Shown here: positions 1-44,379 of the stretch, one piece after another
Position numbering within the stretch: position 1 is the first letter of the stretch
Layout of the letters: every line of letters begins with the position of its first letter
Assembly: GCA_903833215.1 (NCBI GenBank)
Contig: CAILEM010000120.1
Coordinates: 1-44,379, forward strand
Length of the DNA stretch: 44,379 bases
Reading direction: 5' to 3'
Source: an uncultured Armatimonadota bacterium
GTDB taxonomy: Bacteria > Armatimonadota > Fimbriimonadia > Fimbriimonadales > Fimbriimonadaceae
Program-made: the position numbers and the translations under genes
The notes under the pieces: generated by a model
Told to the model about the DNA's origin: nothing
What the model saw: only the letters and a program-made list of their open reading frames with translations
Databases searched by the model: none

Positions 1-130
1 AGCTAGTGGAGGATGATCCTTGTAGCCTGTCACAAGGAGAAGACGAATTACACAGGCCGCAAGAAGCGACCAGAACAGGAAGAAAACGCAAATTCAATGC
101 GTTAAGAAACCATTCTTTTACAGCTCCTCG

Positions 131-166
131 GACGCTGGAGAGGCCATCGGTAGCGCGGCGCTCCCG
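131..166. repeat. Dispersed hairpin repeat, copy 1
   Basis: This copy reads GAGGCCATCGGTAGCGCGGC followed by GCTCCCGT and aligns without gaps to the copy at 272-310. It also aligns to the copies at 10548-10576 and 10710-10737. The shared core is GAGG, C or G, CATC, G or A, GT, then a variable block, then GCTC and GTG. The small stem around the TCGG loop is imperfect in this copy. Confidence 0.6.
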
Positions 167-271
167 TTTATTCGAAAGTTTTCGATCTCAAACGTGCCTA
201 CGGAATATGGTGTCACGACTCCGTCGCGACGCGCTTTTTGACCGGATTTCCCCCACCAGAGCCCCCGCTCA

Positions 272-310
272 GACGCTGGTGAGGCCATCGGTGGCGCGTT
301 GCTCCCGTGT
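272..310. repeat. Dispersed hairpin repeat, copy 2
   Basis: The core matches copy 1 at most positions over about 35 bases, including the flanking GACGCTGG. GCCA-TCGG-TGGC forms a short hairpin with a TCGG tetraloop. Compared with the copies near 10.55 and 10.71 kb, the loop is TCGG instead of TCAG and the stem bases co-vary (GCCA/TGGC versus GGCA/TGCC). Confidence 0.6.
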
Positions 311-539
311 GAGCGAGGGTTATCGGTCTTGGACGGCCCGCTCTGTCGCCCCCAAAATGGGGTTAGGTTCTTTGGTTCCATAGGAGCCGGATACCACTGA
401 TGACGACGACAAAGTAGCCTTTCAAGACCTACCGCGACTGCGGCTCTCGGCTGTCACCCAAAGGTGTGGCGTTCTTTCTGAGCCCTCAATCGTCCATCTT
501 ATGCAGATGGTCGTTAATCGCGTGGCTGATAGGAATTCC

Positions 540-887
540 GTGCTGAGGCAGTACTTTGTCTTATGCGCGTGTTTCTTTGCCTCGCTTTTGACCACGGGCT
601 GTAAGAATCGGACGAACGATGTCGTGGGGATCTGGGAGTGGGGCAAGTACACCGTCCACTTCGATGCGGATCAGACATGGGGTGCCCTTGACAAAAAGTC
701 TCCTACCGTCGAGAAGCTGGGCGGCAGTTGGAGCGTGTCTGGTAATGACGTGAGCCTTGGCTATGTCGGGGGCGGAAACCCACTCGGAAAAGATGCGGTG
801 TTTACAATCAGCGATGATGGGCAGCAGCTTGTGGCGAGTAAAGGGTCGACCGGAGTCATGGTTAAAAAGAAGCTCTCTGATGACTAA
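540..887 (+). CDS. Small predicted lipoprotein, function unknown
   Basis: The product is a 115-residue protein with a lipoprotein signal: MLRQYF, a hydrophobic stretch, then LLTTGC with Cys at about residue 21. I chose the GTG at 540 because AGGA lies 5 nt before it and it gives a normal-length signal; an in-frame ATG at 501 would add an atypical 13-residue N-terminus. After the Cys the mature part begins with VVGIWEWG and ends with a basic KKK segment. The VGIW...VHFDADQTW...GSWSVSGNDV pattern resembles small lipocalin-like beta-barrels, in which a protein scores how a baseline response differs, but this is only a resemblance. The gene stands 20 nt before the next one and may be co-transcribed with it. 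Confidence 0.65.
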   Translation: MLRQYFVLCACFFASLLTTGCKNRTNDVVGIWEWGKYTVHFDADQTWGALDKKSPTVEKLGGSWSVSGNDVSLGYVGGGNPLGKDAVFTISDDGQQLVASKGSTGVMVKKKLSDD

Positions 888-907
888 GTCCGGGTAATTT
901 CCCGCTG

Positions 908-1441
908 ATGGAGCGCCAACGGCATCCGTACTTCGAGGTTTTCAAGATCACCTTCTGGTGCATCCTCCTTGCATGCGTTTACGGCATCCTGCACGATCAG
1001 GTTACAGCCAGGATCTGCCTGCCTTACTTCACGGAATTCCATCCAAAGTTGGGACTGCCGGATGACCCGACAATTGTGGCTTTCTGCTGGGGAATCATCG
1101 CGACATGGTGGGTTGGAGCCATGCTTGGCGTTGTCTTAGGCATGGTCTGTGCTTCGGGAACCGGACCTCGGTTAGGCATTCGCGAACTGAATCGGCCCTT
1201 GGGTTTGCTCTTCAGCGCAATGGCCATGGCTGCTCTGGGCGCCGGTTTGTTGGGCTTCGTAAGTGGCGTATACGTCGGCAAGCTGATATATCCCCCGATT
1301 GCAGACCTCACTCCTGAAATGCAATCGAGGTTCTCTGCCGATCTCTTCGCCCACAACGCCAGCTATATCGTTGGGTTCCTTGGTGGGGCTGCCCTTATTT
1401 GTTGGGCTTATCTGAAAAGAAGGCAACTCCGAGAGGAGTGA
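908..1441 (+). CDS. Four-helix integral membrane protein, unknown
   Basis: This is a 177-residue protein with four hydrophobic segments, at about residues 10-30, 55-80, 95-125 and 150-168. It starts with a basic MERQRHPYFEVFK and ends with a basic cytoplasmic tail (KRRQLREE). The second and third segments are rich in Gly and Ala (VGAMLGVVLG, AALGAGLLGFVSG), which suggests tight helix packing. I recognise no family. It starts 20 nt after the small lipoprotein on the same strand, so the two may form a short operon. Confidence 0.7.
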   Translation: MERQRHPYFEVFKITFWCILLACVYGILHDQVTARICLPYFTEFHPKLGLPDDPTIVAFCWGIIATWWVGAMLGVVLGMVCASGTGPRLGIRELNRPLGLLFSAMAMAALGAGLLGFVSGVYVGKLIYPPIADLTPEMQSRFSADLFAHNASYIVGFLGGAALICWAYLKRRQLREE

Positions 1442-1504
1442 AATGGAATTCAAAATACGATTTCACGAGAACGATTTCCCGCCATAGATACACATATAAG
1501 TTGT

Positions 1505-2437
1505 ATGGTTGGATTCGCGATCTATTTATCATTGTCCATGGGCGGTAGTCCTGCTCTACAGGAAATTGATGGTGAAGACGCGGTGCAAATTGTTCAAAAG
1601 TTTGCGCGTGAGGTTGGTATTCGAGGCAAGCTTGATCTCTCAAGTTTGAGCAAGATTGACGGCGAGCGATGGAGATTTGGATCTGGTAAGTACTTCGCGA
1701 TTGGGTTTAGCATTTCCGATCACCGGAGCCTGAACTCCTATGTCGCCCCCACTGGAGAGATTCAGTTGTTCCAAGTCGTGTCGCCTCCACCCACTCAAGT
1801 CAACTCTGGTGTATCTCGCTCGGTTCGTGGGAGCCGAAACGCTCAACCCTCTGCGGCAACCTGGATTCGGGCTAACGTCAACCTGAAGGATTCAAGGATT
1901 ATTCCGATGGCGAAGCGCTTTTTGATGGCAGCCCATCCAACAGGAGCCTATGAATTTCGCCCGCTACCGACTGGGCAATCGGGGTCGGACGTGATGTGCT
2001 ATTTCGACGTAACTGTGAACGGGCACAAGTTCTTTAATCTGAATCCAACGTATGGCTATCGAGTAGATCTCAATGTGGATCGAGGCGAGTTGACGTATTT
2101 TTCGCGCCCTTCCGTTACTCCCAGCGTCGTGGCAAGCGAACCGAAGATCAGTTCGGCAAAAGCAGCTTCGATGCTTCGGCACTGGGCCAAGACCCACTAC
2201 ATTCATGGAATGGGGGTTGCCTCGATGTATGGTCCTCAGGGCAATTGGCGTCCATCGGAAGTTGTCGAGCTTGGATACTTTAAGTTCGAGAAGGAACGAA
2301 AGGCGAGGCTTGTTTACCAAGCCCATGTTTGGACTCATTTCATGAACAATCCAAGCACAGAGGCAGGGATTATCCGGATGTATGTTGATGCCGTTACCGG
2401 CGAACTCATTGCGCCAGATGATCCAGGGATGGGATAG
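1505..2437 (+). CDS. Secreted protein of a tandem paralogous pair (1)
   Basis: The product is 310 residues with a short hydrophobic N-terminus (VGFAIYLSLSM) that could be a signal or anchor. The body has two blocks ending in phrases such as YVAPTGEIQLF and MYVDAVTGELIAPDD, which resemble the last strand and turn of PepSY-type domains. The next gene is a paralogue: both contain a YGYR segment about two thirds through and a C-terminal D-A-[VI]-T-G motif. A TATAAG box at 1495-1500 stands 4 nt before the ATG, and no Shine-Dalgarno sequence is visible, so the mRNA may be leaderless. The function is unknown. Confidence 0.65.
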   Translation: MVGFAIYLSLSMGGSPALQEIDGEDAVQIVQKFAREVGIRGKLDLSSLSKIDGERWRFGSGKYFAIGFSISDHRSLNSYVAPTGEIQLFQVVSPPPTQVNSGVSRSVRGSRNAQPSAATWIRANVNLKDSRIIPMAKRFLMAAHPTGAYEFRPLPTGQSGSDVMCYFDVTVNGHKFFNLNPTYGYRVDLNVDRGELTYFSRPSVTPSVVASEPKISSAKAASMLRHWAKTHYIHGMGVASMYGPQGNWRPSEVVELGYFKFEKERKARLVYQAHVWTHFMNNPSTEAGIIRMYVDAVTGELIAPDDPGMG

Positions 2438-2445
2438 GGGCACTT

Positions 2446-3276
2446 ATGATTCTTCTTCCGTATTTGCTTCCCATATCCGTGTTGACCGCGCGGACAGATG
2501 GCACCAGTAAGGTCGAAACACTTAAGTCGATCTTGAGGGGATTTGGCGTGCCTGGCCCCTTTCGGTTGCAGGAACTTAATATCGGCCAATTTAACGATAG
2601 ATTTGGTGGCCAAGCCTCCGTTTCCGATCGGCACAAATTAATCTACACGGCCTATTTCCAACCTAATTCAGATCGGATCTCGTTCCTCTATCGGGGAAAT
2701 GAGAGCACCGGCTACCTTGGGTTCCAGGCGAAACCATTGGCAGATAAGCGAATCGAGCAAGTCGTTCGAGGCTGGGCTGCTCGCATCTACGGGAACGAAC
2801 ATGTGCGCCTAAATGCGATTTTGGTGGACCAGAACAAGCTTGCTCAAGCTGACTTCAGCATTCTCCGCAACGGGTATCCGTTTGTATCGACCTCCCAGAG
2901 GTATGGTTATCGGATCACATTTCATGTTCCTGACATGAGCTTTCTGGCTTTGAACGTGACAGAAAATCCGCCACCGGTCGATTCCCGGCCACCGGCAGTG
3001 TCCCAAGGAGACGCCGTCAAAAGTTTTCAGCATATCTTTGAAACAGTGATTGCACCAGGGGAATACACCCGGCATAGTTGGCTCACAACGTACAAGCTGA
3101 TCGACCATCCAACACTTGGTTACTATCTTGAAGACGGGCAAAAGGTAGCTCACCTCGTTTGGCGTATTCCGTTCATGCAGTCAAGAGACGTTGGCTATGC
3201 CATCCAAGGTGGTAGCAACGCAATGCTGATTGATGCGATTACAGGGAGACAAGTCCGGACGAAAGGGATGCCGTAA
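2446..3276 (+). CDS. Secreted protein of a tandem paralogous pair (2)
   Basis: This 276-residue protein has a short hydrophobic leader (MILLPYLLPISVLTA). It aligns by eye with the preceding protein: a shared RYGYRI segment, an H-W-L-T central block and a C-terminal LIDAITGRQV that resembles a PepSY-type final strand. The start has AGGGG 5 nt upstream and lies 8 nt after the previous stop, so it is probably translated from the same mRNA. The two genes look like a tandem duplication that has diverged strongly. The function is unknown; PepSY-type domains are often linked to peptidase inhibition or envelope processes, but that is inference. Confidence 0.65.
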   Translation: MILLPYLLPISVLTARTDGTSKVETLKSILRGFGVPGPFRLQELNIGQFNDRFGGQASVSDRHKLIYTAYFQPNSDRISFLYRGNESTGYLGFQAKPLADKRIEQVVRGWAARIYGNEHVRLNAILVDQNKLAQADFSILRNGYPFVSTSQRYGYRITFHVPDMSFLALNVTENPPPVDSRPPAVSQGDAVKSFQHIFETVIAPGEYTRHSWLTTYKLIDHPTLGYYLEDGQKVAHLVWRIPFMQSRDVGYAIQGGSNAMLIDAITGRQVRTKGMP

Positions 3277-3319
3277 ATAGCGATGGCTGCGAGGAAATCA
3301 CCTCGCAGCCATCGCTATT
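3276..3319. terminator. Bidirectional terminator hairpin
   Basis: This is a perfect 19-bp inverted repeat, arms 3276-3294 and 3301-3319, with a 6-nt loop AAATCA. It lies between the stop of the secreted-protein pair on the plus strand and the end of the LTxxQ protein on the minus strand, so it can serve both. There is no long T-run. Confidence 0.8.
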
Positions 3320-3334
3320 GATCGATCGAGCGTT

Positions 3335-4510
3335 TTAGATGTCGTCGCCTTGACGATCCTCGCCGCCGCCAGGGCCGCCGCGTCCCGGACCGCCTCGTCC
3401 TGGGCCGCCTTGTCCACCTGGGCCACCGCGCTGCGGTCGCTTCTCTTCAACGAAGACCTTTGTGCCTGCCATTTTCTTGAGGGCATCTTTCTGGTCGCTC
3501 GTCAAGATTGCATCGATCGCCTTGTTTAGCTCCTTTTTGGCTTTCTCCATCTGAGGTCCGCCTGGGCCACCGGGGCCGCCCGGTCCACCTGGGCCGCCAA
3601 AGTCCCCTCTACCGCCTTGCCCGCCGGGGCCGCCTGGAGGAGGGCCGTCAAATCCGCCTTGATCGCCGCCGCGTCCACCACCTGGAGGACCTCCTGGAGG
3701 GCCATCAAATCCGCCAGGTCCGCCTTCACCGCCGGGACCACCAGGTCCGCCGCCGGGAGGAGGCCCCATCTTCAGCCGTTGAGACTTCGCGATCTTTTCG
3801 AGCTGAGCTTTCTGATCGCTTGTGATTCCGATTTCGCTCTGAATCTGCTTATCAAGAACGGCGCTGGAACCAGCAAGCTGAATCTTGATCTCCTTGAGTC
3901 GCTTGTTCTGCGAAGCGCTGAGGACCTTGGCGATTGCATGATCGATTTCGGCTTGTGCCTTATCCATCTTGGCCATCATTTCCGGTCCACCGAAGCCACC
4001 GCGACCACCAGGTCCACCCTGTCCGCCAGGTCCACCGGGAGGAGGACCGTCAAATCCGCCCTGATCTCCACCGCGTCCGCCACCTGGAGGGCCACCGAAT
4101 CCACCCTGTCCGCCGCCCGGAGGACCTCCGGGAGGGCCATCAAAACCGCCAGGGCCGCCTTCGCCACCAGGTCCGCCTGGAGGTGGTCCCATCTTCTCAC
4201 GGGCTCGGTCGACGATGTCGCGAATCTGCTCGCGCTGATCCTGGGTCAGGCCCAAGTCTTTGCTAACGTCTGGTCGGTTAACCAACTGCATCGAGTGAGG
4301 TAATCCCATTCTTGGGCCACCCATCATCGGTCCGCCCATGCCGGGTCCGCCAGGGCCGCGCTGCTGGCCGCCGCCTTGAGGTGGAGCAGGAGGAGCATCC
4401 TGTGCTCTTGCAACCTGTGCAGACAAGGCAAACATCGTGGCGATCCCGGCAACGGCTGCACCGGTTGCGAACGCCTTTCTGAAAGCTACTGTCCAATTGT
4501 GTGTTTTCAT
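3335..4510 (-). CDS. Gly/Pro-rich LTxxQ-motif (CpxP/Spy-like) secreted protein
   Basis: This is a 391-residue protein with a signal peptide (basic KTHNWTVAFRK, hydrophobic core, AQVARAQ cleavage area near residue 36). It alternates helical blocks with Gly/Pro-rich tracts (about residues 109-172, 250-325 and 365-390, built from GGPGG, PPPGG and GGFDGPP units). The helical blocks carry LTxxQ-like motifs: LTQDQ at 88-92, ITSDQ in the middle and LTSDQ near the end, the signature of CpxP/Spy/CnrX-type periplasmic proteins. GGAGAT stands just before the start. It is transcribed divergently from a response regulator/kinase pair, as cpxP is from cpxRA in Enterobacteria, and putative regulator boxes lie in the shared promoter. 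Chaperone or stress-sensing function is inferred; the Gly/Pro tracts are unusual for this family. Confidence 0.8.
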   Translation of the reverse strand: MKTHNWTVAFRKAFATGAAVAGIATMFALSAQVARAQDAPPAPPQGGGQQRGPGGPGMGGPMMGGPRMGLPHSMQLVNRPDVSKDLGLTQDQREQIRDIVDRAREKMGPPPGGPGGEGGPGGFDGPPGGPPGGGQGGFGGPPGGGRGGDQGGFDGPPPGGPGGQGGPGGRGGFGGPEMMAKMDKAQAEIDHAIAKVLSASQNKRLKEIKIQLAGSSAVLDKQIQSEIGITSDQKAQLEKIAKSQRLKMGPPPGGGPGGPGGEGGPGGFDGPPGGPPGGGRGGDQGGFDGPPPGGPGGQGGRGDFGGPGGPGGPGGPGGPQMEKAKKELNKAIDAILTSDQKDALKKMAGTKVFVEEKRPQRGGPGGQGGPGRGGPGRGGPGGGEDRQGDDI

Positions 4511-4576
4511 CTTGATCTCCTTCGATTATCTGCAAAGTGTCTGCTTTGCTTCAACGAGGAGAAGTTTCCATCCGCG

Positions 4577-4649
4577 ACATGAAGACAAAATGAAGGCTGA
4601 AAAATCTCGAAAAATTCTAAAAATGCCATTCTTCATGTGCCCTTCATGT
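4577..4649. promoter_or_regulatory. Two inverted 7-4-7 response-regulator boxes
   Basis: On the plus strand TTCATGT at 4632-4638 is repeated exactly at 4643-4649 with 4 nt between. On the minus strand the same box appears as TTCATTT-N4-TTCATGT (plus-strand 4577-4594). Direct 7-bp repeats with 11-bp periodicity are the usual site for OmpR/PhoB-type dimers. The two sites face opposite directions, one toward each divergent gene. Binding by the regulator encoded next door, controlling itself and the LTxxQ gene, is inference. Confidence 0.7.
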
Positions 4650-4695
4650 CTTGCGTTCAGGCTCTGAAACGTAGCCTCTCGCGCAGGTATCGCTT

Positions 4696-5364
4696 ATGAA
4701 AATCCTACTCGTCGAAGATGAACGTCCCTTAGCCGTAGCCGTCACCAGATTGCTGACTGACGTCGGTTGGCATGTCACCTGGGAAGGCGATGGAGCCCGT
4801 GGTTGTCAGGCCGCACTTAACGAAGAGTTTGATCTCGTCATCCTTGATGTCATGCTCCCCAGCAAGAATGGTTGGGATATTCTCTCCGACCTCCGTGGAG
4901 CACGAAGGATCATGCCGATTTTGATGCTCACCGCCCTCGAAGAGACGGAGGACAAGGTGAAAGGGCTTGAACTTGGGGCGGATGACTACTTGCCAAAGCC
5001 ATTCGAGGTCACAGAGCTTGTCGCCCGTGTCAAAGCGCTTCTTCGGCGCGACAAACTCAATAAGGGCTTGATTATTCGGATTGCCGATTTGGAAATCGAC
5101 CGAAAGAACCGAAGCGTTACGAGGGCAAACAAGCACATCTCGTTGACACGGCGCGAATACGACCTACTTGAAGCGTTGGCGTCAAATGAAGGAAGAGTGT
5201 TGAGCCGCGAAACGATTCAGGAGCGGGTTTGGACAGATGAAGAGAGCTTCTCTAATACGGTTGATGTTTTCATTGGTACCCTCCGAAAGAAGCTTGATAC
5301 ACCTTTTGAGAAGAAGTTGATCCACACTGTTCACGGTTTCGGCTATGTTCTGAAGTCCGAATAG
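4696..5364 (+). CDS. OmpR/PhoB-family response regulator
   Basis: The 222-residue protein has a receiver domain (about 1-118) and a winged-helix DNA-binding domain (about 128-222). Receiver residues are all present: acidic pair E7/D8, phospho-acceptor D51, T79 and K101. The C-terminal part has the transactivation-loop pattern LTRREYDLLEAL and ends with HTVHGFGYVLK, typical of OmpR-class regulators. It is followed after 9 nt by its kinase gene. The 185-nt divergent promoter to the LTxxQ protein contains two sets of direct repeats that are good candidates for its own binding sites. Confidence 0.95.
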   Translation: MKILLVEDERPLAVAVTRLLTDVGWHVTWEGDGARGCQAALNEEFDLVILDVMLPSKNGWDILSDLRGARRIMPILMLTALEETEDKVKGLELGADDYLPKPFEVTELVARVKALLRRDKLNKGLIIRIADLEIDRKNRSVTRANKHISLTRREYDLLEALASNEGRVLSRETIQERVWTDEESFSNTVDVFIGTLRKKLDTPFEKKLIHTVHGFGYVLKSE

Positions 5365-5373
5365 GCCCGAAAA

Positions 5374-7011
5374 ATGACCCTCTACCCAACCAGCATTCGA
5401 GGAAAGCTCACCCTCACCGCAGTGTCGGTGATGGGTGTGCTGTTTATCTTGCTGGGTGGAGTCGTTCAAGTCGCTGGCCGTGCTCAGATCATGTCGAACG
5501 TGGATGTTGAGCTATCCAAGCGCGTCGACGATGTGATCCTCGCCCAGAAGAAGGCGGCGAAGTTCATGCGCCCACCTCCAGGAGAAGGTCGAGGTGATCG
5601 CGGTCCGGATGGTCAGGGGCCAGGCCCAGACTTTGGCCCTGGTGGCGGGCCTGATGGGCGGCCACCCCAAGATGGGGGAGGCGGGCAAGGCCCGAATGGA
5701 GCTGGCCAAGGGGACAATCAGCGAGGCGACCCGAATCGCCCCAACAATGGCAACCGTCCGCCTGGTCCACGCATCAATGCTTTTCGCCAGGCATTGAAAG
5801 AGATTGGAAACCACCTCCTTGCCATCGGGCCCCGCTTTATCGCGGTCGATCCGGGGCCACCGTTTGCGCCTCCTGACATGATGGAGGCATACGATAAAAC
5901 CGTCATACCGAAGGCGATTGCCCAAGGGATCGCCTTCTCTGATGTGGTAATCGATGGTCAGAAAGTGCGGATTATCACCAAGCTTGCGAAGGAGAGTGGC
6001 GGGCACCGTTGGTTGGCTCAGGTTCCTTATCCACTTGGCGATGTGGACCAGTCACTGAAAACGCTTAACCAGACGCTCCTGTTGCTGCTCCCGTTTGGGC
6101 TTTTGCTGACTGCCGTTGCGAGCTTGTTTTTGATCAAGCGCGTTATGCAACCGATTCGCCAGATCTCGACGACGGCAGATTCGATTAGTGCCGAAGACCT
6201 TTCCGGGCGGCTCGAAGTTTCGGGTTCTGATGAATTCGCCCAATTGGGAGGGACCATCAACGGAATGCTGGCGCGTCTTGAGAATGCCTTTGAAATCCAA
6301 AGGCAGACCTTGCAGAGATTGGAAGTGGTTTTGAAGCAGCAGCGGCGGTTTACGGCCGATGCTTCACACGAACTAAAAACTCCGCTCGCGGTGATTAAGG
6401 CAAACACCGGACTGCTCAAGACCGATAAGGCCTTGTCTGAAGATACAAGGGGGCTCGTTGATGCCGTGGATTCGGCGGCAACCCGAATGAATCGACTCGT
6501 GCAGGGGTTGATGTTGCTTGCACGAACGGAATCGAGTGAAGTCAGTAAGACCCAAGAGCCTTTCGACCTGAAAATTGCCGTGCAGAATGCCATCGACCAA
6601 GTCCATCAGTCGCCTCTGAAGTCAGTGAACTACGTGGATGAAGACCCTGACGTTTATGTGCGTGGGGTTGAGCGAGATGTCGAGCGGGTGTTTGTGAACC
6701 TAGTCGACAACGCTTGCCGTCACACACCTGAAGACGGAAATATCAATGTCAAAGTGGAGCACCTTGGAACAGACGCGGTTGTCACCGTGGCGGACAATGG
6801 CGAAGGTGTGTCTGCCGAGCATCTGCCCCACCTGTTCGATCGGTTCTACCGGGCCGACTCGGCAAGGTCGAGCGACACGGGTGGAACCGGGCTCGGGTTG
6901 GCCATCTGCAAAGGAATCGTCGAATCCACAGGTGGGTCCATTTCGGTCACCAGCGAACTCGGCAAAGGCACCCAAGTGACGGTTCGATTCCCTCTGGCCA
7001 ACCTGAGCTAA
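5374..7011 (+). CDS. Sensor histidine kinase with Gly/Pro-rich sensor domain
   Basis: The 545-residue kinase has transmembrane segments at about 13-35 and 233-254, a HAMP domain (about 255-310), a dimerisation domain with phospho-acceptor H332 in ASHELKTPL, and a catalytic domain with the N-box NLVDNACRHT, DNGEGV and GTGLGLAI boxes. The extracytoplasmic domain contains a low-complexity tract at residues 67-132 made of Gly, Pro, Asp, Asn, Gln and Arg, followed by a folded-looking part (135-225). This resembles the Gly/Pro tracts of the divergent LTxxQ protein. It forms a two-gene operon with the response regulator. It ends 7 nt from the convergent ABC permease gene, with no evident terminator. 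Confidence 0.95.
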   Translation: MTLYPTSIRGKLTLTAVSVMGVLFILLGGVVQVAGRAQIMSNVDVELSKRVDDVILAQKKAAKFMRPPPGEGRGDRGPDGQGPGPDFGPGGGPDGRPPQDGGGGQGPNGAGQGDNQRGDPNRPNNGNRPPGPRINAFRQALKEIGNHLLAIGPRFIAVDPGPPFAPPDMMEAYDKTVIPKAIAQGIAFSDVVIDGQKVRIITKLAKESGGHRWLAQVPYPLGDVDQSLKTLNQTLLLLLPFGLLLTAVASLFLIKRVMQPIRQISTTADSISAEDLSGRLEVSGSDEFAQLGGTINGMLARLENAFEIQRQTLQRLEVVLKQQRRFTADASHELKTPLAVIKANTGLLKTDKALSEDTRGLVDAVDSAATRMNRLVQGLMLLARTESSEVSKTQEPFDLKIAVQNAIDQVHQSPLKSVNYVDEDPDVYVRGVERDVERVFVNLVDNACRHTPEDGNINVKVEHLGTDAVVTVADNGEGVSAEHLPHLFDRFYRADSARSSDTGGTGLGLAICKGIVESTGGSISVTSELGKGTQVTVRFPLANLS

Positions 7012-7018
7012 TTCTATT

Positions 7019-8713
7019 TCATCGGTGCCGATTCCATTCGAAGGTTATCGGAGCCACAAAGAACCTAGCGAGTGGAGTTATCAGGATGACGATTGGCAGC
7101 CATAGGGCTGGGTCGATTGGATGGTGATATGAATAGTCATCCACCAGGTTTGTGAATATGATAGGAAATACCTTCCAGATCAATACAGCTGCTCCGATCC
7201 AAGCTACAACGCCGCCCGCAACCGCCTTCATGGGAATCCACTCTTTGGCTTTCAGAGTGAAAGCTGATGTCACTGTGGTAGTAATTTTCAGCGCAACTAA
7301 ACTCCAAGCAATCGGCACTGCGTGTGAACGTACCCAAGAGTCGTTTGCGTTGGTGGACATCCAAACATAGGCACCCACTGCAGTGAAGAGCAGAAGTGCG
7401 GTGTAAACCACTAGACGGCGGCCGGCAATTTCCCATGCGAAAAGCAGTGTTTGTGCGTTCCAGATGAGCAGCCACATCAGAAAGAAGCTAAACAGGCAAG
7501 CGAGTGGATACGGAATTGGAGAGGACGTCACCTTGTCCAGAAAGTCTTGAGCCGAGGGACCAGGATTTACCTGCAGGACACATGCTGAGGTAACCATCGC
7601 ACCTGCGGTAGCGATCGCCGTCAGGAAAGATCCGATCAGTGATGTGCGTATGATTGACCCGATGAAGTTGGCCCCTGACAGGGGGCGAGTGGAGGTGAAC
7701 GGATGAAGGAAGAAATCAGACCGAAAAAGGTCTGACTTTCTAGGTATCGCGCCGACGAGAAAGGCGGCCACGATCATGTAATCAAAGAAGGTCAAGACGT
7801 TACTCGTGACACCTTGGGGGTGGTCACCACCCATCGCCTCGCGCGTGCGAATGACTGTGCCGACAATGAGGAACACAACACACCAACCCAAACCTACGAT
7901 GGGCAAGAATTGCCCATGGCGTTTCCACAACATCCAGTCGAGTGTCCGCGCTCGGCTAGCAAATGCGGGTCGTTCGACCACCTTCGCGATGTTGATCGGT
8001 TTCTCCCGCTCGTAAGAATCTGCTCGGCTCCCGCTTGCGTGTCGTGCGTGGCCAAAACCGATGGGAGAGAGGAGCAGACTGAGGCCCGAAAACCCCACAT
8101 AGACCGAAAACATGACAGCTGGACCGAGTTGGTAAACACTGCTAAGGATGTATAGCGGTACGAACCACAGGATGAGAACACATACGAGCCATGGTTTGAC
8201 ATAGCGTGGCCTGAATTTCGACCAAGCCAATCCCTGTAATGAAATGGTCACCGAGCACGTGACCACAAACGAAAGTTCAACGCCTACAAGTGGAAACTCT
8301 GGCCAATATACGACGCCAGCAAGGGCGAAGAGGAGGGCCGAACAAATTGCCCCGAAAAGCATCGGCACGTAGACCATCGCCCTATCGCTGACGGGCAGGG
8401 TGAGCATAAATATTGGATAGGCTGAACCAAAGCCCTTGTCGTCTCCGAGACTGCTCGGCGAGTCACCATTTGCCAATCTTGCCATGAACAACAGGCAGGT
8501 GATTCCGAGACCCAGACTGGACACACCCATCGCAATGGAAACAAAAGGTTGAGGGACAAAACTGCTGACCCTCGTAGCGATGATGAGCAACGCTATTCCC
8601 AGTAGTTCAGCCCGGTGTTTCAACCACAGAGGCCAAAACAGAGCAACAGTCAGGCGAACGGTGGATTTTGCCCTTTCAACTCCTACCAAGTCGCGTGATG
8701 CATTCAAGCTCAT
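7019..8713 (-). CDS. ABC transporter permease subunit
   Basis: This 564-residue polytopic membrane protein has roughly 12 hydrophobic segments, with basic cytoplasmic loops (for example KSTVRL near the N-terminus and GHARHASGSRADSYEREKP near residue 230). It is the third gene of a GntR-ATPase-permease operon: its ATG overlaps the stop of the ATPase gene by 4 nt. The arrangement and length match ABC-2-type exporters paired with YtrA-like regulators. The substrate is unknown; drug, peptide or cell-wall-antibiotic export is possible for this class. The sequence has no recognisable permease motif beyond the hydrophobicity. Confidence 0.8.
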   Translation of the reverse strand: MSLNASRDLVGVERAKSTVRLTVALFWPLWLKHRAELLGIALLIIATRVSSFVPQPFVSIAMGVSSLGLGITCLLFMARLANGDSPSSLGDDKGFGSAYPIFMLTLPVSDRAMVYVPMLFGAICSALLFALAGVVYWPEFPLVGVELSFVVTCSVTISLQGLAWSKFRPRYVKPWLVCVLILWFVPLYILSSVYQLGPAVMFSVYVGFSGLSLLLSPIGFGHARHASGSRADSYEREKPINIAKVVERPAFASRARTLDWMLWKRHGQFLPIVGLGWCVVFLIVGTVIRTREAMGGDHPQGVTSNVLTFFDYMIVAAFLVGAIPRKSDLFRSDFFLHPFTSTRPLSGANFIGSIIRTSLIGSFLTAIATAGAMVTSACVLQVNPGPSAQDFLDKVTSSPIPYPLACLFSFFLMWLLIWNAQTLLFAWEIAGRRLVVYTALLLFTAVGAYVWMSTNANDSWVRSHAVPIAWSLVALKITTTVTSAFTLKAKEWIPMKAVAGGVVAWIGAAVLIWKVFPIIFTNLVDDYSYHHPIDPALWLPIVILITPLARFFVAPITFEWNRHR

Positions 8714-9603
8714 TTCTCACCTTCTGTAGGCCTTGCATAGGCAACGAATATCTCGTCAAAGCTTGCGCACCTTTGCGATACGATCGTTGCATTGAGTTGC
8801 TTTGCCTGGAGGTGGGCATCTTCAGCTGTGCCTTTGAACACTACCGACCACTCTTTATCACGCCCTTCAAAGCCGACGGCCCCTTTAAGTTGAGGAGGTA
8901 CTTGCACCGGTGCGGGGAGCACGAGAGTGAGTTCAAGGTGCGTTTCCTTGAGGTCATCCAAAGCATCGCAGAAGATGATCTTTCCGTTCTTCATCATCGC
9001 GACTCGGTCGGCGACGCGGTCGACTTCGCCAAGCAGATGGGATGAAAATAGGACGGTTCGGCCCTCTTCGGCGATGGTTCGAACAATTGCGCCAAGAATG
9101 TCTCTCCTCACGATCGGATCGAGCCCTGAGGAGGGTTCATCAAGCAACAGGAGTTCGGGCTTGTAAGCAAGGGCCGCCATCAATCCCGCACGCGCCCTTT
9201 GGCCCTTTGAGAGGCTATTCAGCTTGGCACCCCGCTCAAGATTGAACTCCCGAACGAGCTGATTGGCGTAATCCTGATCCCACGTGGCATAGAACCCCTG
9301 CATGAATCTTTGAAGTTCGTAAATGCGCATCCAACCCGGCAAGATGTCCTCTTCAGACAGATATCCGATCTTGGCGAGGACAGGCTCAGGATGCGTTGCT
9401 GGATTCATTCCGAATACTGAGACTGTTCCTCGCTCTGGTTTATAGAGGCCAAGGATGTGCTTGATGAGGGTTGTCTTGCCCGAGCCGTTTTCTCCGACGA
9501 GTCCGAGCACGGTGCCTTTCTCAAGTTGAAGGTTCACGTTGTCGAGAGCCGTCTTGCGTCCGAAACTGCGTGTAACGTTTTGAATATCGACGATAGGGTT
9601 CAT
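8710..9603 (-). CDS. ABC transporter ATP-binding protein (YtrB/BcrA-like)
   Basis: The 297-residue ATPase has Walker A GENGSGKTT at 37-45, a signature LSKGQ at 131-135 (degenerate, as often in this class), Walker B LLLLDEP at 151-157, and an H-loop in FSSHLL. A C-terminal extension of about 70 residues follows the nucleotide-binding fold. The start overlaps the stop of the GntR regulator gene (ATGA-type overlap at 9600-9603) and its own stop overlaps the permease start, so the three are translationally coupled. It powers the adjacent permease. Confidence 0.93.
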   Translation of the reverse strand: MNPIVDIQNVTRSFGRKTALDNVNLQLEKGTVLGLVGENGSGKTTLIKHILGLYKPERGTVSVFGMNPATHPEPVLAKIGYLSEEDILPGWMRIYELQRFMQGFYATWDQDYANQLVREFNLERGAKLNSLSKGQRARAGLMAALAYKPELLLLDEPSSGLDPIVRRDILGAIVRTIAEEGRTVLFSSHLLGEVDRVADRVAMMKNGKIIFCDALDDLKETHLELTLVLPAPVQVPPQLKGAVGFEGRDKEWSVVFKGTAEDAHLQAKQLNATIVSQRCASFDEIFVAYARPTEGEK

Positions 9604-10028
9604 CAGAGGGTGTCCTGCGACTTGTCGGGTCGTATTTCGTTGTTGGAGGTAGGGCTTAGGTCAGATGCGCGGGAATGGAGTAGTTCGATAACTTCATCGA
9701 CGGAGATTCCCATTTGCCGCGCCTCCGAGAGGAGGGCATCAACGCGCTCGGACAGGATGCGGATTTGCTCTTTCCGAGCTAAGGGCGAACCGCCATCGGA
9801 AACATAGGTGCCGGCAGTGCGTCGCTTTTCGACAACTCCGGCTGCTTCTAGCTCTCGGTATGCGCGCGCCACAGTGTTTGGATTCACGACCAATTGCTCT
9901 GCCAACACCCGAATCGGCGGCATCTCGTCACCAGGACTCAGGCGCCCAGAGGCAACCATATATTTGATCTGGTTGACGATCTGAAGATAGATCGGCACTC
10001 CCTCGCTGGTCGTTATGTGGAGCTGCAT
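9603..10028 (-). CDS. GntR-family regulator, YtrA type
   Basis: The 141-residue protein has an N-terminal winged helix with the family pattern PIYLQIVNQIKYMVASG...LPP-like (here MPPIRVLAEQLVVNPNTVARAYRELE) and a short C-terminal helix pair, the size of the YtrA subfamily. AGGAGGG precedes the ATG. It is the first gene of the operon with the ABC ATPase and permease, which is the classic YtrA arrangement of a repressor controlling its own export system. A palindrome at 10054-10075, just upstream, is a strong candidate operator. Confidence 0.92.
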   Translation of the reverse strand: MQLHITTSEGVPIYLQIVNQIKYMVASGRLSPGDEMPPIRVLAEQLVVNPNTVARAYRELEAAGVVEKRRTAGTYVSDGGSPLARKEQIRILSERVDALLSEARQMGISVDEVIELLHSRASDLSPTSNNEIRPDKSQDTL

Positions 10029-10053
10029 AAGCCCTCCTCGATATTTTGACTCA

Positions 10054-10075
10054 TTGTATTAATTCAATAATACAA
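10054..10075. promoter_or_regulatory. Palindromic operator for the GntR/ABC operon
   Basis: TTGTATTA-N6-TAATACAA is a perfect 8-bp inverted repeat located 26-47 nt before the GntR start codon. YtrA-type regulators bind palindromes with TGT...ACA ends and A/T-rich centres. The site overlaps the likely promoter, which fits autorepression relieved by a ligand. Confidence 0.75.
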
Positions 10076-10547
10076 GATGATTTGTAGGAAAGCAAGAGAT
10101 TTGTGATGGGTTATCGACTTCCAGACACTAGATGATTGACGACCGACGAATTCGGTGGCGAGTCTCAGGAAAGAGCGTTCGCAATGTCCAGGATTTTCGG
10201 ACGGATTCGTAGGAGTTTGGCACCGCCTAGCGTTCAATCACCCGCAGGGTCAGGAAAGGGAAAGACAGCACCCAGCGGTGTGAGCGTCCGGACCAGCTAC
10301 CGAAGAGAACTGAAATAGAAGTGAACCATGAGCCTGCCGTAGGATTAGCTTGGATGGGTGGATTATGTTGGAGATTTACGGCGGGTGGGGGGAGTGGTTG
10401 ATCCGATAACAAACTTGCGTCGCGCCGCAGGCGTGACTCGACATTTCCGCTATAGGCGAGCGTATCCAGAGATCTGGAGTCCCGACCGGGGCGGGACGCA
10501 GGGACGGCATAATCCCCTCCCGACCCTCCACCTTTTTGAAAAAAGGA

Positions 10548-10576
10548 GAGGGCATCAGTGCTGCGATGCTCCTGTG
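10548..10576. repeat. Dispersed hairpin repeat, copy 3
   Basis: GAGGGCATCAGTGCTGCGAT followed by GCTCCTGTG aligns gaplessly with copy 2 at 272-310. It is the start of a longer block (to about 10653) that is repeated at 10710-10813. Confidence 0.6.
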
Positions 10577-10704
10577 CATTCGAGAGGTTCGCCGTGTTTG
10601 TGGCGACGTCCCGAACGAAGCAACCGGCGTTCCTCGGGGTCGTAATCGATATCTCCGCTAAAGGCGAGCTTATCGAGAGACTGGAGTGCCGACAGGGTCG
10701 GGAG

Positions 10705-10737
10705 GCACCGAGGGCATCAGTGCCCGGTGCTCTTGTG
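10705..10737. repeat. Dispersed hairpin repeat, copy 4
   Basis: GCACC-GA-GGGCA-TCAG-TGCCC-GGTGC forms a near-perfect 10-bp hairpin with a TCAG tetraloop and a 2-nt bulge (10705-10730). The copy then continues with the shared GCTC and GTG. Confidence 0.6.
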
Positions 10738-10891
10738 CATTCGAGCGGCTCGTCATGTTTGTGGCGACGCCCCGAACGATGCAACAGGTGTTTCTCGAGG
10801 TTTTAATCGATACCAACGGCTGCTGCGTCTGTACGATCACCGCCGAATACGGGGGCTGGGGGTGATTTCGACTTTTGATCTCAATCGGTAG

Positions 10892-10936
10892 GCTAAGAAG
10901 CGTTGGTGCGCGTGATGCGCATCAACGCTTCTTAGC
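10892..10936 (-). terminator. Strong hairpin terminator
   Basis: Arms 10892-10911 and 10917-10936 form a 20-bp stem with a single G.T wobble and a 5-nt loop GTGAT. It lies 20 nt downstream of the cytochrome c peroxidase stop, on its 3' side. Confidence 0.75.
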
Positions 10937-10956
10937 AGTTGACTCAGGAAACGACC

Positions 10957-12030
10957 TTACGGGTTTGAGCCGTTGAGATATTTGTTGTCGGTCAGCGTCT
11001 TAAGGAACGCGACGAGGGCGGCTTGATCGGCGGCGCTAAGGTGAACACCTCCGGCTTGGCGTGCAAGTCCTGGATCGAGAGTTGCACTGGGGAGGATTCC
11101 ATCGCTGTAGTGAGCGACAACGTCTTCTAGCGTCTCGAAGCGACCGTCATGCATGTACGGTCCTGTGACCGACAGATTGCGTAGGGAAGGAGTTTTGAAC
11201 TTTCCGAGGTCGGATGCTCTACCGGTAACGGCTTGGCGACCTGGATCTTTGGGCTGGGCGTCGAGCCCGTTGTTGCGGAACTCAAAGTTGCTTAGCAGTG
11301 GACCATTGCCGTGGCATCGGGCGCAGTCGGCACCGAACTGATTCTGGCGCGGGTTGAATGGTGTTTGGAATAGTCGAGCGCCTCTCTGCTCTTGAGCGGT
11401 GAGCCTCGCCAGTCCCCGCTGGGAAAGGTCAAACTTCGAGTTGCCGCTCAGGAGGGTGAGCTCAAATTGCTCAAGTGCGAGTGCGATGCGGGTACTGGTG
11501 ATACCGGCTGACCCAAATGCTTTGGCGAACTGGGCGACGTAGGTTTTGTCCGCGCTCAGGGCGGCAATCGCCTTGGGTAGCGTCTGATTCATCTCAACCG
11601 GATTCTGAATCGGTTGAAGTGCCTGGTTTCTTAGGCTTGGGGCGCGGCCATCCCAGAAGAAGTCGTGCTGGTATGCCAAGTTGAATAGCGCCATGGCATT
11701 TCGTGTGCCCTTTGCACCGGTAGCACCCACGCTTACGGCTTTGCCTTGGTCACTAAATGCTGAGGCTGGGCTATGGCAGCTTGCGCAGGATTGAGTGTTG
11801 TTACCAGAGAGCTTTGTCTCGTTGAAGAGTCGTTGGCCGAGAGCAACGCCTTCATTGGTGAGGACGTTATCTCGAGGCAATACAGGAACGGGAAACCCGG
11901 GCGGGACGACGAAATTGTAACGAGTGGTTCCTTTGGGGATGGTTCCGCCGCCATTGCCTTGCGCAAAACCCGCAAGGATTCCGGCGACGCCAAACAAACC
12001 AAATGCAAGTGACTTCCAATGCCTTCTCAT
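10957..12030 (-). CDS. Di-haem cytochrome c peroxidase (MauG/CcpA family)
   Basis: The 357-residue protein has a signal peptide (about 1-23) and two c-type haem sites, CASCH (C82, C85, H86) and CARCH (C236, C239, H240). Further family marks are FFWDGRAPSL, LEQFELTLLSG and PSLRNLSVTGPYMHDGRF with a likely haem ligand M293. The order and about 340-residue mature length fit the periplasmic cytochrome c peroxidase/MauG family, which reduces peroxide or oxidises protein substrates. It stands alone with its own terminator, and no cytochrome donor or MauG partner is encoded nearby. Confidence 0.92.
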   Translation of the reverse strand: MRRHWKSLAFGLFGVAGILAGFAQGNGGGTIPKGTTRYNFVVPPGFPVPVLPRDNVLTNEGVALGQRLFNETKLSGNNTQSCASCHSPASAFSDQGKAVSVGATGAKGTRNAMALFNLAYQHDFFWDGRAPSLRNQALQPIQNPVEMNQTLPKAIAALSADKTYVAQFAKAFGSAGITSTRIALALEQFELTLLSGNSKFDLSQRGLARLTAQEQRGARLFQTPFNPRQNQFGADCARCHGNGPLLSNFEFRNNGLDAQPKDPGRQAVTGRASDLGKFKTPSLRNLSVTGPYMHDGRFETLEDVVAHYSDGILPSATLDPGLARQAGGVHLSAADQAALVAFLKTLTDNKYLNGSNP

Positions 12031-12147
12031 ATGCTCATCTCCAGCCCCAACCTTGGAGCTTCAAGTTCTCGTAGCTGGGAATGGGCCCAACCCGAAGTTT
12101 GATGCAGTATGCCGTCGAGTTATGAGGAAAATATGAGGGGGTTTCGG

Positions 12148-12165
12148 TTGGGGCTAATGCCCCAA
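12148..12165 (-). terminator. Short hairpin after glycoside hydrolase gene
   Basis: TTGGGGC-TAAT-GCCCCAA is a perfect 7-bp stem beginning 3 nt after the stop of the gene ending at 12169. There is no adjacent T-run on the minus strand, so termination is plausible but not certain. Confidence 0.5.
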
Positions 12166-12168
12166 ATA

Positions 12169-14364
12169 TCATTGAATTTTGCCGCAAAGCACTGTGATAG
12201 AGTGGGCTGGAAGCGTGTACTTCGTGGTTGCTGAACTAGCGATCGTTGACTTCTGATAAGGGCCGTCCGGCACCGCGAGACCATCAACACCGTTGGGAAC
12301 CCAAGTGTAGTTCTTGGCAGAGAACTGTGCCTGCGTGACGTTGCCTGTGAAGGAGTGGGTCTTGGTATCGGAGAAGGACACGGTTGTAGTGTGAGCGGTG
12401 GCGTCTGTATTCACGATCAGCAAGCTGCTCTGACCATCGGGACGAGTCAGGGCGTAAGACAACACGACGGGATTTCCATTGTTGTCTGTCAGCGTCGTCG
12501 AAGTCGGGTTCATTCTATGAGTCAGCTTCCCAGGAACGCACCATTCCTTGGTGATTAGCTGAGAGGAGAAGAACTGCGATGTCTTTGAGATCACTTGATC
12601 ATTTGCGTCTGAAGCGAACATCCCAATCAGTCCGAAATTCGTTCCGCCGTTCGATACTTGATAGGGCAAGTATTGATAGTAGTAACTGGCCGCGCCGCCA
12701 CGCCTCATAAACTCGCCGACAAATACGGCTTGCCATAGAGCTCCGACGAGGTCGACGATAGGTTCGGCCGGAGCCGCGCTGAGGTTAACCTCTGTGATGT
12801 AGAGGGGCACGGTTTTGGCAACTTTGGCATTCGCCAGCCAGGTAAACATCGACTGCACCTGACCGACTTCCTGGGGGACAAGCGACCAGTCAACGTTCGC
12901 TTGATAGAAAGGGTAGTGCTCTGTCGAAACGAACCCGAGCGATGCAATGGCGTGGTGGGATGTAAGGTAATTGACGAAGCGCTTGAGATAATCCGTGACG
13001 CCTTTGCTGTCCGGCCAGGTCTCAGCTCCTTCCGATGAAGTAACCGGCCCACCTAATTTCAGGGTTGGATACGCGGCGTGAATCGCTGTGGCCCATTGAA
13101 TGTAGAGCGCCCCGTAATCCTCCGGAGTCATATACTGGCCATCCGCCTCTTCACCGAGTTCCACACCGACGATTGGATACTTGCGCTTCATCAGGTAAGC
13201 AATTTCAGCGGTGGCGTTCTGCGGCGTGCTGTAAATCATTGGAACCGGAACAAGCGCGGGGAGACCCTTGGCTAGATTTCCGCTCAGAATTGAATCGAGG
13301 CCGATTTGTTCAGCATCGGGATTGAGAGTCGACTTCGCGTGCCAAGGGTCTGTCGAGGAAACGTAGACTGGTGTTTGGCTCTGGTTCGGTGAGTGAGAGA
13401 TAAAGTCGGTGAATTTTCCTTGAGAATCCACGGATCCAATTCCAACCTCGTAGACCGCGTACCCCATCTTGTTACGAGGATCGGAGGCCCCATGGGTGTC
13501 ATAGGTGTTTGACGACTGGGTCATCAGGACACGCACAAATTGTGTGTAAATCCCCGCTGGTGAGAATTTGACCAACGACGAGCCACCCTTGGATCCGTTA
13601 ACGGTGCCACCAGGAAAGGTGACCCAGCTTCCACTCGCGGCACCAAACAAGGGATCATCTCCGTTCCAGTACTGCACGGAATAGTTCACTGCATAGGGAT
13701 TTGCCCACTGAATCTTCACCGCGTTGATCGTTTGAGGAACGGGAAGGATGAAAAGCATCCATTGTGGGTGGAGGGAATCGGCTTCGTGGGTATAGGTCGA
13801 GGTCAGATAGGGATTACTCTTCCAATAGGTTGATGCATTTCCGTCATCAATCAGCGAAAATGTTGAATTGTCTCCCTGATCAAACGTTGAACCTCGATGG
13901 GTAAGGCGATAGCAAGTGCTGTGCTGAATGGGGCTTCCGAGAGCAGAGCTTCCCACAAAATAACCTTGGCCATTCTTGGCATCGCTCCAGATCCCAGTTG
14001 GGTTCCAGTGCCAATCTTCGACATTCAATTCTGTGTACAGCCTGTAGGAGAGACTGCCAAAACCCGCGCTCGCCATTGCCGACACATTGGATGGTGTGAA
14101 CAACGTTGGGTAGCTTCCGGCTCCGATCTCATCGACCCCAGCACCGATGGCGGCCGCAGGGGAAAACGAATTGACGACATGGGTGGGCAGAATGTCCACC
14201 TTAATCGTGCCATTCGCCGGACTGGTCAGTGGTTGGAACGAAACACGGTTTTGGGGGAGCGGGGGAACTCTTCGTAAGTGCTTCCGCTGAGCTGCCTGAC
14301 CTGCGGCAAGCACCGACAAGCATGTTAGGAGCGCAATCACAAAGTACCGACGAGACGTGAGCAT
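12169..14364 (-). CDS. Secreted clan-A-like glycoside hydrolase with inserted F5/8C-like domain
   Basis: The 731-residue protein has a signal peptide (about 1-22). An opening barrel-like segment (residues 70-130, ending in LSYRLYTELNVEDWHWNP) is interrupted by a discoidin (F5/8 type C)-like beta domain (about 160-310). The TIM-barrel pattern then continues: VGVELGEEAD (E405/E406, candidate acid/base), LKLGGPVTSS, GFVSTEHYPF and LYITEVNLSA (E525, candidate nucleophile). A C-terminal beta domain (about 620-731) follows. This order is typical of clan GH-A enzymes such as GH39, GH51 or GH79. The exact family and substrate are not clear. A TATTCT box 8 nt before the ATG suggests a leaderless mRNA. 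Confidence 0.7.
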   Translation of the reverse strand: MLTSRRYFVIALLTCLSVLAAGQAAQRKHLRRVPPLPQNRVSFQPLTSPANGTIKVDILPTHVVNSFSPAAAIGAGVDEIGAGSYPTLFTPSNVSAMASAGFGSLSYRLYTELNVEDWHWNPTGIWSDAKNGQGYFVGSSALGSPIQHSTCYRLTHRGSTFDQGDNSTFSLIDDGNASTYWKSNPYLTSTYTHEADSLHPQWMLFILPVPQTINAVKIQWANPYAVNYSVQYWNGDDPLFGAASGSWVTFPGGTVNGSKGGSSLVKFSPAGIYTQFVRVLMTQSSNTYDTHGASDPRNKMGYAVYEVGIGSVDSQGKFTDFISHSPNQSQTPVYVSSTDPWHAKSTLNPDAEQIGLDSILSGNLAKGLPALVPVPMIYSTPQNATAEIAYLMKRKYPIVGVELGEEADGQYMTPEDYGALYIQWATAIHAAYPTLKLGGPVTSSEGAETWPDSKGVTDYLKRFVNYLTSHHAIASLGFVSTEHYPFYQANVDWSLVPQEVGQVQSMFTWLANAKVAKTVPLYITEVNLSAAPAEPIVDLVGALWQAVFVGEFMRRGGAASYYYQYLPYQVSNGGTNFGLIGMFASDANDQVISKTSQFFSSQLITKEWCVPGKLTHRMNPTSTTLTDNNGNPVVLSYALTRPDGQSSLLIVNTDATAHTTTVSFSDTKTHSFTGNVTQAQFSAKNYTWVPNGVDGLAVPDGPYQKSTIASSATTKYTLPAHSITVLCGKIQ

Positions 14365-14521
14365 CTAACTATAGAATAGTGTGCAAATCGAGGCGTTTGA
14401 TACGAATCTGCCGAGTAGACACGAAAGGGGGACCAAACGGCCCGTTCTCTAAGGCAATTCCTTTTGCTATCTGACACTGCGTCCGGCGGATGTTGGCCAG
14501 AAGGCGGGTAAGTTCTCACTA

Positions 14522-15925
14522 ATGAACTTGCCCATAGAGGAACTGACGCCTCGCCAAATCGTTGCCGAACTGGATCGCTATATCGTCGGACAGCAGGAGG
14601 CAAAGCGCGCAGTGGCGGTTGCGCTACGAAATCGGTTCCGAAGGCAGCAGCTACCGGCCGCAGATCGCGACGACATTTTGCCGAAAAATATCCTTATGGT
14701 AGGTCCGACGGGTGTTGGCAAGACGGAGATTGCGAGGCGGTTGGCTCAGCTTGCCCGAGCCCCATTTATCAAAGTGGAGGCGACCAAGTTCACTGAAGTT
14801 GGCTATGTGGGGCGGGATGTTGAGTCGATGATTCGCGACCTCGCTGCCTCTGCGGTCCGGCTGGTGGAAAAGGAACGGATGGAGCAGGTTTGGCCAGAGG
14901 CCGAGCGCCGGGCCACCGAGCGTATCATCGAAATGATCGACGACGAAATCCAAAAGGATGCTCTTGTAGATTCCACCGAGCTCGAGGTTGAGACTGACGA
15001 CGGAAATCCTTTTTACTCCGGCTACCGATCTGAGGATCCTGAGAAGCGGGCTCAGCGCCATGCGAAGCTGTTAACTGAGTTTCAAGCCGGGATTCATGAC
15101 GACATGATTCTCGAGATTTATGTCGAAGAATCCAGTAACCCGTTCCTTCAGGTGTTCACACCGGGCGGAATGGAAGAAATGGGAATTGACACGAATCAGC
15201 TTGCGAGTCCGTTTCCAAGCAAGCACGTTGCCCGCAAGATCACGGTCGCCGAAGCGAGAGATAGCCTTGTTGAAGACGAGGCGAAGAAGATGATCGACAA
15301 GTCCGCCATCCAGCGGGAGGCGATCCACCGGGCCGAACAGACGGGCATCATTTTCCTCGACGAAATCGACAAGGTGGCCGGGAAGAGCGGAACCTCAGGG
15401 CCCGACGTTTCTCGAGAGGGTGTTCAGCGAGATCTGCTGCCCATTATCGAGGGCTCGACGGTTGCGACAAAGTTTGGGCCATGTCGCACGGATCACATTC
15501 TCTTCATCGCTGCGGGCGCGTTTCATATGTCCAAGCCGAGTGACTTGATTCCAGAGTTGCAGGGAAGGCTTCCGATTCGGGTCCAGCTAGATTCCCTTCA
15601 CGAGAGAGACTTCCGAAGGATCTTGATTGAGCCCAAAAATGCACTGACCAAGCAATACGAGATGCTTTTGGCCACAGACGGAGTCACGATCACTTTCACA
15701 CCGGATGCTCTCGATGAAATCGCAAGATACGCCATGCAGGTCAACGAAAAGATGGAGAATATCGGGGCCCGTCGCCTTCACACGATCATGGAACGACTGC
15801 TGGAGGACATTCTATTCGAAGCACCAGAGATCGAGCGCAAAGTCATCGAATACTCGGGTGCGACGGTTCGAGAACGGCTGGACAAGGTTGTAAGGGAAAC
15901 GTCGCGAAGTAGTTTTGCACTTTAG
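14522..15925 (+). CDS. hslU: ATP-dependent protease ATPase subunit HslU
   Basis: The 467-residue AAA+ unfoldase starts with the typical ELTPRQIVAELDRYIVGQQEAK. It has Walker A GPTGVGKTE, the family-specific FTEVGYVGRDVESMIRDL, an intermediate (I) domain from about 110 to 260, Walker B GIIFLDEIDK, sensor EIARYAMQVNEKMENIGARRL, and a C-terminus ending in SSFAL. It would recognise and unfold proteins and pass them to the HslV peptidase. No hslV is next to it, which is unusual because hslV normally precedes hslU directly. TAAGTT at 14509-14514 lies 7 nt before the ATG and suggests a leaderless transcript. Confidence 0.95.
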   Translation: MNLPIEELTPRQIVAELDRYIVGQQEAKRAVAVALRNRFRRQQLPAADRDDILPKNILMVGPTGVGKTEIARRLAQLARAPFIKVEATKFTEVGYVGRDVESMIRDLAASAVRLVEKERMEQVWPEAERRATERIIEMIDDEIQKDALVDSTELEVETDDGNPFYSGYRSEDPEKRAQRHAKLLTEFQAGIHDDMILEIYVEESSNPFLQVFTPGGMEEMGIDTNQLASPFPSKHVARKITVAEARDSLVEDEAKKMIDKSAIQREAIHRAEQTGIIFLDEIDKVAGKSGTSGPDVSREGVQRDLLPIIEGSTVATKFGPCRTDHILFIAAGAFHMSKPSDLIPELQGRLPIRVQLDSLHERDFRRILIEPKNALTKQYEMLLATDGVTITFTPDALDEIARYAMQVNEKMENIGARRLHTIMERLLEDILFEAPEIERKVIEYSGATVRERLDKVVRETSRSSFAL

Positions 15926-15967
15926 GCCTTGGGATCGATAGATAGCTGAGTTAAACTTAGGGCTCGG

Positions 15968-17392
15968 ATGGTGGCACGGATGCGACTTCGACTTTTCTTT
16001 GGACTATTGGCGGGGGCAACGATTGTATTTGCCCAAACACAGGGGCCGGTTAAGTCAACCCCGCAGTTTTCGCTGGATGAGCGATCCCAGATTATGGAGT
16101 ACTGGTCGCAGCCCGGTCGGTACATCATTACGACCCCGCCAGATGCTCAAGCAAAAGGTCTGTGGCAAGTTCGATTGACTGTCAAGGGTTCTACGTGGCT
16201 GCAAGCCTACAATCGGGCACGAAAGGTTAGCGCGCCCCCCACGGAGAATGCTCAACCCGCAAACGAGCTGCAACGAGACTGGGAGACTTGGGTTGTGGCG
16301 AAGCTCGCTCGCGACCGTTGGGAAGCACTCCAAGCGGCCCAAGACGCGAATGAAAAGGTTCTGGGACAAAGAATCCCAGCTTCCGACAAAACAATTTCGG
16401 CAACGGAGCCGCCTCGACCAGGACCGATTCCCGATGCCTTGTTTGCCCTTGCGGGGAACCCTCCGAAATTTGCGGAAGCGGTGGTTCCGATGGAACGCGA
16501 CATCGTGTTTGAGGATATCACCCTCACCTATCAGGACAATATTCGGTTGAGCAATCCTCGTTACGCCTACTATAGGTTTTCCCAAGGCGTGAATTCGGAG
16601 GGTGTCGCGGTTAAGGAGATGCCCCAAGAGCGCTTGGATCATCTCTTCCAGCTTGCGGGAGTGAGCGACTCGGAAGCGAAGATCATGAAGTCGGTCTCAC
16701 TTCTTGAAGGGGGATTTGACGCGATCAATACCTATGACACGGGCTATGTGTCGATTGGGTTCATCCAGTTTGCGAGCCTCAAGGAAGGGGCGGGATCGCT
16801 TGGCACGTTTTTGCTCGATTACAAAAACACGAGTCCCGACGATTTCCAGCGAGACCTAAGACGGTTTGGCGTCGACGTGACTCCTTCGGGAGTGCTCGAT
16901 GTTCTGGACCTTCAAACAGGGGCTGAACTAACGGGGACGGATGCGGCACTCAAGATTATTGAGGATCCCCGTCTGGTTGCTGCCTTTCAGCGAGCCGGAC
17001 TCAAGAGTGATCCCTTTATCGCTGCCCAGATCCGCTCAGCGAAATCGCAATTCTATCCTGGCGATGACACGGTGAATATCAACGTCAAGGCTTTGGTGCT
17101 GTCTGGAAAGGTTTCTGATTTCATCAAATCGGAGGCCGGCCTCGCGACCTTGATGGATCGCAAGGTTAACACTGGAAAGCTGGATCCTTTCACTTCAGTT
17201 GTGACCGATATTGCTAACCAAGCCAATATCAACTCCATCAGTGACCTCGCGAGCCACGAGATGGAGATCATCGTTCGGATGAAGTATCGAAAGAGCTATC
17301 TTGAAGACGCCAGTCTGACTCAGCCGACCGGTCAATCCAGCCGCCTTGGTCGCAAGCGAGCATTAAAGAGCCGCGGCGGCAAAAACCTGTAG
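15968..17392 (+). CDS. Secreted lysozyme-like protein, putative
   Basis: The 474-residue protein has a signal peptide (MRLRLFFGLLAGATIVFAQ). An N-terminal helical part is rich in Arg, Ala and Gln. The distinctive part is SLLEGGFDAINTYDTGYVSI (E247, D251, D257) followed by GFIQFA, an arrangement seen in lysozyme- or chitosanase-like muramidase folds, where a Glu after a helix and a downstream Asp act in catalysis. The C-terminus is basic (GRKRALKSRGGK). A TAAACT box at 15952-15957 precedes TAGGGCTCGG and the ATG. Cell-wall hydrolysis is inference; the protein could be a non-catalytic relative. It follows hslU by 42 nt. Confidence 0.55.
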   Translation: MVARMRLRLFFGLLAGATIVFAQTQGPVKSTPQFSLDERSQIMEYWSQPGRYIITTPPDAQAKGLWQVRLTVKGSTWLQAYNRARKVSAPPTENAQPANELQRDWETWVVAKLARDRWEALQAAQDANEKVLGQRIPASDKTISATEPPRPGPIPDALFALAGNPPKFAEAVVPMERDIVFEDITLTYQDNIRLSNPRYAYYRFSQGVNSEGVAVKEMPQERLDHLFQLAGVSDSEAKIMKSVSLLEGGFDAINTYDTGYVSIGFIQFASLKEGAGSLGTFLLDYKNTSPDDFQRDLRRFGVDVTPSGVLDVLDLQTGAELTGTDAALKIIEDPRLVAAFQRAGLKSDPFIAAQIRSAKSQFYPGDDTVNINVKALVLSGKVSDFIKSEAGLATLMDRKVNTGKLDPFTSVVTDIANQANINSISDLASHEMEIIVRMKYRKSYLEDASLTQPTGQSSRLGRKRALKSRGGKNL

Positions 17393-17394
17393 AT

Positions 17395-17410
17395 GCGAGG
17401 CGTGCCTCGC
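17395..17410 (+). terminator. Small palindrome after lysozyme-like gene
   Basis: GCGAGGC-GT-GCCTCGC forms a 7-bp inverted repeat 2 nt after the stop at 17392. It lacks a T-run, so its role as terminator is weakly supported. Confidence 0.35.
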
Positions 17411-17568
17411 TAACCCAACTCACGGCTTGAACCTATTTTTGGTCTTGGCGAACGGTCCGAACGCCGGTACAAGCTACCCGGCGGCGACAGCGGTGGTTGA
17501 AATACCAAAACAGTTTGACATTAGGGCACGCTTCGCCCCTACTGGAATTTCCACTCCATAATGTCTGT

Positions 17569-20115
17569 ATGCTCCTTTGCGCCCTTGCGTTGGTGACTTT
17601 GCAGGCGAAACCAGCCTTTGAGTTTTCTGTCGATTCCGGTCTGCGCGTCAAAGTTGCTGGCATTCCCCTGGTCGCCGGATCTTGGCTTCAGTACTACGCG
17701 GATGGCTGGACCAAGGGCTACTACAGCACTTCGAATGATCAGCCGAAAGTGAAACAGGTCGACCCTGACACCTATCTGGTGGAGTTCTCAGGCTACAACG
17801 GGGGAGCGACAGGGCAGATCACTTACCACCGGGATGGAGAGCGCCTCCACGTTCATTACGACCTGCACTGGAGTGGTGACAAGCCAGCCAAGATCGAACT
17901 AACGGCGGGAATGATCTCTGCTCAGGTGGTGCAGAACGGCACCCTTACCGCCGACGGAAAGCCGGCCCGTTCGATGGCTCCCACGAAGTACCTGATCCCG
18001 AGCATGGAGGAGAGGAAATTTGCTCCTGATGCCAGTGAATATGTCTTCGATTCGCCGTTGGCAAAGGTCAGTGTCAAAACCGCAGTACCCACGACCCTTT
18101 TTGACGCTCGAGGTTACGACCAAGACTACGCGGAAGGGAAGTCGCTGTTTTGGTGCGGCGCTTTAGGGCTGGATGTATCGAAAGACAAAGCGACCACATA
18201 CGATGTCGACTGGCAATTCCACCCCAATCCTGTTCCAGAAGCAAAGACGAATTCTCTGACCCTGACTTCGACGCAAGCACCGGACGTCGTCTCTCCCGAC
18301 CAAACTCCGCCTTTGATCCTCCCAAAGCCGAAGAACAATGAGCTGAAGTTTGACAAGCCATTACCGCTCACGGGGGCCTACGATTTTCCGGCTGGACGTG
18401 TCCGGTTCTGGGAAACTGATTTCCTGGGTGGCCTCGTGCGCCGCTTTGAAGTACCCGCCAAGTCGAAAACACCTTCCATAATCCACGTCGATGGTGGAGT
18501 CAGCAAGCTCGGATTTCATCCGGGCGGCTATCAGATCACGGTGACTCCCAACAGCATTTCGGTTCTGGGCGAGGAAGATGAAGGGCTCCACAACGGGCTA
18601 CGTCGCCTTGCGATGCTTGCCTTTCCTAAGAACGGCAAACTGTGCTTGCCAACGGGGTATCTCAGCTCCAATCCGCAAATCGCTTGGCGCGGAGTGCACA
18701 TGTTTGTTGGACCCGAATCAAGGGCGTTCCAAAAACGCCTTTGGGAGCGGGTGCTGCTGCCTTTGGGTTTCAACAAGGTCGTGTTGCAGTGTGAAAGGAC
18801 GGAGTGGGACAGCATGCCCAACATGAAGGGGGTCGCCGGCAACATGACCAGGCAAGATCTTGCCGGATTGTTCGCCGACTACAGAGCGATGGGCGTTGAA
18901 CCGATTCCATTGATCCAGAGTTTCGGACACATGGAGTGGTTCTTCCAAAATGGTCAAAACCTTGACCTTGCGATGAATCCAAGCCAGCCGTACGCGATCG
19001 ATCCGCGTAAGCCAAAGGCGAATGAACTGTTGACTTCGATTTGGGCAGAAGCCTGTGGCCTCCTCAAGCCGTCGATGCTTCACTTCGGTTGTGACGAGGT
19101 GGACATGATCGGGTTTCCCAACGACGACTCCAAGTTGGTCACGGACCTGTGGATTCAGCAGATGGGGGTGCTCAAGGGAATTGCCGCCAAGAACAATGCC
19201 CAGATGATGATTTGGGGAGACAAGGGGTTGGCACCCAGTGAGGCGATCGACGCAACGAACGGTGATTCAACCGAAGAGGCAGCCAAACGGCGCGCCGCCC
19301 TTCCGAAAGGCGCATGGATAGCGGACTGGCACTACAAGGCTGATTCGAAAATCGAGAGGTTTTTGCCCTCGCTTCAACTTTGGAAAAAGGAAGGATTCAA
19401 GCCAGTGGCAAGTGCCTGGTACCAGCCAGATAACGTTCGTGGTATTGATCTGGCGGCGGACGTCGAGAAGGTTGGCACTCTGCAAACGACTTGGTCCGGA
19501 TATTACAGTAGCGAGCCTTCGATGATTCAGAACTGGAATCAGTTCAGCGCCATGGTTTTGGCCGCCGACTACTCCTGGAGCACGCGTTACGATGCGGTCT
19601 CGAAACTTGGCTATGACCCCGGTCAAGTATTGCGGGACCTTTACTTTGCCAAACCCCGTCCGGTTTCGGCTGCCTCGGGGCTGCAGGTCTATCAAGGAAG
19701 TCCGACAGGGGAACTGAGTGTCAAGGATCTGCACTTCAAACTTGGAGAACCCATTTTGCTGAGGAGCCTTCTGTCGGCGCCCCAGGCACCGGCGTCGATT
19801 GATCTGCATTTTGAAGCCAAAGGCAAGCACCTCGCGTTCCTTGTGGATGCGGTGGATCAATGCGATGAGGGCGAGCGCCTAGCCGAGTTCTCAATGCAGT
19901 CGGCTGACGGAAAGTTGATGTGGCGTCAGCCCATTGTTTATGGTCAGCAGGTGCGGGCATCCATCGATGGCGGCATGACACCCTTAGCGGACCGTATCAA
20001 TGGCATGTCTGTGATTGAAGTTCAGTTGCCGGCAACCGTCCTGATGTCAAAGATTCACTTGGAGAGCCTCAGTTCCCGAGGCGGAATTCGAGTGCTTGGC
20101 ATGCTTGCTTGGTAG
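17569..20115 (+). CDS. Secreted GH20-like beta-N-acetylhexosaminidase
   Basis: This is an 848-residue protein counted from the ATG at 17569. An in-frame TTG at 17497 is less likely, because a CATAAT box at 17557-17562 stands 6 nt before this ATG and the following MLLCALALVTLQ is a typical signal. The central region has a GH20 N-terminal-domain-like part (GGYQITVTPNSISVLGEEDEGL) and then the TIM barrel from about residue 365 (IAWRGVHMFVG). The barrel includes IPLIQSFGHMEWF and HFGCDEVD with the Asp-Glu pair D509/E510 expected for substrate-assisted catalysis in GH20. An N-terminal beta-sandwich of about 280 residues and a C-terminal beta domain flank it. It would cleave terminal GlcNAc or GalNAc. 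Confidence 0.75.
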   Translation: MLLCALALVTLQAKPAFEFSVDSGLRVKVAGIPLVAGSWLQYYADGWTKGYYSTSNDQPKVKQVDPDTYLVEFSGYNGGATGQITYHRDGERLHVHYDLHWSGDKPAKIELTAGMISAQVVQNGTLTADGKPARSMAPTKYLIPSMEERKFAPDASEYVFDSPLAKVSVKTAVPTTLFDARGYDQDYAEGKSLFWCGALGLDVSKDKATTYDVDWQFHPNPVPEAKTNSLTLTSTQAPDVVSPDQTPPLILPKPKNNELKFDKPLPLTGAYDFPAGRVRFWETDFLGGLVRRFEVPAKSKTPSIIHVDGGVSKLGFHPGGYQITVTPNSISVLGEEDEGLHNGLRRLAMLAFPKNGKLCLPTGYLSSNPQIAWRGVHMFVGPESRAFQKRLWERVLLPLGFNKVVLQCERTEWDSMPNMKGVAGNMTRQDLAGLFADYRAMGVEPIPLIQSFGHMEWFFQNGQNLDLAMNPSQPYAIDPRKPKANELLTSIWAEACGLLKPSMLHFGCDEVDMIGFPNDDSKLVTDLWIQQMGVLKGIAAKNNAQMMIWGDKGLAPSEAIDATNGDSTEEAAKRRAALPKGAWIADWHYKADSKIERFLPSLQLWKKEGFKPVASAWYQPDNVRGIDLAADVEKVGTLQTTWSGYYSSEPSMIQNWNQFSAMVLAADYSWSTRYDAVSKLGYDPGQVLRDLYFAKPRPVSAASGLQVYQGSPTGELSVKDLHFKLGEPILLRSLLSAPQAPASIDLHFEAKGKHLAFLVDAVDQCDEGERLAEFSMQSADGKLMWRQPIVYGQQVRASIDGGMTPLADRINGMSVIEVQLPATVLMSKIHLESLSSRGGIRVLGMLAW

Positions 20116-20210
20116 CGGCAGGTCTTTTGGCCCACAAGGTCGACTTTTTACTGAACCTTGCACTCTAACTAAACGTTACAGCCAAATAAGCGGCTCACAC
20201 AGTGATTCAC

Positions 20211-20573
20211 ATGGTCGGGAAGTTAGCAGTTTCGTTTTGCGAGAGAAGGACAGGGGCTCCAAGTGTTTACTTGGATCTTTGGGCCTATCCTGACGGAACC
20301 TATAACCTCGTGATGGAGAATTTCTGCGGCGACATCCAGCAGGAGTATTCGTTTCCTTGCGCTATGCACCAGCTCGTTGGGTTACTCGAACGCAAGCCTC
20401 TAGAGAGCGAAAGTGATGCCGGCGTGCTTCTTGTTGAGCGCTGTGGGAATTCGGTTAGTGCCGAGTTCGATCCGAAAGATGGTCGACCCAGTTTTCGGCA
20501 TTGCATCGCGATCGAAGACTATCGAATGGCCATCGAGGCTCTCGAATCCCATACCGTCGGTTACTTGGCATAG
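20211..20573 (+). CDS. Small conserved-looking protein of unknown function
   Basis: The protein is 120 residues from the ATG at 20211; an in-frame GTG at 20202 would add three residues. There is no signal peptide or membrane segment, and the composition is normal for a soluble protein (LWAYPDGTYNLVMENFCGD, HCIAIEDYRMAIEALESH). Cysteines at several positions could bind a metal but do not form a known motif. I recognise no family. It ends 66 nt before the convergent rplL, with a strong terminator between them. Confidence 0.55.
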   Translation: MVGKLAVSFCERRTGAPSVYLDLWAYPDGTYNLVMENFCGDIQQEYSFPCAMHQLVGLLERKPLESESDAGVLLVERCGNSVSAEFDPKDGRPSFRHCIAIEDYRMAIEALESHTVGYLA

Positions 20574-20575
20574 AG

Positions 20576-20616
20576 AAACGGGTTCCTCTTCAGCATCGCC
20601 GTAGAGGAACCCGTTT
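20576..20616. terminator. Bidirectional terminator between small ORF and rplL
   Basis: Arms 20576-20589 and 20603-20616 form a perfect 14-bp stem with a 13-nt loop. A T-rich segment follows on the plus strand. It can end both the plus-strand gene at 20211-20573 and the minus-strand rplJ-rplL operon. Confidence 0.8.
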
Positions 20617-20639
20617 TGTCGTTGTCAAATAAGCAGGGC

Positions 20640-21032
20640 TTACTTGATTTCGACTTTGCCGCCGACTTCGGCAACCTGTGCCTTGATCTTGTCGGCTTCG
20701 TCTCGGCTGACAGCCTGCTTGATGGCCTTAGGAGCGCTATCAACGAGGTCCTTAGCTTCTTTGAGGCCAAGACCGGTGATCTCGCGAACGATCTTGATGA
20801 CGTTGAGCTTGGAGTCGCCGATCTCGGTGAGGATCGCGTCGAACTCGGTCTGCTCTTCTTCAACGACTGCTGCTGCGCCGCCGCCGCCCATGCCAGCGAA
20901 CATGGCTGGGTTGAACGAAGGAGCTGCGGCGGTTACGCCAAATTTGTCTTCAAGAGCTTTCTTGAGCTCAGAAAGTTCGATAGCGGTCATGCCACTAATC
21001 TGCTCGACGATTGAATCTACTGCGGTTGCCAT
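20640..21032 (-). CDS. rplL: 50S ribosomal protein L7/L12
   Basis: The 130-residue protein has the N-terminal dimerisation helices ([23 protein letters not shown]), an Ala/Gly-rich hinge ([18 protein letters not shown]) and the conserved C-terminal domain ([38 protein letters not shown]). It forms the ribosomal stalk with L10 and recruits translation factors. It follows rplJ directly, with its ATG adjacent to the rplJ stop. Confidence 0.97.
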
Positions 21033-21701
21033 TTATGCGTTCTCCGTGGTTTCCGACGCGGCTGCGTCTGGTTCAGGGGAGGCCTCAGCCTCCGGGGAAT
21101 TCGATTCAGTGGATGTTTCTTCCACTGCTGCGGTCGGCTCCACTTCTGGAGCAGCCTCTGCGGTTGGTGTTGGAATCGGGCTGCCTTCAGCAACCTTATC
21201 TGCCACCGCACCAATAACGCGGATTGGATCTGCGTAGAGCGCTTCGACCGTGCCGATGAGGTTGCTTATCGGGGAGGCGATCAAACCGATCACCATCGAG
21301 ATAAGAACATCCTTCGGCGGGAGTTCTGACAAGGCTTGGACTTCTGCTGCATTGAAGGCCTTGCCGCCAAAAAATCCTCCCTTTACGATGAGTTTTTTGC
21401 TTGTTTTCGCGTAATCGAGCAGTGCTTTCGACACTTCGGCTTCGTTCTCAAACACAAAAGTGAATGCGGTCGTTCCGTTGTGAAGATCTGCGGGCAGCTT
21501 GGCGGAATCCTCGCCAGCTGCGATGCGAAAGAGCGTGTTCTTTAGAACGTGCAACTCGCCACCCTTCGATCGAAGGTTAGCGCGCAGTTCTTGGAGCTCT
21601 TTCACCTTCAGGCCCTTGTAGTCGGTGAAGACTATTCCGGACGCTTTGGCGTACCAATCCTTAGCTTGCTCGATTGTGCGTGATTTTTCTGCTGTTGGCA
21701 T
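21033..21701 (-). CDS. rplJ: 50S ribosomal protein L10 with acidic C-terminal tail
   Basis: The 222-residue protein starts with MPTAEKSRTIEQAKDWYAKA and contains the family pattern IVFTDYKGLKVKELQELRANLRSKGGE and LHVLKNTLFRIAA. The usual L10 body ends near residue 170 (PISNLIGTVEALYADPIRVI). It is followed by a tail of about 45 residues made mostly of Ala, Glu, Pro, Ser and Thr (PTPTAEAAPEVEPTAAVEE onward). The tail is an extension not needed for ribosome binding; its function is unknown. It anchors L7/L12 to the ribosome. The mRNA has a structured leader with a terminator-like hairpin. Neither rplK-rplA nor rpoBC is adjacent. Confidence 0.95.
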   Translation of the reverse strand: MPTAEKSRTIEQAKDWYAKASGIVFTDYKGLKVKELQELRANLRSKGGELHVLKNTLFRIAAGEDSAKLPADLHNGTTAFTFVFENEAEVSKALLDYAKTSKKLIVKGGFFGGKAFNAAEVQALSELPPKDVLISMVIGLIASPISNLIGTVEALYADPIRVIGAVADKVAEGSPIPTPTAEAAPEVEPTAAVEETSTESNSPEAEASPEPDAAASETTENA

Positions 21702-21900
21702 TTGTGTTTCGCACCCTTGCCCTGAAAGCAGAAAGGACCTCCGCGCAGTCGAATTCGAGCGGAGGTCCTTCTTCGTAGTTTCCTACAAAACTGGATTGGT
21801 TGCACTTTCGTGCTCCCTATTTACCTTTCGCCCCTCGGCTGGCCGATCTCGTGATCGTTATGGCGGCTGCCACCTGCTGTCTTCAGAGTGTTCACGTATT
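21702..21900 (-). promoter_or_regulatory. L10 (rplJ) mRNA leader with attenuator
   Basis: On the minus strand 21886-21869 reads CTGAAGACAGCAGGTGGC, resembling the conserved AGACNGCAGGTG core of bacterial L10 leaders that bind the L10(L12)4 complex. It is followed by hairpins CGATC-ACGA-GATCG, GCAC-GAAA-GTGC and GTAG-GAAA-CTAC (two GNRA loops). A 12-bp stem, arms 21733-21744 and 21759-21770, then comes before a T-rich segment. The layout fits autogenous control: excess L10 binding the leader and favouring termination before rplJ. Confidence 0.75.
21733..21770 (-). terminator. Attenuator hairpin in the rplJ leader
   Basis: AAGGACCTCCGC and GCGGAGGTCCTT form a perfect 12-bp stem with a 14-nt loop. 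On the minus strand CTTTCTGCTTTC follows. Its position 32 nt before the rplJ start, inside the leader, suggests conditional termination. Confidence 0.7.
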
Positions 21901-21905
21901 GTGGC

Positions 21906-22016
21906 ACCAAACCGCTCGTAATTGCCACTTCGCGGTTTGGTCCGGGCGATCTTCAGCTCATTCTCCCGAGGCCGGAGTTCAAGACGCCCTGGTAGAGATC
22001 CTTTTGGTGATACCAG
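21906..22016 (-). ncRNA. Structured RNA region upstream of the L10 leader
   Basis: Three successive stems can be drawn: CTGGTA with TACCAG (21989-21994 and 22011-22016), GGGCGTCTT with AAGATCGCCC with a one-base bulge (21944-21953 and 21981-21989), and ACCAAACCGC with GCGGTTTGGT, a perfect 10-bp stem (21906-21915 and 21932-21941). No protein gene is convincing here. This may be the 5' part of the rplJ leader or a separate small RNA. The class is not recognised. Confidence 0.4.
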
Positions 22017-22051
22017 AGGCATCCCCGCAAAACCGTTGTGTCGACGAAAAA

Positions 22052-22081
22052 ACAAGGAGCCGTCTTTGGATGGCTCCTTGT
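22052..22081 (-). terminator. Rho-independent terminator
   Basis: ACAAGGAGCC and GGCTCCTTGT form a perfect 10-bp stem with a 10-nt loop. The A-run at 22046-22053 is a T-run on the minus strand, so it ends the lipoprotein gene that stops at 22114. Confidence 0.85.
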
Positions 22082-22113
22082 CGTTGCTGTGCTGATTAGG
22101 TGAGCAACATTCT

Positions 22114-22987
22114 CTACGGAACGTAATCGTATTCGACGGATGTGACGCCGGTGGATGGGACAAGTGCGTTGTTGGTCAAGGCATTGAAGGTTGCTTTCCC
22201 TTTGACAACTGTGACTGTTTTCGCAATTGTCGTCCCTGTCCAATTAAGTGTGAGCACACCACTGCCAGTGCTAAAATCGGGAATCGAATAAGTCACCTTG
22301 ACGAAGTGTGGTCTCTTCAGGTTGCCGCCGTTAATCGGAAGGCTCACGCTAAGAGCGGATGGGATGGAAGCAATTCCGTCGGCATTTACGGTCACCTTGA
22401 AGATGAACTTGCCGACAGTAAGTGTGGTTGGATTGAAGGCAGACCCGCCTACGATGTCAAACGGACCAATAGCGGTGATCGTGTGATTCCCCGGTACTAA
22501 GAATAGGTAGCCGCTAAGATCGCCAGCTGAGTCAACCGTCAATCCAGTGTCGCATCCGTCAACGTCTACTTCACCTTGAACACCGCCACTCGTGGTTGGC
22601 GTTGTGATTTTGATGTGGGCTTTCGGAGCAAGAGTCAGGCCATTCAGGATGGGATTACCCGGTGCGATAGCGCAGACAATTCCGCTGGCAGGGGATCGTC
22701 TCGCTTGCGGGAAGCGTTCCTGTGACGACAGAACCATTGACGGTAACCTGGACTTGGGTCGGAGTTGCTCCCGAAGACGCTCCAGGAGTTCCACTGCCAG
22801 AGCCTGAGGTGACTCCCCCAGATGTCTGGATTAGTCCGGCAACACCCTGCACCGACCCTGAACCACCGCAACCAACGAGACTTCCGCTGACTAAGACAAC
22901 GGCTGAAATAAAACTACTGAAGCGAACTTTCTTGCTAATTTTCTTGACTCCCTTCGCGACACCTTTCTGACTGACGGAGCGCGGCAC
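22114..22987 (-). pseudogene. Frameshifted GGSG lipoprotein, paralogue of 24377-25237
   Basis: Two overlapping frames together match the intact paralogue. The first (22987-22655) encodes a lipoprotein signal ending LVGCGGSGSVQG and continues through ATPTQVQVTVNGSVVTGTLP. The second (from about 22690 down to 22114) continues with SGIVCAIAPGNPILNGLTL to a C-terminal VEYDYVP. Removing one base from the G run at 22691-22694 (CCCC on the coding strand) joins them into a protein of about 290 residues, against 286 for the paralogue. A second sign of decay is the start: the position equal to the paralogue's ATG is ATT (22939), 8 nt after GGGAG; a GTG at 22987 is also possible. Sequencing error or programmed +1 shifting are alternatives. 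Confidence 0.65.
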
Positions 22988-23341
22988 GCACAGATTAGCA
23001 GAACAATTCAGATATTCGGCAATATCAAATTGAACCTTGCGTTAATTCACTTTGAATTCATAACTATCTGATTAAGTTCCGCCATTGAGCGGGACTCCGC
23101 AAGAATGCTCTTGAGCATAGGTAAGTTCAGTACATCTTTGCTGAATCTTGGTGGAGACACCTCTCCGATAACGAAATCATCGAATGACCAGCAGCAGGAT
23201 TGATTGAGTCCTCGCTGATCAGTACACGTCTCAGGCCATTCTTGCGCGCCCCACGCGGGCAGAATTATATGCGAGATTGAGAATTGAATCGGAAGCGACA
23301 CGTCTCTGGCTGAACTCGCCGTAAACTGCCTTGACTAGACG
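22988..23341. other. Intergenic region without a recognisable gene
   Basis: About 350 nt between the frameshifted lipoprotein and the outer-membrane protein terminator. A minus-strand frame at 23047-23301 (84 codons) has no signal, no ribosome-binding site and no family match, so it is not called. Promoter elements for the downstream lipoprotein are expected near 22990-23040. Confidence 0.4.
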
Positions 23342-23389
23342 AAAAAAGGCCCTCAAACCAAGATGCAATTTACGCATTGGCTGGAGGGC
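23342..23389 (-). terminator. Rho-independent terminator
   Basis: Outer arms GCCCTC (23349-23354) and GAGGGC (23384-23389) enclose inner pairs CCA/TGG and ATGC/GCAT. The A-run at 23342-23347 is a T-run on the minus strand. It ends the outer-membrane protein gene that stops at 23399. Confidence 0.8.
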
Positions 23390-23398
23390 GTTGACAAT

Positions 23399-24346
23399 CT
23401 AGAACTTGCCGTGAAACATGAGACGGATGGAGGCGAAGGCTACAAACTCGTGGCGGAGTTGATCCACAACCCCACCGGGTGAGTAAAGGTCGAACGAACT
23501 CATACCCGTCAACTCACCGCTTGCGATCGGTGTTCCGCCTGGATATGCGGTCACATCGGCTTCAATCGAGCACCATGGATATGGCGTAATTGCCAGAGCT
23601 CCGTAGATTACGGGCTTTAGCTCGTAATTGGATTGCTCTGCATTGGCAGAGTAAGACTGAGCCACAAGGCTCCCTTGAATTCGTGCGAGAAGGACTTCAT
23701 TGAACCGATAGTCATGACCCAGCCCAGCACTATAAACGTGGGCGTAAGAGCCGCCTGGGACGGTGACATCGGTGTATTTGAGCTGATACTGGATCGCTTT
23801 CCTGTCTTGGTAGTCGACAGCGAAAACATTGTTGTGTGGACCAGCGTACACGACTCCAGCACCGCCCAGACGAGCACTGCCCGAGTCCGGGCGAATCGCT
23901 TGGAACTCAACGGCTACTGATGTGGGATCTTTGGCAGTGGGACGCTTGACGATTCCCTTGATCCCATAGTAGTTATCGGCTACATCGAAGCGGCTCCCAG
24001 ATGACCTGCCTTTTGCTAGGAAGAACTGCTCACCGTAATAAACTTGGAGATAATCCGTAATTCCATAGGTGAACTGTCCGTGTTTCATCTCGAACCGGCG
24101 GCCTTTGAAACTCGCACCGGCTTCGCCTATGTCAATGCTCGCTCCTTTTTCATTCAGGCCAGCCTGAATGACACTGGGGAGCATCCATTGATAAGGACCT
24201 GGTTCATCGTTGATGTCAGCTTGAACCGCGTGAACGGCTTTTTTGAGGGACGAATGCAAAGAAGGAGCCGCCAAACTGACGGCTCCAACTCCTGCAAGGA
24301 ACAGGGAAGATAGAACGACCCTGAGATTTACTTGACTCATATTCAA
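23399..24346 (-). CDS. Predicted outer-membrane beta-barrel protein
   Basis: The 315-residue protein has a signal peptide (SQVNLRVVLSSLFLAGVGAV then SLAAPS). The rest is a series of amphipathic strands with alternating aromatic and polar residues (QFTYGITDYLQVYYGEQFF, HVYSAGLGHDYRFNEVLLA, LVAQSYSANAEQSNYELKP) and the last residues are LMFHGKF, with a terminal Phe typical of outer-membrane barrels. No family is recognised. It lies between the two related lipoproteins on the same strand; its own terminator separates it from the downstream one. It may be a porin or an attachment partner for them. Confidence 0.6.
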   Translation of the reverse strand: MNMSQVNLRVVLSSLFLAGVGAVSLAAPSLHSSLKKAVHAVQADINDEPGPYQWMLPSVIQAGLNEKGASIDIGEAGASFKGRRFEMKHGQFTYGITDYLQVYYGEQFFLAKGRSSGSRFDVADNYYGIKGIVKRPTAKDPTSVAVEFQAIRPDSGSARLGGAGVVYAGPHNNVFAVDYQDRKAIQYQLKYTDVTVPGGSYAHVYSAGLGHDYRFNEVLLARIQGSLVAQSYSANAEQSNYELKPVIYGALAITPYPWCSIEADVTAYPGGTPIASGELTGMSSFDLYSPGGVVDQLRHEFVAFASIRLMFHGKF

Positions 24347-24376
24347 CTTAGGTCGGTAGATAACCGATTTTCAACG

Positions 24377-25237
24377 CTACTTCTTTTCGAAGGTGAAGTC
24401 GACAAGGTCAACGCCGGCACTGGTGATGTTGCCATGGTTGATTGCCTGGTTGTTCTTGAATGTTACGATACCGGTCGATCCAACGAGATCTCGGTCGTAC
24501 ATGCTCTTCGAATCGTATACGATGTTGAGCGCAGCCGAACCTCCAACCATGTTGGCTCGAGCTCTTGCTGGGTAAGTAACCGTTACCGAGTTACCACCAT
24601 CAAACGTTCCACCGTTGCCGGGGAGGTTTCCGGTGATTTTTTCAGGGACGCTGGCAGAGCCAGCTGTGAAAACCACGACCACAAATCGGAAAGCGCCAAT
24701 TGTTAGGTTGCCATTTCCACCGTCTGTGAGGTCGAACGGACCCTCAACTTCGATCGTATAGATCGCCGGCGTCGTTGCCTTTGGAGGCAAGAACAAGTAG
24801 TCGTTCAACGCACCCGAAGTATCGATGGTGAGCTTGGTGTCCTTAGCATTCACGTAGACATGATAAGGGATGCGCGCAAGTGCAACATTTGTTCCAGGTG
24901 TCTTGACTTTGCCGTGGAAAGAAGGGTGAGTCAATCCCTGAAGGATCGTACTTGGGGTGATGATTGCTACCACTCCGGTCGAAGGAATGGTTGTGTCTGC
25001 AGGAAGCGTTCCTGTAACAACTGTACCGCCACTCGTCGTAACCTGAACCTGTTGTGGGGTTGCGCCTGCAGATGTTCCTGCAGTTCCTGCTCCGGTGTCG
25101 GTTCCGAGACCGCCAGCCGTTTTAACTCTTGGGCTGATACCTTTAACCGTACCAGAACCACCGCAACCTACCAGCACACCGCCCAATACGACGGCGGCCG
25201 ATACTAGACCATAAATATATCTTCTACCTGAAACCAT
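24377..25237 (-). CDS. GGSG lipoprotein, unknown function
   Basis: This 286-residue lipoprotein begins at the ATG at 25237, which has GGGAGG 5 nt upstream; a longer frame from 25294 lacks such a site. The signal is MVSGRRYIYG, hydrophobic, then VLVGCGGSG. A low-complexity Gly/Thr/Ala linker follows, then a beta-rich part with repeated ASP/GLY turns (TLTIDTSGALNDYLFL, FDLTDGGNGNLTIGAFRF, YDSKSMYDRDLVGS) and a C-terminal VDFTFEKK. It is the intact paralogue of the frameshifted gene at 22114-22987. The secondary-structure pattern suggests Ig-like or related adhesive domains; the function is not known. Confidence 0.7.
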   Translation of the reverse strand: MVSGRRYIYGLVSAAVVLGGVLVGCGGSGTVKGISPRVKTAGGLGTDTGAGTAGTSAGATPQQVQVTTSGGTVVTGTLPADTTIPSTGVVAIITPSTILQGLTHPSFHGKVKTPGTNVALARIPYHVYVNAKDTKLTIDTSGALNDYLFLPPKATTPAIYTIEVEGPFDLTDGGNGNLTIGAFRFVVVVFTAGSASVPEKITGNLPGNGGTFDGGNSVTVTYPARARANMVGGSAALNIVYDSKSMYDRDLVGSTGIVTFKNNQAINHGNITSAGVDLVDFTFEKK

Positions 25238-25659
25238 TAATCCTCCCATCTCAGCACACTTCCGTCTAGCGGATTGTGAAGCAATATACACCAAAACATA
25301 GCTAACTTGAGCGTGTCTCTAGAGCAAATTGTCAAATTCGGTCACGGATCTTAATCCGAACACCAAAGTCGATATCCTACACTATTCCGTTTCCGTTTCG
25401 AAATGCTCTTGGTTCAATAGTGCCTTGATGCAACACTGCGATCTGCTGGCACAATCTTCTTTTCTAATTTCCCCAGAATGGATTCGCGCTTTTAAAAGCA
25501 AGCCTCATTCTGAGTTACCATCCAACTCCTCAATCACCGACAACCGCAGGCGGCGTCAGCGTCTACATGGCTGGTATTTATTATAGGGTCTTTTTGCAAA
25601 CATTTGGGCCCTTAGGTTCATGAAGTTTAACCAAGAATCGCAATTTTGGACCCAAATAA
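25238..25659. other. Intergenic region, nothing recognised
   Basis: About 420 nt between the lipoprotein start and the stop of the GlmL-like gene. A plus-strand frame at 25329-25586 has no signal, no ribosome-binding site and no recognisable domain. Promoter elements for the lipoprotein are expected near 25270-25300. Confidence 0.4.
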
Positions 25660-27528
25660 CTACTTCGGCAGGGGCAAACCGAACGCCTGCAGGTACTCCC
25701 TAAGCTTAGAAATGCGGTTCGCGCTGTTCAAGTCGATGCTGAAGGGACGTCCGCGAGCATCGATGATGATTCCGACGGTCCCACCTTCAAGCTTTGCGGT
25801 GAGTGGCTTTCCTTTCCCCGCACCGACGTCAAAAGTCTTCGATGGGGATATTTCAAGAGTCTTGAATTGCCCTGTTGCGCATGGGATGACGACGAGCTTG
25901 CCAAACGGTACCGTAAGGTTCACGCCGTCTCCTGAGATGGTGACGCAAGCCTCACCTTCTTTAGCCACTCCCACGGGGGCGATACAGTGGCCACATTTGA
26001 CAATACAATCGCGTTCAAAGACTTCCTTTGCTGCGGCATACAGATGTTCGCTGAGCACCCCTAAGTGCGGCATCATGAAGATGCTATCGACGGTGAGCAT
26101 CGTGATGCCTTCAGGCTGGTAGGCGTCCATCATCATCAGAGCCGACTGCGCTCTCTTGGGGGCATGGGATAGCACTCCTCCCGAGCCGATAACCATGTCG
26201 AGAGCCATCATATTGACGAGGGAACCGCCAGACTGGTCTTGGTTGAAGATTTGGCCCACGTCACGTTGTTGCGCGTTTCCGACGAGGTTGCGGGCAAGGC
26301 TCTTGTGGTGGATAAATGCCAGCCTCAGGGCTTCTCGAGCGACAGCGTGTTCTATGAGGAGATCCTCATAGGTCTGAGGAATCGTCGTCGGTCGAATCAT
26401 CTTGTTGCGAAGTCGGTTGCGAACCTCGGCTGGATCGATGTCATACGGAATCCAACGTGCAATGTTCTCAACCGTCGCTTCCTTGAGAACGTTACATATT
26501 GAGTAGCTCATCCCTAGGTTGGCGGAAACGGTGCGGTTGTAGATTCGTTCGCCCGTTTCTGCAAGAAACACCGAGAATACGTCTGTCGTTGCGCCACCAA
26601 TATCGACGCCGAGGACGTTGAGTTTTTCGTTTTCTGCATATTCCTTGAGGAGCTTGCCGACTGCATTGGGGGTCGCCATGACCTCTTCGCTCGTCCAGTC
26701 GAGTAGCTTGGAATATCCTGGTGCCTGCTGCATCACGTGCTCAAGGAACATCTCGTGGATCTCTTCGCGGGCCGGGCCGAGATTTTCCTTGTCGAGAGTT
26801 GGTCTGAGGTTATCAACAACCTGAAGTTCGATACCTTCGCCAAGCACTTTACGAACATCTTCACGCGCATCTTTGTTGCCAGCGTAGATGATCGGGAGTT
26901 TCATGTCGCCAAATCGAGGCTTTGGATCCGCACGACGTACCACCTCAGCAAGGTCAATGAGGTGAGACTTCGTCCCTCCATCGGTACCTCCTGACATGAG
27001 GATGATGTCGGGCCTCAATTGTCGAAGACGCTCGACCTTTTGATAGTCTTTACGTCCGTCATCGACAGAGAGCGTGTCCATGAGGATGGCCCCTGCACCA
27101 AGTGCGGCTCTTTCCGCCGACTCGGCAGACATTGTCTTGACGACGCCAGCAACCATCATCTGAAGACCGCCACCAGCAGATGAAGTGCTGACATACAGGT
27201 CGCTTGCGTCGAGAGAGTTTTTCACTCCTTCTGTATCTCGAACGCCGCGCTTGAGTTGGCGCCACACTTGGCCGTTCTTCTGAAGGGACCTTCGCCCTTT
27301 ATCAAAACCTTCAGGAACGGTCGTTTCTGTGATTTCTTCAAGTTCGGTAATGGAATTCAGGACGCCTAGAGTCACATCTTCGAAAGGTCGCTCAACTGTT
27401 GTCGGCGCCTCTCCTCGGGCAACGAGTCGGTATTCGCCTGTTTTTTCGCTGTGCTCGATCAAAATTGCCTTGGTTGTGGTGGATCCACAGTCAGTCGCGA
27501 CAATTCGTCGGATGTTCGGGGAAGACAT
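25660..27528 (-). CDS. GlmL/MutL-type ASKHA ATPase with long C-terminus
   Basis: The 622-residue protein has two nucleotide-binding motifs of the actin-like (ASKHA) fold: DCGSTTTKAILIE near the start and GVDIGGATTDVFSVF in the middle. Family-typical stretches such as VYVSTSSAGGGLQMMVAG-like (here LYVSTSSAGGGLQMM), IILMSGGTDGG and KLPIIYAGNKDA match the MutL accessory protein of B12-dependent glutamate mutase. MutL proteins are usually about 460 residues; here about 120 extra C-terminal residues include a Cys-x-x-Cys-type CGHC motif. No glutamate mutase subunit (MutE/MutS) is nearby. A TATAAT box at 27536-27541 lies 7 nt before the ATG, indicating a leaderless mRNA. Confidence 0.8.
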   Translation of the reverse strand: MSSPNIRRIVATDCGSTTTKAILIEHSEKTGEYRLVARGEAPTTVERPFEDVTLGVLNSITELEEITETTVPEGFDKGRRSLQKNGQVWRQLKRGVRDTEGVKNSLDASDLYVSTSSAGGGLQMMVAGVVKTMSAESAERAALGAGAILMDTLSVDDGRKDYQKVERLRQLRPDIILMSGGTDGGTKSHLIDLAEVVRRADPKPRFGDMKLPIIYAGNKDAREDVRKVLGEGIELQVVDNLRPTLDKENLGPAREEIHEMFLEHVMQQAPGYSKLLDWTSEEVMATPNAVGKLLKEYAENEKLNVLGVDIGGATTDVFSVFLAETGERIYNRTVSANLGMSYSICNVLKEATVENIARWIPYDIDPAEVRNRLRNKMIRPTTIPQTYEDLLIEHAVAREALRLAFIHHKSLARNLVGNAQQRDVGQIFNQDQSGGSLVNMMALDMVIGSGGVLSHAPKRAQSALMMMDAYQPEGITMLTVDSIFMMPHLGVLSEHLYAAAKEVFERDCIVKCGHCIAPVGVAKEGEACVTISGDGVNLTVPFGKLVVIPCATGQFKTLEISPSKTFDVGAGKGKPLTAKLEGGTVGIIIDARGRPFSIDLNSANRISKLREYLQAFGLPLPK

Positions 27529-27943
27529 GGTTCAAATTATAACCGTGCGACAGGTGGATTACTTGACTTGGATCGCCAAAACCTACCCGTCGCAAGTTTC
27601 CGAGAGGCATCCCTCGTGTATACAGTGTCGCTCTGTTAGGCATGTGAGTTGATTGATCAACGGATCGGTAGGGATGAGCCTGTTTCAAAGAGGTGATCTT
27701 TCGTTATGGACTGTTTTTGCTTAAGGCCTTGCATCGTGAACTAATGTCCGTCATAATTCTGGAGGGCTTGGTGAAATTACCGGGTCCTGCCGACGTATCA
27801 TTCATGGACCGAGTTGCAACCGGAGTAGGGTTGGAGGCTCATAGGAAACTCAAGGATAGTTGTGAGGTTCCGCCCAACGACAAAGTTGGCAGCGAGGTCG
27901 GTGAATGCGTTGGAAAGAAACGCACAAGGAGCACTGATCACAT
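27529..27943. other. Divergent promoter region
   Basis: About 415 nt separate the GlmL-like gene (minus strand) from the SLH porin (plus strand). It holds the TATAAT box for the former at 27536-27541 and should hold the porin promoter. A plus-strand frame at 27693-27947 overlaps the porin's start and has no supporting features, so it is not called. The long leader before the porin could carry regulatory RNA, but none is recognised. Confidence 0.5.
27536..27541 (-). promoter_or_regulatory. -10 box for leaderless GlmL-like gene
   Basis: TATAAT on the minus strand is followed by 7 nt (TTGAACC) and the ATG. This spacing puts transcription start at or next to the start codon. No Shine-Dalgarno sequence is present. 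Confidence 0.6.
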
Positions 27944-29893
27944 ATGAAGCGAACGTTTAAGTACGCTCTTTCCGCGATCCTCACAGCCGCGATCGTAATG
28001 CCGGCTTTTGCATCGACGGACAATTTCCCGGACGTACCGGATAATCACTGGGCATTTGAAGCCCTCCAGCGACTCAAGAAGGATGGCCTTCTCGTCGGCT
28101 ACCCCGACGGCCTGTTCCGTGGCAACCGACCTGCGTCGCGCTACGAACTCGCAGTTGCGATCCACGCATGCTACACGAACCTCAAGAGCGTTACCGACGG
28201 TCTTGATTCGCAGATCAAAGCCCTCAGCGACAAGCTCAACGGCGTTGCCACCACGGCCGACGTTCAGAACCTTCGCGATGCGCTCACTGCTCTGCAGAAC
28301 GACGTAAATGGCATGAAGAGCTATGGCGAGGATATCGCTTCGCTCAAGAAGCTTGCTGACACGTTCCAGAAGGAACTCCAGTCACTCGGCGTAGACGTTG
28401 AGGCCCTCAAGAAAGACCTCGGCGACCTCGCTGATCGCGTCACCAAACTCGAGAAGAGAAAGCCAACCGTTAACATCAGCGGCGACGTCAATCTCCTCGT
28501 TCTCGGTGGTACGAGCCGAGACGGCAACGTCGGTTTGAGCCAAGAAGGATACTTCACCGGTATCAACCCTGTTACCAAGGCCAATGCTGGCGCAACCACT
28601 GACCTCGTCGTACTCCACGAAGGCGCATTCACCTTCGCCGGAACAAACGAAACCGGTCCAAAGTGGAAGGGCACGATTGTTCTTGGGAATATGCTCGACA
28701 GCTTCAACGGTCAGAACACGCTGAAGACAGGTACGCCATCGGGTGGTTACTTCGAGCAGAACGGCGACGTTTATCTTCAGGACTTCTCGGTATCGTTCGA
28801 CTCCAGCATCGCTGGTCTTAACTTCAATGCTGAGGCAGGACGAGTTGGATATAAGGTATCGCCTTACATCTTCCAGAGACTCGACACCACTTCGTACTTC
28901 GCCAACCAGCGATGGGACGACGGTCTGTATCGCTTTGATGGTGGAATCGTTGGCTTCGGAATCGGGAGCAGCAAGATCGACATCTTTGCTGGTAACAACG
29001 ATAACGTCACGAGCAGCAACGGCGTTGGCCTCAATGTCCTTCAGAGTGGCCAGATCAACGGCGCTTTTGGCGGCCTTGGGGGGCTGTTCGTTGACCGAAC
29101 TCTCGGTGCAAAGCTCAGCAGCCCATTCATTGGTCACAGCAACCTCAACTTGGCGTTCGTCGTGCTTGATACGATTAACCCAATCGTGATTGGCGCTGGT
29201 GGCCCAACCGCAAATCGACTCTCGGTTTACGGCGGCGACCTCAGCTTCAACTTTGGAAAGATTGCCGTCAACGGTGGTTACTCTAAGTCGGATCTGACAG
29301 ATAACACCACTTCGGTTAACAGCAAGGACAACTCTGCATACTTCGTGAAAGGCGGTCTCGGCGGTCACAAGTGGGCATTGAATGCAGGTTACCGACAGGT
29401 TGAGGCTAACTACCTCGCACCTGGCGATTGGGGTCGACTTGGCGTTGCTCGCAACCCAACCAACATCAAGGGCTTCATGGCCGACGGCCACTATAAGATC
29501 AGCCACAAGCTTGATCTTTCGGCAAGTGGCGAGTGGGACAAGGGCGCAGCCGACGGTTTCGGCGGTAGTTCCTTCAACACGAACTCCAAGGTTAACACCT
29601 ACACCGTTAAGCTGTCCTACCTCGTAAATCCTAACCTGACCTTGTCAGTCGGATACGAAGACACCGAGTTCACCGGTCTTGATCCTGCCGCTTTCGCAGC
29701 AGGTACCACGAACTTCGATGCCAGCTACAAGTGGACGACAATCGGTCTTGGCTATGGCCTCTCCGACACGTCTAAGCTCCTCATCCAGTACCAACTCTCG
29801 GACATCAGCAATGAGTTCCAGGTTACAACTGGTAACGGCGGCAACCGGTTCACCGGCGGTCTCTTGACCACACAGCTCAGCGTTAAGTTCTGA
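27944..29893 (+). CDS. SLH-domain, coiled-coil, beta-barrel outer-membrane porin
   Basis: The 649-residue protein has a signal peptide (cleavage after AFA near residue 23), one SLH domain (about 27-75, FPDVPDNHWAFEALQRLKKD then GYPDGLFRGNRPASRYELA), and a coiled coil with heptads of Leu (about 85-170). A C-terminal beta-barrel from about 175 to 649 then ends in LLTTQLSVKF with a terminal Phe. This is the plan of SlpA/OmpM/cyanobacterial porins that link the outer membrane to secondary cell-wall polymer through the SLH domain. AAGGAG lies about 12 nt before the start, one of the few Shine-Dalgarno sites here. A long 5' leader and a strong terminator suggest a highly expressed gene. Confidence 0.92.
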   Translation: MKRTFKYALSAILTAAIVMPAFASTDNFPDVPDNHWAFEALQRLKKDGLLVGYPDGLFRGNRPASRYELAVAIHACYTNLKSVTDGLDSQIKALSDKLNGVATTADVQNLRDALTALQNDVNGMKSYGEDIASLKKLADTFQKELQSLGVDVEALKKDLGDLADRVTKLEKRKPTVNISGDVNLLVLGGTSRDGNVGLSQEGYFTGINPVTKANAGATTDLVVLHEGAFTFAGTNETGPKWKGTIVLGNMLDSFNGQNTLKTGTPSGGYFEQNGDVYLQDFSVSFDSSIAGLNFNAEAGRVGYKVSPYIFQRLDTTSYFANQRWDDGLYRFDGGIVGFGIGSSKIDIFAGNNDNVTSSNGVGLNVLQSGQINGAFGGLGGLFVDRTLGAKLSSPFIGHSNLNLAFVVLDTINPIVIGAGGPTANRLSVYGGDLSFNFGKIAVNGGYSKSDLTDNTTSVNSKDNSAYFVKGGLGGHKWALNAGYRQVEANYLAPGDWGRLGVARNPTNIKGFMADGHYKISHKLDLSASGEWDKGAADGFGGSSFNTNSKVNTYTVKLSYLVNPNLTLSVGYEDTEFTGLDPAAFAAGTTNFDASYKWTTIGLGYGLSDTSKLLIQYQLSDISNEFQVTTGNGGNRFTGGLLTTQLSVKF

Positions 29894-29914
29894 TCCCAGA
29901 ACTAACTACTGACT

Positions 29915-29951
29915 AAAGGGTGGCTCGACAAATGTCGAGCCACCCTTTTTT
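29915..29951 (+). terminator. Rho-independent terminator after the porin gene
   Basis: The stem is about 16 bp (29915-29930 with 29933-29948) and the T-run is at 29946-29951. It lies 22 nt after the porin stop. Confidence 0.95.
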
Positions 29952-30321
29952 GTAATTTGGGGCCAGCTTGGGTATGCAGGCTCTCGTTGACGTCGTCGCC
30001 GTGACGACGCGCAGAACGATAAATGGCCCTCTACCGTGGTTCATGACTCCTCACCAAAGAAACGAATTCCATTGGTGGCTGCGGTGCCAAGGAGACGACG
30101 AAAACGGATGCTCATGAATGCGATTGTATTGTTAAAAAATGCAATAAGAGCGGTAAATCGGAGGCGAATAGCTAGATGGGAATGAAGGGGATGATGTTTT
30201 TAATAAGATGATCCCATTCAGGCTCGTTTTACAGCAGCTTGCCCGTCCCCCTTTGCTTCCTCAATCAGTTATAATTAGCACGGCATCCCCCCAGAATGAA
30301 CTGGCGGGGCGGAGGGTCTGA
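29952..30321. other. Intergenic region with promoter for the MalK-like gene
   Basis: About 370 nt without a gene. A TATAAT box occurs at 30270-30275, about 50 nt before the TTG start of the next gene; no good -35 box is seen at the proper distance. Short inverted repeats (GTCGTC/GACGAC near 29990) occur but have no clear role. Confidence 0.5.
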
Positions 30322-31470
30322 TTGGCTGGAGTTGCATTTAAGGGCATCACTAAGGTCTTTGGTAAGGACGTTAAAGCGGTTAACAACCTTAACCTAGACA
30401 TTAAAGACAAAGAGTTTATGGTCCTCGTTGGACCTTCGGGATGCGGAAAGACCACGGCTCTACGAATGGTCGCCGGCCTCGAAGAATCTACCGATGGCGA
30501 TATCATGATCGGCGACGTGCGTGTGAACGACGTCCCGCCGAAGGACCGCGATATCGCGATGGTATTCCAAAATTACGCGTTGTATCCGCACATGAATGTG
30601 TACGATAACATCGCTTTCGGTTTGCGCCTGAGAGAACTTAAGGGTTTCTTGTGGCAGATTCTAAATCTGGGCGAAGCTCAGAAGATCAAGAGCGACATCG
30701 ACTCACGCGTTCGCGAAGTCGCCAAGATGCTCGACATTGACCAGTATCTTCTGCGTCGACCCAAAGAGCTTTCGGGTGGTCAGAGACAGCGTGTAGCACT
30801 TGCTCGCGCCATCGTTCGAAAACCCAAAGTCTTCTTGATGGACGAGCCACTTTCGAACTTGGACGCAAAGCTTCGTGTGCAAACGCGCGCCGAGCTGATT
30901 CGTCTTCACAGACAGCTTGGCATCACAACGATTTACGTCACTCACGACCAGGTCGAGGCCATGACGATGGGCCAGAGAATGGCGATTATGCGCGATGGCC
31001 TCTTGCAGCAGTGCGATGAGCCAGAGAAGGTATACGCCTATCCTGCCAACAAATTCGTTGCGAGCTTTATTGGATCGCCTCCGATGAACTTCATCGATGC
31101 TTCGATCGTACAGTCGGGAGGCAAGGTCTATGTTGATTGCGGAGAATTCAAACTCCCAATCGCAGACAGCCACCCAGCAGCGAAGAAGGTCGGCCAGAAG
31201 GTCACCATGGGAATTCGTCCCGAAGAGATCTTTGATGCAAGCCTTCCGTCGAACGTGGTCCCAACCGATGAGAACACGATCACGGCAAAGGTCGACGTGC
31301 TTGAGCCACTTGGACACGAGTACGTTGCTTATCTCAGCATTGGTAAGTTGAGCATCATTGCCACCATCGATAATGAGACCAAGCTGAAGGAAATTCAAAC
31401 ATCGAAGTTCACGATCAACCTTGATCGACTGCACCTCTTCGATGCAGAAACCGAAGTCGCCATTCGATAA
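30322..31470 (+). CDS. ABC sugar transporter ATP-binding protein (MalK/UgpC/MsmX-like)
   Basis: The 382-residue ATPase has Walker A GPSGCGKTT at 37-45, Q-loop VFQNYALYPH, signature LSGGQ at 150-154, Walker B VFLMDEP at 170-176, and H-loop YVTHDQ. A C-terminal OB-type regulatory domain (about 240-382) follows. It begins with TTG, supported by GGAGG 8 nt upstream and the family N-terminus MAGVAFKGITKVFG. About 15 extra residues (GFLWQILNLGEAQKI) are inserted between the Q-loop region and the helical domain, where standard MalK proteins run straight on. No permease or binding protein is adjacent, so it probably serves several carbohydrate importers. Confidence 0.93.
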   Translation: MAGVAFKGITKVFGKDVKAVNNLNLDIKDKEFMVLVGPSGCGKTTALRMVAGLEESTDGDIMIGDVRVNDVPPKDRDIAMVFQNYALYPHMNVYDNIAFGLRLRELKGFLWQILNLGEAQKIKSDIDSRVREVAKMLDIDQYLLRRPKELSGGQRQRVALARAIVRKPKVFLMDEPLSNLDAKLRVQTRAELIRLHRQLGITTIYVTHDQVEAMTMGQRMAIMRDGLLQQCDEPEKVYAYPANKFVASFIGSPPMNFIDASIVQSGGKVYVDCGEFKLPIADSHPAAKKVGQKVTMGIRPEEIFDASLPSNVVPTDENTITAKVDVLEPLGHEYVAYLSIGKLSIIATIDNETKLKEIQTSKFTINLDRLHLFDAETEVAIR

Positions 31471-31482
31471 CTTTCTTGTCAA

Positions 31483-31521
31483 CGAAATGCCCCACCTTGT
31501 CTATCAAGGTGGGGCATTTCG
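31483..31521. terminator. Bidirectional terminator between MalK-like and M14 genes
   Basis: A perfect 17-bp stem (31483-31499 with 31505-31521) and a 5-nt loop TCTAT. It lies 12 nt after the plus-strand stop and 5 nt from the end of the convergent minus-strand gene. Confidence 0.9.
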
Positions 31522-31525
31522 CGTT

Positions 31526-34108
31526 TCACTTTGCTGGATTGGGGCTCAGCTTCTCAGAATTTCGGATGGCGTTGAAAATGAGATTATAGGAGCCAACCGT
31601 TTCGCCTCTCCAAAAAGGATTGATGCCGAACAGCAGAACATGTCCCTTTCCGACGGGGCAATCCACCAGAGCGGATTTGCCTGCCAGTTCCTCTGGGTGA
31701 TCGATCATTCCGCTCACCAGTACCTTTCCGGAGTCTGCAAAGCGGAGTAGGACTGAGGGGGAAGGCAGCCTGGGGCCTGAACGCCCAACCTCTGTTGTGT
31801 CACCCGGCAAAGTCTTTGGCGTGTAGGGAAGACGACCTTGAACGACATCAGGATCGGTAAGTGACCCACGTCCGCTCGGTCGCGTCGCGCCTCCGAGTGC
31901 GCCTCCACCTCTCGCACCTCCGCGTCCGCCCCCAGCTACTCCACCTGCCAAGATTGGCATGCTATTCATGTTGAAGTAGGTATCCATCGAGTCGCCGTAT
32001 CCAGTAAGCACCGGTGAGGTTTCGTCGGCTCGATCGACATGATAGACCCCACCGGGTGCATTGAGCCCGGTGGGAGTGAATACGGAAACGCCACTGACGA
32101 TTCCGTAATCGATCGGGACTCGGCAAGCGTTACCGATGCAAATGAGCAAACCGCCTTCATTCAGGAACTTCTGGACGTTGAGCATTCCCTTGAGCTCAAT
32201 GCCGCCACGCATGTCGTCAGTGGCGTCAGGGGCTCCGATGTTCGGATACTTCTGAGTCGCCTTCCACGCGATCGGGTCTCCAACCATGGGCATGCCGTTC
32301 ACAATGGACTGGGCGGTCCCGCCGGTGTTCGGGATGACGATAACGTCATAGCGGGCTCGAAGATTGGGAGTGTCGCGAAGCTCGTGAACGGAGACGTACG
32401 AGTACGGAATCTTTCGCTGATCGAACGCAATTCGAGCCCATCCTTCGTCCTGCGTACTTGTCCAAGTGTGGATCAACGCGATCTTCTTGTTCGTTAGTCC
32501 AGGCGGAGTTGACAGGCCGTGATCCGTCGAGGTGTAGCCAGCCATTTTAGCGGTCAGAACCTTGATGTCCTTGACTCGGACCGTTTTGAGCCCAAATAGG
32601 GCTCCAAGCTCCCAGCCTGTGTCGTCGTAGGATCGAGGGTCGGTCGGGTTGTAGTACTGCTTGTCCAGCATCATGTCCGCCATTCGGCTGTAAGGCTGGT
32701 CCATCCTGATGACGAGAGAGCCCTTGGCAAACTTGCCATCAGCGGTGGTGACCTCCTGATCAAGCGTTTTCACTTCGACACCTTGTTGGGCCATGATGTC
32801 GGCAAGTTGAGCCGCATTTGCCAAAGGTTTGGGTTCGATAACCCAAGCGGCTGGCCCTTCGGTGGTGGCCTTCGCGATAGAACGGCTCGCCTTGAGATAG
32901 TAGTTGCGGAGAAATTTCTCCTTTTCCGTCGCCACTTTGGACATGCCCATTAGCAGAGCAGACTGCATGACATTGACGTTGTTTCGGATGGACCAACGAA
33001 CGCGAGGGAACGGAGGATTGGGTCGATACCACTCTCGTGTGGTCTCTCCTGCCGTTCGGATGCCAGTATCAGCTCCACCTCCACCAAACGTTTCATAGAA
33101 TCGTCCGATGCCGTTGTGGCCATTCGCGACATAAAACCCGTAGGAGGGTGCCCAGCCATCGTAGTAGTTATGGGTCCAAACTCCAGGGACTCCTTTCTCG
33201 GTCATCTGCTGGATTTCGTTGTAGGCCATGTCCTGCCATTCCGAGATCACGATGGGATCGAGCCAGGCATTGTAGGGCCCGGTTCCCGTCGAAATGTACA
33301 GGTAAGGCACGGACTCGTGGAGGTCGTGCAACACGGTTGGCTTGAAGTCCAGCCAAGTCTTCATCAGGGACTTCGATAGGTTCAGGGCCATGGTGAGGGC
33401 GTCGCGATTGTCGTCGTGCGCCACGTAATGGCCCCAGTAGGCAAGGGGGATCGGCGGCTTAGTGGGGTTGTCCTTGCGATACCGGTAGAGATCCACGACC
33501 CGGTCGCGCCCGTCGACATCGAGCACAGGGGTGAGCATCACGATTTCGTTTTTTCGGATGTTCTGGATGAATGGCTCTTCACTGACCGCCAACCGGTATG
33601 CCAACTCCATGATCATCTCGGGTGGCCCTGTCTCAGGTGCGTGCATTCCTCCTGTCGCCCAGTACATAGGAAGACCCTGTTTAATGAGCTTCTCAGCATC
33701 TTGAGCCCCCTTTAGTTGACGGGGATCTCCAAGAGTCGCGTTGATCTGTTTGTATTGGTCGAGCTTGCGAAGATTGGCGGCATCCGAGATGATGGCGACC
33801 ACCATTTCCCGTCCCTCCTCGCTGAGCCCCATCGAGACAACTTTGACGCGCCGAGATGCTTTCTCAAGAAGTCGAAGGTAATCCGCCGCTGCCTTGCTGT
33901 AGGTTAGGACATTCGGTGCACCGACAATGTGGCCAAGGAACTTTTCCGGGGATGGCACGCTCTTACTGGCAGGGAGGTGGTCTACTAGGTCCGGTAGGAA
34001 GAATGATTCGGTTGTATATTCCTTAATCTTCTTGCCATAGTCAGTGTCATTTTGAGCAAAACCCAAAGTGGGCAAAATCAGACATAGAGACGCAAACCCG
34101 TAACGCAT
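31526..34108 (-). CDS. Secreted M14-like zinc carboxypeptidase
   Basis: The 860-residue protein has a signal peptide (MRYGFASLCLILPTLGFAQ). An N-terminal M14-type peptidase domain (about 50-400) has the H-x-x-E zinc motif at H156/E159 in GGMHAPETGP, and a second His in VLHDLHESVP (H261 or H264) as the third ligand. A large C-terminal part (about 450-860) includes a GATase-like patch, GGTAQSIVNGMP, and a Gly/Arg-rich stretch (AGGGRGGARGGGALGG) near residue 745. It is probably an envelope-associated or secreted carboxypeptidase. It is flanked by a strong terminator. Confidence 0.75.
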   Translation of the reverse strand: MRYGFASLCLILPTLGFAQNDTDYGKKIKEYTTESFFLPDLVDHLPASKSVPSPEKFLGHIVGAPNVLTYSKAAADYLRLLEKASRRVKVVSMGLSEEGREMVVAIISDAANLRKLDQYKQINATLGDPRQLKGAQDAEKLIKQGLPMYWATGGMHAPETGPPEMIMELAYRLAVSEEPFIQNIRKNEIVMLTPVLDVDGRDRVVDLYRYRKDNPTKPPIPLAYWGHYVAHDDNRDALTMALNLSKSLMKTWLDFKPTVLHDLHESVPYLYISTGTGPYNAWLDPIVISEWQDMAYNEIQQMTEKGVPGVWTHNYYDGWAPSYGFYVANGHNGIGRFYETFGGGGADTGIRTAGETTREWYRPNPPFPRVRWSIRNNVNVMQSALLMGMSKVATEKEKFLRNYYLKASRSIAKATTEGPAAWVIEPKPLANAAQLADIMAQQGVEVKTLDQEVTTADGKFAKGSLVIRMDQPYSRMADMMLDKQYYNPTDPRSYDDTGWELGALFGLKTVRVKDIKVLTAKMAGYTSTDHGLSTPPGLTNKKIALIHTWTSTQDEGWARIAFDQRKIPYSYVSVHELRDTPNLRARYDVIVIPNTGGTAQSIVNGMPMVGDPIAWKATQKYPNIGAPDATDDMRGGIELKGMLNVQKFLNEGGLLICIGNACRVPIDYGIVSGVSVFTPTGLNAPGGVYHVDRADETSPVLTGYGDSMDTYFNMNSMPILAGGVAGGGRGGARGGGALGGATRPSGRGSLTDPDVVQGRLPYTPKTLPGDTTEVGRSGPRLPSPSVLLRFADSGKVLVSGMIDHPEELAGKSALVDCPVGKGHVLLFGINPFWRGETVGSYNLIFNAIRNSEKLSPNPAK

Positions 34109-34177
34109 GGTCCGAGTTCATTCGACGTGCGAAGGGCAATTTCCTGCGAATCGACATCCAGTACACTACAACGAAAT

Positions 34178-34666
34178 ATGATTGCCAGATTGATTTGCTG
34201 TTTTCCTTTGCTTCTTTGTCTCGGATTTGCAGGTGTGCAGTCGCATTCAAAGGCACCCGCCAAGGGCCAGAAGGTCGTTGCCCCGGCCAAACTAGTTGCG
34301 CCAGTGGTTCCTGTGAACGTGATCGTGGACGGGGAACCCGTTGCATTTGATGGCACTCAGCCCCAGGTCTTCCAAGGCAGAATCATGGTGCCTCTGCGTG
34401 GTGTGTTTGAGAAGATTGGTTGTCTGGTTGAGTACGATCCCGCGAACCACATCATCACCGCGCATTACCAAAACGAATCGGTTGAAATTCGAATGGGGAA
34501 CAAAATCGCTAACAAAAATGGCGCGGAAATCATGATGGAAGTTCCTGCCATGGTCACCGATGGGCACGCTCTAGTTCCGCTGCGATTCCTCGCTGAGTCG
34601 ATCGGAGCGAAAGTGGAGTTCGAGCAGACGACGAACACGGTAACGATTACAACCGACAAAGGCTAG
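34178..34666 (+). CDS. Copper-amine-oxidase N-terminal-domain protein
   Basis: The 162-residue secreted protein begins at the ATG at 34178; a GTG at 34127 in the same frame would add an unlikely basic head. The signal is IARLICCFPLLLCLGFAG. It contains two half-repeats of the CuAO_N1 type: VNVIVDGEPVAFDGTQPQVF and RIMVPLRGVFEKIGC, then GHALVPLRFLAESIGAKVEF. These domains are common in cell-wall-associated and SLH-rich bacteria, where they serve as wall-binding or structural modules. It is convergent with the DUF423 gene, 4 nt apart. Confidence 0.85.
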   Translation: MIARLICCFPLLLCLGFAGVQSHSKAPAKGQKVVAPAKLVAPVVPVNVIVDGEPVAFDGTQPQVFQGRIMVPLRGVFEKIGCLVEYDPANHIITAHYQNESVEIRMGNKIANKNGAEIMMEVPAMVTDGHALVPLRFLAESIGAKVEFEQTTNTVTITTDKG

Positions 34667-34670
34667 GTTA

Positions 34671-35051
34671 TTAACTGGCCTGGTTTCGCTTGCCAAATGT
34701 GGTGGCCAGCATCAACCAGGCCGCCAAGAAACACAGGCCGCCCAACGGGGTAATTGCGCCAAGGATTTTTATCCCCGTGATGGCAAGCAGGTAGAGGCTG
34801 CCGGAGAAAATTCCAATTCCGGCAACCATCAGCCAACCGGCGCGCTGGACCGCTCTCGCGCTCTCATGTGTCGCCAAGATGCCAACCATGACGATGGCCA
34901 GCGCATGGATCAGGTGGTATTGGACACCGGTTTGCCAGATTTTGATCGAAGCTTCTGAGATGCGATCTTTGAGGCCATGCGTGCCAAACGCTCCGAGCGC
35001 AATACCCACGAATGCTAATCCGGAACCAATAGACACGAATGACCGATTCAT
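34671..35051 (-). CDS. DUF423 membrane protein (YgdD-like)
   Basis: The 126-residue protein has four hydrophobic segments and the family patterns GIALGAFGTHGLKD near the start, YHLIHALAIV in the middle and LGGLCFLAAW near the end. DUF423 proteins are small inner-membrane proteins of unknown function. It is the last of three same-strand genes with the Acb2/Tad1-like gene and the MATE/ANKH transporter, separated by only 34 and 75 nt. Confidence 0.92.
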   Translation of the reverse strand: MNRSFVSIGSGLAFVGIALGAFGTHGLKDRISEASIKIWQTGVQYHLIHALAIVMVGILATHESARAVQRAGWLMVAGIGIFSGSLYLLAITGIKILGAITPLGGLCFLAAWLMLATTFGKRNQAS

Positions 35052-35085
35052 GTCAGAAGGGTACCGGGTCTAGTGCCGCGGTAGG

Positions 35086-35436
35086 TTAGGCTCCGGTCGC
35101 CGAAAAATCTTCGTTCTCGTCTTCGGTTCGAACCGTCTCGTGACGAGACATGGTGTTGAGGACACCTTGCACTTGCCGTCGTTGAATTCTTTGAGCGAGA
35201 GACTGCTTCGCAAGTTTCAGGTAGCGAATGGCTTCAGCGTTCTCCTCGCAAGCAAGAGGCCCTTTTTGAAATTGGTCCAATTTGAACAGGGCAACATCGA
35301 TCACGTCATCGATGCGACAACCATTGACGCCAGCATCTTTCGGTAAGCCACATTGGTAGACCACCCGAATATAGGGCAGTTCTACGATTTCTCCGGTGCC
35401 GTAATGTGTCGGCGACTTAACCACAGGTTGTACCAT
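35086..35436 (-). CDS. Small protein resembling the Acb2/Tad1 hairpin family
   Basis: The 116-residue protein starts after GAGGAAAAGCA. It contains GVNGCRIDDVIDVALFKLDQ followed by FQKGPLACEENAEAIRYLKL and LAQRIQRRQVQGV. This pattern (V-G-V-N-G, then a helix with R-L and F-Q-x-G, A-C-x-x-N-A, and a final R-x-x-x-R-x-G-V) resembles the helical-hairpin family that includes phage Acb2 and Tad1, which bind cyclic (oligo)nucleotides and block host signalling defences. I recalled the pattern from memory and could not check it. The gene is chromosomal, not in a prophage, and lies between a DUF423 and a MATE/ANKH gene. The C-terminus is acidic and the N-terminus has KSPTHYGTGEIVELPYIRVV. Cyclic-nucleotide binding is inference. 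Confidence 0.6.
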   Translation of the reverse strand: MVQPVVKSPTHYGTGEIVELPYIRVVYQCGLPKDAGVNGCRIDDVIDVALFKLDQFQKGPLACEENAEAIRYLKLAKQSLAQRIQRRQVQGVLNTMSRHETVRTEDENEDFSATGA

Positions 35437-35511
35437 TGCTTTTCCTCTTCTGAAAATCGAATTGTGATTCGCTACATATTAAACGTACGACACGGCGATT
35501 TGTTCGTGCGA

Positions 35512-36867
35512 TCAATTTGTTAGCAAGTGTTGGCCAGAGGCCCTCACCTTCCTCCACGCGAGCGACAAAACGGCCAACTCGGCCAATAATGCGCTGGTCA
35601 CGGCAGTGGCCCCCAAAACCGGGCCGCTCCACCTGAATGTGACTCCAATTACCAATACGCCAATCAAAACCACCAGCATTCCCAGTACGGCGACCAGTCT
35701 TGAAACGGTCAAATGATGGGCGGTGAGAACGCCGCGGACATAAGCCTGGGCGGCGTCAACAAAAGGTACTGCAGCAGAAAGCAGATAGCAGGAGTGGGCG
35801 ACTTCGGTAATGGGCGGTTTTGCCTCTATCAGTTGCGAGAAGAGAATGCGGTCAAGTCCAGTAAGACCGAGGACAAGGATGAGCGCACTCGAGATTGCAC
35901 CCACGCCAAGACTGAAATTTCTCAGTTTCGCGACATTGGACTCCCCTCGATAGAGCGTGATTACGACTTCGGGAATGCAGAACGTTACCGCTCTGTGCAG
36001 AAACAGAATGGCACCGGCGACACCGCACCCGGCGAGGGCCAATACGGGTCGCTCTGTTCTCGCGAGGCCAGCACTTACGAGCGGCATGATCAGCAGATTG
36101 ATCATCGTTGTTGCCGTCAAAGGGAAGTGAAAGGCAGCGAGTCGCTTCATCGTCAATGGCCCATCCGCCGTGTCCGATTGGAGCGTGAAGTGACGAGCAA
36201 TAACATCGCGACTCAGCCAATGGATCAATCCCGATTCGATAGCTACCCCTAGTAGCAGCGCGCAAGCGGCGATGACAATGCTAGGTAGGTTTGTGAACCA
36301 GTACAAGCTCGCTGCCGTAATGATCAATGCGGCAACTCTAGCGGTTGTACCAACCCCGATCGGCCGGGTTTGACCGTGCCGTATGAGAATGCCCTGAAGG
36401 TATCGACGCCATCCGATGAGGGCGCTCCAGGGGATCAAGATGATGAGGCCCGAGCGTGCTGCTGCCGCGACTTCAGGTTTAACCCCCATCAGTCCTTCGG
36501 CAATGAGACCGTATATTGGCGACAGCACGATGGCAGCATGGGCGACCGTCACCCACAAGAGCAGATAGAGCACAAACCGGCTGATTTGTTCGTAGCGCTG
36601 CCGGTCTTTGGCCAGGGTGGTTGAGGTGGATAGGAGGTCAATGACTGGGCTCTCAATCCAAATGGCAATCGCCATGAGAATTGGCCATGCTGCTGCATTG
36701 ATCTCTGGGCTCTGCAGACGATTGATGACGCTTTCACAGACTGGCCCATCCAAGCCCATGAAGACCCATGAGATGGCGAGGGGTGAGTAGAACCTGAAGA
36801 TCGTCCAGGAGGATAGCTGCGGCGATTCTTCCAAGGCGTTAGGGTACCGCGCCAAAGAGTTGACCAA
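35512..36867 (-). CDS. MATE/ANKH-like multidrug or metabolite exporter
   Basis: The 451-residue protein has about twelve hydrophobic segments with charged loops such as LAKDRQRYEQISRF and RGESNVAKLRNFSL, the layout of the MOP superfamily. The segment SPLAISWVFMGLDGPVCESVINRLQSPEINAAA resembles bacterial relatives of ANKH (progressive ankylosis protein). The start is probably the TTG at 36867 (MVNSLARYPNALEE), the only candidate near the N-terminus. It stands at the head of a possible three-gene minus-strand unit with the Acb2/Tad1-like and DUF423 genes. The substrate is unknown. Confidence 0.7.
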   Translation of the reverse strand: MVNSLARYPNALEESPQLSSWTIFRFYSPLAISWVFMGLDGPVCESVINRLQSPEINAAAWPILMAIAIWIESPVIDLLSTSTTLAKDRQRYEQISRFVLYLLLWVTVAHAAIVLSPIYGLIAEGLMGVKPEVAAAARSGLIILIPWSALIGWRRYLQGILIRHGQTRPIGVGTTARVAALIITAASLYWFTNLPSIVIAACALLLGVAIESGLIHWLSRDVIARHFTLQSDTADGPLTMKRLAAFHFPLTATTMINLLIMPLVSAGLARTERPVLALAGCGVAGAILFLHRAVTFCIPEVVITLYRGESNVAKLRNFSLGVGAISSALILVLGLTGLDRILFSQLIEAKPPITEVAHSCYLLSAAVPFVDAAQAYVRGVLTAHHLTVSRLVAVLGMLVVLIGVLVIGVTFRWSGPVLGATAVTSALLAELAVLSLAWRKVRASGQHLLTN

Positions 36868-36930
36868 ACGTCACAATCGAGTCAAGTCAGGAACCATACA
36901 CAACCATCCTACGGTGTATGCTCGGAAACT

Positions 36931-38067
36931 ATGGTGCGTCTTGGAATAGTCGGTCTAGGCAATATGGGTTCCGGTCACGTGGCGGGGATGCCAGCTATCA
37001 AGCGGTGTGAGCTAACCGCTGTATGCGATATCGTCCCGGAGAAGCTCGCGAAATATTCGAAGTACAAGACTTTTACCGATAGCGCTGAGATGATTCGAAG
37101 CGGCGAAATCGACGCGATCTTGATTGCGGTTCCTCACTACGATCACACAACCATCGGCATCGACGCGATGCAAAACGGTATTCACGTCTTAACCGAAAAG
37201 CCGATTTCAGTTCACAAGGCTGACTGCGAGCGATTGATCGCGGCTCACACCAATAAGGATCTCGTTTTCGCGGCCATGTTCAACCAGCGAACCGACCCTT
37301 TCTACAAGAGAATCCGATCGGTTGTCGCGAACGGTGAACTGGGTGAAATTCGCAGAACGGCATGCATTGCGACCAACTGGTTTCGATCCGAATCGTACTA
37401 TGCGAGCGGTGGATGGCGCGCAACGTGGGCCGGTGAGGGCGGTGGAGTGCTCCTGAATCAGTGTCCGCATACCCTGGACCTGTTTCAATGGATTTGTGGA
37501 ATGCCCACCAAAGTCAGCGCGCACTGTAAATTTGGGAAGTTCCATAACATCGAAGTCGAGGATGACGTCACCGCCTATTTGGAATACGCCAACGGTGCAA
37601 CCGGCATTTTTGTCGCGACTACTGGTGAAGCTCCTGGGACAAGTCGTCTTGAGATCGCGGGAGATCGCGGCAGACTCGTTTTTGAGGATGACAAGATTAC
37701 TTTTGATCGAACAGAGATGTCTGTCGAAGAATTCTGTAAAACGACTCCAGAGGCGTTTGCGACACCAAAGGTCTGGAAATGCGACATTGCCGAAAACAAC
37801 CACGGTCCTCAGCACGCTGGGATTCTTCAGAACTTCGTTGATGTGATTTTGGATGGCGGGCAGTTGATCGCGCCGGCTGAAGAAGGTATCCATTCCGTCG
37901 AGTTTGCCAACGCGATGCTCTACTCGACCTTCACCGGCAAGCCTGTCGATTTGCCACTTAATTCTGCGGATTACGAGGCGGCATTGAAGGAAAGGATTGC
38001 GACCTCTCGCTTTGTCAAACAGGTTCGGGCAGACGTCAGCGTTGATCTTTCAAAGTCGTTCGTATAA
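36931..38067 (+). CDS. Gfo/Idh/MocA-family oxidoreductase
   Basis: The 378-residue dehydrogenase has the Rossmann motif GLGNMGSGH (8-16), the diagnostic EKP at 89-91 and the catalytic-region His/Asp in GVLLNQCPHTLDLFQW (H180, D183). These NAD(P)-dependent enzymes act on sugars or cyclitols such as glucose or myo-inositol; the substrate here cannot be read from sequence. TATGCT at 36917-36922 lies 8 nt before the ATG, suggesting a leaderless mRNA. It is divergent from the MATE/ANKH gene. Confidence 0.92.
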   Translation: MVRLGIVGLGNMGSGHVAGMPAIKRCELTAVCDIVPEKLAKYSKYKTFTDSAEMIRSGEIDAILIAVPHYDHTTIGIDAMQNGIHVLTEKPISVHKADCERLIAAHTNKDLVFAAMFNQRTDPFYKRIRSVVANGELGEIRRTACIATNWFRSESYYASGGWRATWAGEGGGVLLNQCPHTLDLFQWICGMPTKVSAHCKFGKFHNIEVEDDVTAYLEYANGATGIFVATTGEAPGTSRLEIAGDRGRLVFEDDKITFDRTEMSVEEFCKTTPEAFATPKVWKCDIAENNHGPQHAGILQNFVDVILDGGQLIAPAEEGIHSVEFANAMLYSTFTGKPVDLPLNSADYEAALKERIATSRFVKQVRADVSVDLSKSFV

Positions 38068-38154
38068 GCTTTTTGAGATTGAGTTAAAAAACGCTAATGC
38101 AGGGGTCGGTACTGCCTTGGGTCGACATAATACGAATCAATAGGGGAAACAGCG

Positions 38155-38397
38155 ATGACCATTCCTAAGGAATTGCATAGCGTTCTAGTCAGCACACCGG
38201 ACACCCTCAGCGGGTGCGTCCGGTTCACAGGCACAGGGGTGCCCGTGAAGGCACTTCTGGATAGTATGAGCGCGGGAAAGAGCGTCGATCAGTTCCTGGA
38301 CACCCACCCGACGGTGACCAAGGAGCAAGTTCTTGCCGTGCTCAAATGGGAACAAAATCAAGCGCGCGAAGCCTTCGGCCTTGAATTGGTCCATTAG
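38155..38397 (+). CDS. DUF433 protein, orphan antitoxin-like
   Basis: The 80-residue protein matches the DUF433 pattern: CVRFTGTGVPVKALLDSM, then FLDTHPTVTKEQVLAVLKWEQ, a small helical fold related to some antitoxins. DUF433 genes often sit next to a DUF5615/PIN-like toxin gene; here none is seen and the next gene is rsmG on the opposite strand. AGGGGAAACAGCG lies before the ATG. Antitoxin function is therefore uncertain. Confidence 0.75.
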   Translation: MTIPKELHSVLVSTPDTLSGCVRFTGTGVPVKALLDSMSAGKSVDQFLDTHPTVTKEQVLAVLKWEQNQAREAFGLELVH

Positions 38398-38406
38398 TCC
38401 AGCAAC

Positions 38407-39081
38407 TCAAAGCGGCTTCGCCTTCATATCAGCCCACCTTCTGGGAAATCCCGGAGAGGTGGGCTTTACTTTTACGTAAATCGGGAACAACCGAATGGAA
38501 TCGGAACCGGGCAGGACGCGTTTCTCAGTGCGATCCAGTTTCAGGCCCAATGGACCCAGGTTTATTGACTCCGGTCCGTCGATGTCCGAAGCAGCACGCA
38601 TGGGGATGACGAGCCCTTTTCGTTTGCATAGCCCGGCACTCAATTCAAGTTGAGTCGAAAGAGGTGCCACCGCGCGTCCGGTGACGACATCAAACCCATA
38701 CTTGTCGTTCCACTCTTCGGCCCGAGCATTGACAGCAGTTAGGTTTGACAACGGCTGTGATTTTAGGAATCCCAGCATCTTTCCATTGGAATCCATCGCC
38801 GTGACCGATAGGTCGGGACGCGCGCACGCCAAGGGCCACGCAGGGAACCCCGGACCTGTTCCGATATCCAAAACCCTAGCCCCTCGGGGAATTAGGTCTT
38901 GAAATATCAGGCTGTCAAGGAAATGTCGGTACCAACACTCCTCCCGCGGGACACGCGTGAGGTTCATCACTTCGTTCGTTTCGTAGAGCGCCGTCTCGAA
39001 CCGTTGAAAAGCCGCAATCTGGAGAACGGATAAGTGGATGCCAAGCAACTCCACTTCCTTTTGGAATCGCTCAATATCTAT
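38407..39081 (-). CDS. rsmG: 16S rRNA (guanine527-N7)-methyltransferase RsmG
   Basis: The product is about 220 residues. Motifs are the SAM-binding LDIGTGPGFPAWPLACARP, the catalytic-region VTGRAVAPLSTQLELS, and the C-terminal VKPTSPGFPRR ending in AKPL. It would methylate G527 of 16S rRNA. The conventional start is the GTG at 39054, but that has no ribosome-binding site and misses family residues before LGIHLS. ATA at 39081 (or ATT at 39075), in frame after the upstream stop, has GGGAG 8 nt before it and gives IERFQKEVELLGIHLS. The coding 3' end also holds a hairpin (38431-38465) that can end the convergent DUF433 transcript. Confidence 0.85.
   Translation of the reverse strand: MDIERFQKEVELLGIHLSVLQIAAFQRFETALYETNEVMNLTRVPREECWYRHFLDSLIFQDLIPRGARVLDIGTGPGFPAWPLACARPDLSVTAMDSNGKMLGFLKSQPLSNLTAVNARAEEWNDKYGFDVVTGRAVAPLSTQLELSAGLCKRKGLVIPMRAASDIDGPESINLGPLGLKLDRTEKRVLPGSDSIRLFPIYVKVKPTSPGFPRRWADMKAKPL
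38431..38465 (+). terminator. Terminator hairpin inside the 3' end of rsmG
   Basis: AGCCCACC (38431-38438) pairs with GGTGGGCT (38458-38465), and the middle part GGGA/TCCC extends the stem. T-rich sequence TTACTTTT follows on the plus strand. It lies within rsmG coding sequence, so it probably ends the DUF433 gene transcribed from the other side. Confidence 0.6.
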
Positions 39082-39084
39082 TTT

Positions 39085-41760
39085 TCAATCTCCCTTTGTG
39101 TTGACGTCTTCCACGTGAACAGCGCTTACGTATTCCTTGCCATCAACCTTCACGACGACCTTATAGTCGCCGGCCGCGGCTAACCGACCATCGAGACGTC
39201 CTGTCCAAGTCACGACGTTTAAGCCCACCTCGGTTCCACCGGTGTACTCCTGAGTTCGTTCGCCCTTGATATCTGAAATGGTCACAGATACGTCCTTTGC
39301 CGCCTTCTTTAGGTAGTAGGCGATTCGTGTTCCGGGTTGAGTGTTCGGCGACACAAAGTATCGATCGCCTTCCCAACCGCTCCCGCTGGATCGGGCGAAT
39401 ACCAACACGTCTTGAGGATTCGTCACGAAAACGTCCTTGTCGAGGGCTTCTTTGGTCATTCCCTCCAATCCACTCACATCAAGTGTCCAGATAGCCCGAC
39501 CGTGAGTCGCGATAACGAGGTCGAGTTCCTTAGGGTGGACAATGAGGTCGTGGATGGCCACGGTGGGGAACTTGGTTCGGAACCGTGTCCATGTCTGGCC
39601 TTGGTCGAGCGATACTCGTAAGGACATCTCTGAGCCGAGAAACAGCAGATCCTTATTCTTTTCGCCCTCGGTGATGACATACAGCGAGTCGTTGTCGGGC
39701 AGGCTTGTCGACAGAGATTTCCATGTTGCGCCGAAATCGTCACTGACATAGAGGTACGGCTTGAAGTCGTTGCTCCTGTGCCCATCAAACGTCGCATAGA
39801 CCCGACCGGCCGACCACTTGGATGCCAGGACTCGCGAACACCACGTATTTGCGGGAAGTCCCGGAATTTTTGAAGTGACGTTCGACCATGTCGCTCCGCC
39901 ATCCTTTGTGACGTTGACCTGACCATCATCGGACCCCGTGTAAATCACGCCCTCCTGAGCAGGAGACTCGCTAATGGTGATGATGGTGCAGTGCATCTCG
40001 GCACCGGTGTTTTCAGGGGTGACACTCAATTCGCCCGCGTGCAGTTTCTTTGCGTCGTTTGTCGTCAGATCTTTCGAGATCGGAACCCAATGGTCACCAC
40101 GATCGACTGTTTTGAACAGGCGATTCGCACCGAGGTACAGAGTCGAGTGATTGTGAGGGCTAATGATGAACGGTGTGCTCCAGTTGAACCGAAGCTTCTC
40201 ATTCTGGATTCTCGGTCGGATGCCTCGACTTGACCCGGTCTTGAGGTCCATTCGGCTGATCGCGCCCCCCTGACTCTCGGAGTAGACGGTTGCCCAATCG
40301 GTTGGATCGACTTGGCAATGGAATCCATCACCACCGCCTAGGCCGACGGAGTCCCAAAAGGCCACTCCTCCCCGCTTCGTTTGAGTGGGCAGTCCCCAGC
40401 AGCTGTTGTCTTGGAGGCCACCGTAAACCCAATACGGTCGTCGGTTATCGACGGCGATGGCGTAGAACTGGCCAATAGGAAGCTGGTTGAGTTGCTCCCA
40501 CGCCCCGCCCTTATCTCCGGTGACAAATAGGCCACCATCGTTGCCATCGAGAATGTGGTTGTTGTCTCGGGGGTCGATCCAGAAAGCGTGGTGGTCTGGG
40601 TGGACCCGGATGTTGTACGACTTAAACGTCTTGCCGGTGTCGGTGGAGTACCAGAGGTTATCGCCGAGGATGTAGATGCGACTTTCATCAACCGGGTCTT
40701 GCTCAGGAGTGCTGAAGTAGAACGGTCGTGGATTGAGGAAGTTGATCCTTGTCCAAGATTCGCCGCCGTCGGTGCTACGGTGGGTGCCACCGGCATAATT
40801 CTTGACTTCACCACCGTCGGCTGGGCGTTTTGCGGGTGGTTTCTCGGCAGCCTCTGCCTTCTTGTCTGGTTTGTATTCGAACGTGCCGACAAGGATCTTG
40901 GGGTTCTTTCGGAAGTAACTGATTCCGATTCTGCCGAAAGCGGTATCGGGCAACCCCTTCGTAATTCGCTTCCACGTTTTGCCAGAGTCTGAACTCTTAT
41001 ACAGGCCGCTGCCGGGCCCACCGCTAATAAAATCGTAGGGCTTGCGAAGTCGCTGCCACATGGCGGCGAAGATCTCCCGATTGTTGTTCGGGTTCATCTC
41101 AAGGTCGATCACGCCCGTCTTGTCGTCGACAAAAAGCGTGCGCTGCCACGTCTTGCCACCATTGGTGGTTTTGTAGACGCCCCGCTCCGAGCTTGAGCCC
41201 CAAAGCCTTCCAAGCGCGCCAACGTAGACGATGTTGGGGTTTTTGGGGTCGATGATAATTCGACCGGTATGCATGGTTTCTTTCAGACCCATGCAAGCCC
41301 AAGTCTTGCCGCCGTCCGTCGACTTGTAGACTCCGTCGCCCCACGCGACCGAGTTGCGGGAGCTCTGCTCTCCGGTGCCGACCCAGACGATGTTTGGATC
41401 TTTGGCACTTACGGCAACCGCACCCAAGGAGATAGAGCCCTCGCGCTCGAATACGGGCTTAAAGGTGATGCCGTTGTTCTCGGTTTTGAACAATCCGCCT
41501 GATGCACTTGCGACGTAGAAGATGCGCGGGTCAGCTTCATAGACCGCAATCCCCATGATTCGGCCACCCATCGACGTTGGGCCAAGCTGCCGAGGGACCA
41601 AGTTCTTCAGCAACTGCCAGGCTGGCCCATTGGAGCTATCGGCACCGTCCTGAGGAGCGGCGGCAACAACTGTGGCACCCCCTTGGTCGCCGCGGCGAGG
41701 TCGCTGGGAGTATCCCAAAATAGGGAGGAGGCAGATGGCAAAGGCTAAGATTCTGTTCAT
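39085..41760 (-). CDS. Large secreted BNR-repeat (sortilin/Vps10-like) protein
   Basis: The protein is about 891 residues with a signal peptide (MNRILAFAICLLPILGYSQ, with the ATG at 41760 preferred over a GTG at 41775). It contains at least eight Asp-box/BNR-type motifs of the S-x-D-x-G-x-x-W kind (STDGGKTW, TTNGGKTW, SSDSGKTW, STDGGESW, DRGDHW, TKDGGATW, SDDFGATW, SLDQGQTW), the signature of beta-propellers of sialidase or sortilin type. Similar long proteins in Acidobacteria and related groups are annotated as glycosyl hydrolase or exosialidase-like. A C-terminal Ig-like domain (TYTGGTEVGLNVVTWTGRLDGRL-type) follows. The catalytic role is not certain; it could be binding only. Confidence 0.8.
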   Translation of the reverse strand: MNRILAFAICLLPILGYSQRPRRGDQGGATVVAAAPQDGADSSNGPAWQLLKNLVPRQLGPTSMGGRIMGIAVYEADPRIFYVASASGGLFKTENNGITFKPVFEREGSISLGAVAVSAKDPNIVWVGTGEQSSRNSVAWGDGVYKSTDGGKTWACMGLKETMHTGRIIIDPKNPNIVYVGALGRLWGSSSERGVYKTTNGGKTWQRTLFVDDKTGVIDLEMNPNNNREIFAAMWQRLRKPYDFISGGPGSGLYKSSDSGKTWKRITKGLPDTAFGRIGISYFRKNPKILVGTFEYKPDKKAEAAEKPPAKRPADGGEVKNYAGGTHRSTDGGESWTRINFLNPRPFYFSTPEQDPVDESRIYILGDNLWYSTDTGKTFKSYNIRVHPDHHAFWIDPRDNNHILDGNDGGLFVTGDKGGAWEQLNQLPIGQFYAIAVDNRRPYWVYGGLQDNSCWGLPTQTKRGGVAFWDSVGLGGGDGFHCQVDPTDWATVYSESQGGAISRMDLKTGSSRGIRPRIQNEKLRFNWSTPFIISPHNHSTLYLGANRLFKTVDRGDHWVPISKDLTTNDAKKLHAGELSVTPENTGAEMHCTIITISESPAQEGVIYTGSDDGQVNVTKDGGATWSNVTSKIPGLPANTWCSRVLASKWSAGRVYATFDGHRSNDFKPYLYVSDDFGATWKSLSTSLPDNDSLYVITEGEKNKDLLFLGSEMSLRVSLDQGQTWTRFRTKFPTVAIHDLIVHPKELDLVIATHGRAIWTLDVSGLEGMTKEALDKDVFVTNPQDVLVFARSSGSGWEGDRYFVSPNTQPGTRIAYYLKKAAKDVSVTISDIKGERTQEYTGGTEVGLNVVTWTGRLDGRLAAAGDYKVVVKVDGKEYVSAVHVEDVNTKGD

Positions 41761-41856
41761 CGGAGGAATGGGCACACTGGCGATGGAATTTCGCTTCGCA
41801 TCGTCTTACCACATACCGCCGAGTAGTTGGTCATTCGTAATCGTGGATAATCGGAC

Positions 41857-42939
41857 GTGGCCAATTCGACGAGCTATCGCATCACCTTCATCCTGCCTCA
41901 CGTTACGAATTTGCCGATCGGCGGATACAAGGTGGTGTACGAGTTTTCGAATGAACTGGTTAAGCGCGGACATCGCGTTTGCATCGTGTTGCCCAAACTG
42001 ATGGCTCCTGAGTCAGGGGCAATTTCCGAATTCAAAAGCTCGCTAAGACCTCTCAAGCACAAATTGCGGCCGTTGAAGCTCGTCACGTGGTTTGAACTCG
42101 ATCCACGAATCGAAGTTGTCTATAGTGCCGATCTTCGCGAGAAGTGGATGGAGCCCTCGGATTTCGTGGTCGCCACCTCGTGGCGGACCGCGCCGTGGGT
42201 GGCGGGATATTCGTCACGGATGGGCAAGAAGATGTATCTGGTCCAACATCTTGAAGTCTTCGGCGGTCCCTATGACGATGTTGTCGCGACCTGGAAACTG
42301 CCGCTGCATAAGATGGTGATTGCGAAGTGGCTGGCTGACTTTGCGACTTCGCTTGGGGAGACGAGCTCGACTATCAGGCTGGGCGTGGATTTTGATCACT
42401 TTGGGCTGGATAAGCCGATGGCAAATCGAGCGCGGCAGGCGACGATGCTCTACCACGACAACTACATTAAAGGCTGCTGGGATGGCATCCACGCGTTGGA
42501 ACTGGCCAAAGAACAGATGCCCGACCTCAAGGTCGTGTTGTTTGGAACTCCAGCAAGACCCGGCGAGCTTCCTCGATGGATGGAATACGTGCAAAATGCG
42601 AGTCCAAGCCAACTGCGTGAAATCTACAACGCCTCCGGTATCCTCGTTCATCCAAGTTGGGCCGAAGGCTGGCCGATGCCGCCAGCAGAGGCAATGACGT
42701 GTGGAGCGGCCGTCGTTGCTGCCGCCAATCCGGGAATCATGGATTACCTGAAACCGGGTGTGACTGGCCTCACTTGTCGACCAACCTACTGGACGGAGTT
42801 AGCGGCTCTCATCACTGATGTCCTGTCGGACGAGCCCAAGCGTTTGGCACTTGCCGAGGCCGGACATAAGGACATTCTTCAATACACCTGGGACCACGCG
42901 ACCGATGTATTCCTGAAAGTTCTTGAGTGCCAAGCTTAA
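41857..42939 (+). CDS. Family-4 (GT-B) glycosyltransferase
   Basis: The 360-residue protein has the GT-B N-terminal glycine loop ITFILPHVTNLPIGGYKVVYE and the C-terminal E-x7-E donor site HPSWAEGWPMPPAEAMTCGA and VVAAANPGIMDYL. It would transfer a nucleotide-sugar-derived residue, for example in polysaccharide or glycolipid synthesis. The start is a GTG at 41857; GATAAT at 41846-41851 lies 5 nt upstream, so the mRNA may be leaderless. It runs divergently from the BNR protein and is followed 52 nt later by an acyl-CoA dehydrogenase. Confidence 0.9.
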   Translation: MANSTSYRITFILPHVTNLPIGGYKVVYEFSNELVKRGHRVCIVLPKLMAPESGAISEFKSSLRPLKHKLRPLKLVTWFELDPRIEVVYSADLREKWMEPSDFVVATSWRTAPWVAGYSSRMGKKMYLVQHLEVFGGPYDDVVATWKLPLHKMVIAKWLADFATSLGETSSTIRLGVDFDHFGLDKPMANRARQATMLYHDNYIKGCWDGIHALELAKEQMPDLKVVLFGTPARPGELPRWMEYVQNASPSQLREIYNASGILVHPSWAEGWPMPPAEAMTCGAAVVAAANPGIMDYLKPGVTGLTCRPTYWTELAALITDVLSDEPKRLALAEAGHKDILQYTWDHATDVFLKVLECQA

Positions 42940-42991
42940 CGAACCCGTTTGGGAAAGGTCGTGTGGCCCACAAACTCGGTACGCTTAGGGC

Positions 42992-44179
42992 ATGGATTTT
43001 GCCCTCACAGCAGAACACGAGTTGATTCGGGAAATGGCTTACAAGTTTGGTATGCAAGAGATCCTGCCCGGCATTCAGGAGCGAGATCGGGAAGCTCGGT
43101 CGGACCGCCAGATTCTGGAGAAAATGGGCCAAGCCGGCATTTTGGGTGTGAGCATTCCCGCCAAATACGGTGGTAGTGGCACCGACTATATTTCCCTCGG
43201 CCTCGTGTGTGAAGAGCTTGAGCGTGCAGATACGAGCGCTCGCGTCGTCATGAGCGTCCATAGCGGTTTGCACAGCCTAACGCTTTTGCAGTGGGGAACC
43301 GAGGAGCAGAAGATGCGATGGCTGCCGAAGCTTGCTACTGGCGAAAAAGTCGGCGCTTTCGCGCTGACGGAGCCAAACGCAGGTTCGGATGCAGTCAACC
43401 TACGCACGACGGCTCGCAAGGATGGCGACAGCTACATCCTCAACGGAGAGAAGACCTGGATCTCGCTTGCTGATTACGCCGACCAGTTCCTGGTGATCGC
43501 GAAACTCGCCGGCGATCATCCCAAACCCGTATTCGTGGCGTTCATCGTCGACCGCAATCTGCCTGGCTTCAGCAGCCGACCGCTGAAAGGCAAGTTGGGG
43601 GTTCGCGCAGGGAATACCGGACAGATCTTCTTTGAAGAATTGCGAGTTCCCGCAGATTGCCTGTTAGGTGAAGAGGGAGACGGATTCAAGATTGCAATGT
43701 CTGCCTTGGATCACGGTCGCTATACGGTAGCTTCGGGTGCGGTTGGAATCATTACAGCCTGTCTGGATGCATGCGATTCCTACTGCAAAGATCGAAAAGT
43801 CCAAGGCGAAGAGATCGGCCGCAAGCAACTCGTGCAGCAGATGATCTCGAACATGGTTGCAGGCAGAGATATCGGTCGGCTGCTGTACTACCAAGTCGGC
43901 TGGATGAAGAATGTCGGCCTTCGCCACACACGCGAGGTCAGCATGGCCAAGTGGCAGAACTGCGCAAATGCGTTCAAGGCTGCAAACGACGCCGTCGAGA
44001 TTCACGGTGCCTACGGCTACTCCGACGAATTCCCCGTCGAGCGGTACTTCCGAAACTCACGCGGTGCGATGATCTACGAAGGCACTCACGAGATCCACAC
44101 CATTGTGCAGGCCGAGTACGAGTTGGGCTACCGATGCGACAAGCCGTTGAGCAAGACCTTGCCCCCGGTTGAGCCCTAG
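42992..44179 (+). CDS. Acyl-CoA dehydrogenase
   Basis: The 395-residue FAD enzyme has the family patterns [36 protein letters not shown] and [19 protein letters not shown]. The C-terminal helices carry [18 protein letters not shown], with the catalytic Glu expected in YEGT. TACGCT at 42980-42985 lies 6 nt before the ATG, so the mRNA is probably leaderless. It would oxidise an acyl-CoA to a 2-enoyl-CoA; the YEGTHEIH phrase is also close to that of glutaryl-CoA dehydrogenases. Confidence 0.93.
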
Positions 44180-44191
44180 ACGGCCATCCAC

Positions 44192-44211
44192 GGTTTTTGA
44201 GTTCAAGAACC
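44192..44211 (+). terminator. Hairpin after acyl-CoA dehydrogenase
   Basis: GGTTTTTG and CAAGAACC pair around an AGTT loop, with one G.T. It lies 12 nt after the stop. No T-run follows, so termination is plausible only. Confidence 0.45.
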
Positions 44212-44256
44212 TGATAGATCGCGACAACGAATCGAACGTACTAGTATATCGTTCCA

Positions 44257-44379
44257 TTAATTGATCGACATGGCTTCAATCTCTTCAAGCGCTTGGAATT
44301 TGGTCCATCTGAAAATGACGGGTTCTTCGTTCATCTCTTGAATACCCAAGAGAATTCGCCTTTTGAGTTCGGCTTTGGA
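44257..44379 (-). CDS. IS630-type transposase, C-terminal fragment (partial)
   Basis: The last 123 bases read as 40 codons plus TAA on the minus strand with no interruption to the edge. The peptide contains ELKRRILLGIQEMNEEPVIF and RWTKFQALEEIEAM, close to the C-termini of IS630-family DDE transposases (ELK-R-I, N-x-x-P, F-x-W-T). The gene continues beyond the window. The 44212-44256 segment should hold an IS end, but I could not define it; GAACG...CGTTC and a TACTAGTA palindrome occur there. Confidence 0.6.
   Translation of the reverse strand, partial: SKAELKRRILLGIQEMNEEPVIFRWTKFQALEEIEAMSIN

Follow-up and report, generated by a model that had tools for sequence, protein, structure and literature searches.

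Nucleotide sponges have so far been described as weapons of viruses and prophages, and the question raised by this locus is what a protein of such a family does when it is encoded on the chromosome of a Fimbriimonas-like Armatimonadota bacterium. The window (the whole stretch of DNA analysed, 44,379 nucleotides) has an ORF on the minus strand (35086..35436) coding for a protein of 116 aa, for which a membership of the Acb2/Tad1 hairpin family had been proposed from sequence motifs. It is considered here to be a host-inherited Tad1-family hairpin protein on the basis of the ORF itself, its homology to Tad1, a structural model with its fold match, and its orthologues. The gene is single-copy in the window genome, and GAGGAAAA, situated a few bases 5′ of its ATG, reads by eye as a plausible ribosome-binding site. 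All of the elements named in the original prediction were located in the protein, these being VYQCG (the FQxG motif), AGVNG, QFQKG, CEENAEA and an R...R...QGV run. Its Tad1-homologous core, delimited by match ranges, model secondary structure and conservation, covers residues 21-99 (35140..35376, minus strand) and is composed of a strand with YQCG, a GVNG loop, a helix (42-58), a CEEN turn, a second helix (64-90) and a segment running from QGV to H99.

The similarity of this ORF to the Tad1 family is far beyond chance. With the window protein as query, phmmer identified gp184 (8y6v, E-value 7e-8), CmTad1 (8kbb, E-value 1.2e-7) and CbTad1 (7uav, E-value 9e-4), while a profile of 31 host relatives matched CmTad1 (8kbb) with an E-value of 2.6e-16 and CbTad1 (7uav) with an E-value of 4.2e-11. 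Comparison by hhalign to a protein of the Nitunavirus phage SPG24 annotated as Tad1 gave a probability of 98.5% over 81 columns. There is also a match to PHROG 2428 (E-value 2e-14), and tblastn found 105 phage records matching the window protein. Searches of Pfam and NCBIfam gave no match for it, and neither was one obtained above the cut-off with the Pfam hairpin model PF24729. As a control, the same model also missed three of four phage relatives, indicating that it is insensitive. Significant profile matches to Tad1 were thus found, as the predicted family membership would lead one to expect, with the protein being closer to Tad1 than to Acb2.

Structure prediction agrees with this placement. 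The AlphaFold model (mean pLDDT 76) possesses the pair of long antiparallel C-terminal helices typical of Tad1, with pLDDT values of 89-97 in the hairpin blocks, preceded by an N-terminal region with two strands (17-20, 23-26) in which residues 1-13 are poorly predicted (pLDDT < 50). When the model was compared to the PDB with Foldseek, the first 20 matches were chains of apo-CmTad1 and CbTad1, and VIA-align Z-scores were 8.5-9.8 for Tad1 chains versus 6.8 for the first unrelated chain. As helical hairpins commonly give middling Z-scores, the weight of the assignment is carried by the sequence evidence.

Seven residues of the window protein, namely Q28, G30, G39, E65, N66, R83 and R87, show no variation across a set of 62 distinct host and 12 phage proteins. 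Three of these, N66, R83 and R87, correspond to positions 93, 110 and 114 of the CbTad1 chain, which we take to be the published ligand residues N92, R109 and R113, assuming a one-residue offset between construct and chain numbering. In the hexamers formed by Tad1 proteins, gcADPR or cyclic dinucleotides occupy pockets between the protomers, while the central channel takes up cyclic trinucleotides, as it does in Acb2 (PMC12043709). The Acb2 of T4 binds 2′,3′-c-di-AMP at ~62 nM, and the Panoptes system was set off by two Tad1 alleles, probably because these sequestered its nucleotide (PMC12657218). With the corresponding residues retained in the host protein, the simplest reading is that it would bind a related nucleotide. 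With somewhat more confidence than doubt, we therefore regard it as a putative Tad1-family nucleotide-binding buffer or receptor, vertically inherited by the host. By analogy to Tad1, it would assemble as an oligomer and bind, but not cleave, a small nucleotide that is cyclic or cyclised; this nucleotide would be a normal one of the host that is thereby buffered or sensed. Among the roles proposed earlier, the buffering of a host nucleotide signal is the best reading of the sequence. Possible uses include buffering, sensing with a docked partner and the restraint of immune enzymes.

As regards the identity of the ligand, family searches of the window genome gave matches to TIR_2 (four), DAC (one) and GGDEF (five), and none to the SMODS CD-NTase, ThsB or Cas10 families; the proposed search of the rest of the genome for CBASS thus yielded no SMODS CD-NTase. 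DAC, the c-di-AMP synthase family, is the sole tested cyclic-nucleotide synthase family with a match in every carrier of the hairpin gene (35 of 35), making c-di-AMP or a related adenine nucleotide the likeliest single candidate by elimination. It is to be treated as a lead, given that DAC is also found in non-carriers (60 of all 61 genomes). A link to c-di-GMP was set aside, as three near-complete carriers have no GGDEF match.

These markers also bear on a rather unlikely alternative, in which the protein would act as a host-encoded immune brake that captures cADPR/gcADPR made by TIR proteins, or CBASS-type nucleotides, at their basal level, and so sets a threshold against accidental abortive infection. 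These are the very signals held by known Tad1 proteins (PMC12043709), the four TIR_2 matches of the window genome fit such a role, and all five SMODS matches above cut-off are in carriers (p 0.066, all relatives). However, 11 of the 35 carriers lack SMODS, ThsB, Cas10 and TIR_2 altogether, so retention of the hairpin gene does not depend on these markers of CBASS, Thoeris, type III CRISPR and TIR; no marker association with the gene survives within the family, and no defence gene lies nearby. A negative association with Cas10 (p 1e-4) and a positive one with TIR_2 (p 6e-4), both seen across all relatives, vanish within the family and were attributed to lineage effects. The suggestion that the protein regulates a defence system is therefore weakened, both by the carriers devoid of the four markers and by the window genome, in which SMODS, ThsB and Cas10 went undetected.

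Host and phage proteins differ at a number of positions. Position 61 is Leu in 58 of the 62 host proteins versus an aromatic residue (Phe/Tyr) in phage, position 90 is Gln in host proteins versus mostly Arg in phage, and H99 is found in hosts only, the position being at or past the phage C-terminus. With Leu61 and Gln90 replacing phage residues, the ligand specificity of the host proteins may have changed or been lost. The window protein also ends with a genus-specific C-terminal tail, RTEDENEDFSATGA, which together with the stop codon occupies 35086..35130 (minus strand). The pattern R[TS]ED...[DE]FSATGA is invariant in all 20 members of the genus, whereas its codons differ freely. Each genome of the genus has a single FSATGA-stop pattern, which is invariably that of the hairpin gene, and a search for other proteins with an FSATGA tail found none. 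Fixed residues, varying codons and a single occurrence per genome strongly indicate that a short C-terminal peptide is under selection. The probable role of the tail is to dock a partner protein or to gate the pocket, in which case the protein would act as a receptor or regulator and not simply as a sponge.

An invariant genus-specific tail, along with the host-specific Leu61, Gln90 and His99, would also suit a scaffold or adaptor, that is, an old Tad1-type protein using its oligomer and tail for protein-protein contact without nucleotide binding. This we consider improbable, as none of the 62 distinct host proteins departs from N66, R83 and R87 at the Tad1 ligand sites, a constancy that would be unexpected had binding been lost. 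A nucleotide-binding buffer or receptor remains the preferred reading.

The hairpin gene had been predicted to form a three-gene unit with a MATE/ANKH exporter and DUF423. In the window, it does share its strand with a conserved 451-aa protein upstream (35512..36867, minus strand) and a DUF423 membrane protein downstream (34671..35051, minus strand; PF04241, E-value 1.5e-31), with gaps of 75 and 34 bp respectively. The 451-aa family is found within a few genes of the hairpin gene at 7 of 37 loci and DUF423 at 9 of 37. The arrangement is not kept in most relatives, which have other immediate neighbours that differ from genus to genus. The MATE/ANKH label of the 451-aa protein is unsupported, with no match obtained in Pfam, NCBIfam, PHROGs, PADLOC or PDB sequences, although the protein is clearly conserved. 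By eye it is hydrophobic and possibly belongs to an undescribed membrane family. An operon in which the hairpin gene, this membrane-like protein and DUF423 would together serve export or membrane homeostasis can draw on the shared strand, the spacing and the recurrence at 7 and 9 of the 37 loci; it is very unlikely in view of the differing neighbours in most relatives and the lack of any transporter profile match for the 451-aa protein. As neighbours change between genera, genomic context names no partner for the nucleotide-binding buffer or receptor favoured here, and the DUF423 and 451-aa proteins are probably neighbours rather than functional parts.

Other arrangements were observed among the relatives. 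In four genomes of family f5 (L058, L059, L060 and L061) the hairpin gene lies directly downstream of a common protein of ~560 aa which appears peptidase-like by eye, and in eight other genomes a protein of ~590 aa, M61-like by eye, follows it. A gene order running from the 451-aa gene through the hairpin gene and an M61-like peptidase gene (so named by eye) to DUF423 and a copper-amine-oxidase-N gene is partly common to another genus (L054).

The hairpin gene is present in 20 of 20 genomes of the genus and in 35 of 61 relatives. Across the phylum it was found in 68 of 291 genomes, all in two families of one order, and in the next family sampled (f2) it was not found in any genome. Two copies occur in several relatives, these being G002 and members of the genera g17 and g47, with most g47 genomes having up to two. 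Values of dN/dS, quoted for close pairs only because dS is saturated in several other pairs, are ~0.03 and ~0.05 for the two closest, indicating purifying selection on the gene. In a tree of the 80-column core, the hosts form one clade (support 81/80), and hosts together with Metabacillus are split from the 12 phage proteins (97/94). The host copies therefore did not arise by repeated uptake from the phages sampled. As the tree is unrooted, with few columns and only 12 phage proteins, it does not give the direction of transfer, and the gene may have passed from hosts to phages. The original suggestion of a domesticated phage gene is compatible with the vertical inheritance seen.

No phage setting was apparent for the locus, in agreement with the original description of a chromosomal gene outside any prophage and away from phage, CBASS or Thoeris genes. 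The genes around it belong to ordinary cellular families, none being a phage structural or integration gene, and no defence genes flank it; PADLOC gave no match for the window protein or the seven neighbours scanned. A plasmid search found no relatives of the window protein, while two scans of viral contigs detected just three distant ones, none of them like a recent donor. Outside the hosts, the closest homologues are phage proteins. Even so, it is hardly credible that the locus is what remains of a recent prophage or satellite with an anti-defence gene, since the gene is under purifying selection, forms a single clade, occurs in 20 of 20 genomes of the genus as well as in other genera, and sits among cellular neighbours without phage structural or integration genes. 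The window protein is not encoded by a phage or prophage and, being the product of a core chromosomal gene of the genus with no phage neighbourhood, is not filed here as an anti-defence protein.

Host inheritance of the hairpin fold is not confined to one phylum, as a second lineage was identified in the Bacillaceae. Nine Metabacillus/Bacillus genomes (L116-L124, around 5970-6250) have a Tad1-type hairpin gene coding for 81-102 aa, always at the same place on the chromosome, flanked by YprA-like and RecU-like genes (named by eye). A tentative reading of low probability is that the family was ancestrally a bacterial nucleotide receptor, kept in the Fimbriimonadales and some Bacillaceae for normal signalling, where its ligand would be c-di-AMP or some other endogenous molecule and, in Fimbriimonas, a partner would dock through FSATGA, and that it was captured by phages to become the Tad1 sponges.

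A literature search, whose reach did not extend to the original Tad1 reports or most subscription papers, found no host-encoded member described. If a host member with intact ligand residues does function as a receptor or buffer, cells would be using the same fold on their own signals, which bears on the origin of the phage sponges. A Tad1-like match in a bacterial genome is not, on its own, a sign of a prophage or of an anti-defence gene. Fimbriimonas ginsengisoli, a named species of the genus, has a cultured strain, Gsoil 348.

Among known systems, the window protein most resembles Tad1 (CbTad1, 7uav/7uaw/8smd; CmTad1, 8kbb/8kbc/8kbd; and the Tad1 of Nitunavirus SPG24), with which it shares a homologous core of ~80 residues, the FQxG, GxNG, FQ, C.EN and R...R motifs, the predicted hairpin and the invariant ligand-site residues. 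In contrast to Tad1, it is chromosomal and vertically inherited by its host, has a shorter N-terminal region and is without associated Thoeris or CBASS genes, while the host proteins have Leu for Phe/Tyr at position 61, Gln90, His99 and the genus-specific FSATGA tail. The N-terminal antiparallel β-sheet of Tad1 has four strands; in the window model it is short and poorly predicted, with two strands. Acb2 (T4 Vs.4, 7uq2) has the two-helix hairpin in common, and Pfam places Acb2 and Tad1 together in PF24729. However, its structural match to the window model is at background level (Foldseek E-value 4.0; Z 6.0, tied with unrelated hairpins), and Acb2 itself has neither the N-terminal sheet nor the FQxG strand. 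Csx15 is comparable solely in how it works, some members regulating host immunity by sequestering a nucleotide without cleavage; it has an unrelated CARF fold, binds cA4 and is tied to type III CRISPR (PMC13148439). The Metabacillus hairpin protein has the same core as the window family, lies on the host side of the tree and holds a fixed chromosomal locus in its nine genomes, but it is shorter, at 86-91 aa in this comparison, keeps R83 while having lost R87 and the QGV segment, and ends in a different tail.
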